From a virus, in the IMG/VR virus record IMGVR_UViG_3300012005_000019, positions 1 to 41,593 of that record: a DNA stretch of 41,593 nt, one strand, 5' to 3'. The notes below the pieces were generated by a model. That model was not told where the DNA came from, made no database searches, and saw only the letters and a list, made by a program, of their open reading frames with translations. Shown here in pieces: positions 1-41,593 of the stretch (the stretch's first letter is position 1; every line of letters begins with the position of its first letter). Made by a program: the position numbers and the translations under genes.

Positions 1-22
1 GGACCAGTGGGGGTCTTAAATC

Positions 23-1366
23 ATGGAATCCTTAGACGTAAATGCCCAAAACAAAGAGGCCGCCGACTATCAGGGCGCGCTCGACATCCAGGCCCGCAAG
101 ACCGCGGCCTATAACGCTTTTGCGAAGCAGTACGGCCCCGGGCCGGCCGGAGATCCCGCTGCTGCGCTCCAGCTCCAGGAAATGGGCCAGCGCAACCTCA
201 CCAATCCCATCGCCGTGCAGCAGGCCGGTGCCGACCTTACCGGCAAGAACCTGTCGAACGCGGGTGTGACGGAAAGCAACGCCTTCGCGTTGAGGGACGA
301 CCCTTTGAAGCTCGAACACGCCGCGCTGGAGAACACCGGCCAAGGCTTGTCGAACGCCAAGACGCAGCAGGACACGACGTTCGCGGCGCAGGACCAGCCG
401 CTCAAGCTGGCGCAGACCCGCGCGCAGACCGGCCTGATCGGCGCCGAAGCCGGCAACCAGTCGGCCAGCGCCGCGCAGACCCGCCAGCAGACCGCGATGA
501 CCGGCAGCAATGCCGAACAGACCGCCAAGCTCGGCATGGTCAACCAGCTTATGCAGGTCAAGCAGCAGGGCGGCGACGTGGGCGCTGCTTTCGCGCAGAT
601 GGCGCCGCAGCTCAAGACCATGGCCGGCGTGACCGCCTCGCACATTGACGCGATCGGCGCTCGCCTCGCGGAGCCCGGCTTCCTGGAGAACGCCGCCGGC
701 ATGCTCGGCAATACCGTCGTGGCGCAGAAGGGCATGGAGAAGCTGCCGCTCGCTGACGGCTCGGGCTTCCGCATGGTCCCGACTGCCTCTGTGCCGAAGG
801 CGGCGCCGGGCATCCAGAATGTCATTGATCCCAAGACCGGCCAGGTTACGCAGCGCACCGTGGGCATGGGCCAGTCGCCGCAGGCGTTGGCCATTGCCAA
901 GGCCGACCTTGGCCAGATTGACCTACAATACGCGCGCACGAACGGCGTTATCGATAAGGCCATTTCGCAGGTCGGCTCTACCTCCACTGGGCTTGGCGCA
1001 GAGACCGTCGGCCTGCTCCCCGGCTCCACGCGTAAAGCGCTGGAGGCCAATATCCAAGGCGCGAAAAGCAACATCGCGCTTCTGACCGCGAACCTGTCCC
1101 GCCAGGGCGGCAAGGGCAGCGCGCCCATTCCCGTGCGTAACATGGCCGAGTTCAAGGCGTACCAGGATGCGCTGGGCGCGGTTGACGTGACCGCCTCGGC
1201 GCCCGTCGTGCGCCAGCAGCTCCAGGCCGTGAAGACGAACCTCGCGGATCTCCAGGAAGCTGTGCATACGAAGTTCGGCGCGACCTACGGTGCGCAGCTT
1301 GCCCCTGCCGCTACACCTGCCGCTGCACCTGCCGGTGCTGGCTGGGCCATTAAGCAGGTGCCGTAA
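23..1366 (+). CDS. Putative internal virion/ejection protein, Ala/Gln-rich
   Basis: A 447-residue protein that I do not recognise by name. It is rich in Ala, Gln, Thr and Asn. Residues about 90-175 form a repetitive helical stretch in which segments such as NAKTQQDTTFAAQDQPLKLA and QTRAQTGLIGAEAGNQSASA recur, suggesting a long coiled coil or stacked helices. The C-terminus is an Ala-Pro tail. There is no signal peptide. Its stop overlaps the start of the next large Gly/Ala-rich gene (shared base 1366), as in P22-like gp7/gp20/gp16 ejection blocks. I infer a role inside the capsid or in DNA ejection from composition and position only. The GGGGG stretch at 10-14 could serve as the ribosome site for the ATG at 23. 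Confidence 0.65.
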   Translation: MESLDVNAQNKEAADYQGALDIQARKTAAYNAFAKQYGPGPAGDPAAALQLQEMGQRNLTNPIAVQQAGADLTGKNLSNAGVTESNAFALRDDPLKLEHAALENTGQGLSNAKTQQDTTFAAQDQPLKLAQTRAQTGLIGAEAGNQSASAAQTRQQTAMTGSNAEQTAKLGMVNQLMQVKQQGGDVGAAFAQMAPQLKTMAGVTASHIDAIGARLAEPGFLENAAGMLGNTVVAQKGMEKLPLADGSGFRMVPTASVPKAAPGIQNVIDPKTGQVTQRTVGMGQSPQALAIAKADLGQIDLQYARTNGVIDKAISQVGSTSTGLGAETVGLLPGSTRKALEANIQGAKSNIALLTANLSRQGGKGSAPIPVRNMAEFKAYQDALGAVDVTASAPVVRQQLQAVKTNLADLQEAVHTKFGATYGAQLAPAATPAAAPAGAGWAIKQVP

Positions 1367-3345
1367 TGCCTAATTATCAGGTTTCGGCTCCCGACGGCAC
1401 GAACTATCAGGTCACTGCGCCCGACGGCGCGACACAAGACCAGGTGATGCAGTATGTGCAACAGCAGCACGCCGCCAAAGCCCCCGCACCAAGCGGCCAG
1501 TCGCCGGAGGAGCTTGCCAACGCGGCAGGTATCGAAGCCGGCAAGAACGAAACCGGCGTCGTTGCCGGCGCCGCCCAGGCCGCACGCCAATATCTCCCGT
1601 TCGGCCTCGGTGACACCGTTGGCGCCGGTGCGCGCTATCTCGGCCAGCGCATGATGGCTGTGCAGAACCCGGATAGCTACAAAACCGACGTGGCCTACAC
1701 GCGCGGCCAGAGCCAGGGTGAAGCCGAGGGCTCGCCCACTGCTGCCACGCTCGGCGGCACGCTCGGCGGCGTCGGCCAGGCCGTGGCGATGACGCCGCTG
1801 CTCAAGGCGGCCATGCCATTCAAAGCAGCGCTCGCCCTCAAGGCAGGCAGCAAAATTGCCAACGCCGCGCGCCTCGCCGCCACCGGCGCGGTCGCTGGCG
1901 GTGAATATGGCGCCGTGACGGGTTTGGTGCATGGTCAAAATGACGGCGCTGACGCGGGCGATACTGCGGCCGATGTTGGCGCAGGCTCGGCACAAGGTGC
2001 TGCGGCTGGCATTCCCGGTGCTGCGCTTGGCGCCGCTGGTGGCGCTACCGTCGCACGCGGCGCGACGGCCCTAAGCGATGTTATGGGCGGTATGGGTGCA
2101 GGCACCGCGCTGAAAAAGGCTGTGTTCTCGGACGCCGGCACAAAGTCTATCGCGCTATTGGCGAAATCCTTTGGCGTGTCGCCGGCTGACATGCAGACCG
2201 TCTACTCAAAATTCCTGAACGACGCTGGCCGCATGCCGTCGCTGGGTGAGCTTACTGACCTGTATAACCGCGGCGAAATCGCAAGAATGGTAGGCAAGAA
2301 CCCGAACCTTGGCGCTGCTGTCACAGCCGCCGCGAACGACTCTGCGACTGCACTCCCAGGTCGCATGAACCAGGCCGTGGAGAATTCGCTGGGCAACGGT
2401 GAAGACCAGGCTGACCTGGTGAAATTCCGCGACTCCACGATGGACGCCGCGATGGCGCCTATCAAGCAGGATAAGATCCCGCTCACGCCCGAGGAAGTAG
2501 AATTCATGCGCGGCAAAGTGCTGCCAAACGCCGGCGTGTCACAACTCGGTCGCCGTGAGCTGCACCAGTCTCTTGATGAGGGGCATATGACCGTTGAGAA
2601 TGCTGACGTTCTACGGCGCGGCCTGAACAAGATCGCAAGCGCTCGCCCGGGTGAAGGTCATGCAGACTTGGCCAACGGCATCGAACAAATGGCGCGCGAT
2701 AGTTCGCCAGAATACAGCGATGCGCTCGATCAGTTCGCCAATGACAGCAACTATATCGACGGCCACGCGCACGGCCTGACCGGCGCTACCGAGGGCCAGA
2801 CGAAGGACGCTGGACTAATCGCAGCACTCGCCACACCCGACGGCAAAGCAGGCTATCAGTCCGGCATCACCACGCGCTTGGCGAACAACGCTTTCGATAG
2901 TGAGACAGGCGCGGCTGGCGTTGCGCGGGACGTTGCGGGCCAGTCCGGCACCGCGGCTAACCTTGGCGAGACCTTCCGCCCCGTACAGGTGGACGCGTTG
3001 CGTGACGCCGCCGGTGCGGAAACCCGCGCCGCCGAGAGCCTGGACGCCATTTCGTCCACCACGCCGAAGCCCAAGGACCGCCTGAACATGCAGCAGACCG
3101 GTCTGGCCATGGTCTCGCACAGCCCTGCCGGCAAGGTTCTGCATTTGCTCAAGGCGATCCCCGGCCTTGGTATGTCAGATGGCGTGGCGCAGAAAACCGC
3201 GCAGTACCTAACTGACCCACGCATGGCGCAGCAGGGCATAAACCTGATGGCGAAGCACGGCCTGGACGCCGCCGCCACGCGCGCCCTGATGACCAAAGCA
3301 GGTGTTTATGGCGTGGTCGCCACTGCCCCCAGTGGAGGGCAGTAA
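1366..3345 (+). CDS. Putative DNA-ejection/internal virion protein with glycine-zipper segments
   Basis: A 659-residue protein. The N-terminus carries a tandem YQVxAPDG repeat (residues 4-20) followed by ATQDQVMQYVQQQ, a motif often seen at the start of phage virion proteins. Residues about 125-245 are hydrophobic and very rich in Gly and Ala (GAVAGGEYGAVTG, GAALGAAGGATVA), like the membrane-inserting glycine zippers of ejection proteins. The rest is helical and soluble. It follows the preceding virion gene with a one-base overlap and precedes a holin-like gene. I infer that it is an ejected pilot protein that helps form the channel across the envelope. A scaffold or lytic role is less likely, as no catalytic motif is visible. 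Confidence 0.65.
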   Translation: MPNYQVSAPDGTNYQVTAPDGATQDQVMQYVQQQHAAKAPAPSGQSPEELANAAGIEAGKNETGVVAGAAQAARQYLPFGLGDTVGAGARYLGQRMMAVQNPDSYKTDVAYTRGQSQGEAEGSPTAATLGGTLGGVGQAVAMTPLLKAAMPFKAALALKAGSKIANAARLAATGAVAGGEYGAVTGLVHGQNDGADAGDTAADVGAGSAQGAAAGIPGAALGAAGGATVARGATALSDVMGGMGAGTALKKAVFSDAGTKSIALLAKSFGVSPADMQTVYSKFLNDAGRMPSLGELTDLYNRGEIARMVGKNPNLGAAVTAAANDSATALPGRMNQAVENSLGNGEDQADLVKFRDSTMDAAMAPIKQDKIPLTPEEVEFMRGKVLPNAGVSQLGRRELHQSLDEGHMTVENADVLRRGLNKIASARPGEGHADLANGIEQMARDSSPEYSDALDQFANDSNYIDGHAHGLTGATEGQTKDAGLIAALATPDGKAGYQSGITTRLANNAFDSETGAAGVARDVAGQSGTAANLGETFRPVQVDALRDAAGAETRAAESLDAISSTTPKPKDRLNMQQTGLAMVSHSPAGKVLHLLKAIPGLGMSDGVAQKTAQYLTDPRMAQQGINLMAKHGLDAAATRALMTKAGVYGVVATAPSGGQ

Positions 3346-3346
3346 G

Positions 3347-3640
3347 GTGCTACAGGAACACGTAATTCAGCCGATCATAAACAACGCGCCTGGCATCACT
3401 TTAGCGGCAGGGACCACCACATTCGTGTTTTGGGGCTTGCACGTCGCCGATATTGCTGTATTGCTGTCGGCCGCTGCATCGGTGTGTGGCGTGGGGTTAC
3501 AGTTTTACGTCGCCCTGCACCGTATTCGACGCTTAGAGCGTCAGGCTGATGCGAATGTGATTGTTACGAATGCCATGGCAGAGCAGGCACGCGCTATGGA
3601 CACCAAAGTCGAAACAAAAAAGGACGCCGAACATGACTAA
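3347..3640 (+). CDS. Holin-like small membrane protein
   Basis: A 97-residue protein with two probable membrane helices (about residues 14-33 and 36-58) followed by a charged, helical, Lys/Glu-rich tail. This fits class II holins, which form the lysis pore. I chose the GTG at 3347 because GGAGG lies at 3334-3338 with an 8-base gap; a GTG at 3302 in the same frame has no such site and would overlap the upstream gene by 44 bases. The stop (3638-3640) overlaps the ATG of the next gene. It sits after the ejection genes, but the endolysin is about 3.5 kb further on, so it could be a structural membrane protein instead. Confidence 0.55.
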   Translation: MLQEHVIQPIINNAPGITLAAGTTTFVFWGLHVADIAVLLSAAASVCGVGLQFYVALHRIRRLERQADANVIVTNAMAEQARAMDTKVETKKDAEHD

Positions 3641-5024
3641 GGCATTGACCTACGCCGTTATTCGCAGCACCGCCAAGTTCTACAACGCCGCGAAAGGGAA
3701 CGTAGTTCATGCCTCGGCCGCCGCGGGCGTCAAGCGCGACACCTTCAAGTCCCGCGTTCTGAACGCCAAGCAGTCGAACCCCGAGTTTTTCAAGACCTTT
3801 GAGGCCGCCAAAGGCGGCATATCGGTCGATGCGGCGGCCCAAGCAGCCACCTGGATTGCGTTTCAGGAATACGCCTTCAACCGCACCAGCGCCGCCAAGA
3901 GCCTTGGCCTCTCCCTGGAGGCATTCGGCAAGCGCCTAAGCGTATATGCACGCGCGCACGGCATTGACCTGACGCTGCTCAAGCAGCCGGAGCCCACAGT
4001 CCAGGAGGCCGTAGTCAGCCACCGCCAGCGCGTGCAGGACACCGCCTCGCGCGCCAAGCTCAAGGACGCCGCGACGATCATCAGCGACCTGGAGGACCGG
4101 ATCAAGGAACTCGAATGGGCCGCAGCCGCCAGCTACGAGCCCGCCGACTGGACGCTTAAAGTACATGATAATAAGCCCCGCGAGCATATCCCCTACCTGC
4201 TAACGTCGGACTTCCAGATCGGCGAAGTCATCCGCGCCGAGGAAACCGAGACCGGCTACGGCTACGACTCCGAGATTTTCCGCAGCCGCTATCGCCGCCT
4301 GATCGACACGACGATCTACCTCTCGCTCCAGCACGGCGGCAAAGCCTGGACCTATCCCGGCATCATCTACGCCCGCGGCGGCGACACGATCTCCGGCGCC
4401 ATTCACGACGAACTTAAAGAGACCGACGACCTGACCCCGATCGAAGCCGTCGAGTGCGCGTTCGAGGAGGAGAGTGCCGGCATCTACAAACTGGCCGAGG
4501 CGTTCGGCAAGGTCGAAGTTAAGACCCCCGGGAGCGCCGGCAACCACGACCGCAACCTGCTCAAGCCCACGACCAAAAAGGCGAGCGCCCACAGCTACGA
4601 CCGGCTGATCGCCTACATGCTCCGCCGCGAGTTCAACACGGACAAGCGCGTGTCGTTCCAGACCAGCAAGTCGTTCGACGTGCGGTTCCCGATCTACGAC
4701 AAGCAGATCCTGCTCACGCACGGCGACCGCATGGGCTCCGGCGGCGGCCAGGGCTTCATCGGCCCCATGGCGACCATCATGCGCGGTGTGCAGAAGGTCA
4801 TCATGGAGCAGGCCGCGCTCGGCTTCCATATCGACCGCGTTGACCACGGACATTTCCACACCCCGGGCTATCAGGACTTCGTGCTGAGCAACGGGTGCCT
4901 ACCGGGCTATTCCGAATACGCCAAGAGCTTCCGCATGCGGCCGTCGCTGCCGCAGCAGATGCTGCTCTACCACCACAAAAAGCTCGGCATGGTGGATCTT
5001 AAACCCATCGTGTTGGTCGAATAA
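3633..5024 (+). CDS. HTH-metallophosphoesterase fusion protein
   Basis: A 463-residue protein. The first 110 residues contain two helix-turn-helix-like repeats (GNVVHASAAAGVKRDTFKSR and RTSAAKSLGLSLEAFGKRL). A coiled linker follows, then a calcineurin-like phosphoesterase domain from about residue 187: DFQ near 192, GGDTIS near 249, GNHDRN near 303, HGDR near 362 and GHFH near 406, the usual two-metal ligand set. Such enzymes hydrolyse phosphodiesters or phosphomonoesters, often in DNA. The ATG at 3633 has AAAGGA just upstream and overlaps the holin-like gene's stop; an in-frame ATG at 3561 lies deep inside that gene and was rejected. The DNA-binding half suggests a nucleic-acid substrate, but this is inference. 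Confidence 0.8.
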   Translation: MTKALTYAVIRSTAKFYNAAKGNVVHASAAAGVKRDTFKSRVLNAKQSNPEFFKTFEAAKGGISVDAAAQAATWIAFQEYAFNRTSAAKSLGLSLEAFGKRLSVYARAHGIDLTLLKQPEPTVQEAVVSHRQRVQDTASRAKLKDAATIISDLEDRIKELEWAAAASYEPADWTLKVHDNKPREHIPYLLTSDFQIGEVIRAEETETGYGYDSEIFRSRYRRLIDTTIYLSLQHGGKAWTYPGIIYARGGDTISGAIHDELKETDDLTPIEAVECAFEEESAGIYKLAEAFGKVEVKTPGSAGNHDRNLLKPTTKKASAHSYDRLIAYMLRREFNTDKRVSFQTSKSFDVRFPIYDKQILLTHGDRMGSGGGQGFIGPMATIMRGVQKVIMEQAALGFHIDRVDHGHFHTPGYQDFVLSNGCLPGYSEYAKSFRMRPSLPQQMLLYHHKKLGMVDLKPIVLVE

Positions 5025-5095
5025 TGCGGTTCGCTCTCGCCCGCATCACCGCGCCATGGCTGCTCTTTGCAGCGTCCGTCCTGCTGTTCAATTAG
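5024..5095 (+). CDS. Possible 23-residue membrane peptide
   Basis: A tiny frame starting at the ATG of a TAATG overlap with the preceding stop, so it could be translated by re-initiation. It would encode MRFALARITAPWLLFAASVL plus three residues: a positively charged start followed by one hydrophobic segment. The stop TAG is fused to the AGGAG ribosome site of the next gene. Coupling and the single membrane-helix profile support it; its length makes chance possible. Confidence 0.35.
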   Translation: MRFALARITAPWLLFAASVLLFN

Positions 5096-5105
5096 GAGAA
5101 TCATA

Positions 5106-5441
5106 ATGGTCAAGCGCGCCCCGAAAACACCCGCAGATAAGCCCACACAGGGCGACCTAACCCACACCCTGTCGAACAGCGCCGGCCAGCTGCTGTCGTT
5201 CGTCCAGCGCTATGAGCGTATGAGCGAGGAAATCCAGGGCCTCACCGAGGACCGCAAGGAAATCATGGGCGAAGCCAAGGCCAGCGGCTACGACACCGCA
5301 ACGCTGCGCCGCGAGATTGCCCTGCGCAAGCTGGACAAGGACGACCGCCAGGAGCGCGAGGCCATGGGCGAGCTGTACCGCGAGACGATCGACAAGGCGG
5401 AAGCCGCTGAGCGCGCCCAGTCTGTAGAGGACGGCGAATAA
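5106..5441 (+). CDS. gapR: GapR-like DNA-binding protein (DUF2312 family)
   Basis: A 111-residue protein whose residues about 19-105 match the GapR/DUF2312 pattern: N-terminal helix (LLSFVQRYERMSEEIQGLTE), then EIMGEAKASGYDTATLRREI and ALRKLDKDDRQEREAMGELY. GapR of Caulobacter is a nucleoid-associated protein that clamps overtwisted DNA ahead of replication and transcription forks. Copies on phages and plasmids of Alphaproteobacteria are known. The ATG at 5106 follows AGGAG at 5094-5098; the in-frame ATG at 5067 lacks this and was not chosen. The stop overlaps the next ATG (TAATG). The family is clear; whether it organises phage DNA or interferes with host GapR is not visible. Confidence 0.85.
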   Translation: MVKRAPKTPADKPTQGDLTHTLSNSAGQLLSFVQRYERMSEEIQGLTEDRKEIMGEAKASGYDTATLRREIALRKLDKDDRQEREAMGELYRETIDKAEAAERAQSVEDGE

Positions 5442-6046
5442 TGCTGATCGTTCCAGAACTGAACGCCGTCTTCATCCTCCCGCCGCGCACCGGCTCCGAC
5501 ACCCTTTGCGTCGAGCTGATGAAGGCCCACCCGAACGCCTTCCTGCTGTATCGGCACATGGAGGCCGATGGGCTCCCGGTCGGGTATGAGGCATGGCGCA
5601 AGGTCGGGTTCGTTCGGCATCCCGTCGCCCGCCTGTGGTCGCTGTTCAAGTATTGCAGCATCATCGCCGACACCGGGATTCAGGAAGCCCTGGCCCCGCA
5701 GGTCGCTCGCGTGGCGGCGTCGGTGGTCGGCAAGTCATTCGACCAGTGGCTGGTCAGCAATGAGGAAATGTTTGTGCCGCAGGACAGCGGCATCCCGTTG
5801 TTCGCCCAGCTGCACAAGACCCCCGAGACCCGCAAGTCGCAGCGCGAATATCTGCGCCCTGACCTGGGCACGATCGTCCTGAAATTCCACGACTTGCCGA
5901 AGCACCTGGAAGCCTGGGGCCTCGATCCCAAGCGCCGCAACGGCCACACGCCGCAGCCGGAAGTGCCGAAGATCACCAAGAAAGCCCTCAAGCACATTCG
6001 GAAGTATTTCGAGTGGGATCTTGAGCAAGATTGCGCCGTGCTATGA
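5441..6046 (+). CDS. Sulfotransferase-like protein
   Basis: A 201-residue protein resembling PAPS-dependent sulfotransferases. Near the N-terminus FILPPRTGSDTLCVEL matches the 5'-phosphosulfate-binding loop (PxTGSxxL type), and VRHPVARLWSLFKY at about residues 58-71 matches the 3'-phosphate-binding RxPxxRxxSxF motif. RHMEADGLP lies between them. The protein is shorter than most cellular sulfotransferases but similar to small phage and proteobacterial ones. Substrate unknown; it might be a carbohydrate, a lipid or a virion component. It is translationally coupled to gapR upstream and to the HD gene downstream. It could instead bind a nucleotide without sulfotransfer activity. Confidence 0.7.
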   Translation: MLIVPELNAVFILPPRTGSDTLCVELMKAHPNAFLLYRHMEADGLPVGYEAWRKVGFVRHPVARLWSLFKYCSIIADTGIQEALAPQVARVAASVVGKSFDQWLVSNEEMFVPQDSGIPLFAQLHKTPETRKSQREYLRPDLGTIVLKFHDLPKHLEAWGLDPKRRNGHTPQPEVPKITKKALKHIRKYFEWDLEQDCAVL

Positions 6047-6666
6047 CCATTCTGGAGCGCAGCAGCGCGGCCTATAAGCGCGACATGGCCCAGTTCGACA
6101 CCGGCAAAATGGCCGGCAAGCGGACCAAGCGCGGCATCAACCAATCGACTGCCAGCGGCCGGCCGTTCTGGATTCTTGACCCGCGCATGGAGGACATCCG
6201 CATCGCGGACATCGCCCAGCAGTTGGCCCGCATCTGCCGGTTCGGCGGCGCGCTCCGGTACGACGTGGAGCATTACTCCGTTGCCCAGCACTGCTGCCTT
6301 GTGTCGGACCATTGCTCGCCGGCGTTGCGGTTCGAGGGGCTGATGCACGACGCCCACGAAGCCTATGTCGGCGACATGATTAAGCCGGTCAAAATGCAGG
6401 TCGGCGCGGGCTGGAAGACAATTGAGCTGCGAGTCGAGCATGCCGTGCGCGCCCGGTTCGACCTGGCGCCGCAGCTGAACCCGCTGGTCAAGCAGCAGGA
6501 TTATATCGCCGTCGCCACGGAGCATCGCGACTTGCAGAACGTCACCGGCCTGGTGGATTGGGGCATTCCCCCGACGCCGTGGCCGGAGCGCATTGAACCG
6601 TGGGGCGTGTTTCGCGCCCGGGACGAATTCATGCGCCGATTCATTTCACTTTACCAGGGAGACTGA
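6043..6666 (+). CDS. HD-domain phosphohydrolase, YfbR/DatZ-like
   Basis: A 207-residue HD-superfamily protein. Ligand-type residues are visible in EHYSVAQH (H77, H83), LMHDAHEAYVGD (H102, D103, D111) and the later acidic ATEHRDL segment. This pattern (hYSVAxH, then LxHDAxEAYxGD) is that of YfbR-like 5'-nucleotidases and of the phage dATP triphosphohydrolase DatZ. The first 45 residues are an extra basic region. I chose the ATG at 6043, which overlaps the sulfotransferase stop; a TTG 12 bases upstream is possible. The next gene begins 2 bases after the stop and is a dNTP pyrophosphatase-like protein, so both probably adjust the dNTP pool. Family assignment is firm; DatZ specificity is inference. 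Confidence 0.8.
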   Translation: MTILERSSAAYKRDMAQFDTGKMAGKRTKRGINQSTASGRPFWILDPRMEDIRIADIAQQLARICRFGGALRYDVEHYSVAQHCCLVSDHCSPALRFEGLMHDAHEAYVGDMIKPVKMQVGAGWKTIELRVEHAVRARFDLAPQLNPLVKQQDYIAVATEHRDLQNVTGLVDWGIPPTPWPERIEPWGVFRARDEFMRRFISLYQGD

Positions 6667-6668
6667 CC

Positions 6669-7163
6669 ATGTACGGGATCGAAAACGAAATCGCTGCCGA
6701 CCTCACCCGCTTGGTGCCTCGGTATGAGGATCAGGGAAGTGGTAAGACCGATCGCGGCTTTGATTTCACCGGCGCGCGCGCGGTTCTGAAATATGAAGAA
6801 GCGCTTGCCCTAGCGAGCGGCCTCCGGCACATACCGCATGATACCGGCGACAATATGCGCCTGGACGCCGGCAAGGTGCAGTTCGAACGCCTGCCGCCGG
6901 AAGCGCTGTTCGCGCTGGCTGAACTCTATACCAATGCGTGCAATAAATACCCGCAGGACGGAGGACGTGGCTGGGAAAAGGGCATGAGCTGGGGCCGTTG
7001 CTTCGGGTCCATGATGCGTCACGCCTGGAAGTTCTGGCGAGGCGAGGACTACGACGAAGAAACGGGCGCGCACCACATGGTTGCCGTCATGTGGAACGCC
7101 GTGGCGATCTACATTTACGCCGTCCGCAAAGTCGGCACGGACGATCGGCCGGTGAAGTCGTGA
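6669..7163 (+). CDS. dATP/dGTP diphosphohydrolase-like protein (DUF5664, MazZ-like)
   Basis: A 164-residue protein. The C-terminal 115 residues carry the all-alpha NTP pyrophosphohydrolase-like pattern of the dATP/dGTP diphosphohydrolase family: LDAGKVQFERLPPEALFALA, then CNKYPQDGGRGWEKG, SMMRHAWKFWRGEDYDEETG and HHMVAVMWNAVAIYIY. The acidic GEDxDxETG and the KYxxxGRxW segments are typical. Members convert dGTP or dATP to the monophosphate, and MazZ does so in the pathway for 2-aminoadenine DNA; many members occur in phages with ordinary DNA. The ATG at 6669 follows GGGAGACTGACC. It directly follows an HD nucleotidase-type gene and precedes the lysozyme. Confidence 0.75.
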   Translation: MYGIENEIAADLTRLVPRYEDQGSGKTDRGFDFTGARAVLKYEEALALASGLRHIPHDTGDNMRLDAGKVQFERLPPEALFALAELYTNACNKYPQDGGRGWEKGMSWGRCFGSMMRHAWKFWRGEDYDEETGAHHMVAVMWNAVAIYIYAVRKVGTDDRPVKS

Positions 7164-7168
7164 TTCAC

Positions 7169-7603
7169 ATGACCCCCTCACCCTGGCTCACCACGTTCCT
7201 CAAGAGCTACGAGCGCTTCCGCCCCACGGCCTACAAGCCGACCGTGAAGGACGTATGGACCGCCGGCTATGGCCACACCCACGGCGTCACGGAGGCCACG
7301 ACGTGCTCCATGGCGACCGCGATCGAGTGGCTCCAGGACGACATCGCCGCCCGCGCCGTGCTGCCGGTGTGTCAGCATGTCAGCGTACCACTGACTCAAA
7401 ACCAGTTCGACGCGCTGTGCAGCCTGGTCTTCAACTGCGGCCCGGACCCGCTGCTGCACACGCTGGGGTCCATGCTGAACGCCGGCAACTACGCCGGCGC
7501 GGCCGCGCAGTTTCCGCGGTGGGATCGTCAGGCGGGGGCGGTGCTGAACGGCCTGCTGGCCCGGCGTGATGCCGAAATGGCGCGCTTCCTGGAGGCGGCA
7601 TGA
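7169..7603 (+). CDS. Endolysin, GH24 lysozyme
   Basis: A 144-residue phage-type lysozyme that cleaves the glycan strand of peptidoglycan. The N-terminus shows the family signature YERFRPTAYKPTVKDVWTAG followed by YGHT: catalytic Glu is E15 and the conserved Thr is T31. The usual Asp/Cys nine residues after the Glu is a Pro here, with the loop one residue longer, so D28 or T25 may substitute. The LTQNQFDALCSLVFNCG and RWDRQAGAVLNGLLARR motifs complete the fold. No signal peptide or SAR segment is seen, so export would need a holin. The ATG at 7169 has GGTGAAG upstream; GTG at 7160 overlapping the preceding stop is an alternative. Confidence 0.85.
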   Translation: MTPSPWLTTFLKSYERFRPTAYKPTVKDVWTAGYGHTHGVTEATTCSMATAIEWLQDDIAARAVLPVCQHVSVPLTQNQFDALCSLVFNCGPDPLLHTLGSMLNAGNYAGAAAQFPRWDRQAGAVLNGLLARRDAEMARFLEAA

Positions 7604-7872
7604 ACCCCGACATCACCCAGGCCGCATGGGAGCTTGGCAGCGCCGTCTTATCGGTGCTGAACATCATCGCCATTCGCAAATCCCGCACGATCGCAGGTGT
7701 CCACTGGGCGCCGACCGCGTTTTTCTTCCTGTGGGGCATTTACAATCTGTGGTTCTACACCGCCCTGCACCTGCCGCTGGCCTACTGGGCGGGCTGCGCG
7801 ATCACGCTGACGAACCTGATCTGGCTGGCGCACGTCGCTTACTATGTGGGAGCCCAGCGTGGCGCTCGCTGA
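7600..7872 (+). CDS. Conserved small phage membrane protein
   Basis: A 90-residue protein with about three hydrophobic segments (residues 10-26, 38-55 and 60-84) separated by IRKSRTIAGVHWAPT. Proteins of this layout (short N-terminal helix, RGVHW-like loop, aromatic helix, then TNxxWL) are common in phages, often near lysis genes. The function is unknown. It overlaps the lysozyme stop by four bases (ATGA), so it is translated with it. A role as an accessory holin or antiholin is plausible but not shown. Confidence 0.65.
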   Translation: MNPDITQAAWELGSAVLSVLNIIAIRKSRTIAGVHWAPTAFFFLWGIYNLWFYTALHLPLAYWAGCAITLTNLIWLAHVAYYVGAQRGAR

Positions 7873-8122
7873 AATTAACACCGTCTGTATGGTCGCCAAG
7901 CACTGGCTGGTGACGCCGCGCACGGTGCGGAATCGTATTAAGTCAGGCGCACTCCCTTGCCTCCGTCTCGGCGGCACTGTACGCCTGACCCGGCAGCAGG
8001 TCGAAGGATACGAAGCAACGTGCATCTGTGGAGGCACCCAAACGGCACGTTCTATGTCCGCTATGGCCGGCGCCGCCTCTCCACTGCGACGGGCGATCGC
8101 AGGCTTGCCGAACAATTCCTAG
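7859..8122 (+). CDS. xis: Excisionase-like HTH protein
   Basis: An 87-residue protein with a winged-helix HTH_17/excisionase-type domain at residues about 16-50 (WLVTPRTVRNRIKSGALPCL then RLGGTVRLTRQQVEGYE). Such proteins bend attachment-site DNA and steer the integrase toward excision. The rest is low-complexity with a Cys-x-Cys pair. I chose GTG 7859, which has GGGAG 6 bases upstream; ATG 7844 is an in-frame alternative. It overlaps both the membrane protein upstream and the integrase downstream, whose start lies inside it, so the pair is co-translated. Confidence 0.7.
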   Translation: MALAEINTVCMVAKHWLVTPRTVRNRIKSGALPCLRLGGTVRLTRQQVEGYEATCICGGTQTARSMSAMAGAASPLRRAIAGLPNNS

Positions 8123-8982
8123 CCCGCTTCATTTCCCTGGAAGGACGAACGCCGGGAAAGCAATACACGGTTGGCGAGATCCTTGACGGCTATTGCACCG
8201 ACAAAGCCCTGACCGTTAGGGCTCCGGCCGCAATTCGGTTCGCTGTGCTGGGCCTCCAGCCCCTTGACGACCTTCTCCCTGCCCATCTGACCCCGCCGGT
8301 GATACGCCGCTGGGCGGGCTCCAGGGGCGTCTCAAACGGGACCGTGCTGCGGGAGGTAGGCGTGCTGCGCGCTGCCCTGGCCTGGGCGGCCGAACACCAG
8401 TGGATTTCCAGCATTCCCGCCATTTCCAACCCGGTGCCCACACCCAAGCCCCGCCAGCGCTGGGTGACGCAGGACGAAGCACGCAGGCTTCTGGCCGGCT
8501 GTCGGGAGCCGCACGTAAGGCTGTTCATAACCCTGGGCCTGATGACGGTCGCCCGCACCGGCGCGATCCTGGACGCCCGCTGGGACCAGGTTGACTGGTA
8601 CAGCCGCACGATCGACTACGGAGACGGGCACGGCAACAAGCAGCGCGCTGTAGTGCCCCTGAACGACGAAGTGTTCAGCCTTCTCCAGGCCGCCAAGCAG
8701 CTGGCGTGCTCGCCCTATATCGTGGAGTTCCGGGGCCAGCGCCTAGTGTCGATCAAACGGGGATTCGAGGCCGCCTGCGTCCGGGCCCAGCTGGCGGACG
8801 TGACGCCGCATATTCTGCGTCACTCCGGCGCCACGTGGATGGCCATGGCGGGTGTGCCGCTGTCCGAGATAGCGCGCATGCTGGGCGACTCTGAGACCAT
8901 GGTGGAGAAGGTCTATGCGAAGAAGACCCCGGACTATCTGCGGCGCGCGGCCGGTGCGTTACAGCTCGGCTCGGTGCCCTAG
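8020..8982 (+). CDS. int: Tyrosine-type phage integrase
   Basis: A 320-residue tyrosine recombinase. An N-terminal arm-binding/SAM-like region (to about residue 150) is followed by the catalytic domain with R179 (VARTGAILDARW), H264-x-x-R267 (PHILRHSGATW) and nucleophile Y299 (EKVYAKK). The usual second His/Trp position is Asp290 in MLGDSE, a variant seen in other phage integrases. It catalyses site-specific insertion and excision of the phage. The start is the GTG at 8020 inside xis; an upstream in-frame ATG at 7957 would give only a shadow of xis as N-terminus. The attP core lies about 100 bases downstream, the typical arrangement. Confidence 0.9.
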   Translation: MHLWRHPNGTFYVRYGRRRLSTATGDRRLAEQFLARFISLEGRTPGKQYTVGEILDGYCTDKALTVRAPAAIRFAVLGLQPLDDLLPAHLTPPVIRRWAGSRGVSNGTVLREVGVLRAALAWAAEHQWISSIPAISNPVPTPKPRQRWVTQDEARRLLAGCREPHVRLFITLGLMTVARTGAILDARWDQVDWYSRTIDYGDGHGNKQRAVVPLNDEVFSLLQAAKQLACSPYIVEFRGQRLVSIKRGFEAACVRAQLADVTPHILRHSGATWMAMAGVPLSEIARMLGDSETMVEKVYAKKTPDYLRRAAGALQLGSVP

Positions 8983-9188
8983 CTCGGGTGCGTTCACGTG
9001 TAACCAAATGGGGTTACAAAGGGTTAAAACGCCCGCTTTGACCCTCAATTTACTCAGCATTACCTAGGGGCTCGGTATCTTGGTAAGGGATAGGTCGTGA
9101 GTTCGATTCTCACCTACGGCACCATATTTTCAAGGGCTTAGCTGCCCTGTAACCAGGGCCGGTGGTTACAATGTAACCGGAAAAGCCA
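8983..9188. other. attP: attP region with integrase arm-type sites
   Basis: Non-coding stretch between int and a small membrane ORF. It holds five GTAACC/GGTTAC elements: 9000-9005, 9012-9017, 9149-9154, 9164-9169 and 9173-9178. The first two form an inverted pair, and the last two form GGTTACAATGTAACC. They flank the tRNA-derived core at 9079-9124 on both sides, as expected for arm-type integrase or Xis/IHF sites. The site assignment is inference from layout; the repeats are directly visible. Confidence 0.65.
9079..9124 (+). other. attP core: 3' part of tRNA-Thr(GGT)
   Basis: Forty-six bases read as the 3' part of a tRNA: anticodon loop TTGGTAA (anticodon GGT at 9082-9084), 3' anticodon stem GGGAT, variable loop, T-arm GTGAG-TTCGATT-CTCAC, acceptor strand CTACGGC, discriminator A and encoded CCA. 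Upstream bases do not pair with GGGAT (GTATC instead of the expected ATCCC), so identity to a tRNA gene stops at the anticodon loop. That is where tyrosine integrases commonly cross over. It is therefore an attachment core, not a functional tRNA. Confidence 0.75.
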
Positions 9189-9323
9189 ATGCTACTCAAG
9201 ATAATCGCGACGGCCTGCATGCTCGGAATGCTCTACGAGCTGCTGATGAACGGATATAATCGGGTGGGCGCGGTCGTGATTCTGCTGCTGAGCGTGCCGG
9301 TCCTGTTGGCAGTTTGGATCTAG
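9189..9323 (+). CDS. Possible 44-residue membrane protein
   Basis: A short frame after the attP region. It would encode a 44-residue peptide with two hydrophobic stretches (residues 2-20 and 26-44) separated by NGYNR. A weak GGAAAAG lies upstream. It converges with the last gene of the leftward operon and overlaps it by four bases. The amino-acid bias supports a membrane protein; there is no recognised family. It could be a chance frame. Confidence 0.4.
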   Translation: MLLKIIATACMLGMLYELLMNGYNRVGAVVILLLSVPVLLAVWI

Positions 9324-9520
9324 ATCTTGTTGGCCTCTTTGATCGGCCGGCAGGGATCGCCCACGAACACCCAGCCCACGATCGCTACGTCCGCCTGCGC
9401 CTTGTCCGCCAGGGTGCCCATCATCTGTTCGCAGGTCAGGCGATCGGGTAACGCCTTGGTGACGGCGATCGGGTCGCCCTTGGCGATGAACAGCAGGAAC
9501 GTCACAACATAGGCGGTCAT
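9320..9520 (-). CDS. Small protein with hydrophobic N-terminus, unknown
   Basis: A 66-residue protein, the last gene of the leftward operon. The N-terminus (TAYVVTFLLFIA) is hydrophobic and may be a signal or anchor. The remainder has two Cys (in RLTCEQMM and VGDPCRPI) that could form a disulphide in the periplasm. Its ATG overlaps the spanin stop (ATGA) and AGGTG lies upstream. No family recognised; position after the spanins suggests an envelope role. Confidence 0.6.
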   Translation of the reverse strand: MTAYVVTFLLFIAKGDPIAVTKALPDRLTCEQMMGTLADKAQADVAIVGWVFVGDPCRPIKEANKI

Positions 9521-10086
9521 GGCGTCACCTGGGCGGCGTGGTTCTCAGCGATCCACACCTGTAGGGCTGTTAATTGCTCTGCGTTTTGCTGGGCGATGCC
9601 GGCGTAGGCCGTGAACCAACCGGCCACCTGGGAAGGGGTAACGTCCGAACAGTCGTCATCAGATTGTCCGGGGGCAAGTGCGAGGGTTGCAGGGTCGGCA
9701 CCAGCTGCGGCGGCGCGCAGGACGCGAGCAAGGCCGACAGTGAGGCCGCACACAGAAGCATCTTGTTTCGGCGTGACATAGCGAACTATCTCCTTTGTCA
9801 GGGTGACGGTGCGCGCCTGGAGGGCTCCCTGCGCGTAAGCTTCGGTGGTCGCCGCTTTCAGGTCCACCCGATACTGTAGACCATCTACGAGTTGCGCCGC
9901 CTTGACGGCAGTGGCCGCGAACTTCGCGTCGGCCAGCTGGAGCTTGAGCACTTCGCCGTGTTCCCAGCGGTATCCCGCATAGGCGCCGGCCGCGCTTCCT
10001 GCCACCAGGGCCACGGCGCCGACGATCAGGTAAGTCTGGATGCCGCCCAGCGCGCCCGTAGCGGCGCTGAATAATGCCTTAAACAT
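9517..10086 (-). CDS. Rz-like inner-membrane spanin
   Basis: A 189-residue protein with one N-terminal membrane helix (about residues 17-38, YLIVGAVALVAGSAAGAYAG) and a long, mostly helical periplasmic part. This is the layout of i-spanins, which join the outer-membrane spanin to fuse both membranes in the last lysis step. The decisive evidence is the lipoprotein gene nested out of frame within it (9570-9779), the hallmark of Rz/Rz1 pairs. It overlaps the holin-like gene upstream by 8 bases. It is on the opposite strand to the lysozyme. Confidence 0.75.
   Translation of the reverse strand: MFKALFSAATGALGGIQTYLIVGAVALVAGSAAGAYAGYRWEHGEVLKLQLADAKFAATAVKAAQLVDGLQYRVDLKAATTEAYAQGALQARTVTLTKEIVRYVTPKQDASVCGLTVGLARVLRAAAAGADPATLALAPGQSDDDCSDVTPSQVAGWFTAYAGIAQQNAEQLTALQVWIAENHAAQVTP
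9570..9779 (-). CDS. Rz1-like outer-membrane spanin lipoprotein, nested in Rz
   Basis: A 69-residue protein wholly inside the Rz-like gene in another frame. It has a basic start, hydrophobic core and lipobox LLAS|C with Cys21 as the lipidation site (MSRRNKMLLCAASLSALLAS, then CAPP). The mature part is rich in Pro, as in Rz1 proteins. A good ribosome site, GGAGATAG, lies 8 bases before the ATG at 9779, inside the Rz coding sequence. The known partner role is outer-membrane anchoring of the spanin complex. Confidence 0.75.
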   Translation of the reverse strand: MSRRNKMLLCAASLSALLASCAPPQLVPTLQPSHLPPDNLMTTVRTLPLPRWPVGSRPTPASPSKTQSN

Positions 10087-10318
10087 CGGGTTTCTCCGCC
10101 GGCTGGGGGTTGGTGGTCGTCACGCGACCGGCTGCGCCAAGCATCATGCAGGCCAGGACGAACGTGCTGCTCCAGCTGAGCACGGCGGGCGGCAGGTACT
10201 GCTGGAGCGCCTGCGGGAAAGCCAAGAGCGCGACCTGCACCGTGCCACCCAGCGCGAGGAAGCGCATGGACGACCATTTCCAGAAACTTTTCCAGCCGGG
10301 GATAAGGACGAGCGGCAA
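10079..10318 (-). CDS. Holin-like protein with TTG start
   Basis: A 79-residue protein with two hydrophobic segments (about residues 19-36 and 46-65) after a Trp/Lys-rich head (GWKSFWKWSSMRF). This resembles two-helix phage holins. I chose TTG at 10318 because AGGAG sits 7 bases upstream; the in-frame ATG at 10354 lies inside the terminator hairpin at 10337-10370. It overlaps the Rz-like gene, which supports a lysis role. A second holin candidate is at 3347 on the other strand. Confidence 0.6.
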   Translation of the reverse strand: MPLVLIPGWKSFWKWSSMRFLALGGTVQVALLAFPQALQQYLPPAVLSWSSTFVLACMMLGAAGRVTTTNPQPAEKPDV

Positions 10319-10336
10319 AACGTGTCTCCTAGATAC

Positions 10337-10370
10337 AAAAAAGCCCCGGAACATAGGCTCCGGGGCTTCA
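10337..10370 (-). terminator. Rho-independent terminator after the SNF2 helicase gene
   Basis: On the minus strand a perfect 10-bp stem AAGCCCCGGA/TCCGGGGCTT (10341-10350 with 10359-10368) encloses an 8-base loop and runs into six T residues (complement of 10337-10342). It lies between the helicase gene and the holin/spanin genes, separating the replication genes from the lysis genes. Confidence 0.85.
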
Positions 10371-10379
10371 AAGTGTCAA
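10355..10379 (-). promoter_or_regulatory. Possible promoter overlapping the terminator
   Basis: On the minus strand TTGACA (10379-10374) is followed after 18 bases by TATGTT, which lies in the loop and left arm of the terminator. It would drive the holin/spanin genes independently of readthrough. The -35 box is exact, but the -10 box matches only four of six, so this is tentative. Confidence 0.3.
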
Positions 10380-10390
10380 GGTGACGCTAA

Positions 10391-12442
10391 TTAGGCGCTC
10401 TGCGCCCAGTTCCACAGGTCGTTGGCGATGTCCAGGCCGTCTTCCAGGCTTGTGCTGGGATCGTTGAAGGCGATGGCCAGGACGGCAACGCGGGCATTGA
10501 CCAGCTGCGCGGCGCTGGTGTCCGGCACGTTCAGGTTGACGGTCGGACTAGCTTCGTACCCGGCCGGCTCGGCATTGACGCCCTGCGCGGAACGGCGTGT
10601 CCGGGTAGCCTTGGTCGCAGGCTCTGGCTGGTCGGTGCGGACGCCATTGCTGGTTTCCTTGGTCGGCTCGGCGGCTTCCTGACCGGCAGAGATTCCGGCA
10701 GCGCGGTCCTGCGTGGCCTTGCCAAAGTGGCTGCGTGCCTCGGTGGTCTTGTTTTCAGCGGCGCCGGTCAGCTGCTCCTGGATGCGCTCGCGCTGGTCGG
10801 TCGGCGCTACGTCTTCCACGTCAGTCTGGGTGGTATCCTTGGGCTTGCCCCAACCTTTGACGGCGGGGCGCAGCACTTCGCCCTGGATCGGGGCTTCGGT
10901 AGTACCGGCAACCGCCGGGCGGGTAAGTTTCGTAACCATTGGGTCAGTCCTTCTGTAGTCAACCGCGTCTCCCTGAGCGGCCAAGGTCTCGGCATCCTGC
11001 CGTATTACGGTGTTCAGCGCCTTCAAAAGGCGTCCCTGTGACGTGTCTTTATCACCTAGCGCTGCGTATTTCAATTCATCAATCGTGCCGCGGACCTGTG
11101 GTATATGGTTTATGATGCGCTGTGCGTCGTTTCCGCTGCGGCGCAGGCGGCGAATGAACTGGTCCCACAGCTCAAAATCCCATGTGATCCCGAACCAGTA
11201 CACATGGCCCGCGTTTCCCTCCTGGAGGTTCAGGCCGTGGCCCGCGCTCGCCGGGTGGCAGAACATCACCGGCAGCTCATTGCGATTCCAGGCGTCGATC
11301 CAGGCATCCTCCTGCTTAACCGTCGTGCCCTTGCCGAGGTATGGCAGCACCTTTTTCCCAGTCTCTTTGTCCACCACGCCGAAGCGCTCGCGCAGCCGGT
11401 CGAAGTCGTGGTTGAACTCGTAGGCGACCAGCAGCGGCTGACCGTCCAGCTCCTCGATAAGATCCTCCAGGTCGTCCAGCTTCACGTCGTGGATATGCGA
11501 CACAGTTTCCTTGTGATCGCCGATGTAGACGGCGCCGTTCGCCATTTGCGAGAGCTTGCTGTAGCAGGCCGCCGTGTTGGCCGCTGTGATGACGCCCTGC
11601 GGAAGCATGGCGATCATGTCCTTTTTCATCTTGTCGTAGAGCTTGCGCGCTGGCGGCGTCAGATCCAGCGGCCGGATGTCCTCCACCAGATCTGGCAGCG
11701 TTATGTAGTCTTCCGCCGTCATCTGGAGCCAATACGGCGCGAGCTTTTCAGTGATGCGCTTCTCGGCGCCGGGCATCAGATCATAGTCGAAGCCGTTGAA
11801 GCCAAGCTGGAAATACATGTCGCGATAGTGGGTGATGTACTTGCCCAGCGCCGCGCCCTGATCGAGCATAAGCTGCATGCCGAACAGCCCCATATGGCCG
11901 TTTGGCATCAGCGATCCGGTCAGGCCCCACACGGTCGGGACGTGCGCGAGCCGGGGCCGCAGCGCCTTGCAGCGGTCGGCCTGGCTGTTCTTGAACCGGG
12001 TAAGTTCGTCAATGGTGACAATTTCGAAGGGGAGCGGTCGGCCAAAGAATCGCTTGCACAGCCACTCAATGCCTTCCGGGTTTATCAGGTAAATGTCGGA
12101 CGCCTCTTTCAGCAGATCGTCCTTCTTCGCGCCGTGCAGCAGCGTGAATTTCAGGTGGCGGAACTGCGCCCATTTCTTGCCCTCTTGGCGCCACACCTTG
12201 CGGCACACGCGCAGCGGCGCGATGACCAGCATCTGGATCGCGCGCTGACCCGCTAGCTCCTGGCGCTCGCAGTAGGCTGCAAGGGTGATCGAGGTTTTAC
12301 GGAGGCCCGGGTCGAGCGCGAGGCCGGCTGAGCTGCGGTCCACCAGGTGCTTGACGGCCCGCTGCATGTACGGCTCTGGAATCCACTCTTTCCAGGAGGG
12401 CGCGACAGCACGTGTCTGTATTGTCCGACCAGCCCACGTCAT
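10391..12442 (-). CDS. SNF2-family (SF2) helicase
   Basis: A 683-residue protein. The helicase core shows a degenerate Walker A (LDPGLRKTS, about residues 42-50), motif Ia (VIAPLRVCRKVWRQE), Walker B DELT near 142 (IDELTRFKN), motif III (GLTGSLMPNG), and C-terminal motifs V/VI near 395-435 (HPASAGHGLNLQ, QFIRRLRRSGN). These are SNF2-like dsDNA translocases seen in many phages beside replication genes. Residues about 500-683 are a polar, low-complexity tail not needed for the core. The ATG at 12442 has GGAGG 9 bases upstream. The upstream nuclease gene runs 146 bases into it. A hairpin terminator follows. Confidence 0.85.
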   Translation of the reverse strand: MTWAGRTIQTRAVAPSWKEWIPEPYMQRAVKHLVDRSSAGLALDPGLRKTSITLAAYCERQELAGQRAIQMLVIAPLRVCRKVWRQEGKKWAQFRHLKFTLLHGAKKDDLLKEASDIYLINPEGIEWLCKRFFGRPLPFEIVTIDELTRFKNSQADRCKALRPRLAHVPTVWGLTGSLMPNGHMGLFGMQLMLDQGAALGKYITHYRDMYFQLGFNGFDYDLMPGAEKRITEKLAPYWLQMTAEDYITLPDLVEDIRPLDLTPPARKLYDKMKKDMIAMLPQGVITAANTAACYSKLSQMANGAVYIGDHKETVSHIHDVKLDDLEDLIEELDGQPLLVAYEFNHDFDRLRERFGVVDKETGKKVLPYLGKGTTVKQEDAWIDAWNRNELPVMFCHPASAGHGLNLQEGNAGHVYWFGITWDFELWDQFIRRLRRSGNDAQRIINHIPQVRGTIDELKYAALGDKDTSQGRLLKALNTVIRQDAETLAAQGDAVDYRRTDPMVTKLTRPAVAGTTEAPIQGEVLRPAVKGWGKPKDTTQTDVEDVAPTDQRERIQEQLTGAAENKTTEARSHFGKATQDRAAGISAGQEAAEPTKETSNGVRTDQPEPATKATRTRRSAQGVNAEPAGYEASPTVNLNVPDTSAAQLVNARVAVLAIAFNDPSTSLEDGLDIANDLWNWAQSA

Positions 12443-12665
12443 AGCCAGCCGCCTCCAGCTGATCTAGGCGGTACTGCTGTAGCGGTGTGGGGCGCATGCC
12501 GGGGCGTTTGAACTCCCAAAACAGCGGACGCCCGCCGGGTATCAGGAACATGTCGTCCGGGAACGCCTGCTTGACGCCTGGCCGGAACGACATTCGCTGA
12601 TGCCCGACGCCCAGCGACTTCGCGTAGCGAACTGCCGGGTCTCGTACTCGCGCCTCTGGTGTCAT
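12297..12665 (-). CDS. VRR-NUC domain nuclease
   Basis: A 122-residue protein whose first 95 residues fit stand-alone VRR-NUC nucleases of the PD-(D/E)xK superfamily: basic start, FPDDMFLIPGGRPLFWEFKR (Asp and E-x-K catalytic pattern), then TPLQQYRLDQLEAAGYDV. Such proteins sit next to SNF2 helicases in many phages and are thought to act as structure-specific nucleases with them. The last 27 residues are basic and Pro-rich and overlap the helicase gene in another frame, so they may only be readthrough of a frame lacking stops. The start ATG is at 12665. Confidence 0.8.
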   Translation of the reverse strand: MTPEARVRDPAVRYAKSLGVGHQRMSFRPGVKQAFPDDMFLIPGGRPLFWEFKRPGMRPTPLQQYRLDQLEAAGYDVGWSDNTDTCCRALLERVDSRAVHAAGRQAPGGPQLSRPRARPGPP

Positions 12666-12697
12666 GTGTTACCATGACACCATTCCATGCCATAAGG

Positions 12698-13195
12698 CTA
12701 GTGCGTGACTATTTGCCCGCCCAGCGCCTGAACAAAGGCTTCCAAGGCCGCGAGCTTGTCTGGAGGCAGGTCTACCGCGTGCGCTGCGGCTGGCGGCAGG
12801 TCGCCAGGGTGCGCTGCCCGTACCGGGGCCGGCGGCGGGGTCTTGGCGGGCCTGCGCGCTTCTTTCTCGGATCTGCGAGCTGCACGTTCTTCGCGCTGTG
12901 CAGTTGTATTCAAGTTCTTTTTCGCAACAGCGCGAAGCGCCACGTCTTCTGACGGCGCCTGATTGGTCAAGCTCGCCAATACGCCCTTGCAGGCGATTTC
13001 TACAACCTTGGAAACTAGACTGTTTTCGCGCGCCTTGTTCAGCAACGACGTGCTTACCCCGATCATGCGGGCCGCCCGCGTGATGCCAACAATCCCTGCA
13101 AGACGCATAGCATAGTGTGGCTCTACCACTTCGCCCTTGCTGCGCGGCGCCGCGCGCTTGGTGCGCGGCGCAGTGCTTTTCTTTTTCTTCGCCAT
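12698..13195 (-). CDS. Basic HTH-type DNA-binding protein
   Basis: A 165-residue protein of unknown family. The N-terminus is a Lys/Arg/Ala-rich tail (MAKKKKSTAPRTKRAAP), followed by an HTH-like segment at about residues 29-63 (MRLAGIVGITRAARMIGVST), a charged linker and an Ala/Pro-rich C-terminus. I chose ATG 13195 because GGAG lies 9 bases before it; an upstream in-frame ATG lacks this. It is preceded by a 132-base gap with several palindromes, so it may be separately controlled. It is one of few regulator candidates in the window. Confidence 0.6.
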   Translation of the reverse strand: MAKKKKSTAPRTKRAAPRSKGEVVEPHYAMRLAGIVGITRAARMIGVSTSLLNKARENSLVSKVVEIACKGVLASLTNQAPSEDVALRAVAKKNLNTTAQREERAARRSEKEARRPAKTPPPAPVRAAHPGDLPPAAAHAVDLPPDKLAALEAFVQALGGQIVTH

Positions 13196-13327
13196 TATTT
13201 GCCACTCCAATATCACTGGCGCCAAAATAGGCGCCTGTGCATGAAATGGCTTTTATAGAATATAGTTGCACTGCAACAGCCTTTTTTAGTTAAATACTTA
13301 ACCAGCGCGCGCTATCTTGTGCGCAAG
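13196..13327 (-). promoter_or_regulatory. Palindrome-rich regulatory gap upstream of the HTH gene
   Basis: This non-coding gap contains GGCGCC-AAAATA-GGCGCC (13218-13235), the palindrome TTGCACTGCAA (13266-13276) and GTTAAATACTTAAC (13289-13302). AT-rich, TATA-like sequence lies between them. It probably holds a promoter and operators for the HTH gene; no confident -35/-10 pair could be chosen. Confidence 0.4.
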
Positions 13328-14029
13328 TCACCCAAAAGCACACTTTCCTGTGTTACTGCGGCTAAAATGACACCATTTGCACTTGTCGTTGGGACGTGGC
13401 GCGAAAGTCGTGTCAGTGAACATCGGTTCCACCTTTTTACGCCACTTATCCGCCAGCTTCTCGCGGTGCGTTGCAGGAAACTCGCCAAATTCGAAGCCGG
13501 TGCTGGAGCCCACTGCGCCACCGGCGTCTAAGTAGGCAAGCCGCGTAGTGACGTGTTTCACTGGCTTAAAACGGCACATGACGCTCAGCGCCTGCGTCTC
13601 CATCTGGTCGTCGTTGCTCTGCGCGTAGCGCTTGCCCGTCTTCCAGTCCACGTCCTCATAGGTCATGTCGTCGTACATCACGCCGGCATCCAGGACGCTG
13701 CGGAACCATGTGTCGCCGCCGAACCACTTGGTGGGCGAGAAATCGCCTGTGTAGCCCCACTGCTGTTCCACCTGCTTGCTCTCGGCCGGAATAGCCCGCA
13801 GCTGCTGGATCAGATCCAGCATATTCGGGTGCACCATGGCGTCGGCCGGCAGCACGTCTTCCTTCGTGCTGATGTAGTCGGCAACGCCTTTGTGTATCCT
13901 GTTGCCGCGATCGAGCGCCGGGGCCTGCGGCTCGGGCAGCTTGTCGATCTTCCGCAGCTTGAACTGGAGCGGGCACAGCGCGTAGTTCGCCCAGGCGCTG
14001 TAGCTCCATGCTTTTACACCGTTGCTCAC
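13328..14029 (-). CDS. Cas4/RecB-like PD-(D/E)xK exonuclease with Fe-S cysteines
   Basis: A 233-residue nuclease-like protein. The start YSAWANYALCPLQFKL carries C19, and the C-terminus has C217, C220 and C230 (KCKWCHFSRSNTGKC). Together these make the four-Cys iron-sulfur pattern of Cas4 and AddB-like nucleases. The catalytic core D-x-x-TGK is at about residue 125 (YEDVDWKTGKR), with the nucleotide-facing His in GNRIHKG. Phage members act as 5'-3' exonucleases in recombination or DNA end processing. The start is GTG 14029 with GGAGG 5 bases upstream. It sits between a polymerase-coupled small gene and the HTH gene. No CRISPR array or cas1/cas2 is present. Confidence 0.8.
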   Translation of the reverse strand: MSNGVKAWSYSAWANYALCPLQFKLRKIDKLPEPQAPALDRGNRIHKGVADYISTKEDVLPADAMVHPNMLDLIQQLRAIPAESKQVEQQWGYTGDFSPTKWFGGDTWFRSVLDAGVMYDDMTYEDVDWKTGKRYAQSNDDQMETQALSVMCRFKPVKHVTTRLAYLDAGGAVGSSTGFEFGEFPATHREKLADKWRKKVEPMFTDTTFAPRPNDKCKWCHFSRSNTGKCAFG

Positions 14030-14030
14030 T

Positions 14031-14168
14031 TCAACCTCCGAAAACAGCTGTGCTGGCTAGAAGCCGCAGTAGCCCCCAAAGACTTATGCTCAGCCAAAGG
14101 CGCGGCCTGCGGCGCCACATGCCGTTAAATTTCCACAGGCCAAGGGTCGTGGCGTAGGTCAATCGCAT
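14031..14168 (-). CDS. Small basic protein with hydrophobic C-terminus, unknown
   Basis: A 45-residue frame that begins inside the end of the DNA polymerase gene (ATG 14168) and stops just before the nuclease gene, its last codons containing that gene's GGAGG site. It reads basic (WRRRPRL), then a hydrophobic helix (SLWGLLRLLASTAVF), suggesting a single-pass membrane peptide. It fills the only gap between two essential genes in a packed operon. No family recognised. Confidence 0.4.
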   Translation of the reverse strand: MRLTYATTLGLWKFNGMWRRRPRLWLSISLWGLLRLLASTAVFGG

Positions 14169-16069
14169 TTGGTGAGACTTCCCCAATTTGGGCCTTGCTT
14201 GCCATCTGACAGCATAGGTACGGTCAATCTAGGCGCTTCCATCACGTCACGCAACAGTTTCATAGCGCGCTGACACGTTTCCGCCGGCGCGGTGATGTCG
14301 ATTTCGTCATAGACGGAAATTAGGAACCTTCCGCTGCCGCTGTCCTTGGCTTCGTCCCAGTCGATTATCGACTGTTTGGTCAGGTCGGCGGCACTGCCCT
14401 GGACCCAGTAATTTATGAGCTTGTAGTCGTAGGTCATGTGCCGGCCGCGCTTGTCGTCGTACCGCGGCGGCTCCACGAAATAGAGGCGCCCGCCCCATGT
14501 GCGGATGGGCAGGCCCTGCGCGACCAGCAGCTTGATTTCCTCGGTGACGATCTTCCGGCCCGGCAGCGCCCGATCGTGGAACGCCTTGAGTTCCTTCGCC
14601 TCCGCGTAGCTACACCGCAGTTTCAGCTGTAGTGCGGGAATGCCGCCGCCGTACAGCGACTGGAAATTCAGGGTCTTAACACGCGTACGGTCGATCTCGC
14701 GCCCGGCCACGCGCATCAACTCCTCGCCGATCATTTCGTGCGGGTCGAGCGCCGGGTTTGCGTTGAAGGCATCAAACAGAGCGCCGTTCTCCAGGTGCGC
14801 GAACACCCGCATTTCCTGGCCGCTAAAGTCGCGATGCAGGAACACTTCGCCTTCGTCGGGCAGGATATATTTGCGGCACAGCGGCAGATTCGGCACGTCG
14901 AGGAACAGCGGATGGACATAGCCGTCGTCGCGCTTGCTCTCGAAATCCTTGCTGATGTTCAGAAAATTGTGCTTGTTCGTGGACGGCCGCCCGGTGCGCG
15001 TGCCGCCGCCGGCGCCGGTGGTCTGGTTCCAGTTCGTGGTGATGTAGCCGCCATACTGCTGCGCCTGATCGCGCCACGGCTCCATGAACATGCCAAGGCA
15101 GGTCTTTAGACGGTTGCGGTAGCCCAAGGCGCTGGCGATCCGCGGGTCCGTGAAATGCTCGGGGCGCAGCGTGTCCTTGCTGACGGATAGCTGGCCTTCC
15201 GGATGCGCCTTCGTGCCGGCGGTCCTGCTCCACTCCGTCACCAGCCCGCGCGCCTCCAGCACGCTCGCCACGTCCTGATCGGCGTCGAAATTGAGCCCAC
15301 TGGCTTTCAGTTCTTTTCGCAGCCAGGTCTCGGACTTCTCCATGGCGGCGCCGAAGGTTGCACAATCGCGCGCTAGCCCCTCCAGGTCTGTCCGCATGCC
15401 CTCACGCTCGTTCTTGAGCAGAATGGGCATCAGTCGCCGCTCGCGTGTGTAGGCCGCGCCCATGCCGTTTTCCTGTACCAGGGGCCAAAGGTGTTCGAAC
15501 AGCGCTTCGGTGCGGTCCACGTCTCCCCGCGCATAGGGATCTACGATGTCGCCGGGCGCGAAGCCGATATAGGCGCCGGTTTTCTTCGGCGTCGGGCGCT
15601 TGAGGCCATACTTGGCGCCGTACTGGGCGTGCAGCATGACCTTGTTCGCCATGATCCAGTCCGCCACGCGGTCCTGTTCGTCGGCGGGCCAGCTCAGCAG
15701 GTCGGCGGCCAGTTCTTTCAGGCCGATGCTGCGGCTGTGGGGATCGCACAGGTAGGCTAGAAACATCGTGTCGTGGATGCGCTCCCATGGCAGCATCGGG
15801 AAGCTCATGGCCTCCGTCGCCACTGCCACGTCGAATTTGCTGTGGTGGCACAAGATGGGCAGGCCGCTATCCCACACCCGCTGTAATTCGCGGTTTCCGT
15901 CAATTTCGTCGGCATTGTTATTACCGCCCATACTGCCCCAGCTCAGATAGTTGCTCTGCTGGCCGGGCCACTTCGTCGCCACGCCTACCGGCTTGGGCGG
16001 GTAGTGCTTCGGCCGCTGGCCAATGGGCCAGGTTTCGAAGTCCACGGTTATGCAGGCGGGGGCTTTCAC
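14159..16069 (-). CDS. polA: Family A DNA polymerase with 3'-5' exonuclease
   Basis: A 636-residue replicative polymerase. The proofreading domain has VDFET (residues 9-13), HHSKFDVAV (about 75) and YARGDVDRT (about 178). The polymerase domain has motif A HRDFSGQEMRVFAH (about 411), motif B RVKTLNFQSLYGGG (about 460-473) and motif C SVYDEID (about 584). In motif C the common His before Asp is Tyr. There is no 5' nuclease domain, as usual for phage enzymes. The GTG start at 16069 overlaps the stop of the preceding small gene (TAGTG), so translation is coupled. It is the replication polymerase of this phage by context with primase/helicase and SNF2 helicase. Confidence 0.92.
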   Translation of the reverse strand: MKAPACITVDFETWPIGQRPKHYPPKPVGVATKWPGQQSNYLSWGSMGGNNNADEIDGNRELQRVWDSGLPILCHHSKFDVAVATEAMSFPMLPWERIHDTMFLAYLCDPHSRSIGLKELAADLLSWPADEQDRVADWIMANKVMLHAQYGAKYGLKRPTPKKTGAYIGFAPGDIVDPYARGDVDRTEALFEHLWPLVQENGMGAAYTRERRLMPILLKNEREGMRTDLEGLARDCATFGAAMEKSETWLRKELKASGLNFDADQDVASVLEARGLVTEWSRTAGTKAHPEGQLSVSKDTLRPEHFTDPRIASALGYRNRLKTCLGMFMEPWRDQAQQYGGYITTNWNQTTGAGGGTRTGRPSTNKHNFLNISKDFESKRDDGYVHPLFLDVPNLPLCRKYILPDEGEVFLHRDFSGQEMRVFAHLENGALFDAFNANPALDPHEMIGEELMRVAGREIDRTRVKTLNFQSLYGGGIPALQLKLRCSYAEAKELKAFHDRALPGRKIVTEEIKLLVAQGLPIRTWGGRLYFVEPPRYDDKRGRHMTYDYKLINYWVQGSAADLTKQSIIDWDEAKDSGSGRFLISVYDEIDITAPAETCQRAMKLLRDVMEAPRLTVPMLSDGKQGPNWGSLTKCD

Positions 16070-16233
16070 TAGGCTTTTGGCCTTTTAAGAAACAGCACCA
16101 CAACGGCCGGCGGCAGATTTGAAGGGTTGATTGCAGCCACCAATTCCCAGCCCTGCGGTGCTAGCTTTAACAGCTCGCTTTCATCGCAGTCCCAGTAAGT
16201 ATCTATGACCTTGTGTTCCCAGTGCTTAGGCAT
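16069..16233 (-). CDS. DUF4177-like small protein
   Basis: A 54-residue protein with the small beta-alpha-beta pattern of DUF4177-type proteins: KHWEHKVIDTYWD, then LLKLAPQGWELVAAI and a final VVVLFLKRP strand. Function unknown. GGGAG lies 8 bases before the ATG at 16233, and the stop overlaps the polymerase GTG. The family resemblance is from the W-E-x-K-V ... G-W-E-L-V ... F-x-K-R-P pattern. Confidence 0.65.
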   Translation of the reverse strand: MPKHWEHKVIDTYWDCDESELLKLAPQGWELVAAINPSNLPPAVVVLFLKRPKA

Positions 16234-16522
16234 CTGCAAATCTCCCTTTGCCTTCCAAAAATTCCGTCACCAGAGCCTCCAGGCCGTCTAGGTTCGGGTG
16301 CTGGTGAATCCACATGCCGGTGCAGGGCACAAAGTGCGTGCGCCACCACGTGTCCCAGTAGGTGCTGCCGGTGTCGAGCGTCAGGTCCACCAGCAGGCAC
16401 TCCGCGTCGAAATTGTGATCGTCGGTCAGGCTCGCGTTCATTTTCTCGTAGGCGAGCGCACACATGCACAGGAAGATGCGACGCTTCGTTTCGCGCTCGG
16501 CGCGGGTGCCCCAAACTGGCAT
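16226..16522 (-). CDS. Hypothetical early protein, Trp- and Cys-rich
   Basis: A 98-residue protein, not recognised. It is acidic in the middle (LTDDHNFDAECLLVDLTLDT) and has a Trp-rich segment (YWDTWWRTHF). No membrane helix or known motif. The ATG at 16522 has GAGGGGCG upstream. It overlaps the DUF4177-like gene by 8 bases, placing it in the polymerase operon. Confidence 0.6.
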   Translation of the reverse strand: MPVWGTRAERETKRRIFLCMCALAYEKMNASLTDDHNFDAECLLVDLTLDTGSTYWDTWWRTHFVPCTGMWIHQHPNLDGLEALVTEFLEGKGRFADA

Positions 16523-16532
16523 TACGCGCCCC

Positions 16533-16718
16533 TCAAATGTCTGTTAGCGGCTTATAATAATAATGGGCCGGCGTCTTACCGACGTGAAAATCACTCCTGC
16601 AATCCCCGGAACAGAAACATTGCTCACACTCGTTGCAGGACGGGCGCGGTTCGCTGCTAGGGAATGGCGCTTGACACCAAGGGCATATTGCCGCGTTTTC
16701 GATACAATCTAATTCCAT
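16533..16718 (-). CDS. Small zinc-binding protein
   Basis: A 61-residue protein with seven Cys, mostly paired as in zinc-ribbon or treble-clef folds: CPWC, CNECEQCFC and DCRSDFHVGK. It starts at ATG 16718 with AAGGAG 7 bases upstream; a longer reading from 16865 would overlap another small gene and was rejected. Likely binds one or two zinc ions; partner unknown. Confidence 0.6.
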   Translation of the reverse strand: MELDCIENAAICPWCQAPFPSSEPRPSCNECEQCFCSGDCRSDFHVGKTPAHYYYKPLTDI

Positions 16719-16729
16719 GACCCGGCTCC

Positions 16730-16867
16730 TTAAGGAAGTTGAGAATTGGAAAGGTCGCGCTGCACGGCCTTCCAGATAGCTTCGCGCCGTGCCGGGGCTT
16801 CCATATTGGAGCTCCATGCCGCGTGATAGGCGGCGGCGCATCCGTAGATCAATTTCAGAATCCACAC
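16730..16867 (-). CDS. Hypothetical 45-residue protein
   Basis: A short frame from GTG 16867 with GGAGAG 6 bases upstream. It encodes a helical, Ala/Trp-rich peptide (MWILKLIYGCAAAYHAAWSS, then a basic EAPARREAIWKAVQRDL segment). The next gene starts 12 bases after its stop. The strong ribosome site and tight packing support it over the competing frame starting at 16865, which has no better signal. Confidence 0.5.
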   Translation of the reverse strand: MWILKLIYGCAAAYHAAWSSNMEAPARREAIWKAVQRDLSNSQLP

Positions 16868-16879
16868 GTAACGCTCTCC

Positions 16880-17049
16880 TTATGCCGCTTTGTCGCGCTG
16901 CTTAAAGTAAGTCTCAACAATGTATTCCAGCTGGCCATTGCGGGAGCGGTGCTGCTCCGCTCCGCGCGCTCGGCCTCCAGTTTGGCGTAAAGGTCGGGCT
17001 GGAGCCGCAGCGGGATCGTCTTGCACAGCTCAGTCTTGGTTCTTGGCAC
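16880..17049 (-). pseudogene. Ribbon-helix-helix-like gene with apparent frameshift
   Basis: From GTG 17049 the first frame reads CKTIPLRLQPDLYAKLEAER, a typical Arc/MetJ-type strand-helix start. Past about 16970 the expected second helix is in a different frame: RSRNGQLEYIVETYFKQR, ending at a TAA at 16882-16880 directly before the AAGGAG of the next gene. The unshifted frame would run to 16855 and overlap the next gene. Either a true frameshift, a sequence error or recoding explains this. The intact product would be a small DNA-binding regulator of about 55 residues. Confidence 0.5.
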
Positions 17050-17203
17050 GGCGTGCGTCCTTTCGGGCTTGCACTTTCTGGTGCTTCAACAGCTCGCGCG
17101 CCACGGCGCGGCCAGCCATGCGTTTGAGCTGGCGGGTGGGCAGCGGTGATGCCGCAACCTCGGCGGTGAGCCGGCCGAAGTTATCCCTCCAGCTATTGCG
17201 CAA
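17030..17203 (-). CDS. Small basic protein, unknown
   Basis: A 57-residue, strongly basic protein (NFGRLTAEVAASPLPTRQL, then KRMAGRAVARELLKHQKVQ and a Lys/Arg tail). TTG 17203 is preferred because GGAGAAG lies just upstream and it overlaps the previous gene by 11 bases. Most likely nucleic-acid-binding by charge. It overlaps the start of the RHH-like gene. Confidence 0.45.
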   Translation of the reverse strand: MRNSWRDNFGRLTAEVAASPLPTRQLKRMAGRAVARELLKHQKVQARKDARRAKNQD

Positions 17204-17480
17204 CGGGCTTCTCCGATTCCACTTCCTCGGCCAGCGCGTCGGCGCGCGCCTTGTCCTCTTTGCGGCGCTCCACCAGGCCCAGCAGATAGCTGTAGCCCTC
17301 GGCGGTATAGCGCACGGTGCCAGCCGTGACCTTGGCTTTAGCCCAGGCACTGTCGCAATGGTATTCGAGGAACACCTTCACATGCTCGCCCTGGAGCTTG
17401 GCGGCGGCCACAGCGGCTTCCTCGGCGAGGCGTTCCTTGCGTGCGTCCTTGCTGGCTCGCGTGTGTTTGGTCTTGCTCAT
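17193..17480 (-). CDS. Hypothetical early protein, charged
   Basis: A 95-residue charged protein with an Ala/Lys/Glu helical N-terminus and a small globular middle (VKVFLEYHCDSAWAKAKVTA, then GTVRYTAEGYSYLLGL). No family recognised. ATG 17480 has GGAG 7 bases upstream and overlaps the preceding stop (ATGA). Confidence 0.6.
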   Translation of the reverse strand: MSKTKHTRASKDARKERLAEEAAVAAAKLQGEHVKVFLEYHCDSAWAKAKVTAGTVRYTAEGYSYLLGLVERRKEDKARADALAEEVESEKPVAQ

Positions 17481-17692
17481 TTCACACTCCACAGGCGGAT
17501 GTCGCTTTTCACAGCGTAGTAAAACCGCTCTTTGTCGCCTTCGCTGGCCTGGATCAGGATGGGATCAACCCACACGCGCACTATCTTGCCGCGCGAGCCC
17601 CAATACTTGCGAATGGTGCCGGCAAGGGCTTCCGCGCCCGCCTTGGTGAAGTAGTCGCAATTGCGGTTCAGTGAGGGGGCGGGCTTCAACAT
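17477..17692 (-). CDS. Hypothetical early protein
   Basis: A 71-residue protein, not recognised. It has a short alpha/beta pattern (DYFTKAGAEALAGTIRKYW, GKIVRVWVDPI, FYYAVKSDIRLW). CAGGAG lies before the ATG at 17692. It is the first gene of a block preceded by a 155-base gap with a 14-bp inverted repeat (17718-17786), so it may have its own leader. Confidence 0.6.
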   Translation of the reverse strand: MLKPAPSLNRNCDYFTKAGAEALAGTIRKYWGSRGKIVRVWVDPILIQASEGDKERFYYAVKSDIRLWSVK

Positions 17693-17717
17693 GACAAACT
17701 CCTGGTGATAAATTCGA

Positions 17718-17786
17718 GACGGAAGCGCCAGCCTGTCCCATGCAAAAGGTGCGGTATCAGGCCCACGGCCTACTGGCGCTTCCGTC
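17718..17786 (-). repeat. 14-bp perfect inverted repeat upstream of 17692 gene
   Basis: GACGGAAGCGCCAG at 17718-17731 is exactly complementary to CTGGCGCTTCCGTC at 17773-17786, with 41 bases between. The loop itself contains GGCCGTGGGCC. No T-run follows on either strand, so it does not look like a simple terminator. It may be a structured leader of the 17692 operon or a small RNA. Confidence 0.6.
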
Positions 17787-17847
17787 CGCTACCGTCCGCC
17801 ACTTCCGGTTGTGTGGGAACCCGGGCATGGCTTGGATAGCGTTACTG

Positions 17848-18669
17848 TTAGCCCGGTCGGGCTGTTCTGATGCCGCGCAAGCTGCCACGCGGGTTATCTG
17901 TGTGGCCGGGCGGCTTCTCCTCCGGCGGGCGATAGCCCTGAATCTTCGCCTGCATCGCTTCGTCGGCGCGCAGCATCGTGATCGCCGCCAGTTCGTCGGG
18001 CAGCTGCTCGATCACTTCGAAATGCACCTTGTACTGGCTCTTGTGGTCCGGCTCGATAAACAGCCGGGCCACCACGCCCTCGGGCGGCAAGCGCAGCGCG
18101 GCCGATACCTGCGACTGGAACTTGTAGTAATTGTCCACCGACATGACGGGCAGCTTTATATGGACTATTTCCGCGGTCTGGAAGTGCTTCGGATCGTCAA
18201 ACAGCTCCAGGTCGAAGTCGCGCGAGCCGCGCTTAGCCGCATAGAAGCCCGCCGGGATCAGCGCGAGCCGCACGCGGTTCTGGCACGCCTTGCCGCGCCC
18301 GGTGTCGGCGCTGCCCCACTGCGAATGCGGGCACACCTTGCACTCCTCGGCCTGCGGCTGGAAATAATTCAGGTCCACCTGCATGCTTTCGTGCGGGGCC
18401 ATGTCCACCGCGTCCAGGCCCTGACCGAAGGCGTAGCAGATAGGTGCCTTCGTTTCGTCGGGGTTGAACTTCTCGGCGTAGAATGTGTTCTCCATCACCG
18501 CGCCAAGGATCACCACAGCGGCCTGGTTGCCGGGCATGGCTTCGTCGCCGAATGCCAGCGTGCCGCCGCGCGTGGAGAGGAACGTGCCGCCCGTGACGGG
18601 CACAGCAGCCGCGGCCTTGGCGGCGCGCTCTGCCAGCATCTTTTTAACGTCTACGATTTCCTGGCCCAT
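17848..18669 (-). CDS. Phage replication-associated protein with zinc motif (possible SSB analogue)
   Basis: A 273-residue protein. Its most distinctive part is residues about 108-135: CKVCPHSQWGSADTGRGKAC then QNRVRLALI, a Cys-rich segment found in a conserved phage protein group encoded next to replication genes. The N-terminal third has beta-strand-rich segments (GGTFLSTRGGTLAFG). The C-terminal part (VDNYYKFQSQVSAAL, EVIEQLPDELAAI) is helical and ends in a Pro/Gly-rich tail. I infer a single-strand DNA-binding or replisome-accessory role; this is not proven. It lies between polymerase and primase genes. Confidence 0.6.
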   Translation of the reverse strand: MGQEIVDVKKMLAERAAKAAAAVPVTGGTFLSTRGGTLAFGDEAMPGNQAAVVILGAVMENTFYAEKFNPDETKAPICYAFGQGLDAVDMAPHESMQVDLNYFQPQAEECKVCPHSQWGSADTGRGKACQNRVRLALIPAGFYAAKRGSRDFDLELFDDPKHFQTAEIVHIKLPVMSVDNYYKFQSQVSAALRLPPEGVVARLFIEPDHKSQYKVHFEVIEQLPDELAAITMLRADEAMQAKIQGYRPPEEKPPGHTDNPRGSLRGIRTARPG

Positions 18670-18673
18670 TGGG

Positions 18674-18916
18674 TTACGCCTTCTGGTTAGTGTTGGAGGA
18701 GCGAAAGAACGCCCCGACGAAACCCAGCGCCGCGCCGATCTTCCAAAGTGGAAGCGTCAGCCCGAACAGGGCGAGAATTTCGAGGGTTGTGGTGGGCATA
18801 AGCCACTGGACGATGTAGCCCGTAAGCGCGCCGCCCAGCGCCGCGAGCGGCGCCATAACGCAGATAAGAAGCGCCATCAGGAAGGCAATACCTATTGCAG
18901 CAAGGAATTTGTCCAC
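18674..18916 (-). CDS. Small two-helix membrane protein
   Basis: An 80-residue protein with two hydrophobic segments (residues 4-38 and about 47-70, ending LGFVGAFFRSS). Similar small proteins with a GALxGxxV middle and LGFVGxFFR end are frequent in phages, with unknown function. GTG 18916 has AGGAGG 6 bases upstream, a strong site. It sits inside the replication operon rather than a lysis block, so it may be a membrane anchor or exclusion protein. Confidence 0.6.
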   Translation of the reverse strand: MDKFLAAIGIAFLMALLICVMAPLAALGGALTGYIVQWLMPTTTLEILALFGLTLPLWKIGAALGFVGAFFRSSNTNQKA

Positions 18917-18925
18917 GGGTGCCTC

Positions 18926-19423
18926 CTAGATTTTGGTTATCGAAACTTCGGGAATGTGCATCAGCTCTGTGCCGGGCGGGGTCTCGCCCGCCTCCATCAT
19001 GTCGCTGCACGCCTTCTCGCCCAGCCGTTTTTGCAGCAGGTCGAAGCGGTTGTTCTTGGCGATGAAGGCCCACAGCTTCGTCCAGTCGGTGACGCGGGGA
19101 ACGTCCTTCATCACGATTTGGGCGCGGTACTTGAGACCAGCGGCGCCGCTGTCATCAGACTTGCTCAGGTTGTTGATGATATGCTCGCGAATTTCGGCCT
19201 CGCGCGCCTTAACGGCGTCCACTTCCTTGTCCATCTGGAGACGGAGGCCGCGCACTTCGCTGTAAAGGTCGGCGCAGCGGCCAACGGACTTCGGCAGCGG
19301 GCCGCCGACTTCAAGTGGGTTCGCGCTGCTGGCGACTTCGGCCAGGGTGGCGGCGGGAGGAAGCGCCGCAGCTTCGGCATAGGTGAGGACTTGCGGCGGG
19401 GCGGGCTTATTGCGAGTGACCAT
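18926..19423 (-). CDS. Conserved phage early protein, unknown
   Basis: A 165-residue protein. Residues about 55-95 form a helical coiled-coil-like stretch (YSEVRGLRLQMDKEVDAVKA), and the C-terminal half is a compact alpha/beta segment (YRAQIVMKDVPRVTDWTKLW ... FDLLQKRLGEKACSDMMEAG). The C-terminal pattern is of the kind shared by phages near a replication block, but I cannot name a function. ATG 19423 has GGAG 7 bases upstream; a longer start at 19468 would overlap the next gene more. Confidence 0.65.
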   Translation of the reverse strand: MVTRNKPAPPQVLTYAEAAALPPAATLAEVASSANPLEVGGPLPKSVGRCADLYSEVRGLRLQMDKEVDAVKAREAEIREHIINNLSKSDDSGAAGLKYRAQIVMKDVPRVTDWTKLWAFIAKNNRFDLLQKRLGEKACSDMMEAGETPPGTELMHIPEVSITKI

Positions 19424-19727
19424 ACTTATCTCCAGTTCCTTTGCATGCCACGCAGGGCACGGTTCCAAGCTTTAAACGCACACTACCGGCACCTAGACAC
19501 AGCACGCAAGCACTATTTCGCGTTTCGTCCTCACAAAGCGCTATTTTCTTTGCCTGTAGCAACAAATCCATGTCGCCCTGCGTCCCGCCAGTGTCAGGAT
19601 GGGACGCCCTGGCCGCCCTTTTGAAGTGGCGGGATACCGTCTCGTACAGGCTTTCGCCGCGCTCAATCCCGATGAACAGGGCCTGGTCGGTGATGTCGAG
19701 GAGCGCAAACGCCTCGGTTTTGGTCAT
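19407..19727 (-). CDS. J-domain protein with DnaJ-type zinc hairpin
   Basis: A 106-residue protein. The J-domain signature HPD is at residues 43-45 in FKRAARASHPDTGG, followed by a helix (MDLLLQAKKIAL). Downstream are two CxxCxGxG repeats, CVLCLGAG (74-81) and CVACKGTG (92-99), half of the four found in DnaJ. J proteins activate Hsp70/DnaK. A phage copy could recruit host DnaK to replisome assembly or to a host target. ATG 19727 has GAAGAAA upstream. The J domain lacks part of helix I, so activity is uncertain. Confidence 0.75.
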   Translation of the reverse strand: MTKTEAFALLDITDQALFIGIERGESLYETVSRHFKRAARASHPDTGGTQGDMDLLLQAKKIALCEDETRNSACVLCLGAGSVRLKLGTVPCVACKGTGDKYGHSQ

Positions 19728-19732
19728 TTTCT

Positions 19733-19876
19733 TCACTTGCTGGTCTCTCTCACTGCCACGTGCCACGTGCGGCCATGGTGGTCTGTCACGGTCATGCTGC
19801 TGCAATCGCGCTGCCACGCGGCGTCCCAGCCGATCGTGCGCGCCGCATAGCTCAGGAACGCGAGGACGATGTTCAC
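19733..19876 (-). CDS. Hypothetical 47-residue protein coupled to primase
   Basis: A short protein starting at GTG 19876, which overlaps the primase stop (GTGA). It has a hydrophobic start (MNIVLAFLSYAARTIGW) and a polar end (MTVTDHHGRTWHVAVRET). The longer reading from 19954 lies inside the primase gene and is not needed. No family recognised. Confidence 0.45.
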   Translation of the reverse strand: MNIVLAFLSYAARTIGWDAAWQRDCSSMTVTDHHGRTWHVAVRETSK

Positions 19877-22074
19877 CGCGGCGCCCGCTTTCCGAACTCG
19901 GGCCACTGCTTCATCAGCCGTTCGAAGTCGTTCTGTGATAGCGGCTCTTTCCACTCATCAAAATCTGTGATGACCAGGTACATGCGGCGAACTCCCTGCC
20001 ACATGAAGCCCTCGGGATTATCCTTCGGCCGCAAATAGGGAATGCCATTGTCGCGCAGTTCGCGGCTGATGCGCCCAATAGGCGCGCCCTTGTCGAGCTT
20101 GCTGCCCAGCAGGGTCTCCATCACGTGCGGGAACATAAGCGCCAGCTCGCGCGGCTCATACCACGGGCGAATCTGCCAATGCTTCATCGCCTCCAGGCTC
20201 CCTGTCGCCGCGTTTATCTGCTGGGCGTTGTTTCCGCGGAGGACCGTTTGACACCATGTTTCATTGGCTCGCAGCCACTTCTCCACGGAGTTTTCATCGC
20301 TCGTAATCATGTCGCGGGCGAGCTGCTGCACCGACGTAAGGCCCTCTATATAGGCCATGTACTTCTCGCGCGATGCAGGGGCCTTTGGCGGCGGACGCCA
20401 GCCTTTCAGGTCATACTCGATCAGGTAGCCCAGCAGCGCCTTCGGGCCGCCGGCATCGCTCCACTCCATGCTCTCTTTGCCCAAGTAGCGATATAGCGCC
20501 TGCATTTCGTCGCCAAAGTCGGGCTTGGGGCAGTCGATCACGACCATGCGGCGATCGTCATAGGAGAAGCTGCCAACCGCGCGCTTGTTGGCCGTCAGCA
20601 TGTAGACCGTGTAGCTCTGCACTTCCTTTGCGACCATATATTTCTCGTTCATGTCGCGGTCGGTGTCGGTGATTAAGCTCTTGAGTTGGTCGCCATAGGT
20701 TTGTAGATGCTCCGGGGACGCTTCGTTGACCAGCGCGAACAGCGTTTTCTCCATCCAGCCCTGGAACTCCGCGCCGAAGGATTTGCTTTGCAGGCTCTTG
20801 CTGTAGGGCGCGAACACCTGACACATGGTCTCGCCCCACAGGGTCTTGCCGCTGCCCTGGTCGCCTATCAACACCAGGCACAGGCCCAGCTTCGACATGG
20901 GGTTCTGCGCCTTGTACGCCATCATTTTAAGCGGCAAATCGCGGTCGGCCTCCTCCATGTTCTGGAACATGAACCGACTCAGCTTGAGGAAACTCGCCAC
21001 GCGCAGATCGTCCGCCGTCACGCCGCGCTCAAAAGCGAAGTCAACCCAGCTGTTAAGGCACGGCAAGCCCTTATTGTCGGGCACCACGTCGGCCATGCCG
21101 GGCCGGAACAGCATGCGGGCGTATCTCGCCGCGTGCGGGTGCGTCAGCCAGGTTTGCGCTACCGATATTTCCTTGGATTTGGCGCGCTGCGATCCGCCGA
21201 CCGTTTGATGCTTGAGCGTGCTGAATCGGCTTCCAACGACAAAATTGTCCTTACGCATGAACTCGCGGTGCTTGCGGTCCCAAATCATGCCGTCACTGTC
21301 GATCCACGCCACTTGGGCGTTAAGGCTGATGACCTTGGCGTCCAGGCCACCCAAGGGCACAGAAGCCTCCAGGAGCGCGCGCAGCCCGTCCGGGCCATAT
21401 GCCAGCAGGAAGTCGTCCAGGCCCATCTTGGAGCCGTCAGCGCCGGGAGGCAGGCGCACGATGTAGACCCGCGCGCCGCGCTCGCGCATCAGCATGTCAC
21501 TCAGCCGCGCCTCGGCGGTAAGGATGCCGGAGTTCGTCGCCGCATCGCTGTCAAACACAATGAAAGTGTCCCGGTTTGGCCACCGCGCCTCGGCCAGCTC
21601 GGGCATCAGGGTCTCGCCCCCATGGCCGGTCGAGTAGTTCCACACGCCGCCCAGCGCGATAACAGGGAACCCAGCCGCCGCGCCCGCCAGCGCCTTCTTC
21701 TCACCTTCTGTCACCAGGATGGGCTCCTGCACGTCGGCCAGGATGCGCGGCCAGTCCGGGCCGGGCGGGAAATAGGCATGGCTACCGGACGCCTTGGGCT
21801 GGCCGTAGCGCTGCTCTTTCGACGCGGTGAACGTACCGCCCTTGCGCTTCGGATTCAGGTATCGCACGCGGCAGAATGGCTTCGTTTCCCCGTCCAGGAA
21901 GTAGGTCGCGATCTCGCCGCTCGCCTGCCAGTACGGGATTACCAGCGCCGGCTCGGCGTCGAAATCAGGGTAAATCTCGCTCGCGTCCGCCGTGTAAAAT
22001 ATCCCTGCCGCGTCAGCATCCGCCTGTGAAATCCCGCTGCGGGCAAGGTCAGCTAATGCAGCGGGAGGGAGCAT
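19873..22074 (-). CDS. Primase/helicase: TOPRIM-like (DUF3854) plus DUF5906-type ATPase
   Basis: A 733-residue replication protein. The N-terminal half has a TOPRIM-like DUF3854 domain: EPILVTEGEKKALAGAAAGF (about 117-136), then FIVFDSDAAT (about 172) and GLDDFLLAYG. The C-terminal half is a superfamily-3-like helicase/ATPase of the DUF5906 type: P-loop GDQGSGKT (about 402-409), FALVNEASP, SLITDTDRDMNEKYM, and the sensor-like MLTANKRAVG and DDRRMVVIDC. It presumably primes and unwinds DNA for the family A polymerase. The ATG at 22074 has only a weak GAGAG upstream. A TGACACGTCA-containing region lies upstream. Confidence 0.88.
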   Translation of the reverse strand: MLPPAALADLARSGISQADADAAGIFYTADASEIYPDFDAEPALVIPYWQASGEIATYFLDGETKPFCRVRYLNPKRKGGTFTASKEQRYGQPKASGSHAYFPPGPDWPRILADVQEPILVTEGEKKALAGAAAGFPVIALGGVWNYSTGHGGETLMPELAEARWPNRDTFIVFDSDAATNSGILTAEARLSDMLMRERGARVYIVRLPPGADGSKMGLDDFLLAYGPDGLRALLEASVPLGGLDAKVISLNAQVAWIDSDGMIWDRKHREFMRKDNFVVGSRFSTLKHQTVGGSQRAKSKEISVAQTWLTHPHAARYARMLFRPGMADVVPDNKGLPCLNSWVDFAFERGVTADDLRVASFLKLSRFMFQNMEEADRDLPLKMMAYKAQNPMSKLGLCLVLIGDQGSGKTLWGETMCQVFAPYSKSLQSKSFGAEFQGWMEKTLFALVNEASPEHLQTYGDQLKSLITDTDRDMNEKYMVAKEVQSYTVYMLTANKRAVGSFSYDDRRMVVIDCPKPDFGDEMQALYRYLGKESMEWSDAGGPKALLGYLIEYDLKGWRPPPKAPASREKYMAYIEGLTSVQQLARDMITSDENSVEKWLRANETWCQTVLRGNNAQQINAATGSLEAMKHWQIRPWYEPRELALMFPHVMETLLGSKLDKGAPIGRISRELRDNGIPYLRPKDNPEGFMWQGVRRMYLVITDFDEWKEPLSQNDFERLMKQWPEFGKRAPR

Positions 22075-22106
22075 TTAACTCTCAGTTTGCGGGGAATGTG
22101 GCCCCT

Positions 22107-22135
22107 ACCTATCGCCCTGACACGTCACCTGTCAA
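22107..22135 (-). promoter_or_regulatory. Possible promoter/operator for primase operon
   Basis: On the minus strand TTGACA (22135-22130) is followed after 17 bases by ATAGGT. The spacer contains TGACGTGTCA, the complement of a decamer found four times in the window. The -10 match is poor by E. coli standards, but a similar TTGACA-N17-GTAGGT occurs at 27206-27234 on the plus strand, so these may be phage-specific promoters. Confidence 0.35.
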
Positions 22136-22365
22136 TGGTTTCGTGTCACCTGCGCTAGGCGCTCGCCCCTTTTTGCGGCCCGGCACTCGGCCATTTCGTG
22201 CAGGCAGGCCAGCTTCAAACCGGACGGCAGTGCTGTGAAAATGCGATTCAGGCTCGCCATAAGTGGATCGCCCGTTTTCGTCAGCACCAGGCAATGCGCA
22301 AGAGCGATCGGCAGTGTGCGGACTTTCGCCTTCCGCAGTAAACTATATTCTGTGTTGTTTTGCAT
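22132..22365 (-). CDS. Hypothetical early protein
   Basis: A 77-residue protein, not recognised. It is basic, with a Leu/Ala-rich helical middle (VRTLPIALAHCLVLTKTGDP). GGAG lies 8 bases before the ATG at 22365. It has no clear membrane segment and is separated from neighbours by about 50 bases each side. Confidence 0.5.
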   Translation of the reverse strand: MQNNTEYSLLRKAKVRTLPIALAHCLVLTKTGDPLMASLNRIFTALPSGLKLACLHEMAECRAAKRGERLAQVTRNH

Positions 22366-22414
22366 TTTTACGTCTCCATGTGGTTGTCAGGGTTTCAAGT
22401 TCCGTCCTGGTCGA

Positions 22415-22972
22415 TTAGTCGTTGGGCGGATTCGGCTCGCGCAGCAGATCGACGCGGGCCAGCCAGCCAGGCGGCCCCTTACCGTCGGTGAAGGTTTCGA
22501 ACGTGTTGTAAAGAAGCCGCCAGGTCGCGTTGCCTTTGCGGCGTGATAGCGTCGGGCGCAGGCTGCGCAGGCTTTCGCGCAGTGTCCCAGTCGAAAGGCC
22601 GTTAAGCGCCACGTTTCCATGCACCACGCGGGCATAGTCCAGCAGCGCCGTTGCTACGGCAGGCAGGCCGCGAATTATCTCAGTGCCGGGAGCATCGGGC
22701 GGCAGCTCCGAGTCCGTGTCCTGTTCGGGCTCGTCGCGTCCGTGTTTGTAAAACCGGAAGCGGCACCGCCAATAGGCCGCGCGGTTGTCGTTATCCAGCG
22801 AGGCGGGAACGTGAAAGTGGAACGCGAGCCCGCCGAAAATAAGCTGCTCCGTTGCTCCGTTTTCCAGGTTGTAATCGGCCGAGATAGCTGCGGCATGCTG
22901 CTCCAGCTGGCCCTTGAGGATCACAACCGCCCGCGCTATTGCCTCGGCGCTATCCATCGTTGCGCGTGTCAT
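22415..22972 (-). CDS. Hypothetical early protein, 185 residues
   Basis: Not recognised. N-terminal helical segment (AIARAVVILKGQLEQHAAAI), a beta-rich middle (EQLIFGGLAFHFHVPASLDN then AYWRCRFRFYKHG), an acidic loop (EPEQDTDSELPPDA) and a basic C-terminal helix (LRESLRSLRPTLSRRKGN). Its ATG overlaps the preceding stop (ATGA). Confidence 0.6.
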   Translation of the reverse strand: MTRATMDSAEAIARAVVILKGQLEQHAAAISADYNLENGATEQLIFGGLAFHFHVPASLDNDNRAAYWRCRFRFYKHGRDEPEQDTDSELPPDAPGTEIIRGLPAVATALLDYARVVHGNVALNGLSTGTLRESLRSLRPTLSRRKGNATWRLLYNTFETFTDGKGPPGWLARVDLLREPNPPND

Positions 22973-23199
22973 GGTGCTTTAAACTCCTGTATTTCATAGT
23001 GCGGGACGTTCCCGCGGTTATCCTGTTGCTGCTCCACATAGGCGCGCATCACGCCCCAACATATGAGGGTGCCAAGTGTCTCCGGTGCGCCTTTTATTGC
23101 GACCAGGCCAAAGCAAAGCTTGGGCTTTTCGCCGCGCTGCCGACACGCCGCCCAATAACTTGCCATCAGGTCGGCGCTGGATTTTGATTCCTTGCTCAT
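22969..23199 (-). CDS. Hypothetical early protein, 76 residues
   Basis: Not recognised. A small protein with a polar helix (SADLMASYWAACRQRGEKPK) and a hydrophobic strand/helix (ETLGTLICWGVMRAYVEQQQ). It overlaps both neighbours by four bases, supporting translation in series. Confidence 0.6.
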   Translation of the reverse strand: MSKESKSSADLMASYWAACRQRGEKPKLCFGLVAIKGAPETLGTLICWGVMRAYVEQQQDNRGNVPHYEIQEFKAP

Positions 23200-23462
23200 G
23201 GCCCGTCCCCGAGATTGTCATGGTCTAAAATTTCGACTTCAACGCCAGCCGGGCACTCCGTCACCTCGACAACGCCGCCATACACTTCCACTAGGACGCG
23301 GAGGGGCTTGGGCTGCTGCGCCTGTAGGTCAACAGCATGTTGAATCAGCGCGTTCAAAGTCAGTATGCCGTCTTCAGCTTGGTCGTCGGTCCAGCTTTCG
23401 TCTTCCTCAAACACGATGGGAAGTAGCCGCGCGATTTGTGCAATGAATTGTTCCTTGGTCAT
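23196..23462 (-). CDS. Small phage protein with VEVEILD tail motif
   Basis: An 88-residue protein. The N-terminal half is acidic and helical (FIAQIARLLPIVFEEDESWT). The C-terminus VLVEVYGGVVEVTECPAGVE followed by VEILDHDN is a motif seen in many phage accessory proteins of unknown function. ATG 23462 has GGAG upstream; the longer in-frame reading to 23690 lacks a ribosome site. Confidence 0.65.
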   Translation of the reverse strand: MTKEQFIAQIARLLPIVFEEDESWTDDQAEDGILTLNALIQHAVDLQAQQPKPLRVLVEVYGGVVEVTECPAGVEVEILDHDNLGDGP

Positions 23463-23488
23463 GGTCGATTCTCCGTTGGTGAAATTGG

Positions 23489-23827
23489 CTAAATAACTGC
23501 GCCGCAATCGGCACAAACGCCGCGCCCGGTGTCGCGGTGCTGTCCCGACGCCATGCAGGCGTATGGCGGCTCGCGCTCTAGGTACCAGGCGGCCGTCGGC
23601 GCGAAAAATCCCTCCGAATCTTCTTCGCTTTCCATAGTGAACATTTCTGCGCCACCACCGTCCGGGAATTCCTGCGCAAGGGCCGCGCACAAGTGGCGCA
23701 GGTCGCCCATTAGGTCAGCGATCCACGTTCCAAGTTCATTGGCACCTATGGAGTCGCCCGTGTGATTCACGTAAGCTATAAGGGCGGCTTCGGCCCGCTG
23801 GGCGCGGTCGCCGTTTGTCATAGGCAT
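23489..23827 (-). CDS. Hypothetical early protein with C-terminal zinc-ribbon-like end
   Basis: A 112-residue acidic protein. The C-terminus (YACMASGQHRDTGRGVCADC, then GAVI) resembles the Cys-rich ends of small phage proteins that bind zinc. Start ATG is at 23827. Function unknown; codon use and operon position fit a real gene. Confidence 0.6.
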   Translation of the reverse strand: MPMTNGDRAQRAEAALIAYVNHTGDSIGANELGTWIADLMGDLRHLCAALAQEFPDGGGAEMFTMESEEDSEGFFAPTAAWYLEREPPYACMASGQHRDTGRGVCADCGAVI

Positions 23828-23829
23828 GG

Positions 23830-24045
23830 TTATGATTCTCCATTCAGGTTAGGTAGGCCGTCCCAGTGAATAGCGCCGCGCGGGCCCAGGCTGGGCGGTA
23901 CCGCGAACACGCGCACCCATTTGTCGTCGGGGCTCATTGCATAATATTCGCGCCAGGCGTCCAGGGCTTGCGGCACCGTGTCGGCGCGCACGAACAGGTC
24001 CAGGCAATCGCCCGACTCTTCGTCGGTTACTAGATAAATGGTCAT
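23830..24045 (-). CDS. Hypothetical early protein, 71 residues
   Basis: A small acidic protein (MTIYLVTDEESGDCLDLFVR start, then QALDAWREYYAMSPDDKWVR). GGGAG lies upstream of ATG 24045. The DxxxxxFVxA...A...W pattern is seen in other phage small proteins that adapt an alpha/beta fold, but I cannot name a family. Confidence 0.55.
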   Translation of the reverse strand: MTIYLVTDEESGDCLDLFVRADTVPQALDAWREYYAMSPDDKWVRVFAVPPSLGPRGAIHWDGLPNLNGES

Positions 24046-24057
24046 GGCGCGGCTCCC

Positions 24058-24567
24058 TTAGTTGTTGGAGAAAACCCACAGCTCGCCGTCATGGCGCACA
24101 AAGCAAACATCGCCGCTCATGCGTGCGTCGTTGGCGTAGGCTTCGAAATCTATGTAGTTTTCAAGATGCTTCGGGACACCCTCAAGGCCGCCTGTTTCCT
24201 TCAGCCACTCAGCAGCCCAGTCCGACTCGTCGCGGTATCCCTTGCCCATGAACTTTTCGCGGGCTTCGTCAATGTCGGCATCGTCCCGGACGTTGTCCTG
24301 ATAAACCGCCAGCAGCTCGCGGTCGTCTTCACCCAGCTCCAGCCATTCCCATATGGCGTCCGACACGCTGCTCTCAGAATACATCGCCTTTGGGAAGCCC
24401 TCAAAATCCTGAAACATAAATTCGGGATCGGCTTCGTCTTTGTGCAGTTCAGCGCACGCGGCGAGAAAATCCGCCTTGTCGGCGAACTTCTCAAGATCAA
24501 GCCACGCGCCTTTGCGGTTGCCGTTGTTGTACTTCGCGTAAGTGCCGACATAAATTTGAATGGTCAT
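24058..24567 (-). CDS. ardA: Antirestriction protein ArdA
   Basis: A 169-residue acidic protein matching ArdA: IYVGTYAKYNNGNRKGAWLD at the start, FLAACAELHKDEADPEFMFQ, DFEGFP, then WEWLELGEDDRELLAVYQDN. ArdA dimers mimic B-form DNA and block type I restriction-modification enzymes; the length and charge fit (family about 165-170 residues). It is near the control region, so it would be made early, before incoming DNA is cut. ATG is at 24567. Confidence 0.9.
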   Translation of the reverse strand: MTIQIYVGTYAKYNNGNRKGAWLDLEKFADKADFLAACAELHKDEADPEFMFQDFEGFPKAMYSESSVSDAIWEWLELGEDDRELLAVYQDNVRDDADIDEAREKFMGKGYRDESDWAAEWLKETGGLEGVPKHLENYIDFEAYANDARMSGDVCFVRHDGELWVFSNN

Positions 24568-24843
24568 TTAGCATTCTCCTGAATTGGTGATTTCATCGCT
24601 CAAGCGATCGTGGATTGCCCAGTCGTCCGGGCATGCGGTTTTGGAAGGGGTTAGGGTTGCGGCGTTGGGGTCGAAAATCGGCCGCATGGCCGCTGCCAGA
24701 TTCACGCGCACATAAAGCGCCAAGGGAATTTCCGACATGCGCGGAAACTCGCGACATTGCTCATGCCAACGCGCGGTCAGGTAGGCGCGGCCTTCCGACT
24801 CTGTGAGACGGCCATAGTGGGGGCGTTCTGCGCGGTTGTTCAC
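24568..24843 (-). CDS. Hypothetical early protein, 91 residues
   Basis: Not recognised. It has a helical N-terminus (RLTESEGRAYLTARWHEQCR), a Pro-rich middle and an Asp/Glu-rich end. The start is GTG 24843, whose bases overlap the stop of a small upstream frame (GTGA). It directly precedes ardA, with ATG one base after its stop. Confidence 0.55.
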   Translation of the reverse strand: MNNRAERPHYGRLTESEGRAYLTARWHEQCREFPRMSEIPLALYVRVNLAAAMRPIFDPNAATLTPSKTACPDDWAIHDRLSDEITNSGEC

Positions 24844-24931
24844 TTCGCACCCGCCTTGCGCGCGAGCTGCGCGATATAGAGCTGCTGGAGAATGAGGCGC
24901 ACGGACTCGGCGCTGTGGTTGAGAGGCGCGC

Positions 24932-24935
<4 letters not shown>
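24840..24935 (-). CDS. Possible 31-residue early peptide
   Basis: A short frame overlapping its neighbours by four bases on both sides (ATGA at the start, GTGA at the stop). It encodes a helical peptide (SAESVRLILQQLYIAQLARK). The double coupling in a packed operon is the main support; no family recognised. Confidence 0.45.
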
Positions 24936-25455
<520 letters not shown>

Positions 25456-25459
<4 letters not shown>

Positions 25460-25641
25460 ACCTGCACCACGAAGTGGCCAGCCTGCACGGCTTGCGTGCA
25501 GATCGCGCGGCGGGTGCAAATGATCGCGCCGTAAGCATTGTCCGCGCGATCGCATGCGCGGCTGGCGCGCACGCCCGACTTGTAAATGGTGACTTTGCCG
25601 GTGTGGCGGTTGGTGACTTCGTAGTGGCTGATCTCTGTCAT
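25456..25641 (-). CDS. Small phage protein, first gene of the leftward operon
   Basis: A 61-residue protein (EISHYEVTNRHTGKVTIYKS, then RASRACDRADNAYGAIICTR). The YxVTNRxTGKVxxYKS...ACDRxDNAYG pattern recurs in phage small proteins; function unknown. GGAATGG lies before ATG 25641. It is the promoter-proximal gene next to the repeat-rich control region. Confidence 0.65.
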
Positions 25642-25663
25642 GGCGTTCCATTCCGTGTTTCTC

Positions 25664-25704
25664 TGCTACTATATAATGCCGTAGCAACACGAAAGTCTAG
25701 CGCC
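25664..25704 (-). promoter_or_regulatory. Candidate early leftward promoter with overlapping operator
   Basis: On the minus strand TAGACT is followed after 17-18 bases by TTATAT/TATATA. The repeat TGCTAC...GTAGCA (25664-25686) overlaps the -10 region. This would drive the whole leftward operon, starting about 20-40 bases upstream of ATG 25641. The operator overlap suggests repression or activation at this palindrome. The -35 box is weak. Confidence 0.4.
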
Positions 25705-25983
25705 TTGACACGGAATAATGGCGTCTCAGCATTACAAATGCGCAATACTATATCGTAGCAACGCGCGCCCAGCTCTACACAATATGATAGCATGCAGCGA
25801 TCGGGCACGCCGGCCGGCTATGCCGCGCAACTATGTTGCTGCATTATTGGGACGGTATCTCGCGCTGGCTTGGTGACGCGGTAAGGGGCGCGGATTTGAC
25901 GCTGCGTCACTTAGTGGCTTGGTTTCCACGCGAAACATAGTGGATTGTGCGAGTTAGTCCCGCCGTTGCTACGTTTCTCGGTC

Positions 25984-26012
25984 TGCTATCATAGTTTTGA
26001 AGTATGATAGCA
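25984..26012. repeat. Perfect 10-bp inverted repeat TGCTATCATA/TATGATAGCA
   Basis: Arms 25984-25993 and 26003-26012 are exact complements separated by 9 bases. Dyad spacing of this size fits binding of a dimeric regulator on one face of DNA. It is one of two best-matching copies of the control-region palindrome family. Confidence 0.8.
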
Positions 26013-26040
26013 AAAACTTTTGGTCCGCTTTAGGGTACAA

Positions 26041-26090
26041 ACAATGCTATGCTAATATATATACACTATTATATATTATATTAGCATTGT
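26041..26090. repeat. AT-rich palindrome, candidate unwinding element
   Basis: ACAATGCTA (26041-26049) pairs with TAGCATTGT (26082-26090), and GCTAATATA (26051-26059) with TATATTAGC (26077-26085). The interior is almost only A and T in an otherwise G+C-rich genome. It could form a cruciform or melt easily, as in replication origins. Confidence 0.7.
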
Positions 26091-26118
26091 TTCTCTCATA
26101 AAATGCGCCAGCGACCCC

Positions 26119-26150
26119 TGCTACTATACTTTGGGAAAATTATAGTAGCA
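26119..26150. repeat. Perfect 10-bp inverted repeat TGCTACTATA/TATAGTAGCA
   Basis: Arms 26119-26128 and 26141-26150 are exact complements with a 12-base spacer. It is a close variant of the repeat at 25984 with changes only in arm positions 6-7. Confidence 0.8.
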
Positions 26151-26617
26151 TTCCCGGATTACCCGAACCGCCGCCTGGCCACGCGGAAACTCGGTCACTC
26201 AGCAACGAGAATTATTCAGCGCTACTGCATAACGTAGTAGCATTGTTGCCGCGTCACCCAGCCACGCAGCACCAAGCCCGCCCCGCCGGTGCCAGCCACC
26301 ACACAGCCCCTAGCAGCCCCGTACGCGGCGTTTCGATTCAATCCATTCCATTCCACCAAGCAACGACGCAACGCCGTCACCGAGCTTCCCTGGCCTCGTG
26401 GTGGCACGTGGCAACCTCGTCGACTGGTTCCTAGGTAAATGGGGTTCCCTTCGTACCCGGGGGTATGTTCGATAGGATTGGACTGGGATGGCCGTAAGGT
26501 GCGCTCTTGCGCCGATTCCCAAAATCCCAATGGTGCTACTACATTATATGATAGCAGCCCGGGAAACGACGAAACTGGGTTGTCCGCCAAGCCCGGACAC
26601 CTGAGAAACGCAGCGCC

Positions 26618-26646
26618 TTGACACGTCACCACGACGCGCCTAAACC
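26618..26646 (+). promoter_or_regulatory. Candidate rightward promoter
   Basis: TTGACA (26618-26623), 17 bases, then TAAACC. With the preceding base this gives CTAAACC, close to the GCTANAWC -10 of Caulobacter-type promoters. It contains TGACACGTCA at 26619-26628. A leader of about 80 bases with a CCTGG/CCAGG hairpin (26664-26676) precedes the first gene at 26734. Confidence 0.45.
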
Positions 26647-26733
26647 TGCCGGGCGGATGGGTGCCTGGGACGCCAGGGGTTGCCATGGCGCCGGCCTCGC
26701 CCGGTCCCCATCTGAGCTATTCGGAGAAATCCA

Positions 26734-26964
26734 ATGCTGAACGCCCGGGAAACGGAACTGAAAGAGCAGCTGGAAACGCTGATCGCGGGGCGCACAGATC
26801 CCGACGGCAAGCCCACGAAGGGCTACAAGGCCAACGTCACGCTAATGCGGGACCACTTGGCAAACCTGATTGCCAAGGACGAATTGGGCCTGCCGCTCAG
26901 TGACATGGATGGCCTAGTCGTTGGCATCCTGGCCGCAGCGGCGCCTGCAACGAATCTGCCCTGA
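26734..26964 (+). CDS. Hypothetical small protein, first of the rightward genes
   Basis: A 76-residue helical protein (ARETELKEQLETLIAGRTDP, then GYKANVTLMRDHLANLIAKD). CGGAG lies 8 bases before the ATG. No family recognised. It opens the rightward cluster leading to packaging genes. Confidence 0.65.
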   Translation: MLNARETELKEQLETLIAGRTDPDGKPTKGYKANVTLMRDHLANLIAKDELGLPLSDMDGLVVGILAAAAPATNLP

Positions 26965-26966
26965 CA

Positions 26967-27209
26967 ATGCGCGCTTTTGTGGAGATTTTATCGGCCATTG
27001 TGCGCGTCGGGCCCGAGGCGGGCGAGTATGGCAACCCGTTCGAATTCGCGGTCGCCGTGTCGTCGGTGGACGGGAAAACAGCGATCGTGAAGGCCCTGGT
27101 GGCGGAAACGCCGTTTCGTCGTGCCCACGTCGCAGCAGCTATCGCCGCCCTCAAGCGGGATATTCCAGGGTTTCTGCATGTCGAGTGGGAGCGGATCAAG
27201 TCACCTTGA
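26967..27209 (+). CDS. Hypothetical small protein
   Basis: An 80-residue protein, two bases after the previous stop. It shows a compact alpha/beta pattern (FVEILSAIVRVGPEAGEYGN, FAVAVSSVDGKTAIVKALVA, then HVAAAIAALKRD). No family recognised. The C-terminal bases run into a TTGACA-containing site at 27206. Confidence 0.6.
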   Translation: MRAFVEILSAIVRVGPEAGEYGNPFEFAVAVSSVDGKTAIVKALVAETPFRRAHVAAAIAALKRDIPGFLHVEWERIKSP

Positions 27210-27234
27210 CACGTCAGTATGACACGGCGTAGGT
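27206..27234 (+). promoter_or_regulatory. Possible promoter with TGACACGTCA element
   Basis: TTGACA (27206-27211), 17 bases, then GTAGGT. The spacer holds TGACACGTCA and a second TATGACAC. It lies just upstream of the 27275 gene. Strength cannot be judged. Confidence 0.35.
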
Positions 27235-27274
27235 TCGCCGCCGAGAATTTCAAATTCGCGCCCCGGAGGCTCCA

Positions 27275-27487
27275 ATGTTTTTCCTCGTTTTCCTGCTCGT
27301 CGCCGTCGCGCTTGGCACGTTGTTCTGCTGGCCGGCGATCGTGCGCTGGGCGGGCTCAGGCCCCTCGCTCGCCGCGCTTCGCAAGCTGGAGGCCGACGAA
27401 AAGGCCGCGTATCAGGAGTTCCGCGCCAGTTTCCCGACCAGCCAGGCGCCGGTTAAGCCAGGCGCCGAAACCAAGCCAGGCCTGTGA
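27275..27487 (+). CDS. Small single-pass membrane protein
   Basis: A 70-residue protein with an N-terminal hydrophobic helix (FFLVFLLVAVALGTLFCWPA) and a polar, Pro/Lys-rich tail, with the tail likely in the cytoplasm. GGAGG lies 6 bases before the ATG. Function unknown. Confidence 0.65.
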   Translation: MFFLVFLLVAVALGTLFCWPAIVRWAGSGPSLAALRKLEADEKAAYQEFRASFPTSQAPVKPGAETKPGL

Positions 27488-27488
27488 C

Positions 27489-27797
27489 ATGTCCGCTCTC
27501 ACCAACGCCCTTGCCGGATCCCAGCCTCCCGCCGCTGGCGTGGCACCAGCCCCCGCAGAGAAAGCCGCGCCCGCCGCTGCCCCTGCACTGAATTCGAAGC
27601 CAAACAAGAACGCGAATTCGAGTCAGACCCCGGGTCTAATGGGCGACGTTAAGCCCAATCCCAAGCCGCCGCTGCACAAGATCGCCGCCGGCCCGGCCAG
27701 CGCCGCGACACAGCGCGGCCAGTCATCGCAGCGCACCGGCATGGAAACCTCCATGGGCGCCCTGGCCGATAAGCTACATCCGCCGAAAAAGCGGTGA
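27489..27797 (+). CDS. Ala/Pro-rich disordered protein
   Basis: A 102-residue low-complexity protein rich in Ala, Pro, Lys and Ser (APAPAEKAAPAAAPALNSKP, QTPGLMGDVKPNPKPPLHKI). It starts two bases after the previous stop, and its own stop overlaps the next GTG (GTGA). No fold is predicted from the sequence; it may be a linker or assembly accessory. Confidence 0.55.
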   Translation: MSALTNALAGSQPPAAGVAPAPAEKAAPAAAPALNSKPNKNANSSQTPGLMGDVKPNPKPPLHKIAAGPASAATQRGQSSQRTGMETSMGALADKLHPPKKR

Positions 27798-28141
27798 AAC
27801 TTCACCTGACCCCGGACATCTTGGAATCCTGTTATGAGCTGCTGCGCGTGTCGCCGCCGTTCAGCAAATGGAAGCTGCCGCACCCGGACGACCTGACCTT
27901 CACGGTCAGCTTGGACCGGACGTGCCACGCCAAATTCCATGCCTGGACGAATGGCGAGAAGGCCATTTCTGTCAGCGCGTTTTACATCAAAGGATTCCAG
28001 GAGCTTCTGCCAACGATGGCCCATGAAATGGTCCACCTGCGCCAGGAGCTTACCGGGCACACCGACGGTCACGGCCGCTGGTTCCAGAAGTGGGCCAAGA
28101 TGATCTGCGATCATCACGGGTGGAACGCAGCGACGTTTTAG
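27794..28141 (+). CDS. SprT-like zinc metallopeptidase
   Basis: A 115-residue protein with the zinc-protease signature HEMVH at residues 77-81, preceded by ELLPTMA and followed by LRQELTGHTDGHGRWFQKW, with H93 as a possible third ligand. This matches SprT/Spartan-like domains, which in cells cut DNA-protein crosslinks. The start GTG 27794 overlaps the previous stop. Phage copies near packaging genes are known; the target here is unknown. Confidence 0.8.
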   Translation: MKLHLTPDILESCYELLRVSPPFSKWKLPHPDDLTFTVSLDRTCHAKFHAWTNGEKAISVSAFYIKGFQELLPTMAHEMVHLRQELTGHTDGHGRWFQKWAKMICDHHGWNAATF

Positions 28142-28148
28142 TGTCACC

Positions 28149-28177
28149 TTGACGCTACTGTGTCGTGACGCTATAGC
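28149..28177 (+). promoter_or_regulatory. Candidate late promoter for packaging genes
   Basis: TTGACG (28149-28154), 17 bases, then TATAGC (28172-28177). This fits an alphaproteobacterial housekeeping promoter. The predicted start of transcription would be about 28184, one or two bases before the ATG at 28186. Confidence 0.5.
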
Positions 28178-28185
28178 ATTACGAC

Positions 28186-28512
28186 ATGTCGCGCACACCA
28201 AACCTTCCAATGGCCCTGCCCGGGGGCGAGCTCCTGGAGCACATGACGCTGCGCCGCCGACGCGAGCTGATCGACCTTGCGTTCGAGCAGATGGGCGGCC
28301 TGCCCCGGCTGGTGGACGCCTTCAACAAATCCGACGAAACGGCGCGAGAATTCTTCATCAAACTTTGGGGTAAGGGCATCCCGCGCCCTGTCGCTGTAGA
28401 TCCTGGTGCCGGCGGCGGCATGGAGGACATGATCAAGCGCCTTGAGGATGCCGACCGAGCCGAGCGCGCGACGATCATAGGCGAGAGCCACGCGGTAGAC
28501 GACGATGAGTGA
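28186..28512 (+). CDS. terS: Putative terminase small subunit
   Basis: A 108-residue helical protein (LEHMTLRRRRELIDLAFEQM, LVDAFNKSDETAREFFIKLW) with an acidic C-terminal helix. It is two genes before the large terminase, the normal place of TerS, which recognises phage DNA for packaging. No clear HTH motif is visible, so the call rests on size and position. No ribosome site precedes the ATG; an internal ATG at 28243 follows GGAG by three bases. Confidence 0.5.
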   Translation: MSRTPNLPMALPGGELLEHMTLRRRRELIDLAFEQMGGLPRLVDAFNKSDETAREFFIKLWGKGIPRPVAVDPGAGGGMEDMIKRLEDADRAERATIIGESHAVDDDE

Positions 28513-28954
28513 CCTGACACCCGTATGGAAGACGCGCGAATACAAAAATTCCAAGCAGCGCGAATGGCGCGAACGAAACCCTGCCAAGAGCGTAGCATAT
28601 GTTATGGCGGCCTACGCGAAGCGCCGCTCCACGCCCGAGGGCTGGCTATCGTATGTGCTGGCAAACGCAAAGCGCCGCGCAATCCGCGCCGGGCTGGTTT
28701 CTGACATAAGCGCGGCCGACATAGCGCTGCCCCTAACATGCTGTGTTCTAAGAACAGTTTTGGTGTACGGCGCCGCAAAAAATGATCCGGCCAGTCCCTC
28801 ACTAGACCGCATAAATCCCGCCCTTGGCTATGTCAGTGGCAACGTCCGCGTGATTTCGCTGCTGGCGAACCGCCTCAAGAGCAACTGCACCAACCCGGCG
28901 GTTTTCCTAGCGCTCGCTGCTGATGCGGAGAGGCTTTTAAATGGCCGCCGATGA
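28505..28954 (+). CDS. HNH-type endonuclease
   Basis: A 149-residue protein. N-terminus basic and helical; the C-terminal part has CCVLRTVLVYG followed by SPSLDRINPALGYVSGNVRV and ISLLANRLKSN, the SLDRIxPxxGYxxGNVxVxSxxAN pattern of phage HNH-like nucleases. HNH proteins beside terminases are needed for packaging cleavage in some phages (HK97 type). It overlaps both TerS and TerL. It may instead be a free-standing homing-type gene. Confidence 0.7.
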   Translation: MSDLTPVWKTREYKNSKQREWRERNPAKSVAYVMAAYAKRRSTPEGWLSYVLANAKRRAIRAGLVSDISAADIALPLTCCVLRTVLVYGAAKNDPASPSLDRINPALGYVSGNVRVISLLANRLKSNCTNPAVFLALAADAERLLNGRR

Positions 28955-30638
28955 CGCCGCCGCGCTGGCCAATTTCCGCCGGCTGCGTAATGATTTGCTG
29001 ACCTTTGCGCCGGAATGTCTCCAGGTGCGAACCAAGGCACAGACCTTTGCCCCGTTTGTTCTGAACGCTGCACAGATTCACACTCACAAGCTGCTGGAGG
29101 CGCAGAAGGCCGAGTTTGGCTGGGTGCGCGCCATGATCCTGAAAGGTCGGCAGCAGGGCATCAGCACCTACACAGCGGCGCGCTACTATCATCGGTGTAG
29201 CCTACGCAGCGGCGTGTCGGTCTACATCCTGGCGCATGAACAGCCCGCCTCCGACAACCTGTTCAAGATTGTTGACCGCTATCAGCGGCTTAACCCCATT
29301 GCGCCGCACGTCGGCATTTCCAACGCGAAGGAGCTGATCTTTGACAAACTCGATTCGGACTACGCGGTCGCAACGGCGGGCACAAAGGCGGGCGGTCGCA
29401 GTCGTGCGACTTCACTTTTCCACGGTTCCGAAGTCGCCTTTTGGGCCAACGCTCCGGACCATTTTGCAGCATCTGTCCAGGGCATTCCCCTTGAGCCCGA
29501 CACAGAAGTCATCCTTGAAAGCACGTCGGCGGGCGCGGGCGGCGAGTTCTACGAACGGTTTTTAGACGCCGAGGCGGGCCGCGGAGACTACATTCCGATC
29601 TTCCTGCCATGGTGGCTTTCGGCAGAATATTCCCGCGACTTCCCCGCCGGCTACACCCTGTCATCCGAAGCCGACGACGGGGAAATGTCGGATCAGGAAT
29701 ACGCGGACACCTTCAAGGTCGGCATGCGCCAAATGTACTGGCGTCACAACAAATTAATCGAGCTTCGCAGCCCGGAGCTGTTCCAGCGTGAGTACCCCGC
29801 CACGCCGTCCGAGGCCTGGACTGCCCCGCCCGGCCACGAACCATTCATCAACGCCCTGACCGTCGTCCGGGCCCGGAAGCGCAAGCGTGAAGGCTACGGC
29901 CCGCTGGTCCTGGGTGTAGACCCGGCCAGCAACGGCGGTGATCGTTTCAGTGTGGCCGCCCGCCGGGGCAGCTGCGTCCAGTGGGTTAAATACCGCAACC
30001 GCATCAACCACCTGGAAGGCACGGCGTGGATCAAAGACCTGATTGACACACTGAACCCCGCCAGGGTGAATGTAGACGCAGGCAATATCGGCGCCGACAT
30101 CGTGGTCAGCCTCAAAGCGATGGGGCCGAAGTACGCAAAAATCGTGCGCGGCGTGAACTTCGGCGGGACCAGCGAAGCCAAAATGGCCAAGCCCAAGGTG
30201 CCCGGGCCAGCGAACCGCCGCGCGGAAATGTGGCAGCGCATGGCCGACTGGCTGCTGTCCGATGAAGGCGCCTGCATACCGGACATGGAAGCGCTCCAGA
30301 CCGACATCACCGCTCCGCGCCTAAAGCCCAAGCTGAACAACGACTTCCTGCTTGAGAGCAAAGAGGAAATGAAGAAACGGCGCGTCCGCAGCCCCGACCT
30401 GGCCGACGCCGTAGCCCTAACTTTTGCCTTCAACGAGTATTTCACAGGCGCGATTTCGATGCAGGATGACACGCAACCGACGTTTGGCGTGCCGGAAGGG
30501 TTGCATCCTGACACGTCACCTGCGTATAGTCCGCCGCCGGTGTTCGGCAATACCGGGTGGATGGGACTTCTATGTCTTGGATTTATGACATCGCATTTGC
30601 TGTTGCAGGCATTGCCACACTTGGCGGCGTTTACGTAG
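28941..30638 (+). CDS. terL: Terminase large subunit
   Basis: A 565-residue packaging motor. ATPase: Walker A-like LKGRQQGIST (about 67-76) and Walker B-like LFHGSEVAFW (about 160-169), with ESTSAGAGGEFYE as coupling motif. Nuclease: GVDPASNGGDRF (about 325), NVDAGNIGADIV (about 376) and SPDLADAVALTFAF (about 485) provide the acidic residues of the RNase H-like fold. It cuts and pumps DNA into the procapsid through the portal. The hydrophobic last 25 residues overlap a small downstream frame. The TGACACGTCA site at 30509-30518 lies in its 3' end. Confidence 0.93.
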   Translation: MAADDAAALANFRRLRNDLLTFAPECLQVRTKAQTFAPFVLNAAQIHTHKLLEAQKAEFGWVRAMILKGRQQGISTYTAARYYHRCSLRSGVSVYILAHEQPASDNLFKIVDRYQRLNPIAPHVGISNAKELIFDKLDSDYAVATAGTKAGGRSRATSLFHGSEVAFWANAPDHFAASVQGIPLEPDTEVILESTSAGAGGEFYERFLDAEAGRGDYIPIFLPWWLSAEYSRDFPAGYTLSSEADDGEMSDQEYADTFKVGMRQMYWRHNKLIELRSPELFQREYPATPSEAWTAPPGHEPFINALTVVRARKRKREGYGPLVLGVDPASNGGDRFSVAARRGSCVQWVKYRNRINHLEGTAWIKDLIDTLNPARVNVDAGNIGADIVVSLKAMGPKYAKIVRGVNFGGTSEAKMAKPKVPGPANRRAEMWQRMADWLLSDEGACIPDMEALQTDITAPRLKPKLNNDFLLESKEEMKKRRVRSPDLADAVALTFAFNEYFTGAISMQDDTQPTFGVPEGLHPDTSPAYSPPPVFGNTGWMGLLCLGFMTSHLLLQALPHLAAFT

Positions 30639-30685
30639 TCGCGCTGTTTCTGCTGCTGTTTTTAGACAAGCCCGGCGTCGAATAA
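30572..30685 (+). CDS. Possible 37-residue membrane protein before the portal gene
   Basis: A frame inside and beyond the terL end. It encodes a single hydrophobic helix (MSWIYDIAFAVAGIATLGGV then YVVALFLLLFL) with acidic ends. Its stop overlaps the portal ATG (TAATG), so it would couple portal translation to terL. Compact hydrophobic bias supports a real small membrane protein; no homology visible. Confidence 0.45.
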   Translation: MSWIYDIAFAVAGIATLGGVYVVALFLLLFLDKPGVE

Positions 30686-32751
30686 TGGCACCGCGCAAAG
30701 GCAGCACCGCGATCGCGAGCGAGACGGACCATGAAGGGCCGGCACGCAAGCCTAAGTTTGTCATCCCGTCCGACTTCGATACGGAGCAGGACTTCCTCGC
30801 GCAGATGCGCAAGGACTTCTACGACGACATAAGCTACGACCGGCTGAATCGTGACGCCGCCGTTGAAGACCTGAAATTCGTGGTCGGCGACCAGTGGGAC
30901 GATTTGGTGCGTCAGCGCCGCATGGCCGCCCGCAAGCCCGTCCTCACCGTCAACCGCATTCCCGCCTTCATCGCCCAGGTTGTGGGCGCGCGGCGCATGA
31001 ACGAAACCACCGTCAAGATCCTGCCGGACAACGGCGGAACGCAAGCGATCGCACGCATACGCGAGGGCTTGATCCGCAACATTCTCAAGACCAGCCACGG
31101 CGACCGCGCGTTCGACAAGGCGTTCGAACAGTCCGTCATGTGCGGTATCGGAAATTTCCAGCTCGAAATGGACTACGCGAGCGACGAAGTGTTCGACCAG
31201 GTGATGAAAGTAACGCCCATCAATGACGCCCTGGCCGTTGTGTGGGACCGCATGATGGCCGACGGCACCGGCCGAGATTCCGGGCACGTTTTCGTCGTAG
31301 ACACGATGAAAAAGCAGACTTTCAACAAGAAATGGCCGTGGGCAACCGCGTCCGACATCGTTGTGGACAGCTACCTGCGCGGCGATCTGCGCATGAATGG
31401 CTGGATGGCCGTGGATGACGTGCGTGTCGTCAGCTATTGGCGCATGCGGACCAAGAAACGCACCTTGGCCATGCTCACGGACGGCACGGTCCAGGACATC
31501 ACCGACAAGCTCAAGGCGGCCCCGGCCGACATCCTTCCGAAAGTCGTCCAGCGCCCCGACGGCTCGCCCGTCATGCGTGAAGTGGACAAGAAATACGCCG
31601 AAATGTACCTGTGCAGCGGGCTCGACATCCTGGCCGGCCCGTATGTTCTCGACATCAGCCGCGTGCCGGTGTTCCGCGTCCCGGGCTGGGAAGTGAACAT
31701 TGCCGAGTTCAAGCACCGCTGGGGCCTGACGCGGTTTATGAAAGACCCGCAGCGCCTACACAATTTCTGGCGCTCAGTCGTCGCCGAAAAGATCATGCAG
31801 AGCCCGCGCGCCAATTGGATCGCGTCGGATACCGCCGTCGCCGGCCACGAAGCGGAGTGGCGCAACAGCCACCTGTCGGACGATCCGCTGCTGATTTGGA
31901 ACCAGGAGTCAGGCAACAAGCCCGAGCGCCCCGCGCCCATTCAGATGGAGCAGGCCCTGCTGGCGCAGAGTGAAATGACCACCCAGGACTTGAAGGATGT
32001 CTCGAACATCCACGAAGCGAATCTGGGCATGCCGTCGAACGAAGTCTCCGGCGCCGCGATCGTGGCCCGCCAGCGCGTGTCGGACACCGGCACCGTGATC
32101 TACCAGGACAATCTGACCGCCTCGATAGAGGAGTGCGGCGCGACGATGAACGAACTGATCGGCACCTGCTACGACACCGCCCGCATCGTGAAAATCCTCG
32201 GCCCCGACGGCGCGGTGGACATGCAGGTCATCAACGACACCGGCAACCCGGACAGCGTTGACCTGTCAATCGGCAAATATGCCGTTACGATCAAAACCGC
32301 GCCGTCCACCGCCACCAAGCGGATAGAAGCGGCCGATTCCATGATGACCTTCATCAACGCCGCGCCGAGCGTGGCAGCATACACCATGGATTTGGTCGCC
32401 GAGAGCATGGATTGGCCGCAGCACGAAGAATTCGCGCGCCGCATCCGCCTGACCCTGCCGCCCGGCATGGTCGATCCCAAGGACATGACGCCGGATATGG
32501 TCGCGCGCCAGGCCCAGCAGCAGCAGACACAGGGCGCGCAGGCGCAGCTCCAGTTCCACATGGCGATGGCCAAGTACCTGAATTTGCAGTCGAACACCGA
32601 ACTGAACAGCGCCCGCGCCGAGAAGTTCAAGACCGACGCCGAGCTGGCGCCGGGTGCGGCCGCAATGAGCCAAGTCGATACCGCGTCCCGTGCAGCCGAC
32701 CGTGAACACCGCGGCGAACTAGAAGCAATCCGCGTAGCTGACGGCAAATAA
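30685..32751 (+). CDS. Portal protein, P22-like
   Basis: A 688-residue protein with the P22-type portal pattern: DISYDRLNRDAAVEDLKFVV and GDQWDD near the start, RKPVLTVNRIPAFIAQVVGA, then EQSVMCGIGNF, HRWGLTRFMKDPQRLHNFWR and the long helical C-terminus (MTPDMVARQAQQQQTQGAQA). Twelve copies form the DNA gate at one capsid vertex. Length is close to P22 gp1. It is followed by scaffold and coat genes in P22 order. Confidence 0.9.
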   Translation: MAPRKGSTAIASETDHEGPARKPKFVIPSDFDTEQDFLAQMRKDFYDDISYDRLNRDAAVEDLKFVVGDQWDDLVRQRRMAARKPVLTVNRIPAFIAQVVGARRMNETTVKILPDNGGTQAIARIREGLIRNILKTSHGDRAFDKAFEQSVMCGIGNFQLEMDYASDEVFDQVMKVTPINDALAVVWDRMMADGTGRDSGHVFVVDTMKKQTFNKKWPWATASDIVVDSYLRGDLRMNGWMAVDDVRVVSYWRMRTKKRTLAMLTDGTVQDITDKLKAAPADILPKVVQRPDGSPVMREVDKKYAEMYLCSGLDILAGPYVLDISRVPVFRVPGWEVNIAEFKHRWGLTRFMKDPQRLHNFWRSVVAEKIMQSPRANWIASDTAVAGHEAEWRNSHLSDDPLLIWNQESGNKPERPAPIQMEQALLAQSEMTTQDLKDVSNIHEANLGMPSNEVSGAAIVARQRVSDTGTVIYQDNLTASIEECGATMNELIGTCYDTARIVKILGPDGAVDMQVINDTGNPDSVDLSIGKYAVTIKTAPSTATKRIEAADSMMTFINAAPSVAAYTMDLVAESMDWPQHEEFARRIRLTLPPGMVDPKDMTPDMVARQAQQQQTQGAQAQLQFHMAMAKYLNLQSNTELNSARAEKFKTDAELAPGAAAMSQVDTASRAADREHRGELEAIRVADGK

Positions 32752-32782
32752 GCCGTTCTCACGCTTAACAGGAGCCTAAAAC

Positions 32783-33931
32783 ATGCCACGTGGTGATGCA
32801 GTGCAGACCGTTCCGACGGTCGAAGAAGAAATGGCCAAGTTCAGCGGCTTCTCGACCAACGATGGCAAGACCATCACCAAGGAAGCCCCCGAAGACCTGA
32901 ATCCGGTCGCCGGCAAGAACACTTCCGCCAAGGAAGACGAAGTGGCCGGCGCCAGGGTAGTCGCCGACAAGGGCGCCGCCGCTGCAAAGCCTGCGAATGT
33001 CGCCCTGACCGACGAAGAATCCGAAGCCGCATTGGAAGCCGCCGAAAAGGCGGCCGGCAAGCCTTTATCTGAATCCGACAAGGCAAAGGCTATCAAAGAT
33101 GCCAGCAATGCTAAGGCTGGCGCAACCCGCCCAAATGGCGAGAAAAAAAGTGTCGCTCGTTACCAACGCATGCAATCTGAGCGCGACCGAGCAGTGATCC
33201 GTGCCGCGGCGCTGGAGACACGCATTGCTGCGCTAGAGCGTGGTGACACGAAGCCGTTGACAGGTGACGCGAAACCTGACACAAAGGTTGCCGCCGGTGG
33301 TCCCGACCCCAAGGACTTTCCTTTCGGGGAACTGGACGCAGGCTACATACGGGCTTTGTCCCGTTTCGAAACTCTCGCCACGATCGCGCAAGCGAAAGAG
33401 GAGGAGAAAACAGTTCGGCTGACTGCTGCCCAGCAGAAAGCTGCCGATGACTTCGATGCTGCCAAGGCCGAGTTTGCGGACAAAGGCGCTGAGCAGTTTG
33501 AAGACTTCGATGAAGTGGTTATGGGCAACCTTTATGACAAGACCAGCAACCCCGGGGGTTGGTCTCTGTCCGACGCCCTCGGCGCCATGTTGCTGGAAAG
33601 CGACCAAGGCCAGGCGATCGCCTACGAATTGGCCAGCGACGTAAAGCTGTCCAGAGAAATCGCGGCAAAGACGGTAGCCCGTCAAGCCGCGTGGTTTGGC
33701 AAAAGAGAAGCTGAACTCGCCGGCTCCGGCGCAAAGACAGTCGAGGAAATTGCCGCCGCTAAGGCCGAGGCCGACGCGAACGCTGCAAAGAACCCGGCCG
33801 CCAAAGTGAGCAAGGCGCCTGCACCCATTGATCGGGCTCGCGGGCAGGGATCAGCAAGCGACACTTCCGGCAACACACAGGATTTCAGCGCCTTTGAGGC
33901 GTCCTGGCAGGCGAGTAGCGCACAGAAATAA
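32783..33931 (+). CDS. Scaffolding protein
   Basis: A 382-residue, highly charged protein rich in Ala, Lys, Glu and Asp with no hydrophobic core (ESEAALEAAEKAAGKPLSES, ARYQRMQSERDRAVIRAAAL, QKAADDFDAAKAEFADKGAE). It lies between portal and coat genes, which is the place of scaffolds in P22-like phages. It guides coat assembly and leaves the procapsid. AGGAG lies about 10 bases before the ATG. Confidence 0.85.
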   Translation: MPRGDAVQTVPTVEEEMAKFSGFSTNDGKTITKEAPEDLNPVAGKNTSAKEDEVAGARVVADKGAAAAKPANVALTDEESEAALEAAEKAAGKPLSESDKAKAIKDASNAKAGATRPNGEKKSVARYQRMQSERDRAVIRAAALETRIAALERGDTKPLTGDAKPDTKVAAGGPDPKDFPFGELDAGYIRALSRFETLATIAQAKEEEKTVRLTAAQQKAADDFDAAKAEFADKGAEQFEDFDEVVMGNLYDKTSNPGGWSLSDALGAMLLESDQGQAIAYELASDVKLSREIAAKTVARQAAWFGKREAELAGSGAKTVEEIAAAKAEADANAAKNPAAKVSKAPAPIDRARGQGSASDTSGNTQDFSAFEASWQASSAQK

Positions 33932-33943
33932 GGACTTAATACC

Positions 33944-35263
33944 GTGAGCAATCAATTCCTCGACGCACAGGTGTATGCGAACAGCATGCTCCTGTTGCTC
34001 AAGAACCAGCTGGTTTTCGGCCGCCTGGTTGACGGCCAGTTCAAGGACCAGGTGACTGACGAAAATGGCTTGTCCATCAGCGTCAAACGCCCGCCCCGCT
34101 TTGTCGCCACTTCCGGCGCTGCCTTGCAGCCGCAGGATCTTGTGGTCGGCAGCGCGCCGGTGACCGTGGACCAGTACAAGAACGTCCACATTTCGGTCGG
34201 CGACCTGGAATACGTCCAGCATTACAACGCCCTTATGCAGAATGAGACCATGAAGTCCGCCGCTTCGACGCTGGCGCACGACGTGGACAAGTTCATCGCT
34301 TCCAAGACCCTGCTGTTCCCCAGCTGGGTTGCCGGCGGCGCCGTGGGCGTTCCTTCCACCAATGCCACCGATCCGACCAAATTCATTGCCTCCACCAGCC
34401 AGGCGATGGGCGGTCACACTCGCCTGATGGCGCAGGGCGTTCCGAATGCGGACATTTCGGCCGTTGTTGGCTTCACCGATGGCGAACTGATCCGCGGCTC
34501 GCTGTCGTCCAGCAACATCCAGAGCAAGAATGCTTCTGCCCTGGAGAAGGTTCGCATCCCGATCATCAGCGAAATCGACTGGTATGCCACACAGGGCGTC
34601 CCGTCCTTCACCACGGGTACTCGTACCCAGGGCGATGGCGCGACGGCCGGCTTGCAGATCAGCGGCGCCGCTCAGAACGTCAACTATCGCGACGTTAAGG
34701 GCAGCGCGGGTACGGTCGGCATGACGCAGACCCTGAATCTGACCGGCGCAGCCACGCAGACCATTGTGGCCGGCGACGTGTTCACGATCCAGAATGTGTT
34801 CGCCTGGGATTGGCGCGAACAGCTCCAGCAGTCCTATCTCCAGCAGTTCACTGTTCTGAATGCTGCCGTAGGTGTCGCCGGTGCTGTCACTGTGACCATC
34901 ACCCCCGCGATCATCGTTCAGGGCACCAATGACGCGACGGGCACTGCCTACGCCAATAGCGCCTTCGGCACCGTGAACGCTGCTCCGGCCGCCAACGCCT
35001 ACGTCCAGTTTGCGGGCGCCCCCAGCACCATCCTCAAGGTGCGTTCGGCCTTCCACAAGCGGGCTATCAGCCTGGTCTCGGCGCGGCTCCAGATGCCCTT
35101 CACGGGCGTTGCGAGCTTCGCCACCGACCCGGACACCGGCATCGCGATCCGTTACTGGCGCGGTTCGGACATCACCAGCGGCGCGCATGTCCATCGTTGG
35201 GACATGATCTACGGCGCAACGGTGATGGATGGCTTCCTGGGCACGCGCATCTGCGGCTCGTAA
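33944..35263 (+). CDS. Major capsid protein, P22 coat family
   Basis: A 439-residue coat protein. Start (NQFLDAQVYANSMLLLLKNQ), LISVKRPPRF-like segment (SISVKRPPRFVATSGAALQP), VGDLEYVQHYNALMQNETMK and the C-terminal IRYWRGSDITSGAHVHRWDM are characteristic of P22 gp5-like coats with the HK97 fold plus an insertion domain (the Ala/Val/Thr-rich middle, about residues 230-345). GTG 33944 with AAGGA upstream. A terminator follows the gene. Confidence 0.9.
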   Translation: MSNQFLDAQVYANSMLLLLKNQLVFGRLVDGQFKDQVTDENGLSISVKRPPRFVATSGAALQPQDLVVGSAPVTVDQYKNVHISVGDLEYVQHYNALMQNETMKSAASTLAHDVDKFIASKTLLFPSWVAGGAVGVPSTNATDPTKFIASTSQAMGGHTRLMAQGVPNADISAVVGFTDGELIRGSLSSSNIQSKNASALEKVRIPIISEIDWYATQGVPSFTTGTRTQGDGATAGLQISGAAQNVNYRDVKGSAGTVGMTQTLNLTGAATQTIVAGDVFTIQNVFAWDWREQLQQSYLQQFTVLNAAVGVAGAVTVTITPAIIVQGTNDATGTAYANSAFGTVNAAPAANAYVQFAGAPSTILKVRSAFHKRAISLVSARLQMPFTGVASFATDPDTGIAIRYWRGSDITSGAHVHRWDMIYGATVMDGFLGTRICGS

Positions 35264-35288
35264 GCAACCACAAAGTGCAACCAAGTAT

Positions 35289-35327
35289 GGGCGGCGCGTC
35301 GATTGTCGGCCGCCGCCCTTACTTTTT
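35289..35327 (+). terminator. Terminator after the coat gene
   Basis: GGGCGGCG (35289-35296) pairs exactly with CGCCGCCC (35311-35318) around a 14-base loop, followed by TTACTTTTT. It would partly end transcripts after the coat gene, giving high coat expression relative to later genes. Confidence 0.75.
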
Positions 35328-35342
35328 ACAGGAGACTAGCCG

Positions 35343-35723
35343 ATGAATAATATCGCTCCGAAGCCTGGCGTTTTCAGCCACAGCACGCCGCGCCCCGACT
35401 ACCCCGCCCTGAAATGGCATCCCGAGACCGGCGAGTGTTCGCTGTTCAACGACGCTGCCGAAGTGCCCGATGGCTACCTGGACGTTCACCCGAACAACCT
35501 GGCCAAGGAATCCGAAAAGGCCGCCACACTGCCGATGAAGCGCAAGGCAATCATCGCCGCTTTGAAGTCCGGCAGCATTTCCTTCGACCCGCAGGCCGAC
35601 GCCGCGACACTCTATGACCTGCTTCTGAGCGGCGTAAAAGCTGCCCTGACGGAACAGGAACTCGCCTTCGACGCCGAATCCGACGACGCCCCCGCACTGC
35701 TGGCCCTGTTCCCGAAAGAGTAA
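35343..35723 (+). CDS. Small head-associated protein, unknown
   Basis: A 126-residue protein. The first half is polar (YPALKWHPETGECSLFNDAA); the second half has a helical HeH/LEM-like stretch (MKRKAIIAALKSGSISFDPQ, ATLYDLLLSGVKAALTEQEL). It has an AGGAG site and sits between coat and adaptor genes. Function unknown; a head completion or assembly role is possible. Confidence 0.6.
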   Translation: MNNIAPKPGVFSHSTPRPDYPALKWHPETGECSLFNDAAEVPDGYLDVHPNNLAKESEKAATLPMKRKAIIAALKSGSISFDPQADAATLYDLLLSGVKAALTEQELAFDAESDDAPALLALFPKE

Positions 35724-35729
35724 TGCGCC

Positions 35730-36527
35730 ATGACCACCGCAACAGTGTTGATCCAAAACGCATACCGTGAGGGCAACCTGATTGCGGTGAGCACGTCGCC
35801 GACTACCCCCGAAGCCGCCGAGGCGCTGGTGCTGCTGAACAATTTCATCACCGGCATTTTCGGCTATGAAATGGGCGAGAATTTCAAAGACTGGATCGCC
35901 CCTAACCCGCAGCGCACCGCCCCCGTCGCAGCGAACTATCCACAGCTGCCGCTGAGCGGGTTTGGAGAATCTGGAAACCCGCTGTCCGCCACCCAGTCGG
36001 CCGGCACCTATTATCTGTACCCACCCAAGAACCAACGCATCGTGTGGGGCGGCACGACCCTGACCGTGTATTTCCCAGAGGCGCCGCTGGACGGCACCCG
36101 CATGGCGGTCCTGCAAGGCTCCGGCGCCGGCGACAGCGGCCTGGTGGGCGCGATCCTGACCCTCGACGGCAACGGCCGCACGATCGAACTGGCCAACACC
36201 TACCCCTACACGTTCGCCAGCCCGGCCACCGCGCCGCGGCAGTGGCTGTACCGTGCTGACACAGGCAACTGGATCGCTGTGCTGCCACTCGCCGCCGGCG
36301 ACCAGTGCCCGTTCCCACAGGATTTTGACGACTTTTTCATCTGCGCGCTCGCGATGCGCCTTGCGCCGCGGTACGGCAAGGTTACAGCCGCAGAGACGAA
36401 GAACACCGCAATCGCCACCCTCAAGCAGCTCAAGGCGCGCTACCGCCAGGCCGGAATAACGACCTACGGAAGCGAGCAGATACCGGGCTCCGCGCAGTCG
36501 TACATCAGCGGAAACTGGTGGATGTAA
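35730..36527 (+). CDS. Head-tail adaptor, P22 gp4-like
   Basis: A 265-residue protein. The N-terminal pattern LIQNAYREGNLIAVSTSPTT ... EALVLLNNFITGIFGYEMGE and the C-terminal YGKVTAAETKNTAIATLKQL are those of P22 gp4/T7 gp11-like adaptors that bind under the portal and receive the tail plug. A Gly-rich beta domain is inserted between. Its stop overlaps the next ATG (TAATG). Position after coat and before the gp10-like gene agrees. Confidence 0.75.
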   Translation: MTTATVLIQNAYREGNLIAVSTSPTTPEAAEALVLLNNFITGIFGYEMGENFKDWIAPNPQRTAPVAANYPQLPLSGFGESGNPLSATQSAGTYYLYPPKNQRIVWGGTTLTVYFPEAPLDGTRMAVLQGSGAGDSGLVGAILTLDGNGRTIELANTYPYTFASPATAPRQWLYRADTGNWIAVLPLAAGDQCPFPQDFDDFFICALAMRLAPRYGKVTAAETKNTAIATLKQLKARYRQAGITTYGSEQIPGSAQSYISGNWWM

Positions 36528-37846
36528 TGGTCAGCGTCCCACTTGGTATGCAGGCTTACGCACGCCGCTATGCCGGAGAAGCCGAGATTCGACTGGTCAA
36601 CCGCTATATGGAGGCGGCGCCGGCGAACCTGCGCGAAAAGACCGCGCTGCTGTCGCGCCCCGGCTCCGTGTCGTTTTCGTCGCTTGCCGGCGGCCTGATC
36701 CGCGCGACCTTCTCGAAAGTAGGCCTGTTCGGCGGCGACCTGTTCACGGTATCGGGCCCGAGCCTGTGGCGCTCCTCGGCGGTCGAGAACATGCCCGTCA
36801 CGGGCACCATCGCCGGCACTGGGTTTGTCCACCAGACCTGGATGAAGGGCATTGGCTACGAGTTCATGTTCGTGTCCGACGGCGCCACGCTCCAGTATTA
36901 CAGCACGCGCGCCATGGGAACGCTGACCCTGGCGGGCGGCAGCATCACCGACTGGGCGGCCGGCGGCCAGGTAATCAACATCAACGGCACCTACTACGGC
37001 TGGAGCGCGACGGTGAATCCCGTGACGCCGCCGACCGGCGCGTCCGGCGCTCCCTATCTCGCCAAGCTGGGCTCCGCTGTCCCCGACGGCAACGGCCTCG
37101 CCGGCGACCAAAGCTCGCTGTCCGAAATGGCGATGCTGCTGAACTTCTCCGGCGTCAGCGGCAGCGACTACAGCACGACCGTACCGGGCGCGAACCCGGA
37201 CGTAGCCGCAACAGGCCCGACGATCAGCACCGCCGTAACGAGCCTGGTGCTGACCGCTATAGCCGACCTGAGTTCTGGCAACACGATCACGACAAGCATT
37301 TTCAGCGGCACGCACCTGGCTTGGGGCGCTGCAACGCTCACCGGCGGCGGCAACCAGACCCTCCAGACCGTTTCAGGCATGGGCGCGACTGAGCAGCCCG
37401 GCGCCGTGGCGGCCGTATCCGGCTATGTCCTGGTGGCCGTGGCGAACTCGCAGAAGTTCTATTGGATCAACCCGGGCGAGACCCTGATAGACCCGCTGAA
37501 CTTCGCGACGAAGGAAAGCAGCCCCGACAACATTTCCGAAATGATTACGGTCGGAGATAGCATCTACGTGTGCGGCGATGAATCTACGGAGAGCTGGTAT
37601 GCCAGCGGAAATTTCGCCACGCCATTCTTGCCCGTCGAAGGCCGCATGTATCGCCGCGGCGTCCTGGCCGGCACGCCTGTTGCGGTTAAGGACGAACTGA
37701 TCGTCGTCGGTGACGACCTGATCGTATACTCGATCGGCTACCAGTACGGCGCCACCAGCCAGTTCGGTGTCCACCGCATTTCCACCCACGGCATTGAGGA
37801 GCGTATCCGCACTCAGGTCCGCAGCTTGCAGGGACTTGCGCCATGA
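36527..37846 (+). CDS. gp10-like packaged-DNA stabilisation protein, N-terminal part
   Basis: A 439-residue beta-rich protein resembling the N-terminal and central parts of P22 gp10-like tail-needle-platform proteins: GMQAYARRYAGEAEIRLVNR, then GDSIYVCGDESTESWYASGN, RMYRRGVLAGTPVAVKDELI and QFGVHRISTHGIEERIRTQV. In relatives the chain continues into a C-terminal domain; here it stops after the STHGIEE segment and that C-terminal domain is at the end of the next gene. ATG 36527 overlaps the adaptor stop; the stop overlaps the next ATG (ATGA). It holds DNA in the head and links adaptor to tail. Confidence 0.75.
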   Translation: MVSVPLGMQAYARRYAGEAEIRLVNRYMEAAPANLREKTALLSRPGSVSFSSLAGGLIRATFSKVGLFGGDLFTVSGPSLWRSSAVENMPVTGTIAGTGFVHQTWMKGIGYEFMFVSDGATLQYYSTRAMGTLTLAGGSITDWAAGGQVININGTYYGWSATVNPVTPPTGASGAPYLAKLGSAVPDGNGLAGDQSSLSEMAMLLNFSGVSGSDYSTTVPGANPDVAATGPTISTAVTSLVLTAIADLSSGNTITTSIFSGTHLAWGAATLTGGGNQTLQTVSGMGATEQPGAVAAVSGYVLVAVANSQKFYWINPGETLIDPLNFATKESSPDNISEMITVGDSIYVCGDESTESWYASGNFATPFLPVEGRMYRRGVLAGTPVAVKDELIVVGDDLIVYSIGYQYGATSQFGVHRISTHGIEERIRTQVRSLQGLAP

Positions 37847-39669
37847 CCGCTTCGATTATGGCCTACATACCATCCGCCTTGGTTTCAGGTGTGTCCGGTG
37901 TTGCCATGGTCCCGGACCTGGCCAACAACCGTTATTACATGCCGTCGGAAGCCACCGGCACTCACGGCATCAGCCAGTTCACGGGCCTGCTGTCCGGCGC
38001 CTGCACGTTGCAGAAAACCCAAGCACAGCTTGGCATAGGTGCGTTCCAAGACTTCCCCATGTGTCTGACATATAGCGGAAATCTCATCACGCCGGCCGGC
38101 AATGGCTCCAATTCCATAGAGTTGGCGCAATTTCGCGCTGCGGACTTGACGCTCATCAGCACGGCGTTTTCCTCCAGCTCCACACTCGCGCCCAGCAGTG
38201 CCACGCACCTGCTGGCCTCATCGCAAATGGTGCCGATTCGTTTTGGACGCACGGACGGTATTTTGTCCACGCCATACGCTTTCCTTACTGGCGAAGTGGC
38301 GCTTTTGACCGTGCCTGGCCTGGGCCTGGTGAATTTGGGCAACACCACGGAGACCGGCGTGGCCGTCATGGGGCGCGGCAAAATTACTGCCAACCTGGGC
38401 ACGGCTTACGTCATGGGACGCCAAACCGACGCCTTCGGCATCTATCTGGTCACTTACGCACCCACCAGCTTGGGGACTGCAATGACTCGCCTGCGCGGGT
38501 TTGTACCGGCCGACATTGACGCCACTTGGACCCATTTTAGTGATGCTAACGGCATCGTGTATGACCAGACCGACGGGCACATACTCGTTGGGGTGCAGAC
38601 CACCGACGCCGTGACCAACAAGAGCTACATTTGCAAGCTAAGCGGCACCACCGGCGACCTTATTTGGAAGGCGGCTGTACCCTACAACAACAGCTCCTCC
38701 AGCTATTGCTTTGCGCTGTCCAGCATCGTGAACGGGCGGTTTTACGTCGTGGCAAACGTGTTTGGCACCGGCTCCAACGTCTATACCATCAACACGGCGA
38801 CCGGCACCTTTACCACCACGCTCATTGGAAACCTCAATACCGGCCAGGGCGCCATTTCAGAGGATACCAACGATTCCATTTTGACCCTCGCCACCTGGTC
38901 GCAGACATCAACGGTGCCCAACTACATTGGTGACTATATGGGCACGGGCGGCCACCACGGCCCGTTCACAGCTTGGTTCCGGCTATTTCCCGCAGGCCCC
39001 ACCGCCCCGCTGCCACCCGCCCCGCCTCCGTTTATCGTGCCCGGAGCGCCGCCTGTCGTCAGCCTTAACCGCGCGTGGACCTTCACCCTGGATGGGCACA
39101 CGTTCTACGTGCTGGACCTGGGCGCGCAGGGCACCTTCCTTTACGACATACTAACGTCGCAATGGACGAACTTCTGCACTGGCGCACCGGCCACCAACGG
39201 CGGCCCGAACGTTCAGTGGAATTTCCAGAACGGCCACATGTGGGGTGTTCGTATCGTCGGCGGCGACCTGGCGACCAGCGACGTGTGGGAAATGACGCCA
39301 GGCGCAGTCTTCGACAACGGCGCGACTGAGATTGGCCATGTCTCCACCGGCGGCCTGGCCGCGCGCTCGCGCGTGTCGATCAGCTGCGATTCCTTCCGCA
39401 TCACTGCGTCGTTCGGCCTGCTGGACGACGTGGCTGGCTCGACGTTCAACCTGCGGTTCAGCGACGACGTAGAGGCCACCTGGAGCCCCTACTTCACGAT
39501 AGCGCTCACCGCGGGCGATTACGACAACGAGCTGGCCTGGCGTTCGCTGGGCTCGTTTGCCGCCCCCGGGCGGATCTTCGAAATATCGGATAGCGGCGGC
39601 CTAATTCGTATCGACGGCGCCGACGCGATGCTTAACGGATTCGACAATGACAAACAAGCTCAAGAATAG
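37843..39669 (+). CDS. Beta-repeat domain fused to gp10-like C-terminal domain
   Basis: A 608-residue protein. Residues 1 to about 385 are rich in Thr, Ser and Gly with strand repeats (ATGTHGISQFTGLLSGACTL, DATWTHFSDANGIVYDQTDG, GNLNTGQGAISEDTNDSILT), suggesting a beta-propeller. A Pro linker (PAGPTAPLPPAPPPFIVPG) follows. The last 200 residues match the C-terminal part of gp10-like proteins: DGHTFYVLDLGAQGTFLYDI, NFQNGHMWGVRIVGGDLA, then SDDVEATWSPYFTIALTAGD and WRSLGSFAAPGRIFEIS. It overlaps the previous gene by 4 bases. It likely completes the gp10-like platform, with the added domain exposed on the tail. Confidence 0.7.
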   Translation: MTASIMAYIPSALVSGVSGVAMVPDLANNRYYMPSEATGTHGISQFTGLLSGACTLQKTQAQLGIGAFQDFPMCLTYSGNLITPAGNGSNSIELAQFRAADLTLISTAFSSSSTLAPSSATHLLASSQMVPIRFGRTDGILSTPYAFLTGEVALLTVPGLGLVNLGNTTETGVAVMGRGKITANLGTAYVMGRQTDAFGIYLVTYAPTSLGTAMTRLRGFVPADIDATWTHFSDANGIVYDQTDGHILVGVQTTDAVTNKSYICKLSGTTGDLIWKAAVPYNNSSSSYCFALSSIVNGRFYVVANVFGTGSNVYTINTATGTFTTTLIGNLNTGQGAISEDTNDSILTLATWSQTSTVPNYIGDYMGTGGHHGPFTAWFRLFPAGPTAPLPPAPPPFIVPGAPPVVSLNRAWTFTLDGHTFYVLDLGAQGTFLYDILTSQWTNFCTGAPATNGGPNVQWNFQNGHMWGVRIVGGDLATSDVWEMTPGAVFDNGATEIGHVSTGGLAARSRVSISCDSFRITASFGLLDDVAGSTFNLRFSDDVEATWSPYFTIALTAGDYDNELAWRSLGSFAAPGRIFEISDSGGLIRIDGADAMLNGFDNDKQAQE

Positions 39670-40261
39670 CGTCGATCCGCTGAACTGGCGCGTGCCCATC
39701 ACAAATGCTGATGGCACGCCGACCAACGAGTTCATGCGGAAGTGGGGCCAGCAAGCGATCACGAACGGAAGTGTGCCTGACCTTGTTACCGGGCAGGTGC
39801 TGCACTATGTGTTGGCCGCTTCCCTGTCTGGCACCGGCGCCCCGCCGCTGTTCCGGCTGTTGGCGGTTGCGGACATTCCCAGTCTGTTGACGCTCTACGA
39901 TGCCGCGGGCGCCGCCGCGACTGCGCAAAGCAATGCAGAGACGTTCGCAACGGCTGCTGTTGCGGCTATTCCTGCCGCATCGGCAACCGCGTTTGGCCTC
40001 GCCAAGGTGGATGGCACTACCATTACGGCGGCAGGTGGGGTGATCTCAGCCGTGGGCGGGGGAAGCAGCGGGGCGCCCGCGTCCATACTGGATGATGGCA
40101 CGAACCTCTATCTCGCCATGCAGGACACCGGCGGGCAGCTTATCCTCGACGTGTCCGGTGATCCGATCTATGTGCTGGAGGTGTTGCCGACGAGTGCGAT
40201 CCCGGCGTTGCCATATGCTTCCGACCCCTTCGCTCTCGCCGTCTCTTTCATAGGACTGTAA
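39647..40261 (+). CDS. Tail-associated fibre-like protein
   Basis: A 204-residue protein. It has an N-terminal anchor-like segment (SVDPLNWRVPITNADGTPTN), a helical Ala/Thr-rich part (AAATAQSNAETFATAAVAAI) and a motif common in phage fibres and spikes, ATAFGLAKVDGTTITAAGGV. It overlaps the previous gene's end by 23 bases. Probably a trimeric fibre base; receptor-binding is not visible. Confidence 0.65.
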   Translation: MTNKLKNSVDPLNWRVPITNADGTPTNEFMRKWGQQAITNGSVPDLVTGQVLHYVLAASLSGTGAPPLFRLLAVADIPSLLTLYDAAGAAATAQSNAETFATAAVAAIPAASATAFGLAKVDGTTITAAGGVISAVGGGSSGAPASILDDGTNLYLAMQDTGGQLILDVSGDPIYVLEVLPTSAIPALPYASDPFALAVSFIGL

Positions 40262-40263
40262 CC

Positions 40264-41061
40264 ATGATCCTCGACACCACCAGCAAGGTCATTGAAATTA
40301 TCTTGGGCGAAGCCAAGACGACGACCGACTGTGACTTCAACATAGACTATGCGGATACAGTGTCAGGCAGTACCTTCGTCCCCGGCAGCAGCCCCGGCGT
40401 GACCAACGGTGTTACCCTGGTAACCGCGCTTGCCGCCCCCGCCGCTTCGGCCCAACGCAACGTGAAGTTCATCAGCGTCTACAATAACGATACGGTGAAC
40501 CACAACGTAACGGTACGGAGCTATGACGGCGCCAACCGGCGCATTTACGTGAAGGCCGCAATTACTCCTGGACAAGTCCTGTCGTGGATGCAGGGGGCGG
40601 GCTGGTCTATCGTGGCGGCGGCGCCAGGGCAGATCATTGGCACCGGAACAAACGACGACGCGGCCGCAGGTAATTTGGGTGAGCTTTCTAATAACCTTGC
40701 CACGGGCGTAGCGCTTACCAGCGGCGTCGCCACCAATGTCAATAGCCGCACGTTAGGGCCGGGAGACTGGTATGTTCGCGGCGGCCTCGCACTGACTGCT
40801 GGTGTCACTACTAACGTCACCATTACTATAGGCTGGCTGAGTGAGGTTAGCGCAACTCAACCAACACCGCCAAACGAAGGCGCCATGTATCGTTCTGAGT
40901 TTTCTGGTCTAGTTGGGCCTCTGGAAATTTTCCCGGTAGGTATTAAACGGGTGTCTGTGGCGGCGGGCGCTACTAAGATCATATATCTAGGAACGCGGGC
41001 TCTCTTCACCGTTTCTACAATGTCTGCTGATGGGTTCATTGAAGCCTGGCGTCGGCGCTAA
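40264..41061 (+). CDS. Tail fibre/decoration-like protein
   Basis: A 265-residue beta-rich protein. The N-terminal half resembles a jelly-roll-like virion domain (FISVYNNDTVNHNVTVRSYD, IYVKAAITPGQVLSWMQGAG); the C-terminal half has the TLGPGDWYVRGGLALTAGVT segment found in many phage fibre and decoration proteins. It begins two bases after the previous stop. The exact role (fibre versus decoration) cannot be told. Confidence 0.65.
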   Translation: MILDTTSKVIEIILGEAKTTTDCDFNIDYADTVSGSTFVPGSSPGVTNGVTLVTALAAPAASAQRNVKFISVYNNDTVNHNVTVRSYDGANRRIYVKAAITPGQVLSWMQGAGWSIVAAAPGQIIGTGTNDDAAAGNLGELSNNLATGVALTSGVATNVNSRTLGPGDWYVRGGLALTAGVTTNVTITIGWLSEVSATQPTPPNEGAMYRSEFSGLVGPLEIFPVGIKRVSVAAGATKIIYLGTRALFTVSTMSADGFIEAWRRR

Positions 41062-41073
41062 AGGAGAACTAAA

Positions 41074-41118
41074 ATGGCTTCCACCCTAATCACGGCATCG
41101 GCACGGCAGTTAAAATGA
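41074..41118 (+). CDS. Possible 14-residue leader peptide
   Basis: A mini-frame with AAAGGAG before its ATG (MASTLITASARQLK). Its stop overlaps the next ATG (ATGA), so ribosomes loaded here could re-initiate on the 41115 gene, which has no ribosome site of its own. It may also be the remnant of a longer gene start. Confidence 0.3.
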   Translation: MASTLITASARQLK

Positions 41119-41267
41119 GCAACGTCATAGCAAATTACTTCGGCATTGGCACCATCGCCGCCCGCCCGACAACGCCGCTGGTTGCGGCCGGATGCTCCGC
41201 GTTCTATTTCGCCGCCGACACCGGGCACCTTTACTGCTGGGCCGGCGCCTGGAAAACCATCATCTAA
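41115..41267 (+). CDS. Short fibre-module protein
   Basis: A 50-residue protein, YFGIGTIAARPTTPLVAAGC then SAFYFAADTGHLYCWAGAWK. It matches the first about 50 residues of the next gene in pattern (GT(I/Y)AARPxTPxxAAG...FYxxxDTxHLxC). The repeated module resembles surface-display or fibre-tip repeats in phages. It relies on coupling to the 14-residue frame for translation. Confidence 0.5.
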   Translation: MSNVIANYFGIGTIAARPTTPLVAAGCSAFYFAADTGHLYCWAGAWKTII

Positions 41268-41279
41268 AGGACCACTGCT

Positions 41280-41593
41280 ATGACCGTCACCTACCCCCGC
41301 AAGATCACCGACTATGCAACAGTTGGGACATACGCTGCCCGTCCGGCGACACCCAACACGGCCGCAGGGGAGATCAGCTTCTACTATGAGACAGATACCA
41401 GCCACCTGTTCTGCTATGTGATCGGGACGGGCTGGGTGCAGATCGACAGTGGCCCCGCCATCGTGCAGCAGAAGGCCGCCACGGGGTCAGGCAGTGTCAC
41501 GCTGGCGGGTGCGCCCACCGCAGGCAACCTCCTCGTGGCCTTCACCTCGGACGGTGGCACCAGTGAGAGTGCGGCCTCCGGCTGGACGAAGAT
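41280..41593 (+). CDS. Fibre-like protein, truncated at the window edge
   Basis: At least 104 residues, open at the right edge. The start (YATVGTYAARPATPNTAAGE, SFYYETDTSHLFCYVIGTGW) is a paralogue of the preceding short protein. After it comes a Gly/Ser/Thr-rich stretch (QQKAATGSGSVTLAGAPTAG), typical of a fibre or lectin-like domain. AAAGGA precedes the ATG. It is probably the main receptor-binding or fibre protein, most of which is outside the window. Confidence 0.6.
   Translation, partial: MTVTYPRKITDYATVGTYAARPATPNTAAGEISFYYETDTSHLFCYVIGTGWVQIDSGPAIVQQKAATGSGSVTLAGAPTAGNLLVAFTSDGGTSESAASGWTK

Follow-up and report, generated by a model that had tools for sequence, protein, structure and literature searches.

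SF3 helicases use short inverted recognition words beside AT-rich DNA at the SV40 and papillomavirus origins, and the met boxes of MetJ are 8-bp units. In PICIs the origin always has an AT-rich region with a set of iterons on either side (PMC6092414), and in both SaPI Rep and SCCmec Cch2 it is the C-terminal domain that binds short iterons (PMC7581432). NrS-1 PrimPol recognises TTTGGTTA, which occurs twice in the middle of the NrS-1 genome. Among tailed phages with a polymerase of their own and a D5/VapE-type primase-helicase, the origin is unmapped in most.

Here we describe a 1.1-kb intergenic region in a window of 41,593 nucleotides, this window being the whole stretch of viral DNA that was analysed (Table 1). 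Judging from the sequence, we consider that this region is probably (with a likelihood of about 0.6) the replication origin of the phage, similar to those of SaPIs and PICIs and opened by the phage's own D5/NrS-1-type primase-helicase. Of the three roles that an earlier note on this DNA had put forward for the region, the origin is the best supported, given the AT-rich core, the iteron-like units that flank it and the association with a replication module. As in SaPIs and PICIs, two sets of short repeats flank an AT-rich region, and the element encodes an initiator helicase of the D5/SF3 class. Unlike those satellites, however, this is a tailed phage, and its repeats are dozens of degenerate, 8-bp-phased units spread over 1.1 kb, with palindromes mirrored around the core. 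Whereas the SaPI/PICI origin lies just 3′ of rep, the array heads the early operon and begins, at 25641, 3.6 kb upstream of the start codon of the primase gene (22074), a position that counts against the origin reading.

A D5-family helicase and an A-family polymerase are encoded together, and short direct repeats are intergenic, as for SCCmec Cch2 and CCPol-MP, yet Cch2 uses three AAGTG repeats and its inverted repeats are dispensable for binding (PMC7581432). The C-terminal region of the primase-helicase has NrS-1 PrimPol as its closest structural relative, while its N-terminal primase domain matches DUF3854, unlike the Prim/Pol domain of NrS-1; the array holds no copy of TTTGGTTA, the two copies in the window, at 9001 and 18932, both lying outside it. 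The recognition words and host of SV40 and the papillomaviruses differ from those of the phage array, and we use these viruses as an analogy only.

Table 1. Features of the intergenic array and of the genes discussed in the text (positions in the window)
Feature	Position	Strand	Remarks
GapR-like AT-DNA-binding protein	5067-5441	+	candidate core binder; Pfam PF10073, E 4e-22
HTH-containing protein	12698-13195	-	candidate binder of the TGCTA palindromes only
Primase-helicase, 733 aa	19873-22074	-	proposed initiator; Pfam DUF3854, DUF5906, VapE-like
Intergenic region, array of degenerate GTNNC/GNNAC units	25641-26733		between divergent early (leftward) and late (rightward) operons
Outer left palindrome, 23 bp	25664-25686		half-site distance 16 bp
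Two single half sites, TGCTACGATA and TGCTATCATA	25751-25792	-
19-bp inverted repeat, left arm	25866-25884	+	partner 26246-26264, 89%
8-bp unit run GTCAC-TTA-GTGGC-TTG-GTTTC	25906-25926	+
Left flanking palindrome, TGCTATCATA-9-TATGATAGCA	25984-26012		centre 25998, ~67 bp left of core centre
AT-rich imperfect core palindrome, ends AACAATG / CATTGTT	26040-26091		centre 26065.5; proposed melting site
Right flanking palindrome, TGCTACTATA-12-TATAGTAGCA	26119-26150		centre 26134.5, ~69 bp right of core centre
8-bp unit run GCCAC-GCG-GAAAC-TCG-GTCAC-TCA-GCAAC	26178-26206	-
Palindrome GCTAC-TGC-ATAAC-GTA-GTAGC(A)	26221-26242		phase shared with the 8-bp units
8-bp unit run GTAGC-ATT-GTTGC-CGC-GTCAC-CCA-GCCAC	26237-26265	
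19-bp inverted repeat, right arm	26246-26264	-	repeat centred on the core, at 26065
8-bp unit run GCAAC-GAC-GCAAC-GCC-GTCAC	26360-26380	-
Conserved element GGGGGTATGTTCGATAGGATT	26459-26479	+	upstream of late genes
Outer right palindrome, 23 bp	26534-26556		beside the probable late promoter
Probable late promoter, TTGACA-17-TAAACC	26618-26646	+	62 bp right of the last palindrome

The 1.1-kb non-coding region that the earlier note had pointed out is indeed intergenic, and we find the whole of it to be an array phased at 8 bp. That note had missed both this phasing and the 16-bp half-site distance of the 23-bp palindromes. The region holds 61 GTNNC/GNNAC units where 30 are expected, with 16 unit pairs at a distance of 8 bp (0.7 expected) and 11 at 16 bp (0.8 expected); none of the other tiles of the window gives a comparable count. 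On either side of the core the units form runs, each three to six units long, as in GTTGC-TGA-GTGAC-CGA-GTTTC-CGC-GTGGC on the minus strand. The GTNNC unit was picked after the data had been seen; the lag test, which uses no motif, is independent of that choice. By this test, with dinucleotide-preserving shuffles as the reference, the self-match of the region at lag 8 reaches a z of ∼6.7-6.8; every kilobase of the window outside the region stays at 1.5 or below.

The five palindromes described previously within 25664-26556 are all present where they had been placed. Further single half sites stand at 25751-25760 and 25783-25792. Both palindromes that flank the core have the 10-bp arms ascribed to them, perfectly matched, with loops of 9 nt (25984-26012) and 12 nt (26119-26150). 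When the half-site motif was used to scan the window, as that note had advised, all 8 exact matches to TGCTAYNATA in the 41.6 kb fell inside 25664-26556 (shuffles: mean 0.13, maximum 1). Palindromes with perfect 8-bp arms number 3, against 0.19 in shuffles. The half sites of the three 23-bp palindromes are exactly 16 bp (2 × 8) apart, and thus we regard these palindromes as part of the 8-bp scheme; those of the 29- and 32-bp palindromes beside the core, at 22 and 25 bp, lie outside it. Given such uneven spacing (16, 22 or 25 bp), the suggestion that a single dimeric protein binds them all probably simplifies too much, the more so as the palindromes occur only in the closest relatives whereas the 8-bp units reach relatives without the HTH protein encoded at 12698-13195. 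We also considered the half sites as extended -10 elements, but dropped this by inspection, since matching -35 elements were not seen and the two members of a pair would point towards one another.

The AT-rich nested palindrome, placed at 26041-26090 by the earlier note, was found at 26040-26091, and the locus is arranged symmetrically around it. In three genomes the core is flanked by palindromes at mirror distances, of ∼68 bp in the window and, as read off the sequences, ∼59 bp in G003 and ∼63 bp in G006; its AACAATG / CATTGTT ends recur in G006 and partly in G003. Folding of 25975-26160 as single-stranded DNA gives three hairpins (z = -6.6). The phased units tend to be GTNNC to the left of the core and GNNAC to the right, with p = 0.001 for four genomes pooled and p = 0.011 for L125 alone in what was an exploratory test of orientation.

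No named phage relatives of the window were found by megablast and blastn against phages, and Rfam and tRNA scans gave no match. When 2.9 million viral contigs were scanned blind for TGCTAYNATAN{8,14}TATNRTAGCA, 108 stretches were returned, including two with six clustered half sites and a third with three, all of 60% GC. All three contigs proved to come from syntenic relatives of the window phage, in which the array has the same position with respect to the terminase operon. G003 is a whole genome of 41,887 bp with 114-bp terminal repeats, and its TerL, portal and polymerase are respectively 68%, 58% and 59% identical to those of the window (G000 in the comparisons below). A TerL scan and then a polymerase scan brought in more relatives, many of which were read over the full length of their records.

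An 8-bp period upstream of the terminase operon is seen in at least eight relatives (G003, G006, L125, L131, L132, G011, G019 and G020). Pairs at 8 bp number 13 in G003 (1.0 expected), 12 in L125 (0.8 expected), and 7 in L132, G019 and G020 (0.5-0.7 expected); summed over 12 relatives there are 74 pairs at distance 8 and 51 at 16, while each other distance from 4 to 19 has 0-18. In the motif-free lag-8 test the window, G003, L125, L132 and G020 have z values of 5-7. A lag-8 stretch was seen in none of 105 unrelated contigs, and the maximum among 745 unrelated 1-kb windows is 4 pairs at distance 8. L130 (1850-2750) has a 7-bp period in place of 8, with half sites GCTAAC/GTTAGC; in G014 a weak signal at lag 8 is unaccompanied by GTNNC pairs, and the words repeated in G007 are different ones. 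The apparent periodicity of two further sequences was discounted, that in L224 (1-700) being a strong tandem repeat of 18 bp close to a related polymerase gene and that in G021 reading as repetitive coding sequence.

The TGCTAYNATA palindromes are narrower in range than the 8-bp period, being found in G000, G003, G006 and L125 and, as a half site, in L126, and being absent from L009 and L010, the first polymerase relatives found. We therefore distinguish a widespread 8-bp layer from a palindrome layer specific to the subclade. G006 and L130 carry the conserved element GGGGGTATGTTCGATAGGATT in nearly identical form, and in G007 (partly) and L126 it can still be recognised.

The proposed initiator, the product of 19873-22074, has the NrS-1 PrimPol C-terminal region as its closest solved relative by sequence. 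A structure model of the protein (mean pLDDT 88) likewise has this NrS-1 region as its best match (6k9c, E 2.5e-18), followed by the SaPI5 primase-helicase (7ola), PriRep1-dsDNA (7pds) and poxvirus D5/E5. In the model, residues 641-697 form helices and a beta hairpin that appear, by eye, to be winged-helix-like. The C-terminal part of the primase is only 17-18% identical between the window and G019/G020, though the units look alike, which counts against the origin reading.

This primase-helicase is present in every array-bearing relative whose replication genes were available, and G030, which has related TerL and portal genes without a related polymerase or primase, has no array in its 36.5 kb. 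Several genomes that pair a related polymerase and primase with other structural genes carry short repeats of other kinds in large non-coding stretches: in G017 (24.0-24.5 kb) TGCATT recurs at 8 bp immediately upstream of the primase, G013 (4.6-5.1 kb) has 7-bp GATCT units and G026 (43.5-44.1 kb) has TTCAC..GTGAA palindromes. The isolated phages AXL_3 and PW916, whose polymerase and primase are distantly related, have no 8-bp array, and several remoter relatives of the replication module show no clear array. The link between array and replication module is thus suggestive, not strict.

As an origin, the region might work as follows. The GTNNC/GNNAC units on either side of the core would act as iterons in two oppositely oriented sets, on which the primase-helicase would assemble; it would then melt the AT core and be loaded bidirectionally, to be followed by the phage A-family polymerase. 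The TGCTAYNATA palindromes of the window's subclade may take an accessory protein, either the HTH or the GapR-like one. Binding of the primase-helicase to the units, and the start of replication at the array, are the steps that we infer. It is possible that an operator or architectural role is layered on top. We suggest more tentatively, and with some doubt, that this may be an origin architecture new in tailed phages, in which a hexameric SF3 primase-helicase would read, cooperatively and in place of discrete high-affinity iterons, an extended series of degenerate and symmetric GTNAC-like half-words set every 8 bp. The units would drift in sequence and period (8, sometimes 7 bp) from lineage to lineage, with their phasing preserved. 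If the array is an origin, 8-bp phasing of short words round an AT core would be a signature by which a probable origin could be located from sequence alone despite drift of the words, and origin recognition by a widespread class of primase-helicase would become directly testable.

The array lies exactly between divergent operons, as would also be the case for a multi-operator region at which a phage DNA-binding protein, on the units or the palindromes, switches between leftward early and rightward late transcription. The promoter beside the last palindrome, the only one of its type in the window, speaks for such a switch, which the earlier note had proposed, and a palindrome or half site also lies beside a similar promoter in L125 and L126. 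Among ten genomes compared, the HTH gene is found outside the window only in G003 and G006, both of which carry the TGCTAYNATA palindromes. However, an array of more than 1 kb with ∼60 units far exceeds the needs of a switch, no leftward promoter of the type was found, and the 8-bp units outlast the HTH gene, being kept in G011, G019 and G020, all of which are without the HTH and GapR-like genes. We therefore consider the switch unlikely. The HTH protein is absent from remoter relatives and was rejected as binder of all the units (its structure model, with a mean pLDDT of 49, was too poor for use). Contiguous direct or inverted units of 7-8 bp that overlap promoters, as here, are typical of ribbon-helix-helix proteins such as MetJ. 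The heptads of omega (pSM19035) are of this kind (PMC9499535), and L130 has a 7-bp period, so that the region might be a tandem array for such a protein, serving as an operator or partition site. A 64-aa RHH-like ORF can be read at 16855-17049, but neither Pfam nor NCBIfam gives a match to it and G003 and the other relatives lack a homologue, for which reason it was rejected as a binder. Unlike the omega and MetJ systems, then, the window lacks a conserved RHH protein, and a search for ParA, made with family PF13614 only, found none. A ribbon-helix-helix array thus appears improbable, and there is little support for the plasmid-type maintenance site suggested previously.

Strong hairpins would also be expected of a site of DNA architecture, at which the core and palindromes extrude cruciforms, bind the GapR-like protein and aid replication or packaging without starting replication. 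Among the ten genomes compared, the GapR-like gene occurs outside the window only in G003 and G006, the closest complete relatives, so that its distribution is exactly that of the AACAATG core. Such a site would nevertheless leave the 8-bp units unexplained, and these extend beyond the subclade; we regard this explanation as very improbable. The GapR-like protein also suggests an alpha-proteobacterial host. A large palindrome and an encoded tyrosine recombinase (7957-8982) could bring to mind a recombination or telomere-resolution site, that is, an attP or a protelomerase target. This is barely credible, given that the arms and spacers are too variable and that the recombinase, 17 kb away, is XerA/integrase-like and has no counterpart at that place in relatives. 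No protelomerase gene of the N15 type was found, the sole tyrosine recombinase found being this 341-aa XerA/XerC-like protein. G003 carries an integrase elsewhere, and together with the recombinase of the window this indicates that the phages may be temperate.

The region preferred here as an origin very probably also holds the late promoter. The alpha-proteobacterial housekeeping promoter consensus is TTGAC..GCTANAWC, which the sequence at 26618-26646 resembles; this is the sole match in the window to the TTGAC-N-TANAWY type, and similar promoters recur in L125 and L126. A two-hexamer sigma-70 scan gave no match. The palindrome at 26534-26556 has a counterpart at the same place in G003 and L125, and a half site in L126, and some of the palindromes may be operators. 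As to the cumulative GC skew, for which the earlier note had advised looking for a minimum here, in most genomes tested the array lies near one extreme with the other about half a circle away, but the sign varies, the array being at the maximum in G000 and G006 and at or near the minimum in G003, G007 and G020. These extremes coincide with the direction of transcription. Two further observations concern the genes to the left of the array, where 24058-24567 encodes an anti-restriction (ArdA-like) protein (phrog_2059, E 1e-28), and where a long GCG/GGC triplet tract (24945-25160) in the minus-strand ORF 24932-25453 encodes a low-complexity tail rich in Ala, Asp and Tyr.
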